DNA from: Actinokineospora terrae
GTDB taxonomy: Bacteria; Actinomycetota; Actinomycetes; Mycobacteriales; Pseudonocardiaceae
Length of the DNA stretch: 64,000 bases
NCBI RefSeq assembly: GCF_900111175.1
Contig: NZ_FOGI01000010.1
Span: forward strand, 248,001 to 312,000
Reading direction: 5' to 3'
In this document: one piece after another, positions 1-64,000 of the stretch
How positions within the stretch are numbered: the stretch's first letter is position 1
Layout: the number at the start of each line of letters is the position of its first letter
Position numbers and translations under genes: made by a program
The notes under the pieces: model-generated
The model's input: only the letters and a program-made list of their open reading frames with translations
Databases searched by the model: none
Told to the model about the DNA's origin: nothing

Positions 1-1088
1 GCTCCAGCGGTGAACAGGAGATAAGTCACGACGATGGCGGGGGCCACGACCGTGACCGTGCCGGGAAAGCTCGGCTCTAGGAGCAACGCCAGGACGATCG
101 CGGTTAAGCCGTTCTGCTGGCTTAGGGCAAGACACCAGCGGTCGTACCGGGGGAGGCGGATCGCGATAAGAGAACCAATTAACATCTGCGCCCCGAACGC
201 CGCGACGCCCAACAGCATCCCCTTTAACAGCAACCCCAATGACCCTGACCCCACGACGCCGGCTAGTACGACTCCCAGCGCGACCCCTGCCAGGAGCAAG
301 GCTCCGGTCATGGTCCGCTCGACCGCTTTCTCCACGCGCGGCTCGCCTTCGAACGGCCGCACCACGAGCCCGGCCAACGCGACGCCCAGCATCAGGCCCT
401 GCGTTGCCGCGACCGCGAGGGCCGCCAGTGCTGCCAGGAGAACCAGCCATCCGGGTAGCCGGGATCGGAGCAGCAGCCACAACCCGGCGACCACGACTGC
501 GTACCCGGCGTTGAGGAGCAGGCTGGTCCCGAAGTCCGCCAAGCCCGCGGAGAGGACGCCCGGCGTCCCGAGCGCGAACGCGGACAGGTAGACGACGAGC
601 AACACGGTCACCGGATCGTCGAACGCCGCCCACGCCGACAGGATCGCCTTGGCCCTACCCGACATCCGCCGATCCATCGTCGCCGCCACCGACAACGGAT
701 CAATCTGCGCGACCGCCACCCCCAGCACCACACTCACCGGCCGCGAATCAACCAAGTACATAACCCCGGCAATCAACGCGGTCTTGGCCAGCACGCCAAC
801 GGTCACCGCGAGCACAACCACGCCTACATTGCCCCGCAACTCCTCTAGCGGGATACCCCGCGTGCTCCCGTAGAGCCCAACGGCAAGCAGCACCATGACG
901 AACAGGTGGTAGGCCGCGCTCGTGTGCACCCCACTGACCCCGAACAACCCCGCAACAGCCCAACAAACCCCGATAACCCCCACCAACACCAGCGGCAGCC
1001 GCACACCCCCCGACAAGACCTCTGCCACCTCATCCCGCACCCGACGAACCCCCGATCCTATCGCGCTTCGCCACCGCACCAGTGCCAC
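1..1088 (-). CDS. Cation/proton antiporter (CPA family), C-terminus cut by window edge
   Basis: Reading the minus strand from a GTG at 1088 gives about 362 residues of polytopic membrane protein with no stop before the window edge. A purine-rich GGGGGAGG lies about 8 bases upstream of the GTG. The alternation of hydrophobic helices, a segment AQIDPLSVAAT near residue 120 and the acidic pair in AWAAFDDPVTVLL resemble the ion-binding helices of sodium/proton exchangers (NhaP-like, CPA1), where such acidic residues carry the cation. ALSQQNGLTAIVLALLLEP near the visible end also fits. The protein should exchange Na+ or K+ for H+ at the plasma membrane. CPA1 versus CPA2 membership is not certain. 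Confidence 0.75.
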   Translation of the reverse strand, partial: MALVRWRSAIGSGVRRVRDEVAEVLSGGVRLPLVLVGVIGVCWAVAGLFGVSGVHTSAAYHLFVMVLLAVGLYGSTRGIPLEELRGNVGVVVLAVTVGVLAKTALIAGVMYLVDSRPVSVVLGVAVAQIDPLSVAATMDRRMSGRAKAILSAWAAFDDPVTVLLVVYLSAFALGTPGVLSAGLADFGTSLLLNAGYAVVVAGLWLLLRSRLPGWLVLLAALAALAVAATQGLMLGVALAGLVVRPFEGEPRVEKAVERTMTGALLLAGVALGVVLAGVVGSGSLGLLLKGMLLGVAAFGAQMLIGSLIAIRLPRYDRWCLALSQQNGLTAIVLALLLEPSFPGTVTVVAPAIVVTYLLFTAG

Positions 1089-1136
1089 GACAGACCTCCC
1101 CCACTAGGCCGACCGGGCAACCGCCATCCCAGCCCC

Positions 1137-1385
1137 GGCGACCGTCCCGCCGCCTGACGCCCGCCGCCCACTGCTTGCTGCCCGCCGCCTGACGCCCGCC
1201 GCCTGACTTCCGCTGCTGCCTGCTGCCCGCTGCCCGACGCCTGTCGCTCGCCGCCCGCTGCTGCCGCCTGACTCCCCCTGCTGCTGCCTGCTGCCTGACT
1301 CCCGCTGCTGCCGCCCGACGCCCGACGCCTGCGGGCCCGCCGCCCCGACTCCTGCTGCCCACTGCCTGACGCTTTCCGCCTGGCG
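1137..1385. repeat. Degenerate GC-rich short repeat (GCCTGAC core)
   Basis: The 503-base gap between the antiporter start (1088) and the ATPase stop (1592) is dominated by a low-complexity tract of GCTGCC/GCCGCC runs punctuated by GCCTGAC. Six exact GCCTGAC copies lie at 1152, 1187, 1201, 1266, 1293 and 1374, with irregular spacing of 14 to 81 bases. One longer block, GCCCGCCGCCTGACGCCC, is nearly repeated in tandem. Long open frames cross it on both strands, but their products are only Arg/Ala/Gly repeats. Between 1386 and 1591 I see only GGGCCC-rich sequence (about 1407-1434) and no gene. Confidence 0.7.
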
Positions 1386-1591
1386 CAAGATCAACTCCGC
1401 TCCGGGGGCCCACCCTCCCGGGGCCCGGGGCCCCATCTCTGAACCTATCGACCCCGGCGGTTTGTCACTAGGGCTTGGCCGGGGTCTGTGGATGGTTGCC
1501 GGGGTTGTGGACAGATCGCTGTCGCCCGGTCGGTAGCACGAGCTGCTGCGGGCGAAGGGACCTCTCGGCGGCCGTGGTCCACAGCGGACGG

Positions 1592-2380
1592 TCAGGGCCG
1601 GTCGAGGAGGCGGCGGAGGCGGCTGGTCATGATGGCGTCGAGGTCGACCTCCGGGGTGCCGCGGTGGTGGGCGTCCTCGTAGGCCTCGTGCAGGAGTCGG
1701 CGCAGGGAGTCGGCGGAGAGGCCGATGGGGGACCAGCGCTGTTCGATCCAGTCGATCGCGGCGGGGCTCAGCGGGGGGATCGGGGGCGCGGCGGCGGCGA
1801 GGCGGGAGGTGACGAAGCGGGCGATGTCGCCCGCGACCAAGGGGCCCAGCGGCAGCACGACGGCGTCGTCGGGGGCCTCGTGGAGGTGGGACGACTCGGT
1901 GAAGAGGATCATCCGGTCCCTGGCCGCGCCCGCGTACCAGCGGAGTTCGGCGGGGAGTTCCACCGGCGGCAGCAGCACGACCAGCAGCGCGTCGGCGGGC
2001 AGCACCGCGTCGACCTCGTCGAACACCCGGCGCGGGTCGTCGCACGGGACCCCGAAACGGGCGGCCAGCCCGCGGCACACCGAGTCGATCCGTTCCCGCA
2101 CCGTCAGCGCCAACGGCTCCCGGGACAGGTCCACGCACACGACCGGGTCGCCGGTGTCCAGCAACCACCGGGCACACCGCTGCGCCAACGTCGACTTCCC
2201 GCACCCCGACGGCCCCGTGACCAGCACCAACCGCGGCGGCGCCTGGGTGAAGGCGCCGGTGAACCGGGTGAAGCCGGCCGCGAAGTGGTCGATCTCGGCG
2301 ACCACCGCCAGCAGCTCCGGCCGCTCGACCAGGGGCAGGGCCGCGGCGGTGAACGGGTTGGTCCACCGCGCGTGGGTCAT
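1592..2380 (-). CDS. P-loop ATPase of unknown role
   Basis: A 262-residue protein starting at MTHARWTNPFT. It has a clear Walker A motif GPSGCGKST at about residues 56-64, preceded by the beta strand RLVLVT, and a hydrophobic Walker B-like strand (DALLVVLLPP) near residue 120. The remainder looks like an AAA/STAND-type ATPase with a helical C-terminus ending LRRLLDRP. I chose the internal ATG at 2380 because the 34 residues upstream of it are low-complexity and do not resemble an ATPase N-terminus. It should bind and hydrolyse ATP, but no partner domain or neighbour reveals its job. It is transcribed toward the antiporter, 503 bases away. Confidence 0.65.
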   Translation of the reverse strand: MTHARWTNPFTAAALPLVERPELLAVVAEIDHFAAGFTRFTGAFTQAPPRLVLVTGPSGCGKSTLAQRCARWLLDTGDPVVCVDLSREPLALTVRERIDSVCRGLAARFGVPCDDPRRVFDEVDAVLPADALLVVLLPPVELPAELRWYAGAARDRMILFTESSHLHEAPDDAVVLPLGPLVAGDIARFVTSRLAAAAPPIPPLSPAAIDWIEQRWSPIGLSADSLRRLLHEAYEDAHHRGTPEVDLDAIMTSRLRRLLDRP

Positions 2381-2569
2381 CTGCCCGTCCCTGGTCGGCG
2401 TGCCGAGCGAGCCTGCACGCCGATCCAATACCACCGGCGCCCGGTGATCAAGAGACCGCGCCGCACCTCCACAGTGGACCACGCGCCACCCGCGCCCGCG
2501 CGGCTCGACCCGAGCGGCTCCCCGCCCACCCGGGCGCGAGTCCCACCCGTCGAACCCACCGGACAGCGC

Positions 2570-3289
2570 CTAGGGCAGCAGCTCCGCCGCGTGCTCCAGC
2601 AGCCGGTCGTAGGCGGCCGGGTCGTCGGCGTCGATGACCGGGAAGCCGACGCCGAAGTCGCCGTTGACCCACCTGGCGGACACCCCGGGGTTGGCCTCGT
2701 CGGTCCCGTCGTGCAGGAACACGTGCGGGCTGCAGTTGACCCTGCCGCCGCCCGCGGCCTCGAACTGGTCCATCACCGCGCGCCGGGCACGGCCGTCGTC
2801 GAGGGCCTCGGCCAGCGCCGTCACATCCACCACACCCGTCCCGCGCGCCACGTCCAGGATGACGTGCCGCATCGAGATCGTCCGACCCCCGGCCCAGAAC
2901 GCGACCCGCAGCGCCAGGTCGAGCGCCTCGCTCTCGGGCAGCCCCTGCGCCTTCGCCGCCTGCACCGCCTCCAGCGCGGGCAGCGTCGTCACCGGGTACG
3001 TCCAGTCCGGGCCCTGCCAGAGCCGCCAGCCCGCCTCGGGCTCCAGCGCGCCGACCACGGCGATCTCGGAGTCCACCCCGGGGCGCTCGTTGACCGAGTG
3101 GTTGAACAGCTCCAGCGGGAACGCCCGGTGGTCGAACCACAGCCGCCCGGCCAGCCCCAGCCTGCGGCGCGCCTCGTGCAGCCGGTACACCCCCAGGTGG
3201 GCGAACGAGCAGTTCAGGTCGCTGTACACCACGATGCTGCTCGGGGCCTTGGGCAGCCGCGGGTCGACCCCGGACCGGTCGGTGCTCAT
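2570..3289 (-). CDS. DsbA/FrnE-family thioredoxin-fold protein
   Basis: A 239-residue thioredoxin-fold protein. It opens with VVYSDLNCSFAHLG, where the first cysteine of the usual CxxC of DsbA/FrnE proteins is kept and the second position is His. The cis-proline loop is represented by NCSPHVFL. The family includes disulfide oxidoreductases and 2-hydroxychromene-2-carboxylate isomerases; with one active-site cysteine, a glutathione- or mycothiol-linked isomerase or transferase is as likely as an oxidase. The start ATG at 3289 has GGAGG upstream and overlaps the stop of the MarR gene (ATGA), so the two are co-transcribed and translationally coupled. No signal peptide is seen, so it is probably cytoplasmic. 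Confidence 0.75.
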   Translation of the reverse strand: MSTDRSGVDPRLPKAPSSIVVYSDLNCSFAHLGVYRLHEARRRLGLAGRLWFDHRAFPLELFNHSVNERPGVDSEIAVVGALEPEAGWRLWQGPDWTYPVTTLPALEAVQAAKAQGLPESEALDLALRVAFWAGGRTISMRHVILDVARGTGVVDVTALAEALDDGRARRAVMDQFEAAGGGRVNCSPHVFLHDGTDEANPGVSARWVNGDFGVGFPVIDADDPAAYDRLLEHAAELLP

Positions 3290-3774
3290 CGGGTGTCCTC
3301 CTTCACCGGGTCGCAGGCGCCAGGGCGGTGGGCCTGGGCCACTTTGAGCAGGCCGGTGGCGCAGACCTGCTTCTCCTCGTCGGTCAGGTGCGCGGCGAAG
3401 TGCTGCTCGATGCCGCGCAGGTAGACCGGGACCGCGCGGCGGAACGCGGAGCGGCCCTCGTCGGTCAGCACCGCCCACACCACGCGGCGGTCCTGCCCGT
3501 CGGTCTCCTTGCGCACCAGCCCGTCGGCCGCCATCTCGTCGACCAGCCTGCTGACCCGGGTGCGGCTGAGCACGACCCGGTCGGCCAGCTCGCGCATGCG
3601 CAGCCCGGGAGCCTCGGCCGCCTGGAGCTCGAGCAGCACGTCGTACCAGGTCAGCGGGACGGTGCCCGCCCTGTCCAGCTCGGCCTCGATCGCGCGCAGG
3701 GCCGCGTTGTAGGCCAACAACACGGACCGCCACGCCTCGATGCCGAGATCGTCGGTGCGCAGGGGGAGTCGCAT
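3286..3774 (-). CDS. MarR-family transcriptional regulator
   Basis: A 162-residue winged-helix regulator. The DNA-recognition helix region reads MRELADRVVLSRTRVSRLVDEMAADGLV and the wing contains DGQDRRVVWAVLTDEGR, both characteristic of MarR proteins. The ATG at 3774 is preferred over one at 3810, which would lie inside the divergent operator and promoter region. It probably represses its own operon (with the DsbA-like gene) and the divergent rhodanese/YceI genes through the palindromes at 3797-3836. MarR proteins usually respond to phenolics or oxidants; with rhodanese and DsbA-like neighbours, a thiol or oxidant signal is a reasonable inference. Confidence 0.85.
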   Translation of the reverse strand: MRLPLRTDDLGIEAWRSVLLAYNAALRAIEAELDRAGTVPLTWYDVLLELQAAEAPGLRMRELADRVVLSRTRVSRLVDEMAADGLVRKETDGQDRRVVWAVLTDEGRSAFRRAVPVYLRGIEQHFAAHLTDEEKQVCATGLLKVAQAHRPGACDPVKEDTR

Positions 3775-3796
3775 GCCGATGAGTGTAGGCGATTGC

Positions 3797-3836
3797 GTGC
3801 GTCCGCACATATCTGTTACGGTGCGTGCAGACGCAC
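3797..3836. promoter_or_regulatory. Paired palindromic operator between marR and rhodanese genes
   Basis: Two inverted repeats lie in the divergent intergenic region: GTGCGTCCGCAC at 3797-3808 and GTGCGTGCAGACGCAC at 3821-3836. Both share the GTGCG/CGCAC arms. Their spacing and position, just upstream of the marR start and about 100 bases before the rhodanese start, suit autoregulation by the adjacent MarR protein. Binding itself is inferred. Confidence 0.6.
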
Positions 3837-3935
3837 ATTTCTCGGACCGTCACCGAGCACCGCGTCGCGACCGCACCACCACACGCCCGGCCCGCCGCAC
3901 CCGGCGCCGCCGGTCACACCAGAAGGGGGGCCGTC

Positions 3936-4265
3936 ATGGCTCGCGTCATCACCACCGACGAGGTCAAGCAGCGGATCGACACCGGGTCGGCTGTCGTGCT
4001 GGAGGCACTGCCGCAGTCCTACTACGACGAGGCGCACCTGCCCGGCGCGAAGAACCTGCCGCTCGACGAGGTGGACGACCGCGCCGCGGCGCTCATCCCG
4101 AGCAAGGACGCCGAGGTCATCGTCTACTGCTCCGACGACACCTGCTCCAACTCGGGCATCGCCTCGGAGCGGCTCGCCGAGCTCGGCTACACGAACGTGT
4201 TCACCTACGTCGCGGGCAAGCGGGACTGGGTCGGCTCCGGCCTGCCGACCGAGTCCGCCGAATAG
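3936..4265 (+). CDS. Rhodanese-like domain protein
   Basis: A 109-residue single-domain rhodanese. Typical landmarks are the N-terminal LEALPQSYYDEAHLPGA (equivalent to the D-x-R-x-x-x-E-x-x-x-G-H-I-x-G-A region) and the active-site loop VIVYCSDDTCSNS followed by ASERLAELGYTNVFTYVAGKRDW. The loop has two cysteines, and the first is in the place of the persulfide-carrying residue. The ATG at 3936 follows AGAAGGGGGG; the longer in-frame start at 3825 would put translation inside the operator. It probably transfers sulfane sulfur in the cytoplasm. It is followed 29 bases later by the YceI gene, and both are likely controlled by the divergent MarR. Confidence 0.85.
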   Translation: MARVITTDEVKQRIDTGSAVVLEALPQSYYDEAHLPGAKNLPLDEVDDRAAALIPSKDAEVIVYCSDDTCSNSGIASERLAELGYTNVFTYVAGKRDWVGSGLPTESAE

Positions 4266-4294
4266 CCGCCGAGCGCACCGAGAAGGAGACAGTC

Positions 4295-4885
4295 ATGACC
4301 AACACCGAATCGGCAGGCACCGCAGCGGGCCGCGTGCTCGGCGGCGTGGAACTGCCCGTCGCGGGCACCTGGAAGGTCGACCCGGGGCACGCCGAGGTCG
4401 GCTTCGTCGGCAGGCACTTCATGCTCACCAAGGTCCGCGGCCGGTTCACCGGCGTCGAGGGCGTGGTGACCGTCGCCGAGCGGCCCGAGGACAGCTCCGT
4501 CGAGGTCACCATCGACATGGCCTCGGTCACCAGCGGCGACCAGACCCGCGACGACCACCTGCGCTCCGACGACTTCTTCGACGTCACCGAGCACCCCACC
4601 GCCACCTTCCGGTCCACCTCGGTGTCCTGGATCGGCGCCGGTGGCGTCCTGGAGGGCGAGCTGACCATCAAGGGCCTCGCCCGCCCGGTGACGCTCAAGG
4701 TCGAGCACCTCGGCCTGGTGCGCGACCCGTGGGGCAACGACCGCGCGGTGTTCTCGGCCAAGGGCCGGATCAACCGCGAGGACTGGGGCCTGAGCTGGAA
4801 CATGGTGCTCGAGGCAGGCGGCATCCTGGTCTCCAAGGAGATCGACCTCGAGCTCGAGGTGGAGCTCATCCACGAGAAGGACTGA
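4295..4885 (+). CDS. YceI-family lipid-binding protein
   Basis: A 196-residue lipocalin-like YceI domain. Hallmarks are GTWKVDPGHAEVGFVGRHFMLTKVRGRF near the N-terminus, DDHLRSDDFFDVTEHPTATF in the middle and GELTIKGLARPVTLKVE. YceI proteins bind isoprenoid quinones or similar lipids in a beta-barrel. No signal peptide is evident, as is usual for actinobacterial members. The ATG at 4295 has GGAGA about 7 bases upstream. It is the second gene of the rhodanese operon and is followed by two strong hairpins. These genes are often linked to MarR-controlled stress responses. Confidence 0.9.
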   Translation: MTNTESAGTAAGRVLGGVELPVAGTWKVDPGHAEVGFVGRHFMLTKVRGRFTGVEGVVTVAERPEDSSVEVTIDMASVTSGDQTRDDHLRSDDFFDVTEHPTATFRSTSVSWIGAGGVLEGELTIKGLARPVTLKVEHLGLVRDPWGNDRAVFSAKGRINREDWGLSWNMVLEAGGILVSKEIDLELEVELIHEKD

Positions 4886-4900
4886 GCGGGACCGGCCACC

Positions 4901-4992
4901 GGGGCGCCGCGCCGAACCAGGGCGCGGCGCCCCGGCGCGCCGAGGGGTCGGGAGACGTGCGCTCCCCGCGGCTGAGGGGCCCGCGGGGAGCG
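4901..4992 (+). terminator. Two hairpin terminators after the YceI gene
   Basis: The first hairpin is a perfect 13-bp stem at 4901-4913/4921-4933 (GGGGCGCCGCGCC with its complement, 7-base loop). The second is a 12-bp stem at 4960-4971/4981-4992, followed by TTTGT. They close the rhodanese/YceI operon and separate it from the biosynthetic operon beginning at 5709. Confidence 0.7.
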
Positions 4993-5708
4993 TTTGTCGT
5001 ATCCGGACCCGCGACCGTGAGGGGGTGCGCCGGGATGTGGGCGGATCGGATGAGGGGAATCAGCCGCTTGGCCAGTTGTTGTCCATCCGAAGGGTGTTGT
5101 TCGTCGTTTGTGGGACGCGCTCGGTGGACATTGCGGAAAGCGACAACGGACGTTCACAGCGTGATTTAGCCAGCTTCCGGCCTTGTCCGATGCGTCCGGC
5201 TCGGGACACCCGACAAGGTGTGGCGGACTCCTTATCGAGTGAATTCCAGACAGCTTGTTGCCCGGTGCGGTGGCGTGTGGCATCGTCTGCGGCATCGGTT
5301 TCGACTCGATTAAATGGGGGTCTCCGGTTCGTTGTCACGCGAACGGATCCCGGTGCGGGTCACAGCTCGGCGCCGCGTTGTCCAGCGCCCCGACCAGCTG
5401 GGATGGCACCTGACCGGCCGCGTGGACCGGAGGCGGGGAATTCGGCTGCACGATCATCATCGCGTTCATGCACGCGCGCTCACCGCAGCGCACTGACGTG
5501 GTGAGGTGGGGCACGAGGGGGTTAGGGGCGCCGTAGGCGCAGGTGCGGGGGAAAGCGCAACCCGGGCGAGCGGACCGGGACGGTCGTGTCGATCACGGCC
5601 GTCCTGCTTTCGCGCGCCGGAGGTCGTGTGGTCATTTCCGCGCGCCTCCGCCGCGGTGTCGCCGCGCCGTCGAGTGCGGCCACCGGCCACAGGGGGAGGA
5701 AACTTAGC
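4993..5708. other. Long leader/intergenic region before the azomycin-like operon
   Basis: About 700 bases without a convincing gene; the open frames present are short and have no recognisable product. The part from about 5080 to 5320 is noticeably less GC-rich than its surroundings, as promoter regions are in this genome. A GATTAAAT at about 5308-5315 could be a -10-like element, but no matching -35 is clear. A good ribosome binding site, AGGGGGAGGAAAC, sits at the end just before the GTG at 5709. No regulator gene lies here. Confidence 0.4.
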
Positions 5709-6896
5709 GTGAACACCACGCCGACCACCACAGAGGTGTTCTCGACCGGGTTGGTCGACCTGACCCAGCACGAGATCCAGGCGCTCAAGACCGAGTTCAA
5801 CCTGGCCGACGCGCACACCCACCAGCGGCAGTCGCCCAGCCAGCGCGCGATCGTGGCCCGGCTGCCGCAGCTGTGGTACGAGGCCGAGGAAGGCACACAG
5901 GCCGACTACGAGCACCGCTTCACCGAGGCGTTCTTCCGGCTGCACGGCCAGCACACCGCGCTGACGCTCAACCGCACGCTGCTGTCCTACGCGGCGTCCA
6001 TCTCGACCCTGGTCGCCGCCATGTACCTCAAGCGGCACCGGATGTCGGTCTCGCTCGTCGAGCCCTGCTTCGACAACCTGCACGACGTCCTGGGCAACGT
6101 CGGCGTGCCGCTGTACCCGGTCGCCGAGTCGCTGCTCGACGAGGTCGGGTCCATCTACGACAACCTCGCCGCGCACGTGCGCACCGACGCGCTGTTCCTG
6201 GTGGACCCGAACAACCCGACCGGCGCCACCCTGCTGCGGCACGGCAGGCGCGGGTTCGAGGAGGTGCTGCGGTTCTGCCGCGACCACGACAAGCTGCTGC
6301 TGATCGACTTCTGCTTCGCCTCGTTCACCCTGTTCGACGACACGCTGGAGCGCTTCGACATCTACGAGCTGCTCGAGGACTCCGGCGTCACCTACATCGC
6401 GCTGGAGGACACCGGCAAGACCTGGCCGGTGCAGGACGCCAAGTGCGCGCTGCTCACCAGCAGCCGCGACATCTGGCTCGACGTCTACAACATCCACACC
6501 AGCGTGCTGCTCAACGTCTCGCCGTTCGTGCTCAACATGCTCACCCAGTACATCGAGGACTCCGCCGCCGACCGGATGGCCTCGGTGCGCTCGGTGCTCG
6601 ACACCAACCGCGACGCCGCCATCCGCGCGCTGGCCGGGTCGCCGCTGAGCTACCAGGAGCCGGTCGCGAAGGTGAGCGTCGCCTGGTTCCGCGTGCTGCC
6701 GCCGCTGTCGACGGCCAGCAGGCTGCAGAGCGTGCTCGCCGACGACGACCTCTACGTCCTCCCCGGCCGCTACTTCCACTGGAGCGAGCCCAGCCGCGGC
6801 GAGGAGTACGTGCGGGTGGCGCTGGCCCGCGACCCGCGCATGTTCGCCAAGGCGATGACCAGGCTGCGGGCCGCCGTCGACGCGCAGGTCCGGTAG
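5709..6896 (+). CDS. rohP: PLP-dependent L-arginine oxidase/hydroxylase (RohP/MppP-like)
   Basis: A 395-residue fold-type I PLP enzyme. The N-terminus ([19 protein letters not shown], then [16 protein letters not shown]) closely follows MppP, the arginine oxidase/hydroxylase of enduracididine biosynthesis, as I remember that sequence. The PLP lysine is K237 in [16 protein letters not shown] binds the cofactor and FHWSEPS lies near the C-terminus, as in MppP. These enzymes use O2 and PLP, with no other cofactor, to turn L-Arg into 4-hydroxy-2-ketoarginine, the first step to azomycin (RohP) or enduracididine (MppP). The downstream DapA-like aldolase and diiron oxidase favour the azomycin reading. 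The GTG start has a strong GGGGGAGG upstream. First gene of a seven-gene operon. Confidence 0.8.
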
Positions 6897-7411
6897 TGGC
6901 GCCCGCGACGCTGGTCGCCGAGTTCGTCGACGCCGCGCTGTTCATGGGCATGCACAGCGCCGACGAGCGGATCCGCCTGGCCTGCAAGGGGTTCTTCGTC
7001 GACCGGCTGGCGACCGGGGTGGTGATGAGCCTGGAGCAGGTGGGCCGCTGCGACGACATCGTGTGGTCCTACCCGCGCGAGGTCCAGGACGCCTACTACC
7101 CGTTCATGGACAACCTGCACACCGACATGACGGTGTCCAGGGTCGGCTACACCGCGACCGACGTCACCGCCGCGTTGGGGTTCACCGACCTGGCGCACCT
7201 GCCGCTGACCGAACGGCTCACCGTGAGCCAGGTCGTGGCCAGGGGCGGCACGCTGTTCACAGTGGACAGTCGATACCCGACCGGCGGCGGGCTGCCGGTG
7301 CGCGGACCGGACCGGGTCGACACCGAGCCCGCGTTCCCGGACAAGCTCGAACAGCTCTACCGGGAGTCGCTCGTGCTGCGGGTCGCCCATTCCCCCGGCG
7401 CGGGGCGGTGA
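6896..7411 (+). CDS. Small uncharacterised protein at the RohQ position
   Basis: A 171-residue protein whose GTG start shares a base with the TAG stop of the upstream gene, so it is translationally coupled to the arginine oxidase. It begins ATLVAEFVDAALFMGMHSADERIRLACKGFF and contains SLEQVGRCDDIVWSYPREVQDAYYPFMDNLH. I do not recognise a characterised fold with confidence; the early Asp and spaced acidic residues faintly recall PIN-like domains. By position (second, between RohP-like and RohR-like genes) it corresponds to RohQ, which I recall as the enzyme assigned to formation of 2-aminoimidazole from guanidinoacetaldehyde. That role is inferred from gene order only. Confidence 0.6.
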   Translation: MAPATLVAEFVDAALFMGMHSADERIRLACKGFFVDRLATGVVMSLEQVGRCDDIVWSYPREVQDAYYPFMDNLHTDMTVSRVGYTATDVTAALGFTDLAHLPLTERLTVSQVVARGGTLFTVDSRYPTGGGLPVRGPDRVDTEPAFPDKLEQLYRESLVLRVAHSPGAGR

Positions 7412-7418
7412 CCCGGCG

Positions 7419-8231
7419 GTGGTGACCGCTCTCGGTGTCCCCAGCGGCGGCGTGATCGTCCCGCTGGTCACCCCGCTGGCCGCGGACGGGTCGGTGTCCG
7501 GACCGGACGTGGCCAGGCTGGTGGCGGCGGTGGCCGGGCACGTGGTGGCCCTCGTGCCCGGCCTGAGCACCGGCGAGGGCTGGGCGCTCGACGACGACCG
7601 CTGGTCGGCCGTGGTCAGCCACACCCTCGCCCACCGCAGGGGATTGCCGGTCCTGGCGGGCACCCAGCGGCGCACCACCGCCGAGGTCGTGGCCAGGGCG
7701 GCCAAGGCGGTCGCCCTCGGCGCGGCGGGTGTCGTCGTCCCGACCCAGTCCGGGCCGGGCGTCACCCAGCGGGAGATGTACGAGCACTACGTCGCGGTCA
7801 CCGCGACCGTGGCCGCGCCTGTCGTCGTGTACCACGAGTCCGCGGTGACCGGGAACCTGCTCGACCCGGCCACGCTGCTGCGGGTGTGCGAGTTGGAGGG
7901 GGTCGTCGCCGTCAAGGACAGCGGCGGCGACCCCGCCGCCACCCGCGCCCTGCTGGCCGCCGCGCCACCGGTCGCGGTGTGGCAGGGCTACGAGGACCTG
8001 GTCGCGCAGACGCCCGGGGTGGACGGCTGCGTGCTGGCCCTGGCCAACCTGGAACCGGACCTGTGCGCCCGCTACCTCGCCGGGCAGGCGGCCGCGGCCG
8101 ACCTGGACGCGGCGTGCGCCCGCTACCGGCTCACCGAGCCGGACTGGTACCGGCACGTGAAAGCACACCTGTGCCGCCGAGGGGTCATCTCGACCGCGGC
8201 GGCCGTGACCCCGGTGGGGGAGGAACCTTGA
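7419..8231 (+). CDS. rohR: DapA-family aldolase (RohR-like retro-aldolase)
   Basis: A 270-residue dihydrodipicolinate synthase/N-acetylneuraminate lyase family TIM barrel. It shows IVPLVTPLAADGSV at the N-terminus, the carboxylate loop LSTGEGW, the catalytic Tyr at about 138 (VVYHES) and the Schiff-base Lys at about 166 (VVAVKDSGG); the 28-residue Tyr-Lys spacing is that of the family. In the azomycin pathway a DapA homologue cleaves 4-hydroxy-2-ketoarginine to pyruvate and guanidinoacetaldehyde, which suits this position. It is shorter than canonical DapA (about 290-300), with a trimmed C-terminus. The GTG start lies 7 bases after the previous stop, and the end overlaps the next gene. Confidence 0.8.
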   Translation: MVTALGVPSGGVIVPLVTPLAADGSVSGPDVARLVAAVAGHVVALVPGLSTGEGWALDDDRWSAVVSHTLAHRRGLPVLAGTQRRTTAEVVARAAKAVALGAAGVVVPTQSGPGVTQREMYEHYVAVTATVAAPVVVYHESAVTGNLLDPATLLRVCELEGVVAVKDSGGDPAATRALLAAAPPVAVWQGYEDLVAQTPGVDGCVLALANLEPDLCARYLAGQAAAADLDAACARYRLTEPDWYRHVKAHLCRRGVISTAAAVTPVGEEP

Positions 8232-9094
8232 CGACGGCGGTGGACAAGGACCTGTCCCTGCTGCGGACCGGCGACCGGCCGCAGCGGGACCTGTTCCTGG
8301 ACAACAGGAGCGTGCCGACCGCGGCCCGCTACGCGCGGATCGAGGCGGCCGAGGCGGACTGGATCGTCCCGCTGGTCGCCGACATCGAGGCCGACACCGC
8401 GCCGCTGGCCACCAGGGCGGACTGGGTCGCCGCGCTGGCGGTGCTGCTGGCCGAGGAGCGCGACGGCGCGCCCAGCAGCCGGTACCTGGCCGACGAGGCG
8501 ACCAGGGAGCAGTTCGCGGTCGTGGTCGAGGAGTTCGCACCGGACGGGCTGACCGAGGCGCAGAACTTCTTCCCCGCGGTGGCGCGGCTGCCGATCCGGG
8601 CGCAGATGGCGGTGATGCGGGTGATGATCGACGAGTTCGGCTGCGGCAACATCGCCCAGGCGCACTCACAGCTCTACCGCGACCTGCTCGCCGAGCTGGA
8701 CCTGCCCGACGAGCTGCCGGAAGTGCTGCGCGACACCAACGACGAGACCTACGCGTTCCTGAACTCGTTCTACTGGCTGGCTTCCCGCGCGGTCGACGTC
8801 GAGTACTTCCTCGGCGCGCTGGCCTACCTGGAAGCCGCCATCCCGGACGCGTTCGCCTTCCAGGCCCGCGCCTGCGAGCGGTTGGGCATCGCCAACGGCC
8901 GCTACTACACCGAGCACATCCACATCGACGACTTCCACATGAGGGAGATGCAGACCGCGATCAAGGAGTACGAGGCGGCTCGCGGGCTCGACCCGACCAA
9001 GTTGCTGGTCGGCGCGACCCTGCTGTCGTCGTTGCTCGGCGCGGCGATGGACGCCGCGGTGGCGAAGGCGGTCGCCAAGACCGCCGGGCGGTGA
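8228..9094 (+). CDS. rohS: Haem-oxygenase-like diiron oxidase (RohS-like N-oxygenase)
   Basis: A 288-residue all-helical protein of the haem-oxygenase-like diiron oxidase/oxygenase (HDO) superfamily, with SznF, UndA and BesC. Metal-ligand candidates are E136 and H146 on one helix (IDEFGCGNIAQAH), E202 in LAYLEAAIP, and H230, D234 and H237 in EHIHIDDFH. HDOs use O2 at two irons; RohS oxidises the amine of 2-aminoimidazole to the nitro group of azomycin. The TTG start overlaps the upstream stop (TTGA) and is preceded by GGTGGGGGAGG. The adjacent Rieske protein is a plausible electron donor. An N-hydroxylase acting on another guanidine product is the main alternative. Confidence 0.8.
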   Translation: MTTAVDKDLSLLRTGDRPQRDLFLDNRSVPTAARYARIEAAEADWIVPLVADIEADTAPLATRADWVAALAVLLAEERDGAPSSRYLADEATREQFAVVVEEFAPDGLTEAQNFFPAVARLPIRAQMAVMRVMIDEFGCGNIAQAHSQLYRDLLAELDLPDELPEVLRDTNDETYAFLNSFYWLASRAVDVEYFLGALAYLEAAIPDAFAFQARACERLGIANGRYYTEHIHIDDFHMREMQTAIKEYEAARGLDPTKLLVGATLLSSLLGAAMDAAVAKAVAKTAGR

Positions 9095-9360
9095 CCGTGG
9101 CCGGGGAGCCCGTGGTCCGCCAGGTGTCGGAGCGGGAGGTGGCGATCACGGTGGGGGAGCGGGAGTTCCGGATCGCCGCCGAGTGCCCGCACCGCAAGGG
9201 CCGACTGGTGCACGCGCACGTCAACCCGCGCACTCTGCGGGTGACCTGCCCGCTGCACAAGTCGGTGTTCGACCTGGCCACCGGGTGCCGGGTCGCGGGA
9301 CCGGTCAGCGGCGACCTGCCGGTGACCGAGGTCGTCCCGGAACACCGACCCGGTACGTGA
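9091..9360 (+). CDS. rohT: Small Rieske [2Fe-2S] ferredoxin (RohT-like)
   Basis: An 89-residue Rieske domain with both cluster-binding boxes: C32-P-H34 and C53-P-L-H56, followed by KSVFDLATG. The spacing of 18 residues between the boxes is normal for Rieske ferredoxins. It is a soluble electron carrier; coupled by a GTGA overlap to the diiron oxidase gene, it probably feeds electrons to that enzyme for repeated N-oxidation. A ferredoxin reductase is not encoded nearby, so a housekeeping one must serve. The symbol is assigned by position and type and is less certain than for the PLP enzyme. Confidence 0.8.
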   Translation: MTVAGEPVVRQVSEREVAITVGEREFRIAAECPHRKGRLVHAHVNPRTLRVTCPLHKSVFDLATGCRVAGPVSGDLPVTEVVPEHRPGT

Positions 9361-9378
9361 AGGGGGAGAACAACAGCT

Positions 9379-10401
9379 ATGAGCCAGACATACTCCGCCG
9401 AGGAGGTGTGGCTGCCCGCCTCGGAACTGGTGGCGGACTGGGACTCCGGGTTCCACGACCTGCTGCTCGGCGACCGGCTGCGGATGAGCGCCTACGCCGA
9501 GGCCATCGCCGAGGTGGTGCGCCCGGGCGCGGTGGTGCTCGACCTGGGCACCGGAACCGGGATCCTGGCCAGGTGGGCGCTGGAGGCGGGCGCGGCCAGG
9601 GTGTACGGGCTCGACTTCGCCGAGTCGGTGCTGGCCACCGCCGCGGCCCGGCTCGCCGAGGCGGGGTTCGCGGAGCGGTTCGTGCCGGTCGCGGGCCTGT
9701 CGTTCGAGGTGGACCTGCCGGACCGGGTCGACGTGATCATCTCGGAGACGCTGGGCAACCTGGTCGACAACGAGGGCTGCGTGGCGATCCTGGCCGACGC
9801 CCGGCACCGGTTCCTCGCCGAGGGCGGCGTCGTGCTGCCGCGCTCGGCCGAGTGCTACCTCGTGCCGGTCGCCGCGACCACCGCGCACCAGCGGGTCACC
9901 GCGGGCGACGTCCACGGGGCGCAGTCGATCGCGGGCAGCGACGGGGGACTCGGGTCGCGTGACCCGTTCTCGCTCTACTACGACGCGATCGTCCCGATCT
10001 CGACGCACCTGGCGTCGCCGCGCGTGGTGATCTCCCAGGTGTTCGGCGCGGACGCGGCCGCCGCGGGCACGGTGTCCACTCCGTACACGGTTCGCCGGGA
10101 CGGGGTGTTCACCGGGTTCAAGGGGTACTTCGTGTCGACCCTGTCACCCTCGGTGGCACTGGACCTGTCGGGCGACGACATCGCCGCCGGGTCTACTTCG
10201 GACAGTTGGAAGCACGCTTACCTGCCGGTGCGGGAAGCGGTCGAGGTGCGTCAGGGGGATCGGCTGGTGCTGGACTACTCGTGGACCCCGCGGGGTTCGC
10301 TGGGCAACGACTACCGGTGGAGCGGGCGGGTGCTGCGCCGGGGCGAGGTGGTCGCGGAGTTCGACCACGGGACCGCGGCGCTGGTGCGGGGTGCGGCATG
10401 A
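9379..10401 (+). CDS. PRMT-like SAM-dependent N-methyltransferase
   Basis: A 340-residue class I methyltransferase. Motif I is VVLDLGTGTGILARWALEAGA with the acidic strand end VYGLDFAES. The segment SETLGNLVDNEG matches the double-Glu loop (S-E-x-x-G-x-x-x-x-x-E) of protein arginine methyltransferases, followed by RFLAEGGVVLPRS and a C-terminal beta-barrel-like half. This family includes enzymes acting on free arginine, such as SznE of the streptozotocin pathway. In this operon a guanidine or aminoimidazole nitrogen is the likely acceptor. ATG at 9379 has GGGGGAGAAC upstream, and the end overlaps the next gene (ATGA). As I recall, a methyltransferase is not part of the described azomycin core, so it suggests a modified product. 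Confidence 0.75.
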   Translation: MSQTYSAEEVWLPASELVADWDSGFHDLLLGDRLRMSAYAEAIAEVVRPGAVVLDLGTGTGILARWALEAGAARVYGLDFAESVLATAAARLAEAGFAERFVPVAGLSFEVDLPDRVDVIISETLGNLVDNEGCVAILADARHRFLAEGGVVLPRSAECYLVPVAATTAHQRVTAGDVHGAQSIAGSDGGLGSRDPFSLYYDAIVPISTHLASPRVVISQVFGADAAAAGTVSTPYTVRRDGVFTGFKGYFVSTLSPSVALDLSGDDIAAGSTSDSWKHAYLPVREAVEVRQGDRLVLDYSWTPRGSLGNDYRWSGRVLRRGEVVAEFDHGTAALVRGAA

Positions 10402-13400
10402 TCGACAGCCCGACCTCGATCGACAGCGCCGCCCTGGCCGAGAGCGGTGAGGTGACCGTCGCGCAGCGCAGGCCCCGGGTGCGGGAGTACGACGTCGTCG
10501 CGCTCCAGGTTCCCATCGCCTACAACGCTTTCGGCGACCACGACCGCCGCGGCGCGCTGTACGTGCTGGCCGAGAACGCTCCCGTGCTGCGGGCGGTCGC
10601 GGCGGACTGGCCGGACCCGTTCCCCAGCTACCTGACCGACCCCGACCTGGTGCCCCAACCGCACCCGTTGGCCGTGCCGCTGGTGCTGCGCGCCCGTCGT
10701 GGTGAGCTGGTGCGGGTCCGGCTGACCAACGAGCTGCCGCGCCCGGTCGGCATCACCGCGCAGGGCGTGCGCTACGACGCCCGCCGCCACGACGGCCTCG
10801 ACGCGGGCGCCAACCCGGACAGCTCGGTCCGGCCGGGCGGGACCCGGGTGTTCGAGTGGCTGTGCGAGCACGAGGGCGTGTTCCACTTCGGCGACATGGC
10901 CGACGTGCGCGGCGAGGGCACGCAGAGCCGCGGCCTCAACGGCGCGCTCGTGGTCGAGCCGCACGACGCCACCTGGACCGACCCGCGCACCGGCGGTCCG
11001 CTGCCCAGCGGCATCTCCGCCGACGTGCACACCCCGCGGCGCAGCTTCCGCGAGCACGTCATCTCCATGATGGAGTACCCGAGCAACGACAACCCGGTCA
11101 GCCCGCCCGCGGGCCACGACCACGGCGGCGGGCACGACCACGGCGCGCCGCTGCTGGCCGGGATGGCGCCGTTCGCGGTGCCCACCGCCGAGCGGCCCGA
11201 CGACATCGGCGACCTGGAACCGGTCAGCAACGCGATGCTGCCGGTGAACCTGCGCATCGAACCGCTGGGCTGGCGCCAGCACGTCTACAACCAGCTCATG
11301 GAGCAGCACCGGCTGGACCCGGTGCGCGACGCGCAGACCGGCGAGGAACTGCACCACAGCTCCTGGGTGTTCGGTGACCCGGCCACCCCGGTGTTCTTCG
11401 GCTACTGCGGCGACGACGTGGTGCTCCGGTTGGTGCACGGCGGGATGCGCGACACGCACGTCTTCCACACCCACCTGCACCAGTGGCGGGTCGACCCGGA
11501 CGACCACGGGTCGCCGGTGGTCGACTCGGTCAGCCTCGGGCCGCAGCAGGGGCTGACGCTGGACCTGGTCGGCGGGGCGGGATCCACCCAGCACGCGGTC
11601 GGCGACGCGGTGTGGCACTGCCACCTGTACCCGCACTTCCACATGGGCATGTGGGGTCTGCTGCGCGCGTTCGACACGCTGCAGGACGGGTCCGGGCACT
11701 ATCCCGATGGGACGGTCATCGAACCGCTGGTCCCCCTGCCGGGCAACCGACCGCCGACGCCGACCGCGCAGCGGCCCGGGTGGCCCGCGTTCATGCGGGA
11801 GGCGGCGACCTTCCCGCGGAAGTCGCCGCGGCCGCCGCGCACGCCGGGGATGCCCGCGGGGATGGGGCGTGAGCCCACCGCGTTGGAGTCGGCGGCGTTC
11901 GTGCCGGACGCGCAGCCGGGGGAGGCGTTCACCAAGATCGGGCCGGTCGGTGCCCCGGTGCGGCGGTACCACCTGGTGGTCACCACGGCGACCCTGGTGC
12001 AGACCGGGGACGTCCACGACCACGGCAGTCCACTATGGCATGACCACAGTGGACACTTCTTCGCACTGCACGACGACGTGGAGGCGGCGGGCGGGATCGA
12101 GGAGTTCCGGCGGCAGGTCACCGCCGGTGAGCGCACGGTCGAGCCGCTGGTCATCCGGGCGCGCAAGGGCGAGGTGCTGGAGATGACCCTCACCAACCAC
12201 CTGCCGACCGGAAAGCAGGCGGCGACGGCGTTCGACCCGGAACTGCCCTACCAGGCCGAATGCGGCCTGCACTCGCACCTGGTGAAGTACGACCCGCTGG
12301 TCTCCGACGGCGCCTGCATCGGCTGGAACTACCTGTCCGCGACGACCACATCGGACTTGCGCGACGAGCACGCCGACGGCTACCACTCGTGGGTGTTCCG
12401 CTGGTACGTCGACGACGACTTCGGGACCGTGCTGTTCCACGACCACCTGCTGCCCAACTACCGGCAGCGGCACGGCCTCTACGGCGTGCTCGTCGCCGAA
12501 CCCGAGGGCGCGACCTGGGTCGACCCGGCCGACCACGGCCGGGAACTGCCCTCCGGCAGCCAGGCCGTGGTGCGGCTGCCGGACGGTTCGGCGTTCCGCG
12601 AGGCGGTGCTGGCGGTCGCCGACTACGTGCCGTCGTTCGAGCACTCCGAGCACGGCCACGGCGGGGCCATCAACCCCCCGTCGGCGCCAGGCGGGATGGA
12701 CGAGCAGGGCGTCATGACCGTCAACTACCGCAGCGAGCCGCTCGACCTGCGCGGCGGCGACCCGGCCGACTGGTTCTCCAGCGAGGTCCACGGCGACCCG
12801 ACCACCCCGCTGCTGCGCGGCTACCCGGGCGAGTCGATCCGGCTGCGGCTGGTCGACGGCTCGTTCGACAAGCAGCACAGCTTCGTCACCCACGGCCTGC
12901 GCTGGCGCGACTGGCCCGACCGCGCCGACACCCCGTGGCGCTCCCAGCAGACCCTCGGTGTCTCCAACGCGGCCGACCTGCACCTGGAACCCGCTGCGGC
13001 GCCTGGTGATCACCTGTGGTCGTTCGCTGCCGCGGACGACCTGTGGCTGGGGTGCTGGGGGTTGATCCGTCTCCATGAGACCGAGCAGGGCGACTTGCCC
13101 GCGTTGCCCGGCGCGCACCACGGCGGGGCTGTGCTGCCCGAGCGCGGTGCGTTGCGGCGGTTCACGGTTAGGGCGCGGGCGCGGACGTTGGAGTACAGCG
13201 GGGAGCGGTTCGACCCGTTCGGCCTGGTGTATGAAGTGGACGGTGCGGAGTTCGACGGTCCGCTGGTGCTGCGGGCCAGGGTGGGGGAATGGGTCGCGGT
13301 GACGCTGGTCAACGAGCTCGACGGGCCGCCGCCCGCCAGTGAGTTCGACCCGGTGCTGCTGGCCCGCGACAACCCGGCCCGGCGCGTGGTGTCCGAGCGG

Positions 13401-14153
13401 GTGTCGCTGCACCCTGTCGGGCTGCGCTACGACACTGCCGAGCACGACGGCACGCGGGTCGGTGAAAACCCGGACAGCACAGTGAAACCGGGCAGCTCGC
13501 ACACGTACTGGTGGCATGTGGACGAACCGGGTGTGGTCCTGCTGCGCGACCACGCCGACCCGATCACCCACCTGCGGCGCGGCCTCATCGGCGCGCTCGT
13601 CGTGGAAGAGGCGGACGCGACGCCGTACGACCTGCACGGCCACCGCTGCTGGACCGGCGCCCAAGCCGTCATCCGCCGACCGGGCAGGCCGCGCACGGTC
13701 GAACAGGTCATCATCGCCCAAGACGGCCTCCGCCTCTTCCACGACGGCGACCTCACCCAACCGGTCCGCGACCTGGTGTCCGAGGCCAAGGACGACCTGG
13801 GGCAGAAGGCGTACAACTACCGCTCCGCCCACCTGCACCCGGTCAGCCCGGCCCTGGACGACCGCACCCCGCCGACGCCGCTGGTGCGCGCCGAGGTGGG
13901 GGACGAGGTGGTGCTGCACCTGGTGATCGCCGGATCCCGCATCCGCAACCAGGGCTTCTCGGTCCACGGCCAGGTGTGGGACGTGTCCGAACGCGGCCGG
14001 GGGCCGTACGTGTCCACTTTGGGCGCACTGGCCACGGGATCGGCCCGCACCGTCCGGTTCACACCACGCCACCCCGGCGACTACGTGTACCGAACCCCCA
14101 ACCTGCACTGGGGCGTCAGCGAGGGCTGGTGGGGCCTGATCCGGATCTCCTAG
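10398..14153 (+). CDS. Giant multicopper-oxidase-like protein with permuted copper motifs
   Basis: A 1251-residue protein built from about six cupredoxin-like domains in three related blocks (about 30-430, 520-970, 990-1251). Copper-ligand motifs are intact in only two places. DTHVFHTHLHQW (about 352-363) and VWHCHLYPHFHMGMWG (about 405-420) are the C-terminal motifs of laccase-type oxidases, including the His-Cys-His and axial Met. GLHSHL (623-628) and FHDHLL (680-685) are the N-terminal His-x-His motifs. The third block has lost them. A His-rich stretch (GHDHGGGHDHG) lies at 239-249. No signal peptide is seen, so it is probably cytoplasmic. It likely couples a one-electron oxidation to O2 reduction as a tailoring step. 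Last gene of the operon. Confidence 0.8.
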   Translation: MIDSPTSIDSAALAESGEVTVAQRRPRVREYDVVALQVPIAYNAFGDHDRRGALYVLAENAPVLRAVAADWPDPFPSYLTDPDLVPQPHPLAVPLVLRARRGELVRVRLTNELPRPVGITAQGVRYDARRHDGLDAGANPDSSVRPGGTRVFEWLCEHEGVFHFGDMADVRGEGTQSRGLNGALVVEPHDATWTDPRTGGPLPSGISADVHTPRRSFREHVISMMEYPSNDNPVSPPAGHDHGGGHDHGAPLLAGMAPFAVPTAERPDDIGDLEPVSNAMLPVNLRIEPLGWRQHVYNQLMEQHRLDPVRDAQTGEELHHSSWVFGDPATPVFFGYCGDDVVLRLVHGGMRDTHVFHTHLHQWRVDPDDHGSPVVDSVSLGPQQGLTLDLVGGAGSTQHAVGDAVWHCHLYPHFHMGMWGLLRAFDTLQDGSGHYPDGTVIEPLVPLPGNRPPTPTAQRPGWPAFMREAATFPRKSPRPPRTPGMPAGMGREPTALESAAFVPDAQPGEAFTKIGPVGAPVRRYHLVVTTATLVQTGDVHDHGSPLWHDHSGHFFALHDDVEAAGGIEEFRRQVTAGERTVEPLVIRARKGEVLEMTLTNHLPTGKQAATAFDPELPYQAECGLHSHLVKYDPLVSDGACIGWNYLSATTTSDLRDEHADGYHSWVFRWYVDDDFGTVLFHDHLLPNYRQRHGLYGVLVAEPEGATWVDPADHGRELPSGSQAVVRLPDGSAFREAVLAVADYVPSFEHSEHGHGGAINPPSAPGGMDEQGVMTVNYRSEPLDLRGGDPADWFSSEVHGDPTTPLLRGYPGESIRLRLVDGSFDKQHSFVTHGLRWRDWPDRADTPWRSQQTLGVSNAADLHLEPAAAPGDHLWSFAAADDLWLGCWGLIRLHETEQGDLPALPGAHHGGAVLPERGALRRFTVRARARTLEYSGERFDPFGLVYEVDGAEFDGPLVLRARVGEWVAVTLVNELDGPPPASEFDPVLLARDNPARRVVSERVSLHPVGLRYDTAEHDGTRVGENPDSTVKPGSSHTYWWHVDEPGVVLLRDHADPITHLRRGLIGALVVEEADATPYDLHGHRCWTGAQAVIRRPGRPRTVEQVIIAQDGLRLFHDGDLTQPVRDLVSEAKDDLGQKAYNYRSAHLHPVSPALDDRTPPTPLVRAEVGDEVVLHLVIAGSRIRNQGFSVHGQVWDVSERGRGPYVSTLGALATGSARTVRFTPRHPGDYVYRTPNLHWGVSEGWWGLIRIS

Positions 14154-14160
14154 CGCGCGC

Positions 14161-14229
14161 CCGTCTCCCCCGTACCGCTGCGGTGGTGCGGGGGAGACGG
14201 ACATGGGGGACCCAGCAGCTCCCCCATGT
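14161..14229 (+). terminator. Double hairpin terminator of the azomycin-like operon
   Basis: Two perfect inverted repeats follow the stop at 14153: an 11-bp stem CCGTCTCCCCC at 14161-14171 with 14190-14200, and a 10-bp stem ACATGGGGGA at 14201-14210 with 14220-14229. They end the 5709-14153 transcript. From 14230 to 14431 I see no gene. Confidence 0.75.
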
Positions 14230-14431
14230 CCTGACACACCGTCGTCCCGGCCACCCCGCGCCCCTCCTTCGGGTGGAGTCCCACCACCGGGGTCGGGAGT
14301 GTGGTCCCCTGGGGGTACCGACCCGGGTCGAGCCCCGGGGCGTCACCCAGGGACGGCGCCAGGGGGTGAATGTCTCACCCGGTCGGGTAACCCCGCCCGC
14401 CGTGGCGGCGGGGGTGGCGCACGCTCGGCTG

Positions 14432-17400
14432 GTGACAGCATCACCGGTCAAGCGGGTGCGCGGGCTGCAGTGGACCTGGGTCCTGCTGCACGGGCTCGCG
14501 GTCGTGGTCGCCGCCCTGTTGCCGGGGGATGGGGCCAGAGTCGCGCTGGTGGTGGCGCTGGTCGCGGTGGACCTGGTCGCGTTGAACCCGTACCGGTTGT
14601 TGGTCGGGGAGCGCGGGTGGCGGGGGCCGTGGGGGCTGCTGGTGCTCGCGCAGGTGGTGGCGACCACGGCGTGGGCGGTCGGCGGGGTGTGGTTGGCGGC
14701 GGCGGCCGCGGTTGCGGCGTTGGGCGCGGTGCTCGTGCTGGGGACGGCGTACCGGGCGCGGCACGGGGTGCTCACGTACATGGACGCGTGCGTCGTCGTG
14801 GTCGCGGTCGGGGTTCTGGTGTGGACGATCCCGGGCACCGGGTCGACGGTGCCGCTGTGGCTGTGGGTGCCGGTGTTCGCCGGGATGGCCGCCCGGTTCG
14901 CGCACACGGGCTGGCGGGCGGCGCCGTGGCTGCTGGCGTGGGCCGCGGCCTGGTTGCTGGGCGGGGTGTTGGCGCGCGCGGGCCTGGGCGGGCAGTTCGC
15001 CTGCGTGTTGCTGTCGGCGGCGTTGCTGGTCGGCGCGCGGTTCGCGGTGCGGGTGCCCTCGGCGCGCAACCGGCCGGAGTGGGCGACCCAGACGACGCTC
15101 ACCCTCTGCGTGCTGCTGCTGCCCGTGGTGCTGCTGCTGCGCGCCTCGCACGCGACCACCCGGGACATCGTGGTGATCGCGGCGGGGTCGTTGGTGGTGA
15201 CCGTGCTGCTGCTGGTCCGGCTGCCGCTCTCGCACCGCAGCGGACCCACCGACCCGGCGCTGCGGGCGGAGCTGCGCAGGCGGCTGGTCCGGCTGTGCGC
15301 GCTGTTCGTGCTGCTGGCGATGCTGCCGGTGGTGCTGCTGGCGTACCTGTCGATCAGCGTGGCGAACGGGATGATGAGCGGCGAGGTCGACCGCAGGCTC
15401 ACCCACAGCACCGACGTGGTCTCCGCCGAGCTGGAGGACCGGCTGACCGGGATCGGCTCGCTGGTCAACGCCTACGCGCAGCGCCCGACCCTGCGCGCGG
15501 CCTCGTTCTCCGCCGCGACCCCGGACCCGGCGATCTTCGACGCGGTGCTCTCGCTGCAGGGCCAGCAGCCGCCGTTCCTGGCCGCGTGGGTGCTCGACGC
15601 GACCGGCCGGCTGGTCACCATCGCGCCGCCGACGGTGGTGGTGCAGGGCACCCAGTTCGCCGACCGGGACTACTTCCGGGGAGCGATCCGCCGCGGCGGG
15701 CCGTACGTGTCGAGTGCGTTCGAGTCGGCGGTGGTGGGCAACCCGGACGTCATCGCCATCTCCGCGCCGATCACCGACATGGGCGGCCGGGTGCTCGGGG
15801 TGATCGCGGTCAGCTACCCGGTGGGTCCGCTGACGAACCTGGTGGACCGGGTGGCCGCGGCGCAGGACGTGTCGGTGGTCGTCGCCGACACCCGGGGCAC
15901 GGCGGTCGGGCGGGACCCGGGGCCGGGGCTGGTGTCGGCGTTGAGCACCGCCGGGGTCGAGGCGGCGCTGGGCGGCAAGAGCGGCGCGGCCACCACGGCG
16001 GAGGGCGAGACCGAGTACCAGGCGGTGTACCGGCCGATCCCGGCGTTGGGCTGGGCGGTCGTGGCCCGGGTCGACGCGGCGAAGGCGTACGCGGGCACGG
16101 CGCTGCTGACCGGCCGGATCGTGGCGATCACGACGCTCATCGTGCAGGTGCTGCTGGGCGCGCTGGTGCTGGCGGCGCGGACCGAGCGGCGCAGGCGGCT
16201 GGCCGAGGTGCTGCTGGCGGCGCGCGGGGAGCAGGTGCGGGAGATCCTGCAGGCGGCCGGGGACGCGTTCGTCGCGATGCGGCCGGACGGGCGGGTGTCG
16301 TCGTGGAACGCGCGGGCCGAGGAGATCTTCGGGTGGACCGCGGCGGAGGCGCTGGGGGTGCCGCTGGTGGAGCTGGTGGTGCCGCCCGAGCAGCGCGACG
16401 CGCACACCGACGGGGTGCGGCGGGTGGTGGGCGGCGGTGAGCCGCACCTGCTGGGGACCACCAGCGAGGTCGTCGCGCGGCACAAGGACGGGTGGACGTT
16501 CCCGGCCGAGCTGACCGTGTGGCGGTCGGGGGACGGCGCGGAGGTGGTGTTCAGCGCGTTCGTCCGCGACATCACCGAGCGCAAGCAGCACGAGCGGGAC
16601 CTGGCCGACGCCCGCGACCAGGCGCTGGCCGCGTCCAGGATGAAGTCGGCGTTCGTGGCGAACATGAGCCACGAGATCCGCACCCCGATGAACGGCGTGC
16701 TCGGCCTGTCCACGCTGCTGCTCGACACCGACCTCGACCAGCGCCAGCGCGACTACGTCTCGACGCTGCGCCGGTCGGCGGACGCGCTGCTGGAGGTGAT
16801 CAGCGACATCCTGGACTTCTCCAAGATGGAGGCGGGCAAGCTGGAGATCGACCCGGTGGACTTCGACCCGAGGTCGGTGGTGGAGGACGTGGTCAGCCTG
16901 CTCGCGCCGACCGCGCGCACGCCCGGCCTGGAGATCGCCGCGGTGGTGCACCCGGCCATCCCGCCCGCGCTGCACGGCGACGCGCACCGGATCCGGCAGG
17001 TGCTGATCAACCTGGTGTCCAACGCGATCAAGTTCACCCCCGGCGGCGAGGTCGTGGTGTGGGTGTCGATCCCGCCAGCCGAGAAGTCCGACGGTCGACA
17101 CCGGGTGACCTTCACGGTGACCGACACCGGTATCGGCATCCCGGCCGACCGCCAGGAGCACCTGTTCGACGCCTTCACCCAGGTCGACGTGTCGACGACC
17201 CGCCGCTACGGCGGCACCGGGCTGGGGCTGGCGATCTGCAGGCAGCTGGTGGAGCTGATGGGCGGCACCATCGGGATGCGCAGCAAGCCGGACGAGGGCA
17301 GCGCGTTCCACTTCACCCTGCCGCTGCCGCCCGCCACCGCCCCGCTGCCCGCCACCCGCACCAGCGGCGCGGTCACCGGTGCCGCGGTCCTCGTGGTCGA

Positions 17401-18223
17401 CGACAACGCCACCAACCTGCAGGTCGTGGCCCAGCTCCTGCGCACCTGGGGCGCCCAGGTGGCCACCGCCTCCACCGGCGCCGAGGCCATGGCCATCCTC
17501 CGCGCCGCCGCCGAGGCGGGCCAACCGTTCGACGCGGCCCTGCTCGACATGCGCATGCCCGACCTCGACGGAATCCAACTGGTGGCCCGGATCCAAGCCG
17601 ACCCCGCCACCGGCTCCCCCCGCCTCGGCATCCTCAGCTCCACCACGGAAGCAGAGGAATCCCGCCGAGCCCGCCGCATGGGCGTCGAGGTCTACCTCTC
17701 CAAACCCATCCGCGCGGCCGCCCTGCGCGACGCCCTCGGCCGCCTGCTGGCCGACGAAGGGCCAGTCGTACCACCCCAACAGGCACCGGTGCCCCGTCTT
17801 GAGCCGCGTCGGCCGAGTGTGGGGCGGGTGCTGGTGGCTGAGGACAACGACATCAACCAGCAGGTGGTGGTGCAGATGTTGAGCACCCTGGGGTACAGCG
17901 CGGATGTGGCGGAGAACGGGGAGCAGGCTTTGAGCATGCTCAGCACGGGGGACTATGACGTGGTGCTGATGGATTGCCAGATGCCTGTGCTGGACGGGTA
18001 TCAGGCCACTACGCAGATCCGACAGCTTCCTGCGCCGCGGAACCAGGTGCCGGTGATTGCGTTGACGGCGTCGGCATTGGCCTCGGATGAGAAGCGGTGT
18101 CGGGATGTGGGGATGGACGACTTCCTGACCAAGCCGTTGCGGCGGGAGCAGTTGGAGGCCGTGCTGCGTCGCAACGCCATGCCGGGGGCGCCGCAGCCCC
18201 GGCGGGAGAATGATCAGATGTAG
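14432..18223 (+). CDS. Membrane hybrid sensor histidine kinase with two receiver domains
   Basis: About 1263 residues. The N-terminal 290 residues carry about eight to ten hydrophobic helices, then an extracytoplasmic dCache-like sensor (about 325-560) between two membrane helices, a PAS domain with DITERKQ, HisKA with the phosphoacceptor MSHEIRTPMNG (about 744), HATPase_c (DTGIGIP and GGTGLGLAICRQLVELMGG), and two receivers: LVVDDNATNLQ with DAALLDMRMPD, and LVAEDNDINQQ with DVVLMDCQMPVLDGYQA and ending in TKP. It autophosphorylates and relays phosphate to its receivers. No HPt domain is present here, so a separate phosphotransfer partner is needed. Start GTG 14432 is chosen; GTG 14366 is also in frame. 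A link to the upstream operon is unproven. Confidence 0.85.
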   Translation: MTASPVKRVRGLQWTWVLLHGLAVVVAALLPGDGARVALVVALVAVDLVALNPYRLLVGERGWRGPWGLLVLAQVVATTAWAVGGVWLAAAAAVAALGAVLVLGTAYRARHGVLTYMDACVVVVAVGVLVWTIPGTGSTVPLWLWVPVFAGMAARFAHTGWRAAPWLLAWAAAWLLGGVLARAGLGGQFACVLLSAALLVGARFAVRVPSARNRPEWATQTTLTLCVLLLPVVLLLRASHATTRDIVVIAAGSLVVTVLLLVRLPLSHRSGPTDPALRAELRRRLVRLCALFVLLAMLPVVLLAYLSISVANGMMSGEVDRRLTHSTDVVSAELEDRLTGIGSLVNAYAQRPTLRAASFSAATPDPAIFDAVLSLQGQQPPFLAAWVLDATGRLVTIAPPTVVVQGTQFADRDYFRGAIRRGGPYVSSAFESAVVGNPDVIAISAPITDMGGRVLGVIAVSYPVGPLTNLVDRVAAAQDVSVVVADTRGTAVGRDPGPGLVSALSTAGVEAALGGKSGAATTAEGETEYQAVYRPIPALGWAVVARVDAAKAYAGTALLTGRIVAITTLIVQVLLGALVLAARTERRRRLAEVLLAARGEQVREILQAAGDAFVAMRPDGRVSSWNARAEEIFGWTAAEALGVPLVELVVPPEQRDAHTDGVRRVVGGGEPHLLGTTSEVVARHKDGWTFPAELTVWRSGDGAEVVFSAFVRDITERKQHERDLADARDQALAASRMKSAFVANMSHEIRTPMNGVLGLSTLLLDTDLDQRQRDYVSTLRRSADALLEVISDILDFSKMEAGKLEIDPVDFDPRSVVEDVVSLLAPTARTPGLEIAAVVHPAIPPALHGDAHRIRQVLINLVSNAIKFTPGGEVVVWVSIPPAEKSDGRHRVTFTVTDTGIGIPADRQEHLFDAFTQVDVSTTRRYGGTGLGLAICRQLVELMGGTIGMRSKPDEGSAFHFTLPLPPATAPLPATRTSGAVTGAAVLVVDDNATNLQVVAQLLRTWGAQVATASTGAEAMAILRAAAEAGQPFDAALLDMRMPDLDGIQLVARIQADPATGSPRLGILSSTTEAEESRRARRMGVEVYLSKPIRAAALRDALGRLLADEGPVVPPQQAPVPRLEPRRPSVGRVLVAEDNDINQQVVVQMLSTLGYSADVAENGEQALSMLSTGDYDVVLMDCQMPVLDGYQATTQIRQLPAPRNQVPVIALTASALASDEKRCRDVGMDDFLTKPLRREQLEAVLRRNAMPGAPQPRRENDQM

Positions 18224-18309
18224 GTGGGTGGCCGTTCACCCGGCTCGGTGGGTCTCGAGTCGGACAGGGTTGGCGCTGTCCCTCGGTGTCAGGGGCCAGT
18301 GGGTCTAGG

Positions 18310-19128
18310 TCAGGCGACCAGCCAGGCGAAGCGGGTGCGGGTGGTGCCGGGGGTGGCGGTCTTGACCGCCACGCGCAGGACGGAGATCGGGATGACGCTG
18401 TGGCCGTCCGGGCCCGGTTGGGAGATGTAGGGCTTGCCCGCCCAGGCGTCGCCGGAGACCTCGTAGCCGAGGGGGTCCTCGTGGTACTCCCAGGTGGTGG
18501 CGCGGTGTTCGCGGGCCACCTCGCCGAGGTACCAGGCGGCGCCTTGGACGAAGTCGGCGTTGGCCGGGGCGGTGAAGTCGTCCAGGGTCGGGGTCCTGGT
18601 GAGGACCAGGTGCTCCACGGCGTCGAGCGACTCCACCGAGAAGTCCCACTCGCGCCCCGAGTCGGCCGCCCACCGGTCCCACTTGGCCGCGCGCTCGTCG
18701 AGCCACGCCGCCAGCCACGGGTGCGTCGAGCGGGTGACCGCGCGCTCCGGCAGCGGCGGCAGGCTCTCGGCGACCTCGGTGAAGATCGTGCCCGCGCGGG
18801 TCTGGACCGCCTGGCCCATCAGCAGCGTCGGCACGATCAGACCCGGGCCGACGTGCGCGCCGGGCACCACCACCGGCACGTCCGCGCGCTCGTCCCACTC
18901 CCACTCGCCGCCGCTGAGCCTGCGCAGCGCCTCGCCGAGGTAGGCCACCACCGACTCGGTGAACGACGGGTCCTCGCCGGGCACGAACCGCTCGACGAAC
19001 GCCGATTCCAGGTGCCGCAACGACTCCACCGAGTAGTCGAGCGGGAATCCGCCGCAGACGTAGAAATCGCGCAGGCGGTCGACGAACGGGTCGACGTCCG
19101 CGCGCCACTGTTCCCCGGGGTCCGTCAC
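18310..19128 (-). CDS. Hypothetical protein with two homologous halves
   Basis: A 272-residue soluble protein that I cannot assign to a family. The two halves resemble each other: LDYSVESLRHLESAFV followed by ESVVAYLGEALRRLSGGEWEW, and WDFSVESLDAVEHLVL followed by GAAWYLGEVAREHRATTWEY. It therefore looks like a tandem duplication of a roughly 115-residue helical unit, with the shared order SVESL, YLGE, WEW/WEY. No signal peptide or membrane segment is seen. Start GTG 19128 (TDPGEQWRAD) is preferred over ATG 19161, whose extension is not conserved-looking. It is convergent with the hybrid kinase and divergent from the surface protein. Confidence 0.65.
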   Translation of the reverse strand: MTDPGEQWRADVDPFVDRLRDFYVCGGFPLDYSVESLRHLESAFVERFVPGEDPSFTESVVAYLGEALRRLSGGEWEWDERADVPVVVPGAHVGPGLIVPTLLMGQAVQTRAGTIFTEVAESLPPLPERAVTRSTHPWLAAWLDERAAKWDRWAADSGREWDFSVESLDAVEHLVLTRTPTLDDFTAPANADFVQGAAWYLGEVAREHRATTWEYHEDPLGYEVSGDAWAGKPYISQPGPDGHSVIPISVLRVAVKTATPGTTRTRFAWLVA

Positions 19129-19340
19129 ACCCGCGAGCCTACCAACTTCCCGCCACGCCACGGTGTCCGCGCGGATACCGGGCGCTGACCAGTCAACGCC
19201 GACCCCGGTCCGCGAAACTGCCGGTGGGAACGCCGGGAATCGCCTGCCCGCGGCCGGGTGCCGGGTGTACGGTCCGGTGATTCATCGAGGTGGCAGGGGG
19301 TGCCGCCGTCGACGACGCCCCGTGCCGGAGGGGACCCGCT

Positions 19341-21617
19341 TTGAGTTCTGCCAAGGGGGGCTCGCTGTCCCGGCGAGTCACAGGAGCCGCTGCCGCGCTG
19401 GCGGTGCTGGCCACGGTCGTCACGTGGTCGCCACCGGTCGCCGACGCCCAGGCGGCGCAGCGGTGCGCGGACATGTTCAACGTCACCAAGCCCACGCCCG
19501 CGCGCAACCAGCTGCCCGGCTTCGGCAACAACGTGCCCGCGCCCAAGAACGCGAGCCGGTACGACTACGACAACCCCGGTGAGGCGGCGCGTGGACTCGG
19601 CCTGCCCGACCCGGAGGACCTGGCGGACTACGGCGAGGACAGCTCGCCCTACAAGCCCGGCAGCAAGGAACACGTCTACACCACCTGGAACGCCTACCAG
19701 AAGCGCAAGGCCAAGGAGCTCAAGGACTGGAACGACGGCGGCCAGGTCGGCAAGAAGCCCAGCGAGGCGCTGCCGTACCAGAAGTGGCTCAACCGCTACG
19801 TGCCGAACATGGGCAACGACAACAAGGGCACCGCGTTCGAGGGCCACGCCACCCGCGACATCGGACTCGGCGGCGCCGACTGGATGTGCCAGGACCGCAT
19901 CCGCGACGCCCAGGGCCGCCCGGTCAGCGGCCGGTTCTACGACGCCATCAACCACCGCGAGAAGCTGATCTACGAGTTCAAGGCGGGCAGCGGCGTCGAC
20001 CGCGAGCAGGTGCGCCGCGACCAGGAGTTCGCGCGCCGCCACGGCTACCGCATCCAGTACGTCTTCGGCCGCAACCCGAGCAGGGCGGCCCGGCAGGCGC
20101 TGGTCGACGCGGGCCTCGAACCCGCCGAGACGCGCCGGGCGACCGGGCGGGTGCTCAAGCCCGGTGTGCCTGCGCCGGGACCGTCCTCCGGGCTGCTGAA
20201 CCCGACCCCGGCGAACCCGGGCAAGGGCGCGGCCACCGACCTGTTCGACAGCGCGGGCCGCAACCGCGAGCAGGCGCGCTCGGTGCAGGACGTCGACGAC
20301 GACTTCGCCCGCCGGTCCGGCAGGCCTGACGGCAAGGTCGACGGACTGCCCAGGCGCCCCGGCGGCATCGACTTCTCGACCATGGAACTGCGGTACCTGG
20401 CCGAGCAGCCCGAGGGCGGCGCGGTCGAGTTCGCGTTCGAGGCCGACGAGAACGCCAACGAGGAAGAGGAGCCGTCGTTCGGCGGGTTCGAGGTGGCGCA
20501 GCTGACCTCGGACTCGCTGTTCACCTGGCTCGCGCTGCCGGAATCGTCGTTCTGGGTCAACCTCAACCCCGACCAGCCCGACCAGATCCTCGACGACAAG
20601 CTGGCGAGCACCGACGCCGGTCGGGTCCTGCTGGAGGCGGACCTGCGGATGAAGCACGTGCTGGCGAAGGTGATGGTGCCGGACAACCCGATCGGCACCC
20701 GGTTCTGGGACTCGCTGCGCCACGTCAACGGCGCGCCCTGCTGGGTCACCTACCGGGTGTGGGCCGAGGCCGCGCCCGCGTCGGTGCGCGAGGACGGCGG
20801 GCAGCTCTACATCCTCGACGCGCCGCTGAAGGTGCAGGCCGAGCCGCTGGCCATCACCGTGCCGCCGGGGCGGGAGTGCACCCAGCCGGAAGAGGTCCAG
20901 GAGTACAACTTCGGGCGCATCAAGGACATCCTGATCCCCGAGGTGGAGAAGGCGGTCAACACGACGCCGGACTTCCAGGACCTGCGCAGCGTCTACCACG
21001 CGCGGGTCGCGGCGGCCTGGCTGCGGCAGCGCAACGAGGTCAGGCCCAACGCCTACGACCCGATCATCGACAGCGGTGACGTGACCAAGTGGCCGGCGCG
21101 CACACAGTGGAGCAAGCAGAAGGTCTACGAGGACTACCTGAAGTCCTTCCGCGACGGCGACTACACCTTCACCCGGGAGTACGAACAGGACGGTGAGGTG
21201 CTCACGTTCACCTTCGCCACCGGTGGCGTGGACTTCGGCAAGTCGCCGCGCGCGCCCATCCCCGCGGAGACCTTCACCGCGCAGTACCCGACGCTGCCGG
21301 ACACGGTCACCGACGCCCGGGCCGACGTCGTCGAGTACGAGGACACCACCGCGTCCTGGCTCGGCGCGGACAACGCCCGCCGGGCCGACCCGCCGACCAC
21401 CCGGCCGCCGACGACCCAGCCGCCCACGCAGCAGCCGACGGTGAACCCACCGGCGCCGAACCAGCCCGCACCGAACCAGCCCGCGCCGCAGGGCAGTGCG
21501 TCGCCGCCGCTGGCGCAGACCGGGGCAGCGCCGCTGGGGCTGATCGGGGTGGCGGCCCTGCTCCTGGCCGCCGGTACCGCGCTGCTGGTCTGGCAGCGCC
21601 GCCGTCGCAGGAGTTGA
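19341..21617 (+). CDS. Secreted LAXTG-anchored surface protein with nuclease-like patch
   Basis: A 758-residue exported protein. TTG 19341 follows GGAGGGG by 7 bases and gives an N-terminus with a basic stretch and hydrophobic core (RRVTGAAAALAVLATVV) ending VADAQA, a signal peptide. The C-terminus has a Pro/Thr/Gln-rich wall spacer, then LAQTG, a hydrophobic helix and RRRRRS: a cell-wall sorting signal of the LAXTG type used by class E sortases of high-GC Gram-positives. Residues about 163-245 contain FYDAIN with D201 and LIYEFKAG with E212-x-K214, the D-x10-ExK spacing of PD-(D/E)XK nucleases. The middle part (350-650) is uncharacterised. Catalytic activity is only a suggestion. Confidence 0.75.
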   Translation: MSSAKGGSLSRRVTGAAAALAVLATVVTWSPPVADAQAAQRCADMFNVTKPTPARNQLPGFGNNVPAPKNASRYDYDNPGEAARGLGLPDPEDLADYGEDSSPYKPGSKEHVYTTWNAYQKRKAKELKDWNDGGQVGKKPSEALPYQKWLNRYVPNMGNDNKGTAFEGHATRDIGLGGADWMCQDRIRDAQGRPVSGRFYDAINHREKLIYEFKAGSGVDREQVRRDQEFARRHGYRIQYVFGRNPSRAARQALVDAGLEPAETRRATGRVLKPGVPAPGPSSGLLNPTPANPGKGAATDLFDSAGRNREQARSVQDVDDDFARRSGRPDGKVDGLPRRPGGIDFSTMELRYLAEQPEGGAVEFAFEADENANEEEEPSFGGFEVAQLTSDSLFTWLALPESSFWVNLNPDQPDQILDDKLASTDAGRVLLEADLRMKHVLAKVMVPDNPIGTRFWDSLRHVNGAPCWVTYRVWAEAAPASVREDGGQLYILDAPLKVQAEPLAITVPPGRECTQPEEVQEYNFGRIKDILIPEVEKAVNTTPDFQDLRSVYHARVAAAWLRQRNEVRPNAYDPIIDSGDVTKWPARTQWSKQKVYEDYLKSFRDGDYTFTREYEQDGEVLTFTFATGGVDFGKSPRAPIPAETFTAQYPTLPDTVTDARADVVEYEDTTASWLGADNARRADPPTTRPPTTQPPTQQPTVNPPAPNQPAPNQPAPQGSASPPLAQTGAAPLGLIGVAALLLAAGTALLVWQRRRRRS

Positions 21618-21630
21618 CCGAGCGCTGGTC

Positions 21631-21660
21631 GAGGGGGCGGCCCGTCCGGGTCGCCCCCTC
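21631..21660 (+). terminator. Hairpin terminator after the LAXTG protein gene
   Basis: GAGGGGGCG at 21631-21639 pairs with CGCCCCCTC at 21652-21660. A G-U pair and an inner CCC/GGG pair extend the stem to 13 bp over a four-base loop (GTCC). Confidence 0.7.
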
Positions 21661-21756
21661 TCGCGTTGACGCAGGTCAGGCGTGCGTTCCCTGTCACATG
21701 GACTCCGGCGACGGACAGGTGTAAGCAAGGAGCCACCCGAGGACTGGAGACCCGAC

Positions 21757-22074
21757 ATGCGGTACCTGATGACGAGCAAGGCAGGCGGCCAGGCCCCCGA
21801 CGAGCGCCTCTACCAGGAGATGGGCAAGTTCGTGGAGGAGCTGACCGCGGCCGGTGTGCTGCTGGCGACCGGGGGACTGGCGCCCGCCGGGATCCGGGTG
21901 TCCTCGGTCGGCGACGAGATCACCGTGACCGACGGCCCGTTCGCCGAGGCCAAGGAGGCGGTGGCCGGGTTCGCCCTGGTCGAGGTGCGCTCCGCCGAGG
22001 AGGCCCTTGAGCTGACCAAGCGGTTCCGGCGCATCGTCGGCGACGGCGAGAGCGTCATCCAGCAGGTCTTCTAG
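21757..22074 (+). CDS. YCII/DGPF-domain protein
   Basis: A 105-residue single-domain protein of the YCII-related family, with the name-giving motif in TVTDGPFAEAKEAVAGFALVEV. The ATG at 21757 has TGGAGA 8 bases upstream. DGPF proteins sit beside ECF42-type sigma factors in many actinobacteria and belong to their regulons; here the sigma gene begins 5 bases after this stop, so they are one operon. The protein probably folds as a ferredoxin-like dimer. Its biochemical activity is unknown even in well-studied members. A second copy of the same pair lies at 55305-57165 on the other strand. Confidence 0.85.
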   Translation: MRYLMTSKAGGQAPDERLYQEMGKFVEELTAAGVLLATGGLAPAGIRVSSVGDEITVTDGPFAEAKEAVAGFALVEVRSAEEALELTKRFRRIVGDGESVIQQVF

Positions 22075-22078
22075 TCCC

Positions 22079-23938
22079 GTGGTCGACGTCCACCGCACCC
22101 TCGACGCCGCCTGGAAGCTGGAGGCGGCGCGGGTGGTCGGTGCGCTGACCAGGATGGTCGGCGACGTCGGGCTCGCGGCGGAGTTGGCGCAGGACGCGCT
22201 GGTCGCGGCCCTGGAGCAGTGGCCGCGCGATGGGGTGCCGGACAACCCGGGGGCGTGGCTGACCACGGTGGCCAAGCGCCGGGCGGTCGACCACCTCCGG
22301 CGGGCCAAGCGGACCGTGGCGGCGGGGGAGGACGAGCAGGCGCAGGAACCCGACAGCGGCGACGACGTGCTGCGGCTGGTGTTCCTCGCCTGCCACCCCG
22401 TGCTGCCCACCGTGCAGCGGGTCGCGTTGACGCTCAAGCTCGTGTGCGGGTTGACGACCGAGGAGATCGCCAGGGCCTTCCTGGTCGACGCGCGGACGAT
22501 CGCGGACCGGGTGGCCCTGGCGAAGCGGACCCTCGCGTCGCGGCCGCCGCGCGCGGCCGGGCAGCTCGGGTCGGTGCGGGAGGTCATCTACCTCGTGTTC
22601 AACGAGGGCTACTCGGCGACCTCGGGCGACGACCTGCTGCGGCCCGGCCTGTGCCTGGAAGCGCTGCGGCTGGGCCGGGTGCTCGCCGAACTGGTCCCGG
22701 ACGACCCCGAGGTGCACGGCCTGGTGGCGCTGATGGAACTCCAGGCGTCCCGGTCGGCGGCGCGGACCGGGCCCGGCGGCGAACCGGTCCGGCTGCACGA
22801 GCAGAACCGCGGCCGGTGGGACCAGCTGCTGATCCGGCGCGGGTTCACGGCTCTGCTGCGGGCGCGGGGGAGCGGGCCGCCCGGACCCTATGTGCTGCAA
22901 GCCGCGATCGCCGCCTGTCACGCGGGTGCGCGATCGGCCGAGGAGACCGACTGGGCGCGGATCGTGTCGCTGTACGACGCGTTGGTCCACTTGGTACCGA
23001 CGCCGGTGGTCCGCCTCAACCGCGCCGTCGCCGTTGGCATGGCCCACGGCCCCGAGGCGGGCCTGGCCCTGGTCGACTCCCTCACCGACGACCTGCGCGA
23101 CTACCACCTGCACCCCGGCACCCGCGGCGACCTGCTGCTGCGCCTGGGCCGCCACCCGGAAGCCGCCCGCGAGTTCGAACGCGCCGCCACCCTCACCGAC
23201 AACGCCGCCGAGCGGGCGTTCTTGCGCCGCCGCTCAACCGAAGCCGCCGCCCCTGTCGGCCGCGTGTTGGTCGACGTCGCCGACGAGTTCCTCGCGAGAA
23301 CCGACCTCGACCGCTCAACCCTGCGCTCTTACGCCCAAACCCTGGCGAGACTCCGCAAGGCAGTCGGCGACCGAACCCCGATCGCGGCCCTGACACCCCA
23401 GGACATCGCCACCATGTTCACCGCGGCATGGTCCACCGCGTCCCCGAAGACCTGGAACCGACATCGGGCCGCGGTACGCTCCTTCTGTTCCTGGTCGGGT
23501 ATTCCAGACCTGACTTCCACTGTGGAGAGACGCAAGGAAGTCAGGAACCGCGCGCAGGCGGTCGAACTCGATCGCGTGTGGCAGCTGCCCGACGCCCCGG
23601 TGCGTGAACGCCTACTGTGGACACTCCTGCACGAGTCCGGCGCTCCGGTCCGAGCGGTCCTGGACCTCGACGTCGAGCACCTTGACCTGCCCGGCCGCCG
23701 CGCCACCGGCCCGATCTCCTTGCGGTGGCGCGAGAACGCGGCCCACCTCCTACCGCAAGTCCTGGCGGGCCGAACCGCGGGCCCGCTGTTCCTCGCCGAC
23801 CGCCGCCCCGGCCCCGGGCGCCCGCCGCGAGAAGGAGACCTCTGTCCCGTCACCGGTCGAGGCCGGTTGTCCTACGAGCGGGCCGAGTACCTGTTCAAGC
23901 GCGCCACCGGTCTCACCCTGGGCGCGCTGCGCCACTAG
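22079..23938 (+). CDS. ECF42-type sigma factor fused to a truncated tyrosine-recombinase-like domain
   Basis: A 619-residue protein. Residues 1-80 hold sigma region 2 (AAELAQDALVAALEQWP), 105-160 region 4 (LTTEEIARAFLVDARTIADRVALAKR), and 165-395 the long helical/TPR-like extension of ECF42 factors (VFNEGYSA, NRGRWDQLLIRRG). Unlike the paralogue at 55305-56606, it continues for 220 residues. Residues 397-475 resemble the core-binding domain of tyrosine recombinases (ADEFLARTDLDRSTLRSYAQT, TWNRHRAAVRSFCSW). Residues 510-619 resemble the catalytic domain up to LTLGALRH, where the protein stops before the HxxR completion and the catalytic Tyr. It cannot recombine DNA but may still bind it. The GTG start lies 5 bases after the DGPF stop. 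Confidence 0.8.
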   Translation: MVDVHRTLDAAWKLEAARVVGALTRMVGDVGLAAELAQDALVAALEQWPRDGVPDNPGAWLTTVAKRRAVDHLRRAKRTVAAGEDEQAQEPDSGDDVLRLVFLACHPVLPTVQRVALTLKLVCGLTTEEIARAFLVDARTIADRVALAKRTLASRPPRAAGQLGSVREVIYLVFNEGYSATSGDDLLRPGLCLEALRLGRVLAELVPDDPEVHGLVALMELQASRSAARTGPGGEPVRLHEQNRGRWDQLLIRRGFTALLRARGSGPPGPYVLQAAIAACHAGARSAEETDWARIVSLYDALVHLVPTPVVRLNRAVAVGMAHGPEAGLALVDSLTDDLRDYHLHPGTRGDLLLRLGRHPEAAREFERAATLTDNAAERAFLRRRSTEAAAPVGRVLVDVADEFLARTDLDRSTLRSYAQTLARLRKAVGDRTPIAALTPQDIATMFTAAWSTASPKTWNRHRAAVRSFCSWSGIPDLTSTVERRKEVRNRAQAVELDRVWQLPDAPVRERLLWTLLHESGAPVRAVLDLDVEHLDLPGRRATGPISLRWRENAAHLLPQVLAGRTAGPLFLADRRPGPGRPPREGDLCPVTGRGRLSYERAEYLFKRATGLTLGALRH

Positions 23939-23944
23939 CCACCA

Positions 23945-23988
23945 CCGGTAGGGGTGCGGGAAATGGGGATGAACCACACCCCTACCGG
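23945..23988. terminator. Bidirectional hairpin terminator
   Basis: CCGGTAGGGGTG at 23945-23956 pairs perfectly with CACCCCTACCGG at 23977-23988 between two convergent genes, the sigma/recombinase fusion and the class II aldolase. It can serve both strands. Confidence 0.75.
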
Positions 23989-24024
23989 CGCGACACCGCA
24001 GGCGGGCGGCGTCGGCGGTGGTGG

Positions 24025-24834
24025 CTACTCGTCGAGGAAGTCGGGCTGCTCGGCGACGATCTCGTCCCAGAGCAGCTGGAAGCTGAACCAGCCCAGCTGC
24101 CGGTCGCCGAAGCCGTCCTTGGCGGCGACGGCCTGCTCGTGCGCCATCGGCTTGGGGTCACCGGCGGCCAGGGCCAGCAGCTGGACCTCGGCGCAGCTGT
24201 CGAAGGTGAAGAACCAGTGCACGGCCTCCTCCAGCGACCCGCCCACGGTGATCAGACCGTGGTGGCGCAGCAGGATCGCCCGCTTGTCGCCCAGCTTCTC
24301 GGCGATGTCGCGGCCCTGCTCGACGGCGACCGACGGGCCGCGGTAGTCGTCGTAGAGGACCTGGTCCTGGTAGAACGCCGCCGACTCCTGGTCGTAGGGC
24401 TCCAGCAGCCTGCCCAGCGCGCCCAGCGCCCTGGAGTGCGCGGTGTGCGCGTGCGCCGCGGCCTCCGCGTGCGGACCGAGGTCGTGGATCGCCGAGTGGA
24501 TGACGAACGCGCTCGGGTTGACCGGGTGCTTGCCCTCGACCACGGTGCCGTCGCTGTCGACCAGGATCAGGTCGCTGACCTTGACCAGCTTGAACGACAC
24601 GCCGAACGGGTTGACCCAGAACAGGTTCGGCTGCTCGGGGTCGCGCACCGAGATGTGCCCCGAGATGCCCTCGCCGAAGCCGTACTTGCCGAACAGCCGC
24701 AGCGCGGCCGTTAACCGCTGCTTGCGGTGCTTGCGTTCAGCGGCTGGGTCGTCGAAGGTGGCGGCCGAGGGCATCGGCAGGCCGGTGTGGGTGTCGGCGA
24801 GGTAGCCGGGCTTCACTTGCTCCACAGTGGACAT
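24025..24834 (-). CDS. Class II aldolase/adducin family protein
   Basis: A 269-residue class II aldolase/adducin domain. Family features are YGFGEGISGHISVRDPEQPNLFWVNPFGVSF, then AAAHAHTAHSRALGALG with zinc-binding His residues and AILLRHHGLITVGGSLEEAVHWFFTFD with the second His pair. Members catalyse Zn-dependent aldol cleavage or decarboxylation of small hydroxy-acids and sugar phosphates; the catalytic Glu is not obvious, so the reaction is open. It lies 30 bases downstream of the FAD/NAD(P)-binding gene with a GGAGGAG ribosome binding site, so the two form an operon. The divergent AraC regulator may control them. Confidence 0.85.
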   Translation of the reverse strand: MSTVEQVKPGYLADTHTGLPMPSAATFDDPAAERKHRKQRLTAALRLFGKYGFGEGISGHISVRDPEQPNLFWVNPFGVSFKLVKVSDLILVDSDGTVVEGKHPVNPSAFVIHSAIHDLGPHAEAAAHAHTAHSRALGALGRLLEPYDQESAAFYQDQVLYDDYRGPSVAVEQGRDIAEKLGDKRAILLRHHGLITVGGSLEEAVHWFFTFDSCAEVQLLALAAGDPKPMAHEQAVAAKDGFGDRQLGWFSFQLLWDEIVAEQPDFLDE

Positions 24835-24864
24835 CAGAGAAACTCCTCCAGGCTCAAGGGGGTG

Positions 24865-26409
24865 TCAGGCGGGCAGCAGCTCGTCGGCGCGGACCGCGGT
24901 CGCGCTGCTGTGCTCGCTGATCGCGGCGGCGATGTCCACCGCGCGGTCCACCAGCGACTGCACGCCGAAGGTGAAGAACAGGCTGCCCAGGGTCGGGTCG
25001 CCGAGGCCGTAGAGCCGCGGGTTGGGCACGCCGTCGACGGTCAACCGGCTGGTCGCCCGCTCCACGTGCAGGCCGCCGCGCGGGTGCGGCTCGGCCGCGC
25101 CACCGGCCACCAGCGAGCTGAACAGCGGGGTGGCCTTCTCCGAGAGCTTGCGCAGCCGCGCGTTCACCGCGTTGACCACGACATCGGCCCGGTGCTCGGT
25201 GGTGTGCTCACCGCGGGCGGTGGCGAGTCGGAAGCCGTGTCCGGTCGGCTCGATCCCCACCAGCCCGCTGACCAGCTCCACCTGGCCCGCGTCGATCAGC
25301 CGCAGCAGCACCGCGGCGTTGCCCGGCGGCATCGGGCAGCACAGGCTCATCAGCGCGCGGTCGTTCTCCGCCAGGACGAGGTTCTTGTCCTGCTCGGTCA
25401 GCAGCGGCCAGATGTCCGGCCCCGCCTCGGGCACCGCCTGCTGCACGATCCGCATCGCGATGCTCGGCGAGTCCACCTCGGCCAACTGCCTGCGCAGCCG
25501 GTCGACCGCGTCCTCGGAGCGCACCGCGTCGATCTCGCGGCGCACGGTCGCGATGTCCTCGCCCGCCTCCGCCAGTTCCGCGGCCATCACCGCGACCAGG
25601 TCGGTCAGGGTGAGCCGCTCGCCCTGGGCGGCCAGCGCCCGGAACCGCGCCGGGGTGAAGTGGCGCAGCACGTGGTGCACCGGCCGCTGGCGGACCCCGG
25701 GCAGCACGTTGCGCCGGGAGAACAACCGGATCCGGCCCTGGTGCCCGCGCGCGGCCAGCGCCAATACCACGTCCACCGCGGTGAGCCCAGCGCCGATCAG
25801 GGCGATGTCGGCGTCGGGAGCGATACCACTCAACGAGTCCCGAACGGGATACGGTTCCCCGATGAATCCAGGATGTCCGGAAAGCGCGTACAGGTCGGCC
25901 GGTCGGCCCGCTCCCACGCTGAACACAGCATAGTCCACATCGTGCCGGACTCCCTTGTCCGTCCACATGCTGAGCCCGTCCGGAGTGGACTGCGCCCGCT
26001 CCACCCGGTTGCGTACCAATTCCACCCGCCAGCCGCGCCGCACTAGTGCCAAAAGCGCAGCGCGGGCCGACTGTTCGAGGTAATCCCCGTAGACCGCGCG
26101 GGGGACGAACTGGGCCCCCGACAGGGGGTCGGCATAGGCCGAACGTGAACCCTCGAACAGGTTCCGGCCCGCCAGCCACTCCGCCATGTGGTGATCATCA
26201 CCCGCCCGCACCGACATGTCCTGCGGGGTCGCGTTGACCCGGACGACATCGAGGTCAGGCTGGTACGGCCTGCCCCGCCACAGGTGCTTCGACGGCTCGA
26301 ACACGGTGATCGCGCCCGGTGCCAGGTCGGTCCGCGCCGCGAGCGCGTCGAGCAGGCACACCGCGGACGCACCGCCGCCGACCACGCCAATTCTGGATAA
26401 GGACGACAT
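24865..26409 (-). CDS. FAD/NAD(P)-binding flavoprotein
   Basis: A 514-residue flavoprotein of the FAD/NAD(P)-binding (NAD_binding_9-like) type. The N-terminal Rossmann motif is IGVVGGGASAVCLLDAL, a second dinucleotide motif is IALIGAGLTAVDVVLALAARG at about 205, and NPRLYGLGDPTLGSLFFTFG near the end is the FAD-closing GD motif. The arrangement resembles N-hydroxylating and related monooxygenases, but the substrate cannot be read. It is first in a two-gene operon with the class II aldolase, divergent from an AraC regulator across a 343-base, relatively AT-rich region. It is a small relative of the 655-residue protein at 58813. Confidence 0.75.
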   Translation of the reverse strand: MSSLSRIGVVGGGASAVCLLDALAARTDLAPGAITVFEPSKHLWRGRPYQPDLDVVRVNATPQDMSVRAGDDHHMAEWLAGRNLFEGSRSAYADPLSGAQFVPRAVYGDYLEQSARAALLALVRRGWRVELVRNRVERAQSTPDGLSMWTDKGVRHDVDYAVFSVGAGRPADLYALSGHPGFIGEPYPVRDSLSGIAPDADIALIGAGLTAVDVVLALAARGHQGRIRLFSRRNVLPGVRQRPVHHVLRHFTPARFRALAAQGERLTLTDLVAVMAAELAEAGEDIATVRREIDAVRSEDAVDRLRRQLAEVDSPSIAMRIVQQAVPEAGPDIWPLLTEQDKNLVLAENDRALMSLCCPMPPGNAAVLLRLIDAGQVELVSGLVGIEPTGHGFRLATARGEHTTEHRADVVVNAVNARLRKLSEKATPLFSSLVAGGAAEPHPRGGLHVERATSRLTVDGVPNPRLYGLGDPTLGSLFFTFGVQSLVDRAVDIAAAISEHSSATAVRADELLPA

Positions 26410-26752
26410 GTCCCCCCTTTGTTATCCGAACCCCCGGTGGTGTCAAACGCCAGCCCGGCGTAATCAGTGCGCGCAAAAAGAGCATCGTTGTCGCACTGTT
26501 CGGCCTCACATTACCGCCGGGGTTGGGGTCGGGTTAGCGATCTCGCGCGCAGTCAGTTGCGAATAAGCGCAGCGGTACCCCTGTAGACGACGAGTTACCC
26601 CCTGTATACCTACAGTGATCGTATTGTGATGCATCTGGCTGTACGGTTTTGGGTGATTCCCAAAAACCAGTCACCGGGTTAGTCGGCTCCGGTACGCTCG
26701 CGGGCGGAGTTTGCCCGGCCATGGTCCAACAGAAGATCCCGGGGGTCGGCCA
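26410..26752. promoter_or_regulatory. Divergent control region with repeated TACCCCTGTA boxes
   Basis: This 343-base gap lies between the FAD/NAD(P) gene and the AraC regulator and contains no gene. TACCCCTGTA at 26576-26585 recurs as TACCCCCTGTA at 26596-26606, about two helical turns apart, in the same orientation. Such direct half-sites are typical of AraC-family operators. The second copy also begins a short palindrome CTGTA-TACC-TACAG at 26602-26615. The AraC protein encoded at 26753 is the natural candidate to bind; this is inferred. Confidence 0.5.
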
Positions 26753-27769
26753 GTGACCAATGCGTCCGTCGCGGTTGCCGCGTCGCCGGTTATCGAACCG
26801 GCGCGCGCGTTCGACCTGTGGGGCGACGAGGTCCGCCGGGTCTGCGGCACGCTGCAGGTGATCGGCGACCGGGACCGCTTCGGCGCGGGCACCATCGCCA
26901 CCAGGGTGTTCGGCGCCATGCGGGTGTCGCGGATCACCGCGGACCCGCACGCGGTGGTGCGCCACGACCGGGTCGCCAGCAACGAGGGCGGCCACGTCTA
27001 CGTGGTGACCCTGCTCAACGGCACCGCCCGGCTCTGCCAGGACGGCACCGACATCACCGTGCGCACCGGCGACCTGGTCGCCTTCGACAGCAGCAGGCCC
27101 TACACGCTGGCCATGCCGCAGCCGTTCACCATGGTCGGGGTGCGCGCCCCGCACCGCTCACTGGGGATGACCCCGCAGAAGACCAGCTCCATCACCGCGG
27201 CGCCGTGGAACGGCAAGACCGGGGTCGGCGCGCTGGCCAGCCACACCTTCGCCGCGCTGGGCTACCACCTGGCCGAGCTCGACGACGCCGCCCGCGAGCC
27301 GCTGGGCACCACCGTCAGCGGGATGATCACCACGCTGTTCGCCGAGCGGCTGTGCTCGGCGGTGGTCGACCCGGCCGCCGCCAGGCAGCTGCTGGTGCTG
27401 CGGATTTGCGGATACGCGCAGGAGCACATGGGCGACAGTGCGCTGAGCCCGGCGATGCTGGCCCGCCGCCACAACATCTCCCTGCGCTACCTGCAGGTCC
27501 TCTTCGCCGAGCAGGGGTCGAGCCCGGCCCGCTGGATCCGCGACCAGCGGCTGGAGCGGCTGCGCACCGACCTGGTCAACCCGCGCTACGACCACCTGAC
27601 CGTCTCGGCCATCGCCGAGCGCTGGGGTCTGGTGGACGCCTCGCAGGTCAGCAGGCTGTTCCGGATGAAGTACGGGGTCTCGCCGCGCGAGTACCGCAGG
27701 ACGCGCGGCGAGACCGCCGGGCTCAGCCCGCTCAGTCCTCTCGGTCGTGTGGCACCGGGTTGGCGCTGA
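26753..27769 (+). CDS. AraC-family transcriptional regulator
   Basis: A 338-residue regulator. The N-terminal part (about 15-200) is a cupin-like AraC-binding domain containing GTARLCQDGTDITVRTGDLVAFDSSRPYTLAMP. The C-terminal two helix-turn-helix units are RRHNISLRYLQVLFAEQGSSPARWIRDQRLERLRTDL and VSAIAERWGLVDASQVSRLFRMKYGVSPREYRR. This layout matches the FeaR/NphR type of activators of aromatic or amine catabolism. GTG 26753 is chosen, with GGGGGTCGG upstream. It is divergent from the FAD/NAD(P)-aldolase operon and probably controls it; the flavin genes downstream are a second candidate target. Its 3' end overlaps the convergent PNPOx gene by 38 bases. Confidence 0.85.
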   Translation: MTNASVAVAASPVIEPARAFDLWGDEVRRVCGTLQVIGDRDRFGAGTIATRVFGAMRVSRITADPHAVVRHDRVASNEGGHVYVVTLLNGTARLCQDGTDITVRTGDLVAFDSSRPYTLAMPQPFTMVGVRAPHRSLGMTPQKTSSITAAPWNGKTGVGALASHTFAALGYHLAELDDAAREPLGTTVSGMITTLFAERLCSAVVDPAAARQLLVLRICGYAQEHMGDSALSPAMLARRHNISLRYLQVLFAEQGSSPARWIRDQRLERLRTDLVNPRYDHLTVSAIAERWGLVDASQVSRLFRMKYGVSPREYRRTRGETAGLSPLSPLGRVAPGWR

Positions 27770-28220
27770 ACCGCTCGGGTCGCACGAACACCGCGGCCCT
27801 GCGGTCGGCGGCCATCTCCCGGTCGTAGACCTCGAAGTCGTCGTGCTGCCCGCCCGCCGCGGTGTAGATCTCCCGCAGCAACGACGGCAGCCGTTCGGCG
27901 GACACGCCCTCGTGCGCGTCGTCGGGTCCGGCGATCTCCACCCCGCCCGCGACCGCGATCCAGTCCCACCCGGCGCGGAACACCAGCGTCGCCCTCGGGG
28001 TTCGCCGCAGGTTGCGCAATTTGGTGGTACCGCCGCGCGAGACCAGTGCCAGCACGCGCTCACCGGTGACCGGGTGCTCGACCAGCCCCACGTTCACCAC
28101 CGAGGTCGCGGGCTCCCCGTCGGCGCGCTGCGTCACCAACACCGCCAACCAGTCCTGTGTGGACGCCAGCGCGACCACCCTGGCCAGCCCTGACTCCGTG
28201 TCGAACCCCTTGCCCGCCAT
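27732..28220 (-). CDS. Pyridoxamine 5'-phosphate oxidase-fold protein (probably F420/FMN-dependent)
   Basis: A 162-residue split-barrel protein. ASTQDWLAVLVTQRADGEPATSVVNVGLVEHP at the start and GGTTKLRNLRRTPRATLVFRAGWDWIAVAGGVEI in the middle are the flavin/deazaflavin-binding strands of the PPOX superfamily. The extra C-terminal region (DDFEVYDREMAADRRAAVFVRPERFS) is common in actinobacterial F420-dependent members. Such proteins reduce small organic substrates or biliverdin-like molecules; the cofactor here is not decided by sequence. Its ATG at 28220 faces the flavin reductase gene across a 203-base divergent region. Its end overlaps the araC gene tail on the opposite strand. Confidence 0.75.
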   Translation of the reverse strand: MAGKGFDTESGLARVVALASTQDWLAVLVTQRADGEPATSVVNVGLVEHPVTGERVLALVSRGGTTKLRNLRRTPRATLVFRAGWDWIAVAGGVEIAGPDDAHEGVSAERLPSLLREIYTAAGGQHDDFEVYDREMAADRRAAVFVRPERFSANPVPHDRED

Positions 28221-28423
28221 GCGGACCACACCCCTCGTCCTGTGCGTGAAATGAGCAGAGAGCGTGCGCGCAAGCACCACGGCAGGCGCACCCCGCGCGG
28301 ATACTATCGGTGGCGACGGGATGGGGCAGCGCAGGTGATGGGGATCGCCCGCCGCCCACGGCGCGCACGCGGCCCCCCGGTACGGCATCGACCGAGCACA
28401 AGACTTCCGAGTAGGAGCCTGCG

Positions 28424-28951
28424 GTGGGCGTTGACTTGCGCGTAGCCATGCGGAACTTCGCAACCGGTGTGTGCGTGATGAGCACCAAGGTCGACGGTCC
28501 GGACGGTCCGGAGCACGACGCGGTGACCGTCAACTCGCTCACCTCGCTGTCGCTGGACCCGCCGCTGGTGTCGGTCTGCCTGCGCCGCGACTCGGTGTTC
28601 CTGGCCGACCTGCTGGTCAGCGGCAGCTGGGCGGTGTCCATTTTGGACATCGGGGCGTCCGACGTCGCCAGGGCGTTCGCCACCAAGCGCGAGCACCGCA
28701 GGGCGGCGCTGGCCACGGTGTCGGCGGTGCCCGGCGAGCACACGGGCGCGCTGGTGCTCGACGGGCCGAGCTGGCTGGAGTGCGGCCTGCGGCAGGTCGT
28801 CGAGGTCGGCGACCACACGCTGCTCATCGGCGACGTGCTGGCCACCGGCAGCCAGGACCGGCGCCCACCCCTGGTTTTCCTGCACGGCGAGTACCACGCC
28901 GTTGGCGCAGGCGGCGCCAACCGGCACGACAGGGAGGTTCGCACCCGATGA
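28424..28951 (+). CDS. Flavin reductase (two-component monooxygenase reductase)
   Basis: A 175-residue flavin-reductase-like domain of the HpaC/HsaB type: MRNFATGVCVMSTK, NSLTSLSLDPPLVSVCLRRDSVFLADL (flavin-binding) and a C-terminal GDVLATGSQDRRPPLVFLHGEYH. It uses NAD(P)H to make reduced FMN/FAD, which diffuses to a partner oxygenase; the acyl-CoA dehydrogenase-like monooxygenase at 30453 in the same operon is the evident partner. GTG 28424 has TAGGAG upstream. A TACTAT at 28302-28307 may be the -10 of the operon promoter. Its stop overlaps the oxidase start (ATGA), implying translational coupling. Confidence 0.85.
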   Translation: MGVDLRVAMRNFATGVCVMSTKVDGPDGPEHDAVTVNSLTSLSLDPPLVSVCLRRDSVFLADLLVSGSWAVSILDIGASDVARAFATKREHRRAALATVSAVPGEHTGALVLDGPSWLECGLRQVVEVGDHTLLIGDVLATGSQDRRPPLVFLHGEYHAVGAGGANRHDREVRTR

Positions 28952-30435
28952 CCAGATCGGAAACGGCAAGCGCCGCACCTGAGGCGGGAAGCGCCGAGTC
29001 GCGGGCGGCCGGTGTTGCGGCCGCACTGGCCGCGGCCGAGGGCATCGTCGGCGCCGACCGGGTGAGCGGGGGCGGGCCGGGCGACAACACCGGGCTGTTC
29101 CGCAGGCGCGACACCGTCGCCACCATCAAGCCGAGCACCGCCGACGAGGCCCAGCGCGTCGTCCAGGCGTTCGCCGCGGCCGCGGGCGGGGTGTCGCTGC
29201 ACGCCTACAGCACCGGGCGCAACTGGGGTCTGGGGTCGCGGGAGTCCGCGACGGACAACGTGGTCGCGCTCGACCTGTCCGGGCTCTCGGCGATCCGCGA
29301 CATCGATGTCGCCGCGGGCTGGGCGGTCGTCGAGCCCGGTGTCACCCAGGGCCACCTGGCCGGGCTGCTCGCCGACACCGACCGGATGGTCAACGTGACC
29401 GTCTCCACCGCGCACTCCAGCGTCCTGGGCAACGCGCTCGACCGCGGTGTCGGCCTGCGCCACCAGCGGGTCGAGGACCTGGTCGGCCTGGAGGTCGTGC
29501 TGCCCGACGGCGAACTGGTGCACGTCGGGTGGTGGCCGGAGGCCGAGCGCAAGACCCCGGTGTACCCGCACACGCTCGGCCCGTCGCTGGTGCAGCTGTT
29601 CGTCCAGTCCAACCTGGGCATCGTCACCGGCGCGACCGTCCGGCTGCTGCCGCGGCCCGAGGCGCTGCGGGTGGTCCGCCTCAACTACACCCCCGAGAAC
29701 CTCGGCCCCGCCACCGCGCTGCTGCGCCGCTGGGTCTCCCAGGGACTGGCCTCGGGCGTGCCCAAGTTCTACAACCCCACCGCCGCGCGCGGGTACGGCA
29801 GCGCTCCCGGCCAGTTCCTCGCGCACGTCCCGGTCGACGGCACCGAGGCCTCGGTCGCCGCGCTGAGCGCCATCATCGCCGACGAGGCGGTCAAGTCCGG
29901 TGTGTTCACCGAGGTGTCCACCACCGACGCCACCGACCCCGGCGCGCCGCACCACGAGGTCACCAGCCTCGTGGAGCGCTCCTACCTCGGCGACCCGGAC
30001 GTCTCCGACCGGGTGTTCGAGCAGAAGATGGGCATGCGGGCCGACCAGCTCGACACCGACCTGGGCTTCCTGTTCTTCCTGCCGCTGCTGCCCTTCACCG
30101 CCGAGGCCGTGGTCACCGCCGAGCGGCTGCTCGGCCAGGTGCACACCGAGACCGGGATCCTCGCGGGCGGCACCGGCAACGTGCTCGGCGACGACCTGGT
30201 CGACCTCGTGGTCGCCATGAAGTTCGACCGGGCCGACGCGCAAGCGGCGCACCGGGCACTGGACCGGTTGTACGAACTGTTCGCCGAGCAGGGCTTCCTG
30301 CCCTACCGGCTCGACGTCGACCACCACGAGTGGATCGACCGGGTCGGGGGCCGACCGAGCGCCAGGGCGTTCGCCAGGCGGCTCAAGGATTCCCTCGACC
30401 CGACCGGGGTCATCGCGCCCGGTCGCTACCTCTAG
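28948..30435 (+). CDS. VAO-family FAD-linked oxidase
   Basis: A 495-residue FAD-binding oxidoreductase of the vanillyl-alcohol oxidase/p-cresol methylhydroxylase family. The PP-loop region reads HAYSTGRNWGLGSRES, and the FAD-contacting segment STAHSSVLGNALDRGVGL followed by VEDLVGLEVVLPDGELV closely follows the SxLGNxLDRGVG motif of 4-cresol and vanillyl-alcohol oxidising enzymes. The C-terminus VDHHEWIDR...DSLDPTGVIAPGRYL is also typical. Known members oxidise para-alkylphenols at the benzylic carbon. It lies between the flavin reductase and the flavin monooxygenase in one operon, which suggests successive oxidation of an aromatic or phenolic compound. Substrate unknown. Confidence 0.85.
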   Translation: MTRSETASAAPEAGSAESRAAGVAAALAAAEGIVGADRVSGGGPGDNTGLFRRRDTVATIKPSTADEAQRVVQAFAAAAGGVSLHAYSTGRNWGLGSRESATDNVVALDLSGLSAIRDIDVAAGWAVVEPGVTQGHLAGLLADTDRMVNVTVSTAHSSVLGNALDRGVGLRHQRVEDLVGLEVVLPDGELVHVGWWPEAERKTPVYPHTLGPSLVQLFVQSNLGIVTGATVRLLPRPEALRVVRLNYTPENLGPATALLRRWVSQGLASGVPKFYNPTAARGYGSAPGQFLAHVPVDGTEASVAALSAIIADEAVKSGVFTEVSTTDATDPGAPHHEVTSLVERSYLGDPDVSDRVFEQKMGMRADQLDTDLGFLFFLPLLPFTAEAVVTAERLLGQVHTETGILAGGTGNVLGDDLVDLVVAMKFDRADAQAAHRALDRLYELFAEQGFLPYRLDVDHHEWIDRVGGRPSARAFARRLKDSLDPTGVIAPGRYL

Positions 30436-30452
30436 GCCAGGAAGGGCACGCA

Positions 30453-31649
30453 ATGACCATTGTCGACACCGTTGAGACCACCGCGCCGCTGACCGCGCAG
30501 GACGTCCTGGCCAGGGCCAGGGCCGCGGTGCCCCTGCTGCGCGAGCGGTCGGTGGACATCGAGCGCGAGCGCTGTCTGCCCGCCGACGTGGTGGAGCTGC
30601 TGCGCTCGACCGGCGCCTTCCGGGTGGCGCTGCCCAAGGACAAGGGCGGCCCCGAGCTCAACCCGATGGAGCAGACCCAGTTCATCGAGACCCTCGCCAC
30701 CGGCGACATCTCCGCCGCCTGGTGCGCCATGATCGGCATGGACACCCCGCTCTACGCCCGCTTCCTCGGCGAGGAGGTCTCCGCCGAGCTGTTCACCGAC
30801 GACGACACGGTGACCGCGGGCCTGATCCTGCCGATCGGCCGCGCCGACCGCGTCCCCGGCGGGTTCAAGCTCAACGGCCGCTGGGGCTTCGGCAGCGGCA
30901 TCACCCACGCCGACTACGTCGTGGCGGGCGCCTTCGTCCACACCGACGGCGAGCCCGAGGCCAGCCCCACCGGGCAGCCGATGCACTGGCGCATCCTGAT
31001 CGCCAAGCGCGACCAGTTCGTCGTGCACGACACCTGGCACACCACCGGCCTGGCGGGCAGCGGCAGCCGCGACTACGAGGCCGTCGACCTGTTCGTCCCC
31101 GAGGCGCACTCGTTCAGCTTCGCCACCGCCACGGTCTCCGGCCCGAACTCCACCCCGGACGCCATCCTGCGCAACATGCCCGGCGTCCCGCTCGGCCTGG
31201 CCCGCGCCGTGCTCGACTTCGTCCGCGAGCTCGCGGTCACCCGCACCGACCGGATGAGCGGCGTGCCGTGGTCGGAGATCTACCGCATCCAGTACACCAT
31301 CGCCGAGGCGGAGATGGAGCTCGGCGCGGTCCGCGAGCAGGTCTACGGCTCGCTGCGCACCCAGTGGGAGCTGCTCAACGCGGGCATCGAGCTCACCCCG
31401 GACCAGCGGGTCGCCACCGTGCTGGCCCGCACCAACGCCTTCCGGGTCGCCCGCTCGATCGTCATCAAGCTCGCCGACCTGGTCGCCACCGCGTCCATCT
31501 ACAAGCCGTCCCCGCTCGACCGCTGGCTGCGCGACGCGCAGACCATGCGCCAGCACGTCATCGCCCAGGACCAGGTCCTGCAGTCGGTCGGCGCGCACCT
31601 GCTCGGCGGCACCCCCAGCAACCCGTTCAGCCTCGGCATCGTGCAATAA
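30453..31649 (+). CDS. Acyl-CoA-dehydrogenase-fold flavin monooxygenase
   Basis: A 398-residue protein of the acyl-CoA dehydrogenase superfamily, group D flavin monooxygenases (HsaA, DszC, HpaH relatives). The N-terminal helical domain includes LPADVVELLRSTGAFRVALPKDKGGPEL; the middle beta domain has GFKLNGRWGFGSGITHADYVVAGAF and WHTTGLAGSGSRDYEAVDLFVPE; the C-terminal helices end AHLLGGTPSNPFSLGIVQ. These enzymes take reduced flavin from a separate reductase, supplied here by the gene at 28424, and hydroxylate phenols or amines. There is no catalytic Glu signature of true acyl-CoA dehydrogenases in the expected place. ATG 30453 has GGAAGGG upstream; last gene of the operon. Confidence 0.85.
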   Translation: MTIVDTVETTAPLTAQDVLARARAAVPLLRERSVDIERERCLPADVVELLRSTGAFRVALPKDKGGPELNPMEQTQFIETLATGDISAAWCAMIGMDTPLYARFLGEEVSAELFTDDDTVTAGLILPIGRADRVPGGFKLNGRWGFGSGITHADYVVAGAFVHTDGEPEASPTGQPMHWRILIAKRDQFVVHDTWHTTGLAGSGSRDYEAVDLFVPEAHSFSFATATVSGPNSTPDAILRNMPGVPLGLARAVLDFVRELAVTRTDRMSGVPWSEIYRIQYTIAEAEMELGAVREQVYGSLRTQWELLNAGIELTPDQRVATVLARTNAFRVARSIVIKLADLVATASIYKPSPLDRWLRDAQTMRQHVIAQDQVLQSVGAHLLGGTPSNPFSLGIVQ

Positions 31650-31710
31650 GACACCGCGCAGTAGGCGTCTTCCACCAAGGCGTCGTCCTTGTGGACACCA
31701 GTGCGAAACG

Positions 31711-31744
31711 CAACGGCCCCGCGATGGTCATCGCGGGGCCGTTG
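31711..31744 (+). terminator. Strong hairpin terminator
   Basis: CAACGGCCCCGCGAT at 31711-31725 pairs perfectly over 15 bp with 31730-31744, with a four-base loop GGTC. It ends the flavin reductase/oxidase/monooxygenase operon. Confidence 0.85.
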
Positions 31745-31906
31745 TGCTGTCCGTCCCCGGCGGGAGGACGGCAGACCTCGTTGGTGCTACTGGGCTATCA
31801 CAGCGGTGTGGTCGGGAACCTGTTCATGTGGCTGGGTTCCGTTGCCTGTATCGGTTCCGGAACGCTTCGCTGTCCACTCCAGCTCCCGTAACACTCCGTT
31901 GTCGCG

Positions 31907-32398
31907 TTACGCCCCGACGATCACCTGGGGGTCGCCGGTGTACCACACGTTGTCGATCGTCACGTGCTTGATGCGCCAGCGCTTCCCGTCGCGCACCAGG
32001 GTCGCGGCGTAGAGGTTCTTGAGCAGCGCGTGCCTGCTGTGGTCGTCGGCGGGCAGGTGCTGCGCCTCCACGATCGCCGACAGGCTCGCGGTGTCACCGT
32101 CCACGCTGACCCGGGTGTTGGTGACGCTGTGCGTGGTGTGCAGCCGCGGGTCGAGCACGATGCCCGCGATCATCTCGATGCCCTCGAACAGCGGCACCTC
32201 CAGCCCGCACTTGGTCGCCGCGGGCCGGAAGTCGAACTCGGCGTCGGTGGTGAACGCCGACTCGAACAGCGCCCGGTCGCCCAGGTCGCGGCCGAACGCG
32301 AAGCGGTGCAGGGTGTCGACGATCTCCTGCCGGTCGACCAGTTCCTGCAGCGCGGACGCGGTGTCGGCGGCCAGCGCGGTGTCCGTCGTGACGTACAC
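31907..32398 (-). CDS. SnoaL-like (NTF2-fold) protein
   Basis: A 163-residue NTF2/SnoaL-like fold: an N-terminal helix pair LQELVDRQEIVDTLHRFAFGRDLGD, then YVTTDAEFDF-type strands, THSVTNTRVSVDGDTASLSAIVEAQH and RWRIKHVTIDNVWYTGD. Members of this group serve as small hydrolases, dehydratases or cyclases, or as subunits of ring-hydroxylating systems. The pocket residues cannot be assigned. GTG 32398 has AAGGAGAAC upstream. It lies 53 bases downstream of the acyl-CoA ligase gene on the same strand, so they are likely co-transcribed, and convergent with the flavin operon. Confidence 0.75.
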   Translation of the reverse strand: MYVTTDTALAADTASALQELVDRQEIVDTLHRFAFGRDLGDRALFESAFTTDAEFDFRPAATKCGLEVPLFEGIEMIAGIVLDPRLHTTHSVTNTRVSVDGDTASLSAIVEAQHLPADDHSRHALLKNLYAATLVRDGKRWRIKHVTIDNVWYTGDPQVIVGA

Positions 32399-32451
32399 GG
32401 TTCTCCTTCTTCGGTGGGGGTGTGTTGCTGACTGACTGTCCGGTGTGGAGG

Positions 32452-33948
32452 TCAGATCGCGGCGAGACCGCGCAGGGCGGCCCGCCGCGGCTTGCCGGTG
32501 CGGGTCTTGGGGAACTCCCCGTCGGCCAGGTAGACGACCCGGCTCGGGTCGACCCCGTGCCCGGCCCGCACCGCGGAGCGCACGGCGCCCTCGTCCGGCG
32601 CGCCCTCGACGAACAGCACCAGGCCGTCCGCGCCGACCGCGGCGCCCACGGACCCCTTGCGGGCACCGGGGAGCTCGGACACCGTCGCCTCGATCGCGCT
32701 CGCGTGGTGCGACCGCCCGCCGACGCGCAACGCGCCCGCGGTGGTGCCGGTGATGGTGAGCAGTCCGTCGCGCACCAACGCGATGTCACCGGTGTCGAGC
32801 CAACCGTCCACGGTGAACGGTGTGCTCCCGGTGTCGGTGTAACCGGGGGTCACCGAGTCGCCGCGGACCTGCATCCGGCCCTCGGTGCCCGCCTCGACGA
32901 CGACGCCGTTGTCGTCGACGACCCGGACGGAGATCCCGGCGTGTGGCCTGCCGACCGGGACCGGGTCGGTCACCGCGGCCGGGTCGACCCGCAGGTCGAT
33001 CACCCCGGCCGAGGTCTCGGACATGCCCCAGCCCGGCCGCACGGCGTCCGACGGGAGGCCGAACGGCGCCAGGGCCGCGGTGAACCGGCGCAGCGTGGCG
33101 GCGCGCACCGGCTCGCCGCCGTTCATCACGTAGTGCAGGCCGGTCAGGTCCCAGGTGCCGGTGCCCGCGCGCTCGGCGATCGCCTCCAGCGCGGAGGTGG
33201 TGCCCCAGGCGACGGTGACGCCGAACCGGTCGGCGATGTCGAGCCAGCGCGCCGGGTCGGCGGTGATCCACAGCCGGTGCGCGTGCACCTGCGTGCAGGC
33301 CAGTTGGGTGTCGCGCAGGTGGAACATCACCAGGCCGCCGACGTGGTCGAGCGGCATGGAGTTGAAGGTGACCTCGTGCTCGTCGAGGCCGTTGTCCTCG
33401 ATGGTGGCCGCCGACCGGCTCAGCACGTTGCGGTTGGTCAGCGGCACCGACTTCGGCGCCCCCGAGCTGCCCGCGGTGCTGGTGAGCAGGACGGCGTCGT
33501 CCAGCTCGGTCTGCACCCGGTCCTCGTCGGGCGGGCCGTCGACCAGCTTGGCCACCGGGCCGACCCACCTGGGGCCGCGCGGCAGCGGCTCGTCGGCGAC
33601 CAGCCAGCGGTACTCGGGCCCGAGCCCGCTCGGCGCCGCGCCCGTGGGCACGGCGACGAACCCGCCGAGCACGCAGGCCCAGAACGCGGTGACCAGGTCG
33701 CGGTTGTCCGCCTGGTGCACCACGACCCGCTCGCCGACGCGCACCCCGGCCCGGCGCAGCCCGCCGAGCACCCGCGAGGCGGCGTCGAGCAGGTCGGCGT
33801 AGGACAGCCGCGACTCGGTGCCGTCCGCGGCGATGAAGTGGATCGCGGTCCCGATCGAGCGGGCCGCTGCCCTGGTGAGCACCTCGCCGAGGCCGTGCGC
33901 GTCCAGTTGCGGGGACGGCCCGCCGTGGATGACCGACAGCTCCGACAT
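32452..33948 (-). CDS. AMP-binding acyl-CoA ligase
   Basis: A 498-residue ANL-superfamily adenylating enzyme. The phosphate-binding A3 loop is LLTSTAGSSGAPKSVPLTNRN, A5 is VRPGWGMSETSAG, A7/A8 are DGWLDTGDIALVRDGLLTITG and the A10 lysine is in FPKTRTGKPRR. It activates a carboxylate as acyl-AMP and then probably as a CoA thioester. The A4/A5 region (FNSMPLDHVGGLVMFHL) resembles fatty or aryl acid ligases, but the substrate cannot be deduced. ATG 33948 has GAAGGAGGGG upstream. It sits between the MFS pump and the SnoaL-like gene on one strand, with a hairpin separating it from the pump. Confidence 0.85.
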   Translation of the reverse strand: MSELSVIHGGPSPQLDAHGLGEVLTRAAARSIGTAIHFIAADGTESRLSYADLLDAASRVLGGLRRAGVRVGERVVVHQADNRDLVTAFWACVLGGFVAVPTGAAPSGLGPEYRWLVADEPLPRGPRWVGPVAKLVDGPPDEDRVQTELDDAVLLTSTAGSSGAPKSVPLTNRNVLSRSAATIEDNGLDEHEVTFNSMPLDHVGGLVMFHLRDTQLACTQVHAHRLWITADPARWLDIADRFGVTVAWGTTSALEAIAERAGTGTWDLTGLHYVMNGGEPVRAATLRRFTAALAPFGLPSDAVRPGWGMSETSAGVIDLRVDPAAVTDPVPVGRPHAGISVRVVDDNGVVVEAGTEGRMQVRGDSVTPGYTDTGSTPFTVDGWLDTGDIALVRDGLLTITGTTAGALRVGGRSHHASAIEATVSELPGARKGSVGAAVGADGLVLFVEGAPDEGAVRSAVRAGHGVDPSRVVYLADGEFPKTRTGKPRRAALRGLAAI

Positions 33949-33968
33949 GGAACCCCTCCTTCTCCGCA

Positions 33969-34006
33969 GCAGTGCGGGGCGCGCCGGTCGGCACGCCCCG
34001 CACTGC
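33969..34006 (-). terminator. Hairpin between the MFS pump and the acyl-CoA ligase
   Basis: GCAGTGCGGGGCG at 33969-33981 pairs perfectly (13 bp) with 33994-34006, right after the pump's stop on the minus strand. It would end or attenuate pump transcription before the ligase gene. Confidence 0.7.
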
Positions 34007-34015
34007 GGTGGGGTA

Positions 34016-35494
34016 CTAGGCGGCGACGCGCTTCTTGCGCAGCGCCGAGACCAGGGTGGCCAGCAGCGTCAGCGCCGAGACACCCGTGATCACGTACATG
34101 CCGTTGTGGTAGCTGTCAATGGTGTTCGTGGCACCCGCGCCGCCCTGGCCCGCCGCCATGGTGGCGGTGACCACGGCCAGCAGCAGCGCCGCGCCGACCT
34201 GGTAGCCGGTCTGCAGCACACCCGCGGCCAGGCCCTGCTCCGAGTCGGCCACACCGCTGGTGGCCTGCACGTACGAGCCGGTGAACGACAGCGGGAAGGC
34301 CACGCCGATGAGCAGCATGGTGGGCAGCAGCACCGCGACGTAGCTGGAGTCGGTGTCGATGCGCAGGAAGGAGATGTAGGCCAGGGTGTAGGCCACGAAG
34401 CCCGCGAACATCATCCACTTCGGGCCGAACTTGCCGAGCAGGCCACCGGCGCGCGGGGCGATGATGGCGATCAGGATGCCGCAGGGCAGGAACGCCAGCG
34501 CCATCTCCAGCGGCGACCAGCCCCGGGTGTCCTGCAGGTACAGCGAGCCGATGAACTGGAAGCTCATGTAGGTGCCCAGGATGGCCGCCGCGGTCAGCGC
34601 CGCGCCGATCAGGCCGCCGTTGCGCAGGAAGCCCAGGCGGATCAGCGGGTTGGCGGTGTTGCGCTCGATCAGCGCGAAGGCCACGACCAGCACGATGACG
34701 CCCGCGAACTGCAGCAGCGTCTGCGCCGAGACCCAGCCGACCTCGGGGGCGCGCACGATGGTGAAGACCAGCAGCAGCATCGCGCCGGTCACGCTGATGG
34801 CGCCCGGGATGTCGTAGTGGCGCTTGCCGGTGGCCGCCTCGTCCTTGCGGACCAGGACGGAGGCGCCGACGAGGATGGCCAGCGCGATCGGCACCGGCAG
34901 CAGGAAGGTCCAGCGCCAGCCGATCTCGGTGAGCAGACCACCGGCGACCAGGCCGAGGGAGAAGCCGAACGCGCCGCAGGCGGTGTAGATGGCGACGGCC
35001 TTGTTGCGCGCGGCGCCCTCGGGGAACTGGGTCAGGATGATCGCCAGACCCGCGGGCGCGGTGAACGCCGCGGCCACACCCATGACGAACCGGGCCGCGA
35101 TGACCAGGAACCCGTCGTTGGCCAGGCCGCCGATCAGCGACGCGATGCCGAAGACGGCGACGGCAACCAGGAACACCTTGCGCCTGCCGACCAGGTCGGC
35201 CATCCGGCCGCCGAGCAGCAGGAACCCGCCGAAGCCGAGCACGTAGGCGCTGACCACCCACTGCACCGACGAGGTGGACATGCCCAGCTCCTGCTGGATG
35301 GGCGGCACCGCGATGCCGACCATGGCGTTGTCCAGCGCGTCGAGGAACATGGCGCTGCACAGCACGATCAGGGTGGCCCAGAGCCTGCCACTCCACTTCT
35401 CGCCGTCGGTGGCCTTCGGCTCGGTCACCTCGGACTTCGGGTCCACCACCGGCGGCGGCGTCTCCTGCGGCGTCGCTTCCTGTGACGCGGTCAT
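34016..35494 (-). CDS. MFS drug:H+ antiporter (EmrB/QacA, DHA2 type)
   Basis: A 492-residue transporter with a soluble acidic N-terminus of about 35 residues and about 14 membrane helices. Motif A is GGRMADLVGRRKVFL, the DHA2 motif D1 is in MFLDALDNAMVGIAVPPIQQELG, and motif C is RFVMGVAAAFTAPAGLAII-like with GAFGFSLGLVAGGLLTEIGWRWTF. It should export a hydrophobic compound with proton antiport. A TetR-type operator lies 50 bases upstream of its ATG and the TetR gene is immediately upstream on the same strand, so it is a classical TetR-controlled efflux pump. It may export the substrate or product of the surrounding flavoenzymes. Confidence 0.9.
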   Translation of the reverse strand: MTASQEATPQETPPPVVDPKSEVTEPKATDGEKWSGRLWATLIVLCSAMFLDALDNAMVGIAVPPIQQELGMSTSSVQWVVSAYVLGFGGFLLLGGRMADLVGRRKVFLVAVAVFGIASLIGGLANDGFLVIAARFVMGVAAAFTAPAGLAIILTQFPEGAARNKAVAIYTACGAFGFSLGLVAGGLLTEIGWRWTFLLPVPIALAILVGASVLVRKDEAATGKRHYDIPGAISVTGAMLLLVFTIVRAPEVGWVSAQTLLQFAGVIVLVVAFALIERNTANPLIRLGFLRNGGLIGAALTAAAILGTYMSFQFIGSLYLQDTRGWSPLEMALAFLPCGILIAIIAPRAGGLLGKFGPKWMMFAGFVAYTLAYISFLRIDTDSSYVAVLLPTMLLIGVAFPLSFTGSYVQATSGVADSEQGLAAGVLQTGYQVGAALLLAVVTATMAAGQGGAGATNTIDSYHNGMYVITGVSALTLLATLVSALRKKRVAA

Positions 35495-35543
35495 GGCTTT
35501 TCCCCACTCCAGGTTGAACTACAGGGTCTCGGACGGAAACAAT

Positions 35544-35564
35544 TTTTGAACTTGAGGTACAAAA
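35544..35564 (-). promoter_or_regulatory. TetR-type operator/promoter of the MFS pump
   Basis: The region contains TTTTG...CAAAA flanking the core CTTGAGGTAC. Read on the minus strand it is ACCTCAAGTTCAAAAA; the site before the LLM gene reads ACCTCAAGGTCTAAAA, and 14 of 16 bases agree. It overlaps a possible -35 TTGTAC directed at the pump. Confidence 0.65.
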
Positions 35565-35607
35565 CTCCCGCGCGGTCAGCCGCCCCGGTGACCGCGGGGG
35601 ATGACCG

Positions 35608-36186
35608 TCAGATCGCCATGATCGCGGCGTCGATCGCGGCGTCGAACCGGGAGCGGTCCACCCTGGCCTTGGCCAGGACGCGCAGCCCGATCATGGTGCT
35701 CTGCATCAGGCAGGCCAGCGCCTTGGGGTCCTTCTCGGCCGCGATCTCGCCCGCCTGCTGCGCGGCGATGAACGCCGTGTGCAGCACCGCCTGGGACGAG
35801 TCGAACGACCGGCCGAGCAGCCGCGCGGCGTGCTCGTCGTGCGGACCTATCTCCACCGCGCTGTTGACCACCAGGCAGCCGCACCGGTCCGGGTCGGCCA
35901 GGTCGGCGTCGACGAACCCGGTGAGCATCGCCCTGATCCGGTCCCGGATGGTCCCCTCGGTGTCGAGCACGGCCCTGAGCTCGTGCAGCGACACCCCCGC
36001 GTAGTGCTCCAGGCTGCGCAGGAACAGCTCGTGCTTGCTGCCGAAGGTGTTGTACAGGCTGCCCTTGCCGATCCCGATGCTGTCGGCGAGGTCCTGCGGG
36101 GAGGTCTCGGCGTAACCGTTGACCCGAAAGGTCTCGGCGGCCTGCGCCACCGCCCGATCAGGGTCGAATTTCCGGGGTCTCCCCAT
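35608..36186 (-). CDS. TetR-family transcriptional regulator
   Basis: A 192-residue regulator. The N-terminal helix-turn-helix is TSPQDLADSIGIGKGSLYNTFGSKHELFLRSLEHY, and the N-terminus MGRPRKFDPDRAV is typical of TetR/AcrR. The ligand domain has CGCLVVNSAVEIGPHD and resembles the TetR_C_16/YxaF-like subgroup that often controls efflux and detoxification. It lies between two related operators, one before its own start and the divergent LLM gene, the other before the MFS pump, so it likely represses all three units until its ligand appears. The ligand is probably the pump substrate. Confidence 0.9.
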   Translation of the reverse strand: MGRPRKFDPDRAVAQAAETFRVNGYAETSPQDLADSIGIGKGSLYNTFGSKHELFLRSLEHYAGVSLHELRAVLDTEGTIRDRIRAMLTGFVDADLADPDRCGCLVVNSAVEIGPHDEHAARLLGRSFDSSQAVLHTAFIAAQQAGEIAAEKDPKALACLMQSTMIGLRVLAKARVDRSRFDAAIDAAIMAI

Positions 36187-36210
36187 GGTCGGGAACGGTA
36201 GACTGTTTTA

Positions 36211-36222
36211 GACCTTGAGGTC
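36211..36222. promoter_or_regulatory. Palindromic TetR operator between tetR and LLM oxidoreductase
   Basis: GACCTTGAGGTC is a perfect 12-base palindrome centred in the 60-base divergent gap, 24 bases from each start codon. A -35-like TTGACC overlaps it on the minus strand, with TACCGT 18 bases on. Its core is shared with the operator before the MFS pump. Confidence 0.75.
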
Positions 36223-36246
36223 AAGTATTCGGCGAGGAGAGCGCTC

Positions 36247-37215
36247 ATGACCTACACCTTCAGCGACCGACCCGGGTGGGACGCGATGTTCCGGCAGGGC
36301 GAGCTGACGCTGGGGCTGATGTACCCGCTGGAGTCCTACTCCGGTGCCGTCCCCCGGCTCGACGTCGCCGAACAGGTGGAGCAGTCGGTACTGGCCGACC
36401 AGCGCGGGTTCGCCGCGCTCTGGGCGCGCGACGTGCCGCTGCTCGACCTGTCCTTCGGCGACGGCGGGCAGCTCTACGACACCTGGGTCTGGCTGACCCA
36501 CATCGCCGCCAAGACCAGCCGCATCGCGCTGGCCACCGGCTCCACCGTGCTCCCGCTGCGCAACCCGATCGACGTGGCCAAGGCCGCCGCCTCGCTCGAC
36601 CAGCTCAGCGGCGGGCGGCTGGTCATCGGCGCGGCCACCGGCGACCGCGGCGTGGAGTTCCCGGCCTACGGGCTCAACCGCGACCACAGCGGCCAGTTGT
36701 TCCGCGAGTCGGTCACCACCATCCGGCGGCTGTGGGGCGAGGACTTCCCGGACGTCGACTCCGTCTACGGCACCCTGCGCGGCACCGACCTGCTGCCCAA
36801 GCCGGTCGGGCGGCGGATCCCGCTGCTGGTCACCGGCAACAGCCGCCAGGACGTCGAGTGGATCGCCGAGCACGGCGACGGCTGGCTGATGTACCCGCGC
36901 CCGATCGTCCAGCAGCGGATGATCACCACCGCCTGGCAGCAGGCGACGCCGGAGTGGAAGCCGTTCGCCCAGTCGCTCTACATCGACCTGGAGGAGGACG
37001 CCAACGGCGTGCCCAAGCCCATCCACCTGGGCTTCCGCTCCGGCTGGCGCGCGCTGGTCGAGCACCTCGGCCAACTGCACGACATCGGCGTCAACCACGT
37101 CGCGATCAACCTGAAGTACGGCCGCAGGCCCGCGCCGGAGGTGTTGCAGGAGATCGCGGAGAACGTCCTGCCGCACTTCCCGACCGTTTTCCCGGAGACG
37201 GCGAAGGTCCACTGA
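36247..37215 (+). CDS. LLM-class flavin-dependent oxidoreductase
   Basis: A 322-residue bacterial luciferase-like TIM barrel. Landmarks are LTLGLMYPLESYSG at the start, ARDVPLLDLSFGDGGQLYDTWVWLTHIAAKTSRIALATGSTVLPLRNP, DQLSGGRLVIGAATGDRGVEFPAYG and IPLLVTGNSRQDVEWIAEHGDGWLMYP. These are flavin- or F420-using monooxygenases or dehydrogenases. ATG 36247 has CGAGGAGAG upstream. The operator at 36211 places it under the same TetR as the efflux pump, so it may modify the exported compound, as in detoxification pairs. Its stop lies within the first unit of a short tandem repeat. Confidence 0.85.
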   Translation: MTYTFSDRPGWDAMFRQGELTLGLMYPLESYSGAVPRLDVAEQVEQSVLADQRGFAALWARDVPLLDLSFGDGGQLYDTWVWLTHIAAKTSRIALATGSTVLPLRNPIDVAKAAASLDQLSGGRLVIGAATGDRGVEFPAYGLNRDHSGQLFRESVTTIRRLWGEDFPDVDSVYGTLRGTDLLPKPVGRRIPLLVTGNSRQDVEWIAEHGDGWLMYPRPIVQQRMITTAWQQATPEWKPFAQSLYIDLEEDANGVPKPIHLGFRSGWRALVEHLGQLHDIGVNHVAINLKYGRRPAPEVLQEIAENVLPHFPTVFPETAKVH

Positions 37216-37247
37216 AGGTCCACTGAAGGTCCACTGAAGGTGCGCTG
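37204..37247 (+). repeat. 11-bp tandem repeat spanning the LLM stop codon
   Basis: AAGGTCCACTG occurs three times exactly in tandem (37204, 37215, 37226) and a fourth time as AAGGTGCGCTG (37237). The first copy encodes the C-terminal Lys-Val-His and, with the next base, the TGA stop of the LLM gene. Because 11 is not a multiple of three, copy-number changes do not alter the protein end. Confidence 0.8.
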
Positions 37248-37257
37248 AGGGTCCCCG

Positions 37258-37289
37258 CCGGGTCGGGGGAGCGGGGTTCCCCGACCCGG
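37258..37289 (+). terminator. Hairpin terminator after the LLM gene
   Basis: CCGGGTCGGGG at 37258-37268 pairs over 11 bp with CCCCGACCCGG at 37279-37289, followed by TTCGG. Confidence 0.7.
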
Positions 37290-37401
37290 TTCGGCATTCG
37301 GCGGACGTGGCGGCCGTCACTGTCCGCGAATGCGAACGACTGTGCACGACCGGGCCATTTCCCGCCATTTCCGCACGTCACGAAACAAAGGGGAAGGAGT
37401 T

Positions 37402-38502
37402 TCAGCAGGGCGCGAGCGGATTTCGTGAACCAGTGAAACGAAGTGCGCCGAGCAGGTCCGCTTCCCGGTGCCCGCGCGCGACGACCTGCACCCCGACCGG
37501 ACACCCGTCGGCGGTGAACCCGACCGGCACACTGGCGGCCGGGTGGCCGGTGAGGTTGAACAGCCAGGTGAGCGCCGTGCTCATCCGCTCCCCGGGTCCC
37601 GCGTGCCCGTGCGGCCCGCTCGGCGTCGTCGGGGTGAGGATGAGGTCCACCCGCTCGAACACCTCGGCCAGCCGGCGCCGGTTCTCCTCCAGGTCGACGG
37701 CCTCACCCGCCCGGTGCGCGAACCAGGCCTCCCGCGGGTCGAGCAACTCGACCGGCACCTCCACCAGTGGCAGCTCCACCGCCGCCCTCGCGACCTCCGC
37801 CTGCTCTTGGTCGGTGTCGGCGAACCCCAAGGTCGCCGACCACGCCGCCCTCAGTCCGCCCACGTCCGTGCGGGTCATCGGGTCGCGTAGGGGTAGGCGA
37901 CGGCGCAGTAGTAGTTCGAGGGCGGTGTGTATGTCTGCCGACCACGCGCCGAGGATGCCTGGGGCCACCGTGGTGTCGGAGGTGATCTTGACGCCGGTTA
38001 CCCCGCACCACGCCGCTGGGATTCGGATCGATCCCGCGCCGTCCGCCCCCGTGGCCAGCGGCACGATCCCCGCCGCCACCGCCACGCCCGAGCCTGCCGA
38101 GGAGCCGCCCGGTGTTCGGTCGGGCCGCCACGGGTTTCGAGTCAGGCCTTGGGAGGTCTGCCCCCAGGTCCGCCAGGGCGTGCCCGGGCCTGGCACGCTC
38201 GTGGTTCCCAGCACCACGCATCCCGCTGCTGCCAGGGCTTTCCCCACCCGGCGCTCGCCGAACTTCACCCCGATCGGCACTCCGGCGAGCGGCAGCACCT
38301 CGCCGTCCCGCAGCCGCCGGTCCACTTCCCGCGCCGCCGCGACGACCTCGTCCTCCGCCACCCGCTGGAACGCGTTGAGCCGCCCGTCCACCTCCCGCCA
38401 GCGGCCCAACGCCATCCGCGCCACCTCGACCGCCGACACCTGGCCGCCTGCGACCAGTCGGGCGATGTCGGTGCCCGAGGTGGTCAGGTAGTCGGCGATC
38501 AC
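37402..38502 (-). CDS. Compact amidase-signature hydrolase
   Basis: About 366 residues. The amidase signature is intact in [16 protein letters not shown]...[17 protein letters not shown], giving the cis-Ser (GGSS) and the nucleophilic Ser (GSIRIP); the catalytic Lys is in GVPIGVK. It should hydrolyse amides or amide-like bonds by the Ser-cisSer-Lys triad. It is shorter than usual (450-500): about 25 residues are missing after the Lys loop and a further stretch before [14 protein letters not shown] 38502 is preferred because GGAGGG lies 8 bases upstream; GTG 38544 lacks one. No link to the TetR unit beyond proximity. Confidence 0.75.
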
Positions 38503-38559
38503 CGCCGGTGCCCTCCGTCGCGTGTGGATCGACTCACTGTCCACACGCGACCGAGCGGG

Positions 38560-39339
38560 TCAGGCTCCCGCGGTGGGCAGTGCGCGGACGGTGGTCGTCC
38601 GGCGGCTGAAGCCTAGCTCGGACTCCGCCTCCACCAGCAGTTCCCGCACCTCCCGCAACCGGCCCGCCACCGAGTCGCGGTGCCGGTGCAGCGCGCGGAC
38701 CTGCGCCTCCGCGCTGGAGACCACCCGCTGGGCCTGCTCCTCGGCCCGGGCCCGGGCCTCGGCCAACGCCGTGGCCTGCTCGGCCCGTCGCGCGGACATG
38801 GCCAGGTCGAAGTCGGCCATCACCCTGGTGCGCAGGCTCTCGGCCTCCTCGTCGAGCTCCTGCCTCCGGCGCTCGGCCGCCGCGGACTGGGCGGTGATCA
38901 GCGTGTGCGTGCGGGCCGTCAACGCGGTGTGCTCGGCTTCCGCGACCCGGTTGAGGCGTTCGTGGCGGTCGCGGGCGGAGGTCTCCATCGCGCGGACCGT
39001 CGACCAGCTCCTCGCGGCCACCGCCCGTGCTCGCGCCAGCAGTTCCTCGGCCTCCGCCTGGGCCAGCTGGAGGACCCGCCGCGCCCGGTCCTCCGCCCCC
39101 GTGAGGTCCACAGGTGCTCGGCAGATCCGGTCGATCCGCTGCCGCAGCACCAGGTTCTCGCGCCGCAGCCGCTCCAGCTCGTCCGCGACCCGTTGCGCCT
39201 TCTGCAGCGCGGCGTCACGGTCCTCGCTCACGCACCGCAGATCCTCCTCCGCGCAACGGATGTAGTCGCGTACCTGCCGCTTGCGGTATCCGCGCCAGGC
39301 GAGGTCGAAGCCGGTGGACAGCGGCACTATCTCGGACAT
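38560..39339 (-). CDS. DivIVA-like coiled-coil protein
   Basis: A 259-residue protein. The N-terminus (STGFDLAWRGYRKRQVRDYIRCAEEDL) matches the membrane-curvature-sensing DivIVA domain pattern F-x-x-x-x-R-G-Y-x-x-x-x-V-x-x-x-I. From residue 35 to about 245 it is almost continuous heptad-type coiled coil, rich in Ala, Arg and Glu. DivIVA/Wag31-like proteins organise polar growth and septation in actinobacteria; this one is a paralogue, not necessarily the essential one. It is 12 bases upstream of the GAP-family membrane protein on the same strand, suggesting a common transcript and possibly a membrane-associated function. Confidence 0.75.
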   Translation of the reverse strand: MSEIVPLSTGFDLAWRGYRKRQVRDYIRCAEEDLRCVSEDRDAALQKAQRVADELERLRRENLVLRQRIDRICRAPVDLTGAEDRARRVLQLAQAEAEELLARARAVAARSWSTVRAMETSARDRHERLNRVAEAEHTALTARTHTLITAQSAAAERRRQELDEEAESLRTRVMADFDLAMSARRAEQATALAEARARAEEQAQRVVSSAEAQVRALHRHRDSVAGRLREVRELLVEAESELGFSRRTTTVRALPTAGA

Positions 39340-39351
39340 CGGGAGCCTTCC

Positions 39352-39963
39352 TCAGAGCAGGATGAGCAGGACGAAGAACAGGCACACCACCACGTTGACC
39401 AGCCAGGTGTGGCTGGTCAGCCACTCCCGCACCCGCGGCATCGCCCGCCGGGCCCGGTCGCCGAAAGCCAGGTAGGCCAGCAGGGGCAGCGCGGCGATGA
39501 CCGTGGTCGCCAGCACGAACGGCCACGCGGCCAGCGCGGGCGACCCGGTGCGGGCGAGGTCGGTGCCGACGGTGAGCAGGACCACCGCGTCGGACGGGAA
39601 GAGGGTGATCAGCAGGGCCGCGGTGAGGAACGCCCTGGCCGCGCCCGCCGCCATCATCCCGGTCAGCCACCGCGGCGGCTCGACGCTGTCGCGCTGCACC
39701 AGGTTCCACAGCGCCATGCCCACCAGGACCGCCACCAGCGTGATCTCGATGCCCAGCCCCATCGGCTCGACGTCGACCAGGACGAGCCCCGCCAGCCACG
39801 ACGTCACCACGACGCCCGCGCTCGCCCCCACCGCCACACCGCCGATGAACGCCAGCGACAGGGCGACCGGCCGCCGCGCGGTGACGAACACGAGCGCCGA
39901 CAGGATCTGCGGCCCCGCCATCATGGTGATCGCCAGCGGCAGGACCGCCGTGCTACCGGACAC
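39352..39963 (-). CDS. GAP-family integral membrane protein
   Basis: A 203-residue polytopic protein with about six hydrophobic helices, of the GAP/Sap (LysE-like) type known from mycobacterial glycopeptidolipid and sulfolipid addressing proteins: VLPLAITMMAGPQILSALVFVTARRPVALSLAFIGGVAVG at the start and NVVVCLFFVLLILL at the end. Such proteins are thought to assist export of lipids or small molecules across the membrane. GTG 39963 is chosen because GGGAGG stands 5 bases before it. It shares its strand with, and may be cotranscribed with, the DivIVA-like gene. Confidence 0.7.
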   Translation of the reverse strand: MSGSTAVLPLAITMMAGPQILSALVFVTARRPVALSLAFIGGVAVGASAGVVVTSWLAGLVLVDVEPMGLGIEITLVAVLVGMALWNLVQRDSVEPPRWLTGMMAAGAARAFLTAALLITLFPSDAVVLLTVGTDLARTGSPALAAWPFVLATTVIAALPLLAYLAFGDRARRAMPRVREWLTSHTWLVNVVVCLFFVLLILL

Positions 39964-40047
39964 GCCCACCTCCCGCCACCAGGGAGCGGGGACCGGTCGA
40001 CAGGTCCCCGCCCCGGTGCCCGCGCGCGGCGCGGGCCGTCGTGGTCA

Positions 40048-40533
40048 TCACGCGAACGCGGTCCGCAGCGCGGTCTCCTGGTCCTCGCTCAGGTTCGTGT
40101 GCACCAACTCGGCCTGGTCACCGGGGAACGCGGCGCGGACCCGGTCCACGACGACGTCCTCGGTGAGCAGGAACAGCGCGGACGTGCCCGGGGTGACGGT
40201 GGCCCGCACCTGCCCGATGAACGCGTCGTCGATGCCGATGTCGGTGAACTTGCCGCCCAGCGCGCCCGCCGCGGCGCCGACCGCGATGCCCAGGATCGGC
40301 ATGAAGAACAGGATCCCGAACAGCAGCCCCCAGAACGAGCCGGTCAGCGCGCCCGACCCGGCGAGGCCGTGCAGCTGCTTGGTCTTCGGCTTGTTCGCGC
40401 CCTCCGGCCAGGTCACCACCGCCGCGTCGACGAGGGTCACCGTGCCCTCCCGTTGCAGTTCCGCCAAGGTCTCCTGCGCCCGCGCCGCTCCTTCGGCCGT
40501 GCCGAACTTCCATACCGTCAAGGTCGCTGACAT
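40048..40533 (-). CDS. DUF1269-family membrane-associated protein
   Basis: A 161-residue protein with the DUF1269 layout: an N-terminal cytoplasmic domain (TVWKFGTAEGAARAQETLAELQREG), a Gly-rich hydrophobic hairpin (SGALTGSFWGLLFGILFFMPILGIAVGAAAGALGGKFTDIGI) and a C-terminal domain ending AELVHTNLSEDQETALRTAFA. Members are conserved in soil bacteria and often stress-induced; the molecular role is unknown. ATG 40533 has AGGAGGGAA upstream. It is divergent from the secreted protease gene. Confidence 0.8.
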   Translation of the reverse strand: MSATLTVWKFGTAEGAARAQETLAELQREGTVTLVDAAVVTWPEGANKPKTKQLHGLAGSGALTGSFWGLLFGILFFMPILGIAVGAAAGALGGKFTDIGIDDAFIGQVRATVTPGTSALFLLTEDVVVDRVRAAFPGDQAELVHTNLSEDQETALRTAFA

Positions 40534-40704
40534 GCGGTGTTCCCTCCTGGTCGGCCCTGCGTCGTCGACACCCAGCCTCGCCGCGCCACCGGGGCGGGCG
40601 CATCGCATCCGGCAGGTGAGGTCCGCGGCGCAACGCCGAAGATCACTTCGGCGTCGTACGGGTGCGCGGCGAGCAGCGCCGCCCGAGCTTGGGGGAGATC
40701 TCTT

Positions 40705-43700
40705 ATGCCACAACGACCTCGACGGCACCGGACCGGGGTGGTCGCCGCCGCCCTGGTGGCGGCGGCCACGATCGCGGTGGGGCCGGTCGGCGACGCCAGG
40801 GCCCAACCCGCCCCGAAGGCGGGATCGTCCACCGGTCACCAGGGCCAGGTGACCCTGGTGACCGGCGACCGCGTCACGGTCGTCGGCGAGCGCGCCATCG
40901 TCCGCCCCGGTCCCGGGCGCGAGCACGTGCGGTTCGTGCAGCGCCTCGACGAGCGCGGCGACCTGCACGTGCTCCCGTCCGACGTGCTCGCCGACCTCGG
41001 CGCGGGCAGGCTCGACCAGCGGCTGTTCGACGTCACCGCGCTGATCCGGGACGGGTTCGACGACCGGTCGACCCCGACCACCCCGCTGATCGCCACCTAC
41101 CCCGCGAACGCCCCGGCGCCGGGGATCGCCGCCGCCGAGCAGCGCGCGCTGCCCAGCATCGGTGGCGCGTCCTTCGCCCTGCCCAAGGGAACCCCGCTGG
41201 TGAGCACCCGGGCCGCCGGGTTCACGAAGGTGTGGCTCGACGGCCGGGTCACCGCGTCGCTGGACCGCAGCGTGCCGCAGATCGGCGCGCCGGAGGCGTG
41301 GAAGGCCGGGCTGACCGGCAAGGGCGTCACCGTCGCCGTGCTCGACACCGGCGTCGACGAGACCCACCCGGACCTGGCGGGCGCTGTCACGCGCTCGCGC
41401 AACTTCAGCGACTCGCCCGACACCGACGACCGGGTCGGCCACGGCACGCACGTCGCGGCCACCGTCACGGGATCCGGTCGCTACCAGGGCGTCGCGCCGG
41501 ACAGCACCCTGCTCAACGGCAAGGTCCTGGGCGACGAGGGCGGCGGCTACGAGTCCGACGTCATCGCGGGCATGGAGTGGGCGGCGGCCGAGGGCGCCGA
41601 CGTGGTCAACCTCAGCCTGGGCAGTTCCAGCCCGTCCGCCGGTGACGACCCGGCCTCGCTGGCGGTCAACCGGCTCACCGCCGAGACCGGCACGCTGTTC
41701 GTCGTCGCCGCGGGCAACTCTGCCGGCCAGGTCGGCTCACCCGCGGCCGCCGACGCCGCGCTGACCGTCGGCGCCGTCGCCCGCGACGAGTCGCTCGCGC
41801 CGTTCTCCTCCCGGGGCCCGCGGGCGGGCGACGGGGCGATCAAGCCCGACATCACCGCGCCCGGCGTCGGCATCGTCGCCGCCCGCGCCGCCCACGGCCA
41901 GATCGGCGACCCGGTGGGGGACAGGCACGTCGCGCTGTCCGGCACCTCCATGGCCACCCCGCACGTCGCGGGTGCCGCGGCCCTGCTGGCCGGGCAGCAC
42001 CCGGACTGGAAGGCCGACCGGCTCAAGGCCACCCTCGTCGGCACCGCCAAGCCCAACCCGGCGCTGACCCCGTTCGAGCAGGGCGGCGGCCGTGTGGACG
42101 TGGTGCGCGCGACCACCCAGCAGCTCACCGCGGAGGCCGCGTCGCTGAGCCTCGGCATCGCCCGCTGGCCGCACAATGACGACCCGGTCGTCACCCGGAC
42201 TCTTACCTACCGCAACGCGGGTACGAACCCGGCCACTCTCGCTGTCACCACGGACATCCGCGGTCCTGGAGCCGCTCCTGATTTGCTGACCGTGTCGCCG
42301 TCCCAGGTTGTCGTACCCGCTGGAGGTACGGCATCGGTGACGGTCACCGCCGACACCCGGGTCGCTGGTCCTGACGGCGTCTACTCGGGCGCTGTTGTCG
42401 CCACCAGCGGCTCTAGCGTCGTCCGCACGCCGTTCGCGGTGGACAAGGAGGTCGAGAGCTACGACGTCACCGTCGAGTTCAAGAACCGGTCCACCGACCC
42501 GGCGGGCTACTTCTACCGGTTCGTCAACCTCGACCAGCCGCGGGGGTACGGCAGCTTCGACAGCCCGGCCAAGTCCGTCGTCCGGCTGCCCAAGGGTGTC
42601 TACTTCTTCGACGGCGACTCGTTCGGGCCGAACGACGTGGTGGTCGCGTACGAGCCCAGGGTCGAGATCACCAAGGACACACACCTGGTGGTCGATGGCG
42701 AGAAGGGCACCGAACTCGCGGTCACCACCGACCGCCAGGACGCGCGGATCGGCAGCGCTCAGACGCTCTTCGAGGTGGACACCGCGTACTCGACAACCGG
42801 CAGCGGCATCATCACCTCGACCTTCGACTCGTTCTCCTTCATCCCCTCGACCACGGTGGCGAAGAAGGGGGCCGCGCGGTTCACCGTGCAGGCCAGGCTC
42901 GCGAAGCCGGACGCCGAGGGAGGGTTCGCCGGAAGCCCTTACCAGTACTCCGTCGGTACGACCTACCCCGACCGTGTCCCCAACAACCTCAAGCGGCACT
43001 ACCGCGACCGCGACCTGGTCAGCGTGCGCGGCGAGGCGGCGGCCCAGGGCAAGGGCGGCTTCGGCACGTTCAACGGTGTTGCGCGGCTTCCGCTGCCCGC
43101 CAAGCTCGACCAGCTCTACAGCCCGGGTATCGAGTGGTACGAGTCGTTCTCCCAAGGGCCTTCCGATTGGGAGGCGCAGGCAGTCCAGGCAGTCGACCAG
43201 CCGGTGGTCTACCAGGCAGGCAGGCCCACCGTCCAGAAGTGGAACTCGGGCGTGTTCGGCGCGGCGCTACCCGACTCCGATTACACCGGTGTCTTCCGCG
43301 AGGGCGATGAGATCGGTGTCCGCATCCCGCTCTACTCCGACCAAGACCCCACCCACTCCGGCTACTCCACCACGGCGGCGTCGAAGACCGAGCTGTTCCG
43401 CGGCACCGAACTGGTGGCCAGGTCCGACTACGGCGGCGACCTCCGGGCCGTCCTGCCGCCGGAGCGGGCCGCGTACCGCCTGCGCGCCGAGGGCACCCGC
43501 GAAGCCCCGTTCGACCTGACCACCAAGCAGACCGCCGAGTGGACGTTCACCACCGAACACGCCCCCGGCGACTCGGCGGCCCGCGTCAAGCTCCCCGTGG
43601 TCCGCTTCGCCCCGTCGCTGGACGACCACAACCAGGCCAAGGCAGGCCGCGTCTTCGTCCTCCCCATCTACACCCAGCGCTCCGGTGACACCGGCGTCTC

Positions 43701-43896
43701 CACCCCGACCCTGAAGATCTCCTACGACGACGGCGCCACCTGGCACCCGGCCCCCGTCATCGCCAACGGGGCCAACCCGTTCGCGATCCTCTACCACCCG
43801 GCATCGGCCAAGTACGTCTCCCTCAAGACCACCGCCAAGGCGGCGGATGGCGCCACGGTCGACCAGACCATCATCCGCGCCTACGGGCTGAAGTAG
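40705..43896 (+). CDS. Secreted S8 subtilisin-like serine protease
   Basis: A 1063-residue exported protease. A signal peptide (RRHRTGVVAAALVAAATIAVG ending ARA) is followed by a propeptide (about 35-190) and the catalytic domain with Asp about 213 (VAVLDTGVDETHPDL), His about 248 (GHGTHVAATV) and Ser about 414 (GTSMATPHVAGAAAL); the oxyanion Asn lies in VVAAGNSAG. The C-terminal 550 residues are beta-rich Ig/Fn-like domains, as in other large actinobacterial subtilases. It digests extracellular protein. ATG 40705 has GGGGGAGA upstream. A stretch at 42180-42420 uses clearly more T- and A-ending codons than the rest. Confidence 0.9.
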   Translation: MPQRPRRHRTGVVAAALVAAATIAVGPVGDARAQPAPKAGSSTGHQGQVTLVTGDRVTVVGERAIVRPGPGREHVRFVQRLDERGDLHVLPSDVLADLGAGRLDQRLFDVTALIRDGFDDRSTPTTPLIATYPANAPAPGIAAAEQRALPSIGGASFALPKGTPLVSTRAAGFTKVWLDGRVTASLDRSVPQIGAPEAWKAGLTGKGVTVAVLDTGVDETHPDLAGAVTRSRNFSDSPDTDDRVGHGTHVAATVTGSGRYQGVAPDSTLLNGKVLGDEGGGYESDVIAGMEWAAAEGADVVNLSLGSSSPSAGDDPASLAVNRLTAETGTLFVVAAGNSAGQVGSPAAADAALTVGAVARDESLAPFSSRGPRAGDGAIKPDITAPGVGIVAARAAHGQIGDPVGDRHVALSGTSMATPHVAGAAALLAGQHPDWKADRLKATLVGTAKPNPALTPFEQGGGRVDVVRATTQQLTAEAASLSLGIARWPHNDDPVVTRTLTYRNAGTNPATLAVTTDIRGPGAAPDLLTVSPSQVVVPAGGTASVTVTADTRVAGPDGVYSGAVVATSGSSVVRTPFAVDKEVESYDVTVEFKNRSTDPAGYFYRFVNLDQPRGYGSFDSPAKSVVRLPKGVYFFDGDSFGPNDVVVAYEPRVEITKDTHLVVDGEKGTELAVTTDRQDARIGSAQTLFEVDTAYSTTGSGIITSTFDSFSFIPSTTVAKKGAARFTVQARLAKPDAEGGFAGSPYQYSVGTTYPDRVPNNLKRHYRDRDLVSVRGEAAAQGKGGFGTFNGVARLPLPAKLDQLYSPGIEWYESFSQGPSDWEAQAVQAVDQPVVYQAGRPTVQKWNSGVFGAALPDSDYTGVFREGDEIGVRIPLYSDQDPTHSGYSTTAASKTELFRGTELVARSDYGGDLRAVLPPERAAYRLRAEGTREAPFDLTTKQTAEWTFTTEHAPGDSAARVKLPVVRFAPSLDDHNQAKAGRVFVLPIYTQRSGDTGVSTPTLKISYDDGATWHPAPVIANGANPFAILYHPASAKYVSLKTTAKAADGATVDQTIIRAYGLK

Positions 43897-43912
43897 CTCT
43901 CTAGCACAGCCC

Positions 43913-46057
43913 TTATTGCTGAGCGGCGGTGAGCACCGCGCGGTCGGTGGGCCTGCGGGTGGTACCGACGGCGGGCAGGGTGAAGGTGAAGCGGGAGCCG
44001 CCCGCCGGGTTGTCGGTGGCGGTGATGGTGCCACCGTGTCGTTCGACGATGCGCTTGCAGATGGCCAGGCCCAGGCCGGTACCCGTGTAGTCGGCGGTGT
44101 GGTGGGCGCGGTGGAAGTTGTCGAAGATGGCGTCGTGCTGGCCCGTGGGGATGCCGATTCCGTTGTCGGTCAAGGTCACCCGCACTGTGTCACCTCGGCG
44201 CGTTGCGGCTAGGTGCAGCCGAGGGGTGATCCCGGGAGCGGTGTACTTGATCGCGTTCCCGATGAGGTTGTCCAGGAGTTGGCGCACCAGTACCAAGTCG
44301 GCGTGCACCGGCTCCAGCGGCTCTACATAGAACTCCGGCACTGCGGCGCCAGTCGCTAGTGCGGTGTCGATACGTGTGGCGGTGATGTCGTCCACCAGGG
44401 CAGTCAGGTCTACCGCCACCGGTGCCACCACGGCGTCCCGCGCGGTCGTGTACGCCAAAAGGTCGCTGATCAATCCACGCATCAGGGTCGCCGCGCGCGT
44501 GACGCGGCCGAGTCCGGCCTGTGCGCGATCCAGCGCAGGGTGAGCAGGCACGGCATCCAGTGACTGACTGGCGGCGTCAGTCCAACACTGGACCACTGTC
44601 AGCGGGCTCAAGAGGTCGTGCGCCACCACTCCGGCGAAGGTGGCCAACTCATCGCGGTGACGACGTTCGGCGGTGACGTCGTGGAACAGCACGACGGCGC
44701 TACCGTGCCCGTGGCCGTCAGGGAGCGTGGTGGCGTTAACGCTGATGATCCGTCCACCTGGCACACCGTCGTTGCGCACCAAGATGTCCATCTCGTGCAC
44801 GTCGTGGCCAGCCAGAACGCGCGCGTAAGGCATGTCCTCGGCGGCTATAGGCGTCCCGTCGAGGTGGAACAGTCCATAGTGCTCACTGTCCCGCACGGTG
44901 TCGTCTGGGCTGATGCGCCCGCCGATCAGGCGTGTCGCCGCCGGGTTGCGCAGGGTGACCCGCCCATCGGCGTCCACCACGGTGAGCCCGTCGCCCATGG
45001 AGTCGATGATCGCGGCCATCAGCTCGGCCCGGCTGGTCGCCTCCTGCTGGCTGGCCGCCAGCTCCCGCAGCAGCGCGACCCGCTCGTCGCGGCCGAGGGC
45101 CAGGGCGAGCCCGACCACGGCCACCAGGGTGATGAACAGCTGGACGATCAGCGCCTTGGCCGCGTGCGAGCCGACCGAGGCGAACGGCCCCTCGCCCTGG
45201 AGCGTGGAGACCACCGCGATCGTGCCGACCGCGAAGTTGTGCACGACCACGAACGTCGTCGGCAGCCGGTTGGCCGCCCACACCGTCAGCGTGATGAGCG
45301 AGAACGCCAGCGGCAGCGTGTGGTTGACCGCGAACACCACCAGGTAGGCGGCCAGCGACCCGGCCGCGACCGCGAGGTACTCGCCGACCCGCCACGGCGA
45401 CGTCCGCGCGAACCGGGCCCTGGCCGCGGCCACCCAGCCCGGCGCGCTGACCGCCCGGCCGACGAACAGCCCCAGGGCGCCGACGAGCAGGATCCCCGCG
45501 GTGTTGCGGGCGAGCCACACCGCGGCGGCCATCCACGAGTAGTGCCCGGTGACGAACCACAGCGCGGTCGGGCCCACGGCCACGCCGCTGAGGGTGGCCA
45601 GCGCGGCGGCGCCGAGCAGCCCCCACAGGTCACGCGGGCCGACGGTCGAGCGCGGTGACCACAGGTCCGGGTTCCAGCGGGCGAGGACCGCGACGAACAC
45701 CCCGGCCTGGATGAGGTTGGCGGCGACGGCCACCACGGCGAGCCCGAGACTGGCGCCGGTGGACATGTTGACCGCGATCGTGACGGCGGCGAGCACGGAG
45801 GCGTCCACCCACAGGGTCGTGACGTCGCGCTGCACGCAGAACCAGACCACCGCGACCCCGGCGGCGGGCCAGACCATGCTCAGGTTGGTGCTGTCCATCA
45901 CCGTCAGCCGCCCCGCGACGGACGCCACGAGGTACAGCACGGCGAACAGCGCCGTGCGCGCCAGCGAGGTGCCCACCTTCATGCGCGGGTCATCGGCGAC
46001 CACCGCCGCCGGTTGAGCGCTTTCCCCGCACGGGTGATGGCCGAAATACTCGATCAC
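43913..46057 (-). CDS. MASE1-type sensor histidine kinase
   Basis: A 714-residue membrane kinase. The first 330 residues carry about eight helices of the MASE1 sensor (STNLSMVWPAAGVAVVWFCVQ). A PAS domain follows (MAAIIDSMGDGLTVVDADGRVTLRNPAATRLIGG), then HisKA with the phosphoacceptor in FAGVVAHDLLSPLTVVQCW and HATPase_c with NAIKYTA, DNGIGIP and GTGLGLAICKRIVERHGGTI. No receiver or adjacent response regulator is present, so it is an orphan kinase. The start is uncertain: GTG 46057 is the longest frame, ATG 45982 (MKVGTSLART) leads directly into the first helix. It is divergent from the beta-propeller gene. Confidence 0.85.
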   Translation of the reverse strand: MIEYFGHHPCGESAQPAAVVADDPRMKVGTSLARTALFAVLYLVASVAGRLTVMDSTNLSMVWPAAGVAVVWFCVQRDVTTLWVDASVLAAVTIAVNMSTGASLGLAVVAVAANLIQAGVFVAVLARWNPDLWSPRSTVGPRDLWGLLGAAALATLSGVAVGPTALWFVTGHYSWMAAAVWLARNTAGILLVGALGLFVGRAVSAPGWVAAARARFARTSPWRVGEYLAVAAGSLAAYLVVFAVNHTLPLAFSLITLTVWAANRLPTTFVVVHNFAVGTIAVVSTLQGEGPFASVGSHAAKALIVQLFITLVAVVGLALALGRDERVALLRELAASQQEATSRAELMAAIIDSMGDGLTVVDADGRVTLRNPAATRLIGGRISPDDTVRDSEHYGLFHLDGTPIAAEDMPYARVLAGHDVHEMDILVRNDGVPGGRIISVNATTLPDGHGHGSAVVLFHDVTAERRHRDELATFAGVVAHDLLSPLTVVQCWTDAASQSLDAVPAHPALDRAQAGLGRVTRAATLMRGLISDLLAYTTARDAVVAPVAVDLTALVDDITATRIDTALATGAAVPEFYVEPLEPVHADLVLVRQLLDNLIGNAIKYTAPGITPRLHLAATRRGDTVRVTLTDNGIGIPTGQHDAIFDNFHRAHHTADYTGTGLGLAICKRIVERHGGTITATDNPAGGSRFTFTLPAVGTTRRPTDRAVLTAAQQ

Positions 46058-46166
46058 GCTCGGTTGACACGCTCGGTAAGGTCAGGAAAACCCTTTTCCG
46101 GCCGGGGTGGGAAAGGGGTCTCAGTACCCTATCCGGACGGCATCACCGCAGGTGAGGCGGGTGGAA

Positions 46167-47036
46167 ATGGATCAACGCGGCTCTTTCGGCCGAACCGGGA
46201 CGACGGTGGCGGAATTCAGCGCCCCCTTTCTGGAACACGCCTGGTGCGACTCCGCGCCGACCGCCATCACCACGCTGGGTGACACCGTTCTGACCCTGGA
46301 GCGCTGCGGCACCGTCCGCCGCGACGGCGTCCCGGTCTCGACGCTGGACCGCCCTTCGGGCTTCTTGCACCAGGTAGGGCCAACGGTCGTCGCAGGCGGA
46401 CGCAGCGGGACCCTGTTCGACGCCCTCTCCGGCCGTCCGCTCTACCGACACCGGTCAGCCCTCACGAGCGCGGCCACGTTCGCGGACCACATCGCGATCG
46501 GCACCAGCACCGGCGAGGCAGTGGTACTCACCGCCAGTAGCTTCCAGCCCGTCACGACGGTCACCCCACCTGGAAGCCCGCTCATAGACCTGGCTGTGGC
46601 CAACGGTGTGGTTCTCACGCTAACGGCGGACGGCAGTGTCACCTGGTGGGACATGACCACCGGCGAACGGTTGGGCCATAAGCATGATGTGCACGCCAAC
46701 GCCTGCATTGCCCTACCGGACAACCGTTTCGCGACCGTAGGCGCCGAACTACGGCTCTGGTCCGAGTCGGAGGCGACGACAGTCCAGAGCCCCCATGTCC
46801 TCGCCACGCTCGCGGTGACGACCGATGGCATGTTCATCGCCACCGGTTCCCCCACCGGTCCGCTGGCCCTGTACGACCTACCCACCCGCGATTGGCTCAC
46901 CACACCCATCACAGGTGTCGCGGCCTTACACAGATCCGGCAACCACTTCATCGCCTGCACCACGGACGGCCGGTTACACGAGATCTCGCCCCACGCCCTG
47001 CTCGACGGGGTTGTGCCGCGCTCGGCACCGGGCTAG
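46167..47036 (+). CDS. WD40-like beta-propeller protein
   Basis: A 289-residue protein with repeated beta-propeller strands such as VGPTVVAGGRSGTLFDALSGRPLYRH, GVVLTLTADGSVTWWDMTTGERLGH and GMFIATGSPTGPLALYDLPTRDWL; I count five to six degenerate WD40 blades. No signal peptide or other domain is seen, so it is probably a cytoplasmic interaction platform. ATG 46167 with GGTGGAA upstream is chosen over GTG 46107. Its second half has weaker third-position GC than neighbours. Partner unknown; the divergent histidine kinase and the downstream DUF899 gene (9 bases away) are the nearest candidates. Confidence 0.65.
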   Translation: MDQRGSFGRTGTTVAEFSAPFLEHAWCDSAPTAITTLGDTVLTLERCGTVRRDGVPVSTLDRPSGFLHQVGPTVVAGGRSGTLFDALSGRPLYRHRSALTSAATFADHIAIGTSTGEAVVLTASSFQPVTTVTPPGSPLIDLAVANGVVLTLTADGSVTWWDMTTGERLGHKHDVHANACIALPDNRFATVGAELRLWSESEATTVQSPHVLATLAVTTDGMFIATGSPTGPLALYDLPTRDWLTTPITGVAALHRSGNHFIACTTDGRLHEISPHALLDGVVPRSAPG

Positions 47037-47045
47037 ACACGTCCC

Positions 47046-47774
47046 ATGACAGCAGGTGAACACCCCCTCCCGCAGGTCACGGACCGGCAGGCCTGGCAGG
47101 CGAGGATCGACGAACTGCGGGTCAGGGAGAAGGCCCACACCAGGGCCGGGGACGCGCTGGCCGCCGAACGCCGTCGACTGCCGATGGTCGAGGTCGACCC
47201 GACCACCCCGCTGACCGGTGCCCACGGCCCGGTGCCGCTGATCGATGTCTTCGACGGCCGGTCCAAGCTGGTCGCGTACTTCCACATGTGGCACACGGGC
47301 AAGCCCGCGGCGGACCAGTGCGAGGGGTGCACCTTCTCCACCACCCACATCACCGAGCTGTCGTACCTGCACTCGCGCGACGTCAGCTACGCGACCTTCT
47401 GCCAGGGGCCGTACGAGGAGAGTTCGCGCTACCGCGACTTCATGGGCTGGACCGTCCCCTGGTACTCCGTGCCGCCCGAGTCCGCGGACCGGCTGGTCGC
47501 GGACCGGCACTTCGGCATCCTGGTCAGCTACCTGCGCGACGACAACAAGGTCTACGAGACCTACTGGACCACCGGCCGCGGCAACGAACCGATGGCCCCG
47601 TCGTACGGCCTGCTGGACCTGACCGTCCACGGCAGGCAGGAGCTGTGGGAGGACTCGCCCGAGGGCTGGCCGCAGCTGTGGGGCTCGCGGGGCGGCCAGT
47701 TCCAGCAGGACGGGCGTCCGACTGCCCAGTGGTCCCGGATCAAGGCAGGCCGCGACGACGACCTGGGCACGTGA
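47046..47774 (+). CDS. DUF899 thioredoxin-like protein
   Basis: A 242-residue DUF899 family protein. Typical are RVREKAHTRAGDALAAERRRLPMVEV near the start, LVAYFHMWHTGKPAADQCEGCTFSTTHI with a CxxC at the thioredoxin active-site position, and SRYRDFMGWTVPWYS. It likely adopts a thioredoxin fold with redox-active cysteines; the substrate is not known. It begins 9 bases after the beta-propeller gene, so a shared transcript is likely, and ends at a bidirectional hairpin. Confidence 0.85.
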   Translation: MTAGEHPLPQVTDRQAWQARIDELRVREKAHTRAGDALAAERRRLPMVEVDPTTPLTGAHGPVPLIDVFDGRSKLVAYFHMWHTGKPAADQCEGCTFSTTHITELSYLHSRDVSYATFCQGPYEESSRYRDFMGWTVPWYSVPPESADRLVADRHFGILVSYLRDDNKVYETYWTTGRGNEPMAPSYGLLDLTVHGRQELWEDSPEGWPQLWGSRGGQFQQDGRPTAQWSRIKAGRDDDLGT

Positions 47775-47781
47775 ACGCCGA

Positions 47782-47811
47782 AGGGGGTGACCCGCTGCCG
47801 GATCACCCCCT
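47782..47811. terminator. Bidirectional hairpin between DUF899 and DUF1684 genes
   Basis: AGGGGGTGA at 47782-47790 pairs with TCACCCCCT at 47803-47811, between two convergent genes. Confidence 0.7.
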
Positions 47812-47816
47812 GTCGA

Positions 47817-48617
47817 CTAGTGCGCCAACGCCTCTTGCTCGTAAGGGGTCTTCTCGCCCGCCTCTACCGGGAACGGCAGCCGGTTGCCCTCTGGCGGCAA
47901 CGGGCACGTGGCGTAGGCCGTGAACGCGCACGGCAGGTTCACCGCGCGGTTGAAGTCCAACACCACCGCGCCATCGGCGTCGGCGTCACCCACCTCCAGC
48001 GACCGGTTGGCCGCGTAGGTGGTCACGCCGCTGGTGGCGTCGGTGAACAGGACGCTGAAGCCGCCCTTCTTGCCGTTGAACGCCGTCAGCGTGTGCTCGA
48101 CCCCGCCGACCGTGAACCGGATGACCCCCGGCGCGGTGTAGACGTGCGTCAGGCCCGCCACCACCGCGCCCACCGTCGTCGGCCGGGGCTCGTCGAAGGG
48201 CTCGAACACCCCGCGCACCACCCAGCGCTCGTCCGGCTCGTAGGCGGGCACGCCGCGGAAGCCCGCCAGCACCTCCGCCGCCGGGTCGTGCACCCGGATC
48301 AGGTACCCGCCGCGCCGGGCGACCTCCACCTCGACGTCCCCGGCCCGCACCCGGGTGCCCGGGCCGCTGAGCACCAGGTCGAACCGGGTGACCTCGGTGA
48401 GCGCCCTGCCGTCGTGGCTCAGGTCGCCGCCCGCCGGGTCGACGTAGGCCGCGTCGTCGTCCTGCCACCACAGGCCGGGCAGGCCCTGGTAGGCCGTCGG
48501 CTGCTCGGTGAGCCAGTCCAGCGACACCAGCGCCAGCCACCCGACCGGGTCGGCGAGGGTCCGCTCCCGCTCGGCCTTCCACGCCTGCCACTGCCCGGCG
48601 AACTCGTCGGTGCTCAT
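47817..48617 (-). CDS. DUF1684-family protein
   Basis: A 266-residue DUF1684 protein: WQAWKAERERTLADPVGWLALVSLDWL at the start, the middle signature TTYAANRSLEVGDADADGAVVLDFNRAVNLPCAFTAYATCPLPPEGNRLPFPVEAGEK at the end. The conserved NRAVNLPCAFT...CPLPPxxNRL block is diagnostic. Members are widespread in actinobacteria and have no established function. ATG 48617 lies after GGGACGGGCGGG. It is convergent with the DUF899 gene. No signal peptide. Confidence 0.85.
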   Translation of the reverse strand: MSTDEFAGQWQAWKAERERTLADPVGWLALVSLDWLTEQPTAYQGLPGLWWQDDDAAYVDPAGGDLSHDGRALTEVTRFDLVLSGPGTRVRAGDVEVEVARRGGYLIRVHDPAAEVLAGFRGVPAYEPDERWVVRGVFEPFDEPRPTTVGAVVAGLTHVYTAPGVIRFTVGGVEHTLTAFNGKKGGFSVLFTDATSGVTTYAANRSLEVGDADADGAVVLDFNRAVNLPCAFTAYATCPLPPEGNRLPFPVEAGEKTPYEQEALAH

Positions 48618-48709
48618 CCCGCCCGTCCCTTCCCTGGCTGGTAGATCCACGTCACCAGCCAATAGCCCCGGCGGGCGACCCGCTATTCCGGCTCCCACAT
48701 GGCGGGAGG

Positions 48710-49636
48710 TCAGAACCGGGGCACGGCCACGGCGGTGTAGGTGGTCGTGGGCGTCGGCGGCGTCGAGAAGCGCGCGTTGACCGCGTAGAGGCGATCTCCG
48801 TAGGCCGCGACGGTGGTGGCGACGTCGAACCGGTAGTCGGTCAGCCGCCGCTCGAGGACCCCCGCCGACCCGTCCGGCCGCAGCCCGACCTTGGCGATCC
48901 GGTTGCTGCCGTTCTCGACCACGTACAGGTCCCGCCCGACCCGCAGCAGCCCGTCGTTGCCGACCACGCTCTCCCCACCGAGGTCGACCGCCTTGGCCAC
49001 CCCGGTCGCCGGGTCCACCCGGAACAGCTTCCCGGACGAGGTGTGCCCCACGATCAGCGCCCGCCCGTCCGGCGTGCTCGCGATCCCGTTGGCGTTGAAC
49101 GAGTTCGGCGTGTTCACCCACTCACCACCCAACGGCACGGTCACCGCCGCGGCGGGCAGGCTCCCGTCGCGCCCCAGCGGGACCTTGTAGAGCTGCCCCA
49201 GGAACGAGTCCGTCACCCACACCGCGTCCTTCGTGACCACGACGTCGTTGAGGAACCCGCCGGCCACCTTGTACCTGGCCAGCGACGCCCCGTCCCGGGT
49301 GTCCACCACCCGGATCTCACCGCTACTCCCACCCGCCACGAACAACCGGTGCCGCCCCGACTCCACCTTCAACCCCACCGCCGACCCCCCGACCGGCGCG
49401 CTCAACTGCCGCCCCACCCCGGTCCGCAGATCGACCTGCTGCACCCGCCCATCCCCCAACGACCCGAAATACCCCACCGGCCACTCCCCGATGGCGACCC
49501 CCTCCGGCCGAAACCCGTCCGGCAACCGCAACACCTCCGGCCACCCCCGATCCCCACTCCCACTGGCCGGAACAACCCCACCCCCCACCCCGAAAGCCAC
49601 CAGGACTCCCACCACAACCCACATCCGCCGCATCAT
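48710..49636 (-). CDS. Secreted SMP-30/gluconolactonase-like beta-propeller
   Basis: A 308-residue protein. MMRRMWVVVGVLVAFGVGGGVVPASGSG is a signal peptide, and the mature part repeats propeller strands (GEWPVGYFGSLGDGRVQQVDLRTG, GRHRLFVAGGSSGEIRVVDTRDG, GIASTPDGRALIVGHTSSGKLFRVD, GNDGLLRVGRDLYVVENGSNRIAKV), resembling SMP-30/strictosidine-synthase-like or NHL propellers. NGIASTPDGR and NDGL carry the usual Ca-ligand Asn/Asp positions. It could be an extracytoplasmic lactonase or an inactive binding propeller. ATG 49636 is chosen (the next codon is also ATG), since upstream residues are low-complexity. Confidence 0.75.
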   Translation of the reverse strand: MMRRMWVVVGVLVAFGVGGGVVPASGSGDRGWPEVLRLPDGFRPEGVAIGEWPVGYFGSLGDGRVQQVDLRTGVGRQLSAPVGGSAVGLKVESGRHRLFVAGGSSGEIRVVDTRDGASLARYKVAGGFLNDVVVTKDAVWVTDSFLGQLYKVPLGRDGSLPAAAVTVPLGGEWVNTPNSFNANGIASTPDGRALIVGHTSSGKLFRVDPATGVAKAVDLGGESVVGNDGLLRVGRDLYVVENGSNRIAKVGLRPDGSAGVLERRLTDYRFDVATTVAAYGDRLYAVNARFSTPPTPTTTYTAVAVPRF

Positions 49637-49909
49637 CCCCAGGAGTCTGCCCCGCTCCCACCCCGACCCCAGACCACCACCCGGGTGACGCCATCCCCAG
49701 AACACAGCCGGATACCTCGGCCACCACGACACTCGACCCGAGTCACCACCGCCTGCTCACCTCGGCCGTCATCGTCCGACTGCTTCGCCCATGAAAGCTC
49801 CATTGTGGACTGACTGGTGCCGGTGCGGACGTGCTTCACCCGCTGGGAACCGTTGCGGCCGCGCGGTATTCGGGTTGACCAGCGTGCGGGGTCTGGGAGC
49901 ATCCTGATC

Positions 49910-51103
49910 ATGACTGACGCCTTCGCGGCCAAGGCCACCTACGGGCAGGTCCTCGCCGTCCCCCGGTTCCGGGTGCTGTTCCTCGGGCGGGTGCTCGGCA
50001 TCTCGGCGGACACGCTGCGGTCGGTCGCGCTGGCGGTGGTGGTGTACCGGCGGACGGACTCGCCGTTGTTGGCGGCGGTGGCGTTCACGGTCGGGTTCTT
50101 GCCGCAGGTCGTCGGCGGGCTGTTCCTGGGGGCGATGGCGGACCGGTTCTCGCCGCGCACGCTCATCGCCGCGGGCTACGCGCTGCAGTGCGTGGTCGGG
50201 CTGGTGCTCGCGTTCGGCAGCCCCTCGGTCGCGGGGAGCCTGGTGCTGGTCGCCGCCGTGGCCTGCCTGGCGCCGGTCACGTCCGGGGCGTTCGGCCGGG
50301 TGCTGGCGGAGATCCTCACCGGTGACGCCTACGTGCTCGGCCGGTCCATGTCCTACCTGGTCGCGGTCGCGGCGCAGCTGATCGGGCTCGCCGCCGGTGG
50401 GGGACTGATCGCGTGGCTGGGGGTGGAGCGGACGATGCTCGTCACCGCGGGGATGCACCTGCTCGCGTCGGTGATCAGCCGCTTGCTCTTGCCGCGCACG
50501 GAGATGGCCCGGTCCAACGGGTCGATCGTGCGTAAGAGCTGGCAAGGCAACGCCGCGCTCGTAGCCGCTCCCGGAGTCGTCCCGCTGATCCTGGCGCAGT
50601 GCCTACCCGCTGCCTACATGGCCGGAGCGGAAAGCCTGCTCATCCCTTACTCCGTGCAGCGCGCGTTCAGCCCTGGGGAGACCGGAGTCCTCTTAGCCTG
50701 TCTACCGGTGGGCATGCTCATCGGCGACATAGTGATCGGTCGAGCGTTCGCACCAGCCACACGTGAACGCCTGGTCTTACCGCTACTGCTGGTCCTAGGC
50801 GCGCCACCAGTCGCGTTGGCTCTAGTGCTGCCGCACGCGGGTGTCGTTGCCGTGTTCGCGGTCGCGGGCTTCGGGTCGGCCTACCTGCTGGGCCTGCAAC
50901 GACGCTTCCTGGCGGCGGTGCCATCCGACCTCCAGGGGCAGGGCTTCGCGTTGCTCTCCACCGCGACCATGACCGTCCAGGGCGTCGGCCCCCTGGTGTT
51001 CGGCGCGGCCGCCGAGTTCCTGCCGATCGGCGTGGCGATGGCGCTGACCGGGGTGAGCAGCCTCGTCACCACGGTCCTGCTGCGCCGCGTTCACCGGGGG
51101 TAG
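49910..51103 (+). CDS. MFS transporter
   Basis: A 397-residue major facilitator with 12 predicted helices and motif A variant GAMADRFSPRTLIAAG after helix 2. LGRVLGISADTLRSVALAVVVYRRTDSPLLAAVAF is typical of the enterobactin-exporter-like/MFS_3 group that exports macrolides, siderophores or other metabolites. ATG 49910 has GGGAGC upstream. The codon pattern changes inside the gene: about 50520-50830 is richer in A/T third positions. The gene ends inside the 3' end of the convergent kinase gene (13-base overlap). Substrate unknown. Confidence 0.8.
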   Translation: MTDAFAAKATYGQVLAVPRFRVLFLGRVLGISADTLRSVALAVVVYRRTDSPLLAAVAFTVGFLPQVVGGLFLGAMADRFSPRTLIAAGYALQCVVGLVLAFGSPSVAGSLVLVAAVACLAPVTSGAFGRVLAEILTGDAYVLGRSMSYLVAVAAQLIGLAAGGGLIAWLGVERTMLVTAGMHLLASVISRLLLPRTEMARSNGSIVRKSWQGNAALVAAPGVVPLILAQCLPAAYMAGAESLLIPYSVQRAFSPGETGVLLACLPVGMLIGDIVIGRAFAPATRERLVLPLLLVLGAPPVALALVLPHAGVVAVFAVAGFGSAYLLGLQRRFLAAVPSDLQGQGFALLSTATMTVQGVGPLVFGAAAEFLPIGVAMALTGVSSLVTTVLLRRVHRG

Positions 51104-52800
51104 AGCCTGATCACCTTGCCCTCGATGGTGGCCAGCAGGTACCCGCCGCCGTACTCGTCGCTGACGTACAGCTTCAGCGCCGGGACGTGGTCGATGAGGC
51201 CGGTGTCGACGATGATGTAGCGCATCGAGGGCTTTTCGACGCCCAGTTCCTTGTTGGCCCGCTCCCACAGGGCGGGCAGCGCGTCCCAGTTGACCTTGTT
51301 CAGGTCGACCACGGCGCGGTCGGCGTCCACCCCGTCCGGTCCCTTGCGGACCGCGGTGCCGTTGCGGTACTCGAAGTCGTCGAACCCGTTCTTCACCGCC
51401 GCGGTCGGCGCGGTCGCCATCGCGTACTTGCCGTAGATGTAGAGGGAGGACACCTTGCTGCCGCCCATGACCCCGCTGAACGCGCTGACCACCTTGCGCG
51501 CGCCCGCCGTGGTGAGCAGCTCCTCGGGGCCCGCCGCGGCAGCGGTTGTGGTGGTCGTCGCCGTGGTGGTCTTCGCGGCCTGACTGGTGCGCTCGGTGAC
51601 CTTCTGCCCAGCGGTGGTGGTGATGGCCTGCGAGGACGTCTCCTCCGGCGCCGCGCCGTTGTTCGCGGGAGTGTCGTCGCTGTTCAGGACCTTGATGAGC
51701 ACCAGCGTGACGGTGAGCACGAGCGCGGCCGCCACCACACCGACGATGGCGCGGGTGCGCGCGGTCTTGCGGATCGGCTGCGACACCTTGTCGGGCAGCC
51801 GGTACGCGGGGTGCTGGTGCTGCCACGGACCTGTGGACGGTGCGGACAGGACCGGCCGGGCGGGCGTGGGCGGCCCGTGCGGCCCGGTGGGGATGGGTCG
51901 CGGGGGCGTGTGGGGTCCCGGGAGGACGGGTCGGGCCGGGGTGGGCGGCCCGAGCGGCGCCCCCTGCTCGGCCGCGGCGAGCATCCGGTCGAGGACCTCG
52001 GCGGCGGGTCGGGCGTTCGGGTCGGGGACGAGGACCGCGCTGAGCACCGGCCCGAGCGCACCCGCGCGCCGCGGCGGCGGGACCGGCTCGGTCATCACCG
52101 CGGCCAGGGTCGCCATCGTCGTCGCGCGCCGCATCGGGTGGTAGCCCTCGACGGCCACGTACAGCAGCATCGCCAACGACCACAGGTCCGACGCGGTCCT
52201 CGTCTCGTCGCCGAGCAGCCGCTCCGGGGCGATGTACTCCGGCGACCCGATCACCTCGCCGGTCGCGGTGAGCTGCCCGGAGTCGTTGAGCGCGGCGATC
52301 CCGAAGTCGGTGAGCACGGCACTGCCGTCCAGGCGCAACAGGACGTTGCCCGGCTTCACGTCCCGGTGCAGCACCCCCGCCGCGTGCGCCGCGCGCAACG
52401 CCCCGAGCACCCCGCGTCCGATGCGGGCGGCCTCGGCGGGCCCGAGCGTGCCCTCCAGCAGGCGCGCGTCCAGGGAGGTGCCCCGGACCAGCTCCATGAC
52501 GATCCACGGGTACGGCGAGTCGTCCGACTCGATGATCTGGTAGATCGAGACCACGTTCGGGTGCTGCAACCGGGCCAGCGCCCGCGACTCCCGCAGCACC
52601 CGCTCCCGCTGCTGCGCCGCCAGGGCGGGGTTGTGGTCGAACAACGCGGCGTCGGCGGGTCGCATCTCCTTGATCGCGACCTCGCGCTCCAACCCCACGT
52701 CCCTGGCGCGCCAGACCGTGCCCATACCGCCACTGCCCAGCCGCCCCAACAACTCGAACCGGCCACCCACCACGCGCCCGGTCTGCCCTCGCTCCGACAC
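51091..52800 (-). CDS. PknB-type transmembrane Ser/Thr protein kinase
   Basis: A 569-residue kinase. Residues about 10-270 are the kinase domain: Gly loop LGSGGMGTVW, VAIKE (catalytic Lys), HRDVKPGNVLL, DFGIA and SPEYIAPERL. A Pro-rich linker (270-350) leads to one membrane helix (IVGVVAAALVLTVTLVLIKVL, about 365-385) and a Thr/Ala-rich stalk. The extracellular 130-residue C-terminal domain (SAFSGVMGGSKVSSLYIYGKYAMA onward) has no PASTA repeats and probably senses a different ligand. GTG 52800 is chosen because the frame upstream lacks kinase features. Neighbours give no clear substrate. Confidence 0.85.
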   Translation of the reverse strand: MSERGQTGRVVGGRFELLGRLGSGGMGTVWRARDVGLEREVAIKEMRPADAALFDHNPALAAQQRERVLRESRALARLQHPNVVSIYQIIESDDSPYPWIVMELVRGTSLDARLLEGTLGPAEAARIGRGVLGALRAAHAAGVLHRDVKPGNVLLRLDGSAVLTDFGIAALNDSGQLTATGEVIGSPEYIAPERLLGDETRTASDLWSLAMLLYVAVEGYHPMRRATTMATLAAVMTEPVPPPRRAGALGPVLSAVLVPDPNARPAAEVLDRMLAAAEQGAPLGPPTPARPVLPGPHTPPRPIPTGPHGPPTPARPVLSAPSTGPWQHQHPAYRLPDKVSQPIRKTARTRAIVGVVAAALVLTVTLVLIKVLNSDDTPANNGAAPEETSSQAITTTAGQKVTERTSQAAKTTTATTTTTAAAAGPEELLTTAGARKVVSAFSGVMGGSKVSSLYIYGKYAMATAPTAAVKNGFDDFEYRNGTAVRKGPDGVDADRAVVDLNKVNWDALPALWERANKELGVEKPSMRYIIVDTGLIDHVPALKLYVSDEYGGGYLLATIEGKVIRLYPR

Positions 52801-53005
52801 CGCGCACACGCTAGCAACCCCACCCCGCCACCCCACCGACGCTGGCCACATTCACACAGGTGAACGCCCCGATCGCCCCGGAAAAGGTGTGCCCACCCAA
52901 CCACCCAGCGTCACCCCTGTCCGCCCCCGCTGGGCAACCGGGCCGGGTGGCGACAGGTCGGTCTCCGCCGGTCCTGAGGTGGACTCGATGGTGGCCGCGT
53001 CCCCG

Positions 53006-53839
53006 TCAGACGGCTTGGGCGCGGAATGCCGGGGCGTGTTCGTGGAGGAAGGCGTCCAGGGTGCGTGGGGGGCGGCCCAGGAGGTGGGTGATCGTGTTGT
53101 TGGGGTGTTCCGGGTGGGTGGTGGCCAGGTGCTGGATCTCCAGGACGTGGTCGACGAGCCAGGGTGGGGCGCCGGTGAGGTCGGCGCGGAGTTCGGTCGG
53201 GGTGAGGGTGACGCAGCGGGTTGGGGTGCCCGCGGCGGTGAGGCGGGCGGCGATGTCGGGGTAAGAGACGGCTTCGGGGCCGGTGAGCACGTGGGTGCCG
53301 GTGGTCTTGGTCATCAGGGCGGCGACGGCGACGTCGGCCACGTCCCGGGCGTCGACCATGTTCAGCGGGGTGTCGCCGGTGGTGGTCGGGAACCAGCCGG
53401 TGGCGCGGATGCGGGCGGCGTGGAACAGCAGGTTCTGGAAGAACGCGTACGGCCGCAGGAACGTGTGCCCGACCCCGGACGCGCGGACCGCCGCCTCCAC
53501 CCGGTGGTGCATGCGGGCGATGGCGACCGGCGAGTCGGCCGGGCCGGGTGCGGACAGCTTGACCAGGTGGTCGACGCCCGCGCGGGCGGCCTCGGCGACC
53601 ACGCCGAGTTCGATCTCCTCCTGGCGCGGGCCGTTGCCCATGGCCAGGAACACGCCGGACGCGCCTGCCAACGCGGCCCGGAGCGCACCGGGGTCGGCCG
53701 CGTCCCCGACGACCTGCTCGACGCCCGGCGGGACGGTGCCCGCGGTGCGGACGAGTGCCCGGGTCGGCACCGCGCGGGTGTGGAGGGCGTGCAGGACGGC
53801 GCGTCCGGTGGTGCCGGTGCCGCCGATGACGAGGATCAT
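53006..53839 (-). CDS. NmrA/SDR-a5-type NAD(P)-binding protein
   Basis: A 277-residue atypical short-chain dehydrogenase. The N-terminal MILVIGGTGTTGRAVLHAL is the GxxGxxG dinucleotide motif; VKLSAPGP, GHTFLRPYAFFQNLL and MVDARDVADVAVAAL match NmrA/QorB-like NAD(P)H-binding proteins. They act as redox sensors or quinone reductases. The usual YxxxK is absent. The ATG at 53839 overlaps the stop of the upstream membrane protein (ATGA), so both are co-transcribed. A LysR regulator divergent from that operon probably controls it. Confidence 0.85.
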   Translation of the reverse strand: MILVIGGTGTTGRAVLHALHTRAVPTRALVRTAGTVPPGVEQVVGDAADPGALRAALAGASGVFLAMGNGPRQEEIELGVVAEAARAGVDHLVKLSAPGPADSPVAIARMHHRVEAAVRASGVGHTFLRPYAFFQNLLFHAARIRATGWFPTTTGDTPLNMVDARDVADVAVAALMTKTTGTHVLTGPEAVSYPDIAARLTAAGTPTRCVTLTPTELRADLTGAPPWLVDHVLEIQHLATTHPEHPNNTITHLLGRPPRTLDAFLHEHAPAFRAQAV

Positions 53840-54231
53840 GAGTCCTTCTTCCGGTAGGAGGTGCGTGCGGCCGTGATCGCCCCGCCGAGCGCGGCAGACG
53901 GCACGGCGTCGAGGAACAGCGTCGACTCGGCGAGTCCGAAGTGGACCAGTGCGAGACTCGCCACGAACGCCAAGGCCGCGCACAAGGCTGCGGCGACAGG
54001 CACTCGGACCCAACGGCGTCCACCGCGCGGTCCAAAAGTGACGGCCAGCGCGGCGAGCGCGGAGGGGATGGCGATCGTGGTGACCGAGGCGGCCGCCAGC
54101 CGGTGGTCCGCCAGGGCCAGGGCGCTCGCGTAGCTCATGGCGGCGGGCATGACGTACGCCGGGATGACGTTCGCCGCGACCGTCGCGAGGGTTGTACGGG
54201 GCACTGTCGCGCTCCTGGAGGTTGTTGCCAC
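53836..54231 (-). CDS. Small integral membrane protein, LysR-linked
   Basis: A 131-residue protein with about four hydrophobic helices: VAANVIPAYVMPAAMSYASALA, AASVTTIAIPSALAALAVTFG, WVRVPVAAALCAALAFVASLALVHFG and AVPSAALGGAITAA. It resembles the small DUF6069-like family often paired with NmrA-type oxidoreductases; the family call is tentative. It is divergent from the LysR regulator (83-base gap) and coupled to the NmrA-like gene, a common LysR-controlled arrangement. Function unknown. Confidence 0.7.
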   Translation of the reverse strand: MATTSRSATVPRTTLATVAANVIPAYVMPAAMSYASALALADHRLAAASVTTIAIPSALAALAVTFGPRGGRRWVRVPVAAALCAALAFVASLALVHFGLAESTLFLDAVPSAALGGAITAARTSYRKKDS

Positions 54232-54314
54232 GCCGTCAACGCTAGGTTCGTTGTCCCAGGTGCACTAGTGGGTGAGATTCGAACGGACTGTTCCACCCAT
54301 GAGACAATGGCCGC

Positions 54315-55178
54315 ATGGAGGAACTGGGTGACGTCGCGATCTTCGTCCAGGTCGTGGCCGCGGGGAGCTTCTCCGCCGCCGCGCGGGCGCTGTGGATGCC
54401 GAAGTCGTCGGTGAGCCGCCGAGTGGCCCGGCTGGAGAACCGGCTCGGGGTGCGGCTCCTGCACCGCACCACCCGGTCACTCGCCCTCACCGACGCCGGA
54501 CGCGCCTACCACGCACGGGTGTCGGTGGCACTGTCCGAACTGGACTCGGCAGCGGGCGCCGCCGCGGACTCCGGGGAGGCGCCGCGCGGCGTGGTGCGGT
54601 TGGCCGCCCGACCGGACGTCGGCGCGGAGGTGTTGCCGGAGTTGGTGGCCGCGTTCCTGGCCCGCTATCCGGAGGTGCAGGTGGACATCACCCTGTCGCC
54701 GTCCGTGGACTTGATCGAGGGCGGATTCGACCTGGCGCTGAGAGCGGGCCCGGAAAGCCGCGGATCGACCCGCCTCCAGGACACCCGTTTCCGGCTCTTC
54801 GCGTCACCGGTCTACTTGGCACGCAAGGGAATCCCGCAGCGCCCGGCCGACCTGGAAGGTCACCTCTGCCTCCGCTTCGGCGACGCGGACCAATGGCACC
54901 TGCGCGGCCCGCGCGGAGAGATCTCCGTGGCGGTAAAGGGCCCTCTGGCAGCCGACGACCTGTCGTTCGTCCGACGATCGGCAATAGCAGGCGTGGGCAT
55001 CGCCCTCCTACCCGCCCCGGCGGTGGCCGCATCGGTCCGATCCGGGCTGCTCACACCGGTACTACCGGACCACTACGCCGAAGGTCAACCACTGCACCTG
55101 GTGGTCCCTTCAGACCGCCACCTACCGCTGCGAGTGGCTGTACTACGGGACTTCCTGCTGGCCAACTTCCCCCGGTAA
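54315..55178 (+). CDS. LysR-family transcriptional regulator
   Basis: A 287-residue LysR-type regulator. The N-terminal helix-turn-helix is AAGSFSAAARALWMPKSSVSRRVARLENRLGVRLLHRTTRSLALTDAG, and the effector domain has RGVVRLAARPDVGAEVLPELVAAFLARYPEVQVDI and LRAGPESRGSTRLQD. This matches the AaeR/DsdC-like subgroup that commonly controls a divergent oxidoreductase gene. It probably acts on the membrane protein/NmrA operon. Codons after about 54740 are more A/T-ending than before. Confidence 0.9.
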   Translation: MEELGDVAIFVQVVAAGSFSAAARALWMPKSSVSRRVARLENRLGVRLLHRTTRSLALTDAGRAYHARVSVALSELDSAAGAAADSGEAPRGVVRLAARPDVGAEVLPELVAAFLARYPEVQVDITLSPSVDLIEGGFDLALRAGPESRGSTRLQDTRFRLFASPVYLARKGIPQRPADLEGHLCLRFGDADQWHLRGPRGEISVAVKGPLAADDLSFVRRSAIAGVGIALLPAPAVAASVRSGLLTPVLPDHYAEGQPLHLVVPSDRHLPLRVAVLRDFLLANFPR

Positions 55179-55236
55179 GGGCCGCGGCAGGGGCGACCCC
55201 TTCCCGCAAGAGTGCGACCAACCGGCTCACCCCACA

Positions 55237-55253
55237 CCCCCGCTCGGCGGGGG
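55237..55253. terminator. Short hairpin between convergent LysR and ECF42 genes
   Basis: CCCCCGC at 55237-55243 pairs with GCGGGGG at 55247-55253 over a three-base loop. The stem is short, so this is a modest call. Confidence 0.45.
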
Positions 55254-55304
55254 CACCTCAGCCCCACCGCGCCATCGTGTGGACGCAGCACCCTCTCCGT
55301 GCGA

Positions 55305-56606
55305 TCAATCCTTTATGGACTCACGCCCGACCGCCGAGTCCGGCACAAGACTCTCGGATGTCGTCCGCGCCCCAGTGGAGCACTCCGCCGCCCGGCTCAG
55401 CAGCAGGGCGCGTTCGCGGGTGTTCTCGGTCAGGGTGGCGGCTCGTTCGAACTCGGCTCGGGCTTCGGTGCGGCGGGCGAGCTTGGTCAGGAGGTCGGCC
55501 CGGACGGCGGGGAGCAGGTGGTAGTGGGCGAGGGCTTTCGCGGCGACCAAGGCGTCCACCAGGGGGAGTGCGGCGGCCGGGCCCTCGGCCATGGAGACCG
55601 CGACGGCGTGGTTCAGGGCGATCACGGGGGAGGGGGCGACGCGGGACAGGGTGGTGTAGAGGGTGGCGATGCGTCCCCAGTCGGTGTCCTCGGGTGTTCG
55701 GGCGCGGGCGTGGAAGGCGGCGATCGCGGCCTGCACGGTGTACCGGCCGGTGCCCCCGCCCAGGGCGATCGCCCGGTCGAGGCAGGCAAGTCCGCGCTGG
55801 ATCAGGAGTCGGTCCCAGCGGCCGCGGTCCTGATCCAGCAGGGTGACGATCTCGCCCGCGGCGTCGGTGCGGGCGCGCAGCCGGGACGCCTGCAGCTCCA
55901 TCAGCGCCGCCAGCCCGTGCACCTCGGGCTCGTCCGGGGCGAGGGCGGCCAGGACCCGGCCCAGCCGCATCGCCTCCGCGCACAGGGCCGGGCGGACGAG
56001 GTCGGGTCCGGCGGTGGCCGAGTAACCCTCGTTGAACAGCAGGTAGACCACACCGAGGACGGACGCCAACCGGGGTGCGAGATCGGCGCCGGTCGGCACC
56101 TCGAACGGCACCCGCGCGTCGGCGAGCGTCTTCTTCGCCCGGACGATGCGCTGGGCCATCGTCGTGGTGGGGACGAGGAACGCGCGGGCGATCTCCTCGG
56201 TGCGCAGCCCGGCCAGCATCTTCAACGTCAGCGCCGCGCGGGACGGCGGGGTCAGGACCGGATGGCACGCGGTGAACATCAGCCGCAGCACGTCGTCCTC
56301 GACCTGGTCGTCGACCTCGACGTCGGCGGCGCGCTCCAGGGTGCGGCCGAGCTCGGCGACCTTCTCCGCCAGCCGGATCTCGCGCCGGACGCCGTCGACC
56401 GCCCGCCGCCGCGCGATCGTCATCAACCAGGCACCGGGTTTGTCCGGGATGCCCGTTGCCGGCCACTGCTCGAGCGCGGCGACCAGGGCGTCTTGGGCCA
56501 GGTCCTCGGCGACGCCGACATCGCGGACCACCCTGGCCAGCCCGCCGATGAGCCGGGCCGCCTCGATCCGCCAGACCGCCTCGACCGCCCGGTGGGTGGC
56601 GGGCAT
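55305..56606 (-). CDS. ECF42-type RNA polymerase sigma factor
   Basis: A 433-residue ECF42 sigma factor. Sigma region 2 is AEDLAQDALVAALEQWPATGIPDKPGAWL, region 4 is LRTEEIARAFLVPTTTMAQRIVRAKKTL, and the long C-terminal TPR-like extension includes YLLFNEGYSATAG, HGLAALMELQASR and DRGRWDRLLIQRG. This normal-length paralogue ends at residue 433, while the one at 22079 carries an extra recombinase-like domain. ATG 56606 is chosen; GTG 56624 is possible and neither has a clear Shine-Dalgarno. It lies 103 bases after the DGPF gene on the same strand; both are probably transcribed from the promoter at 57220-57246 that this factor should recognise. Confidence 0.85.
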   Translation of the reverse strand: MPATHRAVEAVWRIEAARLIGGLARVVRDVGVAEDLAQDALVAALEQWPATGIPDKPGAWLMTIARRRAVDGVRREIRLAEKVAELGRTLERAADVEVDDQVEDDVLRLMFTACHPVLTPPSRAALTLKMLAGLRTEEIARAFLVPTTTMAQRIVRAKKTLADARVPFEVPTGADLAPRLASVLGVVYLLFNEGYSATAGPDLVRPALCAEAMRLGRVLAALAPDEPEVHGLAALMELQASRLRARTDAAGEIVTLLDQDRGRWDRLLIQRGLACLDRAIALGGGTGRYTVQAAIAAFHARARTPEDTDWGRIATLYTTLSRVAPSPVIALNHAVAVSMAEGPAAALPLVDALVAAKALAHYHLLPAVRADLLTKLARRTEARAEFERAATLTENTRERALLLSRAAECSTGARTTSESLVPDSAVGRESIKD

Positions 56607-56709
56607 CGGCTCGTCGACTGGCACGCGTGGACTCAACCCGACCGGGCGAACCCGCGCAACCCGCCGCGTCCACGCCCGGGTGGGACGAGGGCGTGGCGGG
56701 TCGCGGGAG

Positions 56710-57165
56710 TCAGTCCGCGTTCTCGGCGCGCCACTTGGCCACGTTGGCCCGCCCCAGCTCACCCACGCCGTCGACGAACGCGGCCACCTCCTCGGTGGCG
56801 TTGTCACCGAAGTCCGCCGCCTCGAAGATCTGCCGGATCTCCACCTCGCCGACCCCGCCGGGGATCAGGTTCGGGCTGCGCTTGACCCACTCGACGGCCT
56901 CCTCCTTCGAGGCCACCTCCAGGATCGTGAACCCGGCGATCAACTCCTTGGTCTCGGCGAACGGCCCGTCGACCACCGTGCGGTCGTCGCCGTCGAAGAG
57001 CACCCGCGCCCCCTTCGAACTCGGGTGCAGGCCGTCGCCCGCGAGCAGCACACCGGCCTTGACCAACTCCTCGTTGTACTGGCCCATCGCCACGAGCATC
57101 TCGGTGCTCGGCAACACCCCAGCCTCGGACTCGGCCGTCGCCTTGCCCATCACCATGAACCGCAT
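56710..57165 (-). CDS. YCII/DGPF-domain protein, ECF42 partner
   Basis: A 151-residue DGPF protein: MRFMVMGKATAESEAGVLPSTEMLVAMGQYNEELVKAGVLL at the start and RTVVDGPFAETKELIAGFTILEV with the DGPF motif, plus a C-terminal extension of about 35 residues (GDNATEEVAAFVDGVGELGR) absent from the copy at 21757. ATG 57165 has GGAGGG upstream. It is the first gene of an operon with the ECF42 factor and the expected member of its regulon. Biochemical role unknown. Confidence 0.85.
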   Translation of the reverse strand: MRFMVMGKATAESEAGVLPSTEMLVAMGQYNEELVKAGVLLAGDGLHPSSKGARVLFDGDDRTVVDGPFAETKELIAGFTILEVASKEEAVEWVKRSPNLIPGGVGEVEIRQIFEAADFGDNATEEVAAFVDGVGELGRANVAKWRAENAD

Positions 57166-57219
57166 GACCACACCCTCCACGTCATCCACACCCCGGGCCG
57201 TCCGCCCGGTCCACCACAC

Positions 57220-57246
57220 GTCGAACGGGCACACCCGGTTTCGACA
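57220..57246 (-). promoter_or_regulatory. ECF42-type promoter of the DGPF/sigma operon
   Basis: On the minus strand, TGTCGA (57246-57241), a 17-base spacer and CGAC (57223-57220) lie about 55 bases before the DGPF start. This agrees with the TGTCGA/CGA-type elements that I recall for ECF42 targets, so the operon is probably autoregulated. Confidence 0.6.
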
Positions 57247-57321
57247 TCCGGGCCCAAGATTCTTTCCGAGGCCTGTTCGCAGGCGAAATGTCCGTTATGG
57301 ACGAATGGTCTCGCGGGCTCG

Positions 57322-57798
57322 TCAGTCCCGCCACTGCTGCGCGGCGGGCTTGCCCGGCAGGGGCTTGCCGATGAGGGCGAACGGGATGAAGAAGCAGACC
57401 TGGCCGATGGCGGTGGCGAGCGTGGTGAGGGCCTTGTCGTCGTAGTGGGTGGCGGCCTCGGTGTAGAGGTCGTCGGTGACCCGTTCGGTGTGGGGGCTGG
57501 GGGCGAGGACGGCTTCGACGAGGGCCAGGGCGGCTCGTTCGGGGGCGGTGAAGTGGGATGAGTCCTGCCAGGACGCGACGGCGGTGATGCGGTCTTCCGG
57601 CTCGCCCGCCGCGCGCAGGCCCGTGGTGTGCCGGACGGTCAGGTAGGTGTTGCCGACGATCTGCCCGGCGCGCAGGTGCACCAGGCTGATGGTGGTCCGG
57701 GGGATCGAGCCGTTGGCGGTGGCGGTGAACAGGGCCCCGCCGATCTGGTCCAGTTCGGGGATGAGCTTGGAGGGGTCGGGCAGACGTGACGTGTGCAT
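57322..57798 (-). CDS. Carboxymuconolactone decarboxylase/AhpD-fold protein lacking the CxxC
   Basis: A 158-residue AhpD-like helical protein. LVHLRAGQIVGNTYLTVRHTTGLRAAGEPEDRI aligns with the family's NGCxYCxxxHTxxAxxxGxxxxxI core, but both redox cysteines are replaced (by Asn and Leu). FTAPERAALALVEAVL is the usual following helix. So a peroxiredoxin-reductase or thiol role is unlikely. ATG 57798 has GGAAGG upstream. CMD-like genes are the classic neighbours and targets of ECF41 sigma factors; here the gene is divergent from one and has an ECF41-type promoter of its own. Confidence 0.8.
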   Translation of the reverse strand: MHTSRLPDPSKLIPELDQIGGALFTATANGSIPRTTISLVHLRAGQIVGNTYLTVRHTTGLRAAGEPEDRITAVASWQDSSHFTAPERAALALVEAVLAPSPHTERVTDDLYTEAATHYDDKALTTLATAIGQVCFFIPFALIGKPLPGKPAAQQWRD

Positions 57799-57834
57799 GG
57801 CTTCCTTCCCGGGTCTTGCGCTGGTCACTGCCCT

Positions 57835-57861
57835 GACGAGTCGTGGGTGGCGGATGTGACC
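57835..57861 (-). promoter_or_regulatory. ECF41-type promoter facing the CMD-like gene
   Basis: On the minus strand, GGTCACA (57861-57855), a 16-base spacer and CGTC (57838-57835) stand 37 bases before the CMD-like ATG. It differs by one base from the ECF41 consensus TGTCACA-N16-CGTC. Confidence 0.7.
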
Positions 57862-57871
57862 GTGCCTGGGG

Positions 57872-57898
57872 TGTCACATCCCGGGCATCCGGTTCGTC
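57872..57898 (+). promoter_or_regulatory. ECF41-type autoregulatory promoter
   Basis: TGTCACA (57872-57878), a 16-base spacer and CGTC (57895-57898) match the ECF41 promoter exactly. The element ends directly before an ATG at 57899, which argues that translation starts downstream, at GTG 57923. Confidence 0.75.
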
Positions 57899-57922
57899 AT
57901 GCGCACGAACGAAAGGCGACCC

Positions 57923-58768
57923 GTGGACGAACACGACTTCCTGACCCGCCGCTTCGAGGAGCACCGCGCGCACCTCAAGGCGGTGGCCCACCGGATGCTC
58001 GGCTCGCCCGCCGACGCCGACGACGCCGTCCAAGAGGCCTGGCTGCGCCTCGCCCGCACCGGGACCGAGGGCATCGACAACCTCGGCGGCTGGCTGACCA
58101 CCGTCGTCGGCCGGGTCTGCCTGGACGTGCTGCGCACCCGCAGGCAGCGCCGGGAGGACCCGCTCGACGCCCACCTGCCGGACCCGGTCGTCACCGGTCC
58201 CGAGGACGAGCTGCTGGTCGCGGACTCGGTCGGGGTGGCGCTGCTGGTGGTGCTGGAGTCGCTGGGCCCGGCCGAGCGGGTGGCTTTCGTCCTGCACGAT
58301 CTGTTCGGCGTGCCGTTCGAGCGGATCGCTCCGATCATGGACCGCACCCCGGCCGCCGCCAGGAAACTCGCCAGCCGTGCCCGCCGCCGCGTCCGAGGCG
58401 CCACCGTCCCCGACCGGGCCGCACAACGGCGTGTCGTCGACGCCTTCCTGACCGCCGCGCGCGGCGGCGACCTCACCGCCCTGATGGCCGTCCTCGACCC
58501 CGACGTCACGCTACGAGCTGACGGCGGGAAAACGCGCCCCAGCCAGGTCTTGCGCGGCGCCGACACCGTGGCGGGCCAGTTCGCGACCTTCCACCGCATG
58601 GCGACCACCACGACCAGTCGCGCCGCGCTGGTCAACGGCAACGCCGGATTGGTCAACACCACCGGCGACGACCTCGTCTCCATCATGAGCTTCACCATCG
58701 CCAGCGGGAAGATCACCCGGATCGACATCTTCCGCTTCTCCGGACTCGGCCGCTGCTCGGTCTTTTAG
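57923..58768 (+). CDS. ECF41 (SigJ-like) sigma factor with SnoaL-like C-terminal domain
   Basis: About 281 residues. Region 2 is LKAVAHRMLGSPADADDAVQEAWLRL and region 4 LGPAERVAFVLHDLFGVPFERIAPIMDRTPAAARKLASRARRRVR. The C-terminal 100 residues are SnoaL-like with VLDPDVTLRADGGKTRPS and LVNGNAGLV, the fused regulatory domain of ECF41 factors that replaces an anti-sigma factor. GTG 57923 (GAAAGG upstream) is chosen because the ECF41 promoter at 57872-57898 would put the transcript start just upstream of it. The divergent CMD-like gene carries a matching promoter, so both form a minimal ECF41 regulon. Confidence 0.9.
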   Translation: MDEHDFLTRRFEEHRAHLKAVAHRMLGSPADADDAVQEAWLRLARTGTEGIDNLGGWLTTVVGRVCLDVLRTRRQRREDPLDAHLPDPVVTGPEDELLVADSVGVALLVVLESLGPAERVAFVLHDLFGVPFERIAPIMDRTPAAARKLASRARRRVRGATVPDRAAQRRVVDAFLTAARGGDLTALMAVLDPDVTLRADGGKTRPSQVLRGADTVAGQFATFHRMATTTTSRAALVNGNAGLVNTTGDDLVSIMSFTIASGKITRIDIFRFSGLGRCSVF

Positions 58769-58812
58769 CCTGCCCTGCCAGCATCGGGTGGTCGAGGCAG
58801 TTCGGAGGGATC

Positions 58813-60780
58813 ATGGCGGTCGACGAGAACCCCAGCGCGGTCACCGTGTGCGTCGTCGGTGCCGGGCCGCGCGGGGTGGCGGTGGTGGAGCGGATCTGCG
58901 CGAACCTGCGCGCGCTGGGTGATGCCGCGCCACGGGTGGTGGTGCACTTGGTGGACGCAGTCGGTGACGGTGGTGGTCGGGTGTGGCGGACCACGCAGCC
59001 GCGGGAGCTGCTGATGAACACCGTGGCCTGCCAGGTCACCATGTTCACCGACGAGACCGTGCACTGCGCGGGACCGGTGGCGCCGGGGCCGAGCCTGTAC
59101 GACTGGGCGCGGTTCGTCACCGAGGGGATCGACGACTACCCGGAGGCCGTGCGCGCCGAGGCCGCCGCGCTCGGGCCCGACTCGTACCCGTCGCGCTCCT
59201 TCTACGGCCACTACGTGGGTTGGGTGCTGCGCGGGCTCATCAGCACCGCGCCCGCGTCGCTGTCGGTGCGGACCGTGCGCGCCACCGCCGTCGCGCTCGA
59301 CGACGACGCTGACGGGACCCAGGTGCTGACCCTGGACAACGGGGATCGGTTGCGCGGCTTGGACTCCGTGGTCCTCGCGCAGGGGCACGTCGACCGCGAG
59401 CCCATCGGCCCGGAGTCGGCGCTGATCGGGTTCGCCGCCCGCGCGGGTCTGCGCTACATCCCGCCTCACAACCCGGCCGACGTCGACTTGAGTGGGATCA
59501 AGCCCGGTGAGGCTGTTGCGCTGCGCGGGATGGGGCTGAACTTCTTCGACTACATGGCGTTGCTGACCACTGGTCGTGGTGGTCGCTACACTGAGACCGC
59601 GGAAGGCCTTGCGTACCAACCATCTGGGCGCGAACCGTTGCTGTACACCGGTTCGCGTCGTGGATTGCCGTACCACGCCCGCGGTGAGAACCAGAAGGGC
59701 GTGGCGGGCAGGCACGAGCCGATGTTCCTCACCGAGGAGCGCGTCGAACGCTTCCGCGCCGGTCCGCCGGTGCACTTCCGGCGTGATCTGTGGCCGCTGA
59801 TCACCTCCGAGGTGCGGCTCGCTTACCACGCCGCCATCATCGCCGAACGCGACGGCCGGTGGATGGCCCGTGCGTTCACCCTGGAGTACGTCGATGTCGC
59901 CACCACGGACCGTGCCACCGCGGTGGAGTCGCGGCTGCTGGACCGCTACGGGGTCGCCAGGTCCGAGCGCTGGGACTGGGATCGGGTGGTGCGGCCGTGG
60001 GGTGAGCGGACCTTCTCCTCGCACGCGGACTACCAGGCGTGGCTGCTGACCTACCTGCGCGAGGACGTGGCGCAGGCCGAACTCGGGAACGTCCGCGGTC
60101 CGCTCAAGGCGGCGATGGACGTGCTGCGGGACCTGCGCAACGAGATCCGGCTGGTGGTCGACCACCGCGGTCTCGCCGGAACGTCCTACCGCGACGAACT
60201 GAACCGCTGGTACGGCCCGCTCAACGCCTTCCTGTCGATCGGCCCCCCGGTTCGGCGGATCCGGGAGATGATCGCCCTGGTCGAGGCGGGCGTGCTGACC
60301 GTGCTGGCCCCGGGCGTACAGGCGCGACCGGCCCCGGGCGGCACCGAGTTCCTGGTAGGCGCGAACACCGTGCCCGACACGGTCACGGTGACATCGCTGA
60401 TCGAGGCCCGCCTGCCGGAGCCGCACCTGGAGCACACCACGGACCCGTTGCTGCGCTACCTGTGGATCACCGGCCAATGCGCCCCCTACCACATCCCCGA
60501 CGACCCCGACACGCCCTCCGCAGGCTTCGACACCGGCGCCATCGCCGTCACCACGCGCCCGTACCACCTGGTGGACGCCACCGGAACCGCCCACCCCCAC
60601 CGCTTCGCCTTCGGCGTCCCCACCGAGTCAGTCCACTGGCTCACCGCCGCAGGCATCCGCCCCGGCTCCAACTCCGTGATCCTCACTGACGCGGACGCCA
60701 TTGCCCGAGCCGCCCTCGGGCTCACTGACGAGTCCGCTGTGGACTCAACTCCCGCCCCGGCCGCTCGCCTCACCCGCTAG
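58813..60780 (+). CDS. Large FAD/NAD(P)-binding protein
   Basis: A 655-residue protein of the FAD-NAD(P)-binding (NAD_binding_9) family. It opens with VTVCVVGAGPRGVAVVERI, then GGGRVWRTTQPRELLMNTVACQVTMF and VVLAQGHVD; AVALRGMGLNFFDYMALLTTGRGG is the second nucleotide-binding region. Actinobacterial members of this size are found beside siderophore and other biosynthetic genes, but their reaction is unproven; adenylylation and hydroxylation have both been considered for relatives. The C-terminal end (GIRPGSNSVILTDADAIARAAL) is duplicated as a decayed fragment just downstream. The ATG at 58813 has GGAGG upstream. No operon partner is evident. Confidence 0.8.
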   Translation: MAVDENPSAVTVCVVGAGPRGVAVVERICANLRALGDAAPRVVVHLVDAVGDGGGRVWRTTQPRELLMNTVACQVTMFTDETVHCAGPVAPGPSLYDWARFVTEGIDDYPEAVRAEAAALGPDSYPSRSFYGHYVGWVLRGLISTAPASLSVRTVRATAVALDDDADGTQVLTLDNGDRLRGLDSVVLAQGHVDREPIGPESALIGFAARAGLRYIPPHNPADVDLSGIKPGEAVALRGMGLNFFDYMALLTTGRGGRYTETAEGLAYQPSGREPLLYTGSRRGLPYHARGENQKGVAGRHEPMFLTEERVERFRAGPPVHFRRDLWPLITSEVRLAYHAAIIAERDGRWMARAFTLEYVDVATTDRATAVESRLLDRYGVARSERWDWDRVVRPWGERTFSSHADYQAWLLTYLREDVAQAELGNVRGPLKAAMDVLRDLRNEIRLVVDHRGLAGTSYRDELNRWYGPLNAFLSIGPPVRRIREMIALVEAGVLTVLAPGVQARPAPGGTEFLVGANTVPDTVTVTSLIEARLPEPHLEHTTDPLLRYLWITGQCAPYHIPDDPDTPSAGFDTGAIAVTTRPYHLVDATGTAHPHRFAFGVPTESVHWLTAAGIRPGSNSVILTDADAIARAALGLTDESAVDSTPAPAARLTR

Positions 60781-60963
60781 GGCGCTGTCGCCCTGCGATG
60801 GGGAGTTGTGAGGTGGAGTTCGGGTCGTTAGGCGAAGGGAAGGTTCGCACCTGGCGTTGACGAGGGTGGCGCGGTGGGTGCACCCGCCGCCGGACCGCTT
60901 CCGCGCGGTGTTTCCACGACGCGGGTGCGGATCCGTTGGCGGGCCGCGACCGCGACAGGGCTC

Positions 60964-61083
60964 CTTCGGTGTCTGCCTCGGTTCCAACCCCGCGATCCTC
61001 GCTGGCGCGGACGCCGTCGCCTGAGCCACAGTCAACCTGATCGACTGGTCCGCTGTGAATCGACCGCTCGCCTCACGAGCTAG
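60964..61083 (+). pseudogene. Decayed duplicate of the 3' end of the FAD/NAD(P)-binding gene
   Basis: 60980-61027 matches 60664-60711 in 40 of 48 bases without gaps and encodes GSNPAILAGADAVA before a TGA that replaces an Arg codon. The copied stop region CTCGCCTCAC...CTAG recurs at 61083 (original at 60780), and the following noncoding GGCGAAGGGA(A)GGTTCGCA of 60831 recurs at 61110. So the tail of the gene plus its downstream flank was duplicated in tandem (about 280-316 bases) and then decayed. The rest of the 424-base gap 60781-61204 is the intervening flank; I see no other gene in it. Confidence 0.7.
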
Positions 61084-61204
61084 GCGCCGCCACTTGCAGG
61101 GGGTCTGCGGGCGAAGGGAGGTTCGCATCCGGCGTCGGTGAGGGTGGCACGCAGTTGTCGCACTGCTTCTGCGCGGCGTATCCGCGACAGCACTGTGCTT
61201 GCGG

Positions 61205-62725
61205 TTAGGAGCCCACGCTCTGGGAGAAGTGGAAGATGTTGTCCCGGTCGTAGGTGTGTTTGATTTGGGTTAGGCGGGTGTAGTTGGGGCCGTAGTAGGC
61301 GGTTTGCCAGTCTGGGAGGCCGTTGTGGCCGTAGTTCTGGTAGGTGTGGCCGGTGGAGTACGGGGTCATGGTGGTGAAGCCGGTGTCGGCCCAGTGGGTG
61401 GCTGTGGTGTGGTCGTCGGGCGTGGTGGCGGTGGTGAGGGTGGCTGAGAAGCCCAGGGCGAACTGGGCTGTGCGGTGGGGCCAGGCAGTGGCGGTGACGG
61501 GGAGTCGGTTGGCTTGTCCGCCCCAGGCGACGAAGTTGAGGGAGCGGTTCTGGCCCGGGCGGCGGTTCGCCTCGAAGGCGGTGAGGATCGCGTCGATGCC
61601 GGGGCTGGGGATCGCGTGGGCGAAGGTGCGGTAGCGGTGCGCCACGAAGGTGGTGCGCGGCAACAGGGCGTCCGGGGTCTGGCCGGTGATGTGGCACTGC
61701 GACGCCGTCTTGTCCGAGCAGCCGAACGCGCGCATCATCGCGGTGGCGTAGGGCAGTTCCTCGGCGGTGTTGCTGGTGGGCGCGGCGCCGACGGCGGAGA
61801 CCAGGCGGGCGATCGCGGCGTCGGCCGCGGCCTTGGTGCCCAGGTGCGCGCCGACGACCTGCAGCAGCGGGACGGCGCCGGGTGCCGAGTCCGGCAGCAC
61901 CGCGACCAGGACCGACGCGAGTTCGTCCTCGCCGGTGATCACCCACTGCTGCCACGCGGCGACGACCTCCGCCGCCCGGTCCCAGCTCCAGGTCAGCCGG
62001 TAGCTCACCACCCGGCTCAGCTGGGTCGGCAGGCTCTCGAACTCCGTGACGACGCCGAAGTTGCCGCCACCGCCGCCGCGCAGGGCCCAGAACAGGTCGC
62101 TGTGCTCCGTGGCGCTCGCCCGCACCGCGCGCCCATCGGCGAGCACGACGCGCGCCGAGACCAGCCGGTCGGACGCGGTGCCGTACTTGCGGGTCTGCCA
62201 GCCCAGGCCCCCGCCGAGGGTGAACCCGCCCGCGCTGACCGTGGGGCAGCCGCCCGCCGGGAGCGCGATCCCGTGCGGGGACAGCGCCGCCACCGAGTCG
62301 ACCCCGCGCAGCCCCGGTCCGAATCGGACGGTCGGGCCGGGGACCACGTGCGCCAGCCGGGACGTGTCGACCACCAGGCCGGGCGTGGTGGACCAGCCGT
62401 TGAAGCTGTGGCCGCCGCTGCGCACCGCGAGCGGGATGCCGCGCTCGCGGGCGAAGCGGACCGAGGCGCTGACGTCCGCGGTGCTCGCGCAGTAGACGAT
62501 CGCGCGCGGGTTCACCGCGTCGAACTCGGCGCTGACGAGCTGCTTGGCGCTCGGGTAGGCGGCGTCGGACGGCAGCACCACGGTGCCGGTGATCCGCTCG
62601 CGCAGCACCGAGAGGTCCTTTGTGGACCGAACGAGCGCCGCGCCCGCGGTGGGCGCGGCGAGCAGACCGCTCGACGCCAGCGCGGTCCCGGCGCCCAGCC
62701 GCAGGAATGACCGTCGAGTGCGCAT
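61205..62725 (-). CDS. Tat-exported berberine-bridge-enzyme-like FAD oxidase
   Basis: A 506-residue exported flavoprotein. The N-terminus MRTRRSFLRLGAGTALASSGLLAAPTAGA is a twin-arginine signal. The FAD-binding domain has AVRSGGHSFNGWS with the His of covalent FAD attachment, and ALPAGGCPTVSAGGFTLGGGLGW with the Cys of the second covalent bond, indicating bicovalent FAD. The BBE C-terminus YYGPNYTRLTQIKHTYDRDNIFHFSQSV closes it. Relatives oxidise oligosaccharides or complex natural products with O2. ATG 62725 is chosen because it directly precedes the RR motif. It folds in the cytoplasm with FAD before export. Confidence 0.9.
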   Translation of the reverse strand: MRTRRSFLRLGAGTALASSGLLAAPTAGAALVRSTKDLSVLRERITGTVVLPSDAAYPSAKQLVSAEFDAVNPRAIVYCASTADVSASVRFARERGIPLAVRSGGHSFNGWSTTPGLVVDTSRLAHVVPGPTVRFGPGLRGVDSVAALSPHGIALPAGGCPTVSAGGFTLGGGLGWQTRKYGTASDRLVSARVVLADGRAVRASATEHSDLFWALRGGGGGNFGVVTEFESLPTQLSRVVSYRLTWSWDRAAEVVAAWQQWVITGEDELASVLVAVLPDSAPGAVPLLQVVGAHLGTKAAADAAIARLVSAVGAAPTSNTAEELPYATAMMRAFGCSDKTASQCHITGQTPDALLPRTTFVAHRYRTFAHAIPSPGIDAILTAFEANRRPGQNRSLNFVAWGGQANRLPVTATAWPHRTAQFALGFSATLTTATTPDDHTTATHWADTGFTTMTPYSTGHTYQNYGHNGLPDWQTAYYGPNYTRLTQIKHTYDRDNIFHFSQSVGS

Positions 62726-62824
62726 GCGCGTGCCCCGCTTTCGTCGAACGACCGGCAATGGCCTTTTCGCGCGACCAAGCTAGCAGTGATCGACGCCTGA
62801 GGCACCGGTGCCTTGCTCGATATT

Positions 62825-63319
62825 CTAGGTCCTGGTGTATTCGCAGTAGCGGTAACGCAGACCGGTGGAGGAATTCAGCCAACCGGTACTTGGTTCCACA
62901 TCGGTGAGTTGCCACCCGGTGTCCAATGACGGGGCGTGTGCGTCGCCGTGGAATGTGCCTGCCACATGGGTGACGTGCACCTGGGTGGCCCATTCGATGG
63001 CCACCCGGTAGATCTCCCCGCCGCCAATCACCCACCGCGGTCCGGATGGGACCACCGCCAATGCCGCCGCCAGCGAGTCCGCGACCTCCGCGCCCTCGGC
63101 CCGCCAGTCGTCCTGCCTGGTCAGGACGATGTTGCGGCGCCCGGGCAGCGGTCGGAACCGCGCGGGCAGCGAGTCCCAGGTGCGCCTGCCCATGATGACC
63201 GCGGCACCGGCAGTTTTCTGCCGGAATCGGGACAAATCCTCCGGCAGGTACCAGGGTATCGTTCCATTGCTGCCCAACACGCCATTGGTCGATTGAGCCC
63301 AGATCAATCCCACGCTCAT
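62825..63319 (-). CDS. folA: Dihydrofolate reductase
   Basis: A 164-residue [40 protein letters not shown] holds the substrate-binding region with the usual Trp and acidic residue, [12 protein letters not shown] and RNIVLTRQ follow, and [16 protein letters not shown] is the NADPH-binding Gly-Gly-Gly-Glu turn. It reduces dihydrofolate to tetrahydrofolate. Its ATG overlaps the thyA stop (ATGA at 63316-63319), so it is co-translated with thymidylate synthase, whose reaction generates dihydrofolate. The Met-20-like loop reads [10 protein letters not shown]. Confidence 0.95.
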
Positions 63320-64000
63320 ACTGCTACCGGCGCCGGAATCGCGGGGTGGTGTCGGTAGGACACGATCCTCAGGTCGGCGTAGGTGTAGTCGAACAACGAC
63401 GGCGCCGGGGTCAGCTGGAGTTCGGGGAAGGGGAACGCGGCGCGGCCGAGCTGTTCGCGCACCTGGGCCTCGTGGTTGTCGTACACGTGGCAATCACCGC
63501 CGCACCAGATCAGCTCGCCGGGAACCAGACCCACCTGCTGGGCGACCATCGAGGTCAGCAGCGCGTACCCGGCGATGTTGAACGGCAGCCCGAGGAACAG
63601 GTCGGCGCTGCGCTGGTAGAGCTGGCAGGACAGCCTGCCGTCGGAGACGTGGAACTGGAACAGCACGTGACAGGGGGGAAGGGCCATCTTGTCCAGATCG
63701 GCGACGTTCCAGGCGGACACGACCATCCGCCGCGAGTCCGGGTCGGTGCGCAACGTGCGCAGGACCTGCGCCAGCTGGTCGACGTGGCCGCCGTCCGGGG
63801 TGGGCCAGGACCGCCACTGCACGCCGTAGACCGGACCGAGGTCGCCGTCGGGCCCGGCCCACTCGTCCCAGATGGTCACCCCGTGCTCGGTCAGCCAGCG
63901 CACGTCGCTGTCCCCGCGCAGGAACCACAGCAACTCGTAGGCGATGGAGCGGAAATGGACGCGTTTGGTGGTCACCAGGGGGAACCCGGCCGCCAGGTCG
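63316..64000 (-). CDS. thyA: Thymidylate synthase (N-terminus beyond the window)
   Basis: 228 codons of ThyA are visible, beginning [30 protein letters not shown] at the edge. The catalytic Cys is in [12 protein letters not shown], and the dUMP-binding segment [24 protein letters not shown] and the Arg pair in [11 protein letters not shown] are intact. It methylates dUMP to dTMP with methylene-tetrahydrofolate, releasing dihydrofolate for the coupled folA product. About 35-40 N-terminal residues lie outside. Presence of ThyA rather than ThyX is notable among actinobacteria but not rare. Confidence 0.95.

What the first reader, a model, noticed from the sequence alone, without database searches (positions are those of the whole stretch)
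9379..14153. Azomycin-like core extended by a methyltransferase and a giant copper oxidase
The operon does not stop after the Rieske gene. A PRMT-like methyltransferase with a double-Glu loop and a 1251-residue multicopper-oxidase-like protein follow, the last coupled by ATGA and then a double terminator. Neither belongs to the azomycin core as I know it. A methylated and further oxidised nitroimidazole, or a different N-oxidised guanidine product (compare SznE plus SznF in streptozotocin), would be a new product class.
Basis: partly seen in the sequence, partly recalled or inferred. Interest (0 to 1): 0.85.

Follow-up and report, generated by a model that had tools for sequence, protein, structure and literature searches.

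The report
Extended azomycin-type gene cluster
A soil bacterium carries the genes for the antibiotic azomycin joined to a guanidine-type methyltransferase and a very large copper oxidase, and the same extended set recurs in many relatives, so these clusters may make something other than plain azomycin.

Summary
A rohPQRST core (5709-9360) runs on into a PRMT-fold methyltransferase (MT, 9379-10401) and, coupled by ATGA, a 1251-residue MnxG-like multicopper oxidase (MCO, 10398-14153), followed by two strong hairpins.

Related loci fall into two RohS clades. Clade A (24 loci) always has MT: 17 of 17 places found with RohS alone as bait, plus 7 found through MT bait or the window itself. Clade B (30 loci) never has it. 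Clade A also carries MarR, rhodanese and YceI genes that were not seen in clade B. MCO is in 15 of 24 clade-A and 0 of 30 clade-B loci, with complete copper ligands. Three genomes carry one cluster of each clade, which argues for different products.

Laboratory enzymes appear to come from clade A: S. cattleya RohP (99.7% identical to one locus) and, by matching published identity values, K. azatica RohS.

Best reading: a variant azomycin pathway whose 2-aminoimidazole (a cyclic guanidine) is N-methylated, with an optional later copper-oxidase step. The product is not shown. None of the papers searched describes MT or MCO with roh genes; the founding 2019 paper is not held.

The parts
2570..3289 (-). 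DsbA-like protein (PF01323 in the L007 copy), 239 aa, start overlaps the MarR gene end; shared by clades A and B
   Evidence: seen in 22 of 24 clade A, 24 of 30 clade B
3286..3810 (-). MarR-family regulator, clade-A specific
   Evidence: Pfam MarR_2; 23 of 24 A, 0 of 30 B
3936..4265 (+). rhodanese-domain protein, 109 aa, clade-A specific
   Evidence: PF00581; 24 of 24 A, 0 of 30 B
4295..4885 (+). YceI-like protein, 196 aa, clade-A specific, no obvious signal peptide by eye
   Evidence: PF04264 (L004 copy); 23 of 24 A, 0 of 30 B
5709..6896 (+). RohP, PLP-dependent arginine oxidase (GTG start assumed)
   Evidence: 70% identical to S. cattleya RohP 6c3a
6896..7411 (+). RohQ, DUF6190, cyclodehydratase
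   Evidence: role from PMC10724926 passage
7419..8231 (+). RohR, DHDPS-fold retro-aldolase
   Evidence: role from PMC10724926 passage
8228..9094 (+). RohS, haem-oxygenase-like diiron N-oxygenase; probably the AtRohS tested in PMC10724926
9091..9360 (+). RohT, Rieske ferredoxin, presumed electron donor of RohS
9379..10401 (+). PRMT-fold SAM methyltransferase (MT), 340 aa, Glu123/Glu132 double-Glu loop
10398..14153 (+). MnxG-like giant multicopper oxidase (MCO), 1251 aa; ligands H354 H357 H359 H407 C408 H409 H413 M418 H625 H627 H681 H683
   Evidence: all 12 invariant in the 16 aligned
14163..14231 (+). two tandem stable hairpins at the operon end

Best explanation
This is a conserved variant of the azomycin pathway (clade A). 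L-arginine is turned by RohP, RohR and RohQ into 2-aminoimidazole, and RohS, fed electrons by RohT, oxidises the amino group to nitro (known chemistry of the family, not shown for this strain). The added MT uses SAM to methylate a guanidinium-type nitrogen. I think its substrate is 2-aminoimidazole, a cyclic guanidinium that suits a double-Glu pocket, so the product would be an N-methyl-2-aminoimidazole that RohS oxidises to an N-methyl-2-nitroimidazole (inferred). The MCO is an active-site-complete, O2-reducing copper oxidase that acts as an optional later step in a subset of clusters: oxidising or coupling the methylated product, or re-oxidising toxic reduced (hydroxylamino) forms in the producer (inferred, weak). 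MarR, rhodanese, YceI and the DsbA-like protein are probably regulation and self-protection (inferred).
For: MT travels with clade-A roh: 17 of 17 clade-A places found with RohS alone as bait, and 0 of 30 clade-B places. In 392 Streptomyces genomes, MT occurs in the same 12 as clade-A RohS. MT and RohS distances agree (r 0.949, 23 loci), as do MCO and RohS distances (r 0.955, 14 loci), 0 of 999 permutations as high. Three genomes (G206, G509, G796) hold one cluster of each clade. Both double-Glu residues are kept, and the model matches PRMT5 and PRMT6 over nearly its full length. S. cattleya RohP, which acts on plain L-arginine (PMC7497351 passage), is a clade-A enzyme, so methylation before RohP is not needed. 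Clade-A RohS enzymes make azomycin from 2-aminoimidazole only slowly: kcat 0.23 and 0.42 per min, Km 391 and 183 uM for KaRohS and SaRohS (PMC10724926 passages; KaRohS as clade A is itself inferred, and SaRohS, 59% identical to KaRohS, is presumed clade A). RohS is the core protein with most clade-discriminating residues, 11 against 0-3 in the others, one next to predicted ligand Glu110.
Against: No product, expression or enzyme data for MT or MCO exist here. AtRohS, probably this very protein, does convert unmethylated 2-aminoimidazole to azomycin in vitro, so the cluster could simply make azomycin. Slow turnover may reflect the artificial PMS/NADH reductant instead of a wrong substrate. At the 11 discriminating RohS positions a solved outside relative (9pfw) matches clade A at 5, clade B at 1 and neither at 5, so the change may lie on the clade-B side. 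The MT family also occurs at 41-45% identity without roh genes in three metagenomic or single-cell genomes (L016-L018), and weaker PRMT-like relatives (about 30-35%) occur in other genomes of the family and elsewhere in the window's own genome, so a protein substrate is possible. MCO is missing genome-wide from 9 of 9 MCO-less clade-A genomes, so it is not needed for the basic product.
Confidence: 0.45

Rival explanations
1. The cluster makes plain azomycin; MT, MarR, rhodanese, YceI and MCO form a self-protection and regulation set, MT inactivating azomycin or its precursor inside the cell and MCO oxidising reduced, reactive forms.
For: AtRohS and KaRohS give azomycin from 2-aminoimidazole in vitro. 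MarR, rhodanese, YceI and MT are all clade-A-specific and move together.
Against: Clade-B clusters persist without these genes (0 of 30 seen; L086 shows almost no upstream sequence). A double-Glu loop suits a cationic guanidine better than the nitro product. Three genomes keep both cluster types.
Confidence: 0.27
2. MT acts first, SznE-like, on free L-arginine; Nomega-methylarginine then enters RohP, RohR, RohQ and RohS to give a methylated imidazole or another N-oxidised guanidine.
For: MT shares the fold and both double-Glu residues with SznE-like proteins next to SznF relatives. SznE makes Nomega-methylarginine (PMC11705231 passage).
Against: Only 26-27% identity; SznE-like proteins have S-H-W where MT has D-S/C-W. 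RohP of clade A takes plain L-arginine, and only three RohP residues discriminate the clades. RohS lacks the cupin domain of SznF.
Confidence: 0.18
3. MCO is a metal oxidase (Mn, Fe or Cu) or other housekeeping passenger, not a pathway enzyme.
For: Full-length kinship to MnxG (9bxa, E 1.5e-194). 54-56% identical relatives lie near an ammonium-transporter gene and without roh genes in the fetched 20 kb in two genomes.
Against: MCO follows MT in all 15 loci that have it, lies between MT and the DsbA-like gene in 10 of them, overlaps MT by ATGA in the window, and its distances follow RohS (r 0.955). Of the eight close MCO relatives in 392 Streptomyces genomes, the six closest lie in roh clusters.
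Confidence: 0.3

Closest known systems
Azomycin (rohPQRST) pathway, S. eurocidicus / K. azatica / Pseudomonas
   Same: All five core genes in the same order; RohP 70% identical to S. cattleya RohP; RohS lineage shown in vitro to make azomycin
   Different: Further genes not named in the five-gene cluster as described in PMC12713392: MT, MCO, MarR, rhodanese, YceI
SznE/StzE arginine Nomega-methyltransferase of streptozotocin
   Same: PRMT fold, double-Glu loop, next to a haem-oxygenase-like N-oxygenase gene
   Different: 26-27% identity to SznE-like proteins, different His/Trp loop, no SznF cupin enzyme
PRMT5/PRMT6 protein arginine methyltransferases
   Same: Fold and double-Glu loop
   Different: 19-24% identity in the listed structural alignments; D-S/C-W in place of T-H-W; in a biosynthetic operon
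MnxG manganese oxidase (Bacillus PL-12 Mnx complex)
   Same: Full-length multi-domain giant multicopper oxidase
   Different: No contiguous mnxE/mnxF; type-1 copper His413 kept where the MnxG alignment has Ala; far below the NCBIfam MnxG cut-off

Membership tests
azomycin (roh) pathway | rohP, Q, R, S, T homologues adjacent and in order | tested here: met
azomycin (roh) pathway | RohS converts 2-aminoimidazole to azomycin | tested here: inconclusive
   Reported for AtRohS (PMC10724926 passage); that AtRohS is the window protein is inferred from matching identity values
azomycin (roh) pathway | end product is azomycin | not testable with these tools
   needs metabolomics
SznE-type free arginine methyltransferase | close sequence kinship to SznE-like proteins | tested here: not met
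   26-27% identity to the four aligned
SznE-type free arginine methyltransferase | coupled to an SznF-type HDO-cupin protein | tested here: not met
   RohS is 288 aa with only the HDO domain found
PRMT-fold methyltransferase | SAM-binding Rossmann domain plus double-Glu loop | tested here: met
PRMT-fold methyltransferase | T-H-W loop | tested here: not met
   D-S-W or D-C-W in 26 of 26 aligned; label of the loop is recalled
multicopper oxidase | type-1 and trinuclear copper ligand motifs | tested here: met
   12 of 12 ligands invariant in the 16 aligned; assignment of motifs recalled
MnxG (NCBIfam NF041487) | score above the curated cut-off | tested here: not met
   185 bits against 3100
MnxG (Mnx complex) | contiguous mnxE and mnxF | tested here: not met
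   Upstream neighbour is MT in 15 of 15 MCO loci; downstream is a DsbA-like gene in 10, another gene in the 4 Actinokineospora loci, contig end in L013. No search with MnxE/MnxF sequences was made. Requirement from PMC5622069 passages
MnxG (Mnx complex) | oxidises Mn(II) | not testable with these tools
   needs enzyme assay

The most novel reading that the evidence does not exclude
Clade-A roh clusters, including those from which S. cattleya RohP and probably K. azatica RohS were taken, do not make azomycin. They make an N-methylated 2-nitroimidazole (or other N-oxidised cyclic guanidine), in most lineages further converted by the MnxG-like oxidase, for instance by oxidative coupling. Azomycin formation in vitro would then be a shunt on a non-native substrate, and the copper oxidase the first of its giant family with an organic biosynthetic substrate (as far as I know).
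Probability: 0.33. Interest if true: 0.82.

Novelty: new variant of a known kind. Interest (0 to 1): 0.6.

Why it matters
Nitroimidazoles are clinical drugs and azomycin is the only natural one that I know of (recalled). A clade-wide methyltransferase and a copper oxidase on the same operon predict new natural nitroimidazoles, in several cases in named culture-collection strains. The clade split gives direct comparisons (A against B, MCO-plus against MCO-minus, and three genomes with both). It also suggests that the slow in vitro RohS activity may have been measured on a non-native substrate, which can be tested with one methylated compound. A member of the MnxG lineage tied to a small-molecule pathway would widen what that family is thought to do.

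Tried and rejected
SznE-plus-SznF type N-nitrosation: rejected as membership (26-27% identity, no cupin partner). MnxG membership: rejected. That MT or MCO is a chance neighbour: rejected. That MCO is essential to the pathway: rejected, since 9 of 24 clade-A loci lack it, and all 9 of those genomes were searched genome-wide without a match (in with a 317-residue piece). On the clade-A RohS tree MCO needs three changes (shuffled mean 7.4), fitting an old presence with losses.

I tried to place the S. eurocidicus cluster in a clade from the identity published against a Pseudomonas RohS. Solved RohS relatives 9pfw and 9pfx (the latter named PbrRohS) are 36.5-41.7% identical to clade A and 31.7-39.9% to clade B, so the published 40.6% does not decide. 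I looked for print on MT or MCO with roh in searches: none of the listings or passages I saw describes them. The original 2019 paper is not held, supplements could not be read, and PMC13274452 (section 15 read) names an azomycin enzyme AznD from a laboratory report that I could not see.

Bias and dropped rows: 12 of the 24 clade-A loci came from an MT bait (of which seven were re-found by RohS) and L069; I therefore give the RohS-bait count (17) apart. L040 duplicates L007 and was dropped. L042 MT was left out of alignments and distances (its frame runs long), and L013 MCO was left out of distances (contig end). One search is a pattern scan and not exhaustive, and the genome search samples a part of each group. 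Four clade-B rows (L048, L049, L066, L082) have only RohS and RohT. Upstream sequence is almost absent in L086 and downstream sequence is short in L068, so counts of neighbours there are lower bounds. L069, the exception for MarR and YceI, was checked onto its next contig piece without a match.

Full report
What is there. The window lies at G000:C13:248001-312000 in a 7.59 Mb genome whose nearest named relatives at this locus are Actinokineospora. On the + strand, RohP 5709-6896, RohQ 6896-7411, RohR 7419-8231, RohS 8228-9094 and RohT 9091-9360 follow each other with overlaps or gaps of a few bases. Pfam gives Aminotran_1_2, DUF6190, DHDPS, Haem_oxygenas_2 and Rieske. MT starts 18 bases further on, and MCO overlaps its stop as ATGA. 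Two adjacent hairpins follow (-69.2 kcal/mol, shuffles -46.5 +/- 3.4, 0 of 200 as stable); there is no T-tract.

Two kinds of roh cluster. RohS as the only bait found 33 of 392 Streptomyces genomes with a match (35 places) and 16 of 297 Streptomycetaceae genomes (17 places, five already seen). I fetched the contexts (seven of the 35 were already held) and mapped the window's proteins on them. Together with the 12 actinobacterial MT-bait loci, L069 and the window, 54 distinct RohS rows were built into a tree with the solved relative 9pfw. They split into clade A (24 rows, support 96/95) and clade B (30 rows, 97/91). MT is in 24 of 24 A and 0 of 30 B; of the A places found by RohS alone, 17 of 17. 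MarR is in 23 of 24 against 0 of 30, rhodanese 24 of 24 against 0 of 30, YceI 23 of 24 against 0 of 30 (each 17 of 17 among the RohS-bait places), and MCO 15 of 24 (9 of 17 by RohS bait) against 0 of 30. A DsbA-like gene is shared, seen in 22 of 24 and 24 of 30. L069 is the exception for MarR and YceI. One clade-B locus (L086) shows almost no upstream sequence. In the reverse direction, MT at E <= 1e-30 occurs in 12 of 392 Streptomyces genomes, and these are the same 12 that have a clade-A RohS. In 200 genomes of the window's own family, 3 have a close MT (E below 1e-100: the window's own, G167, G154); the next best is E 4e-29, so the trait is patchy. Three genomes hold one cluster of each clade: G206 (L010, L050), G509 (L044, L047), G796 (L077, L081).

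Links to characterised enzymes. The solved RohP of S. cattleya (6c3a) is 99.7% identical to the RohP of L079, whose cluster has MT and MCO; it is 69-81% identical to the other clade-A RohPs and 59-63% to clade B. A review passage states that S. cattleya RohP acts on L-arginine (PMC7497351). PMC10724926 (passages) lists KaRohS of K. azatica as 80.53% identical to K. viridis RohS and 64.07% to A. terrae RohS. L076 RohS is 80.534% identical to L078 and 64.074% to the window (A. diospyrosa L005 also gives 64.074%, and with another BLAST setting the first two values shift to 79.9 and 63.9). So L076 is very probably the K. azatica locus (MT present, MCO absent genome-wide) and the window probably A. 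terrae, whose RohS gave 12.2 uM azomycin in vitro against 4.2 for KaRohS. The same paper reports low activity for KaRohS and SaRohS. The five-gene S. eurocidicus cluster (PMC12713392, section 5 read) could not be placed in a clade.

The methyltransferase. It is 340 aa. Sequence hits are PRMT4/PRMT6. The AlphaFold model (pLDDT 85.1, pTM 0.85) matches PRMT5 best (7mxn, E 2.1e-23, TM 0.74 by query) and PRMT6 next. Glu123 is invariant and Glu132 is kept in 25 of 26; the loop that is T-H-W in many PRMTs (label recalled) is D-S/C-W. I obtained SznE-like proteins by searching 295 Streptomyces genomes with a stretch of SznF: 6 had a hit, 5 were fetched, and all 5 have an MT-like gene directly before SznF. 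Identity to MT is 26-27% in the four aligned. So MT is a guanidine-type methyltransferase by fold and pocket but not an SznE orthologue. More distant MT relatives (41-45%) occur without roh genes in three metagenomic or single-cell genomes, so a protein substrate is not excluded.

The oxidase. It aligns over its length with MnxG (9bxa, E 1.5e-194) but scores 185 bits against an NCBIfam MnxG cut-off of 3100. Twelve residues that fit the usual type-1 and trinuclear copper motifs (motifs recalled) are invariant in the 16 aligned; at one of them, His413, the MnxG alignment shows Ala. mnxE and mnxF, required for Mnx activity (PMC5622069 passages), are not contiguous. MCO is absent genome-wide from G203, G204 and G207, from G219, G293 and G311 (with a 317-residue piece) and from G620, G777 and G154. 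In 392 Streptomyces genomes ten have an MCO-like match: six in clade-A clusters, two (G296, G470) full length at 54-56% near an ammonium-transporter gene (Pfam) without roh in the fetched 20 kb, and two distant. MCO distances follow RohS distances (r 0.955 over 14 loci), and three changes explain its pattern.

How it most likely works. The core makes 2-aminoimidazole and oxidises it (pathway from PMC10724926 passage). A double-Glu pocket recognises a guanidinium; 2-aminoimidazole is a cyclic one, arginine an open one, azomycin is neither. Clade-A RohP accepts plain arginine, so I place methylation at 2-aminoimidazole, before RohS. RohS has 11 clade-discriminating residues (one next to the predicted ligand Glu110) while RohP has 3, RohR 2, RohQ 0 and RohT 0. 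This fits a changed RohS substrate, but pocket positions were not mapped on a structure, and the outside relative 9pfw matches clade A at 5 and clade B at 1 of the 11, so the change may be on the clade-B side. The MCO step is the weakest part: optional, late, substrate unknown.

Verdict. The new-product idea is reasonable and unproven. The most valuable consequence is that two of the enzymes used to define azomycin biosynthesis appear to come from the extended clade.

Noticed in passing
L048, L049, L066, L082 (RohS/RohT near 8-10 kb; in L082 near 2.5-3.7 kb): RohS plus RohT without RohP, Q or R, one subclade of the RohS tree. L049 and L066 carry a large NRPS-type gene (AMP-binding, carrier and condensation domains) nearby, and L066 also a zinc alcohol dehydrogenase, an amidohydrolase and a nucleotidyl transferase gene. 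A separate N-oxygenase cluster of unknown product.
   Followed up: partly
L071:8662-12393 and L072:7725-11501: Giant MCO relatives, 54-56% identical over full length, near an ammonium transporter gene (PF00909) and without roh genes in the fetched 20 kb.
   Followed up: partly
L016, L017, L018: MT-family proteins, 41-45% identical, in Diapherotrites, uncultured single-cell and Paceibacterota genomes, near Cdc6-like, MreB or trypsin-like genes and without roh matches.
   Followed up: partly
window 2570-4885: MarR, rhodanese and YceI genes conserved only with clade-A roh, and a DsbA-like gene shared by both clades; roles unknown, perhaps resistance to nitroimidazole.
   Followed up: partly
L087-L091: SznF relatives with an SznE-like gene directly before them in 5 of 5 fetched Streptomyces loci; in L087 and L089 a Rieske gene follows.
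   Followed up: no
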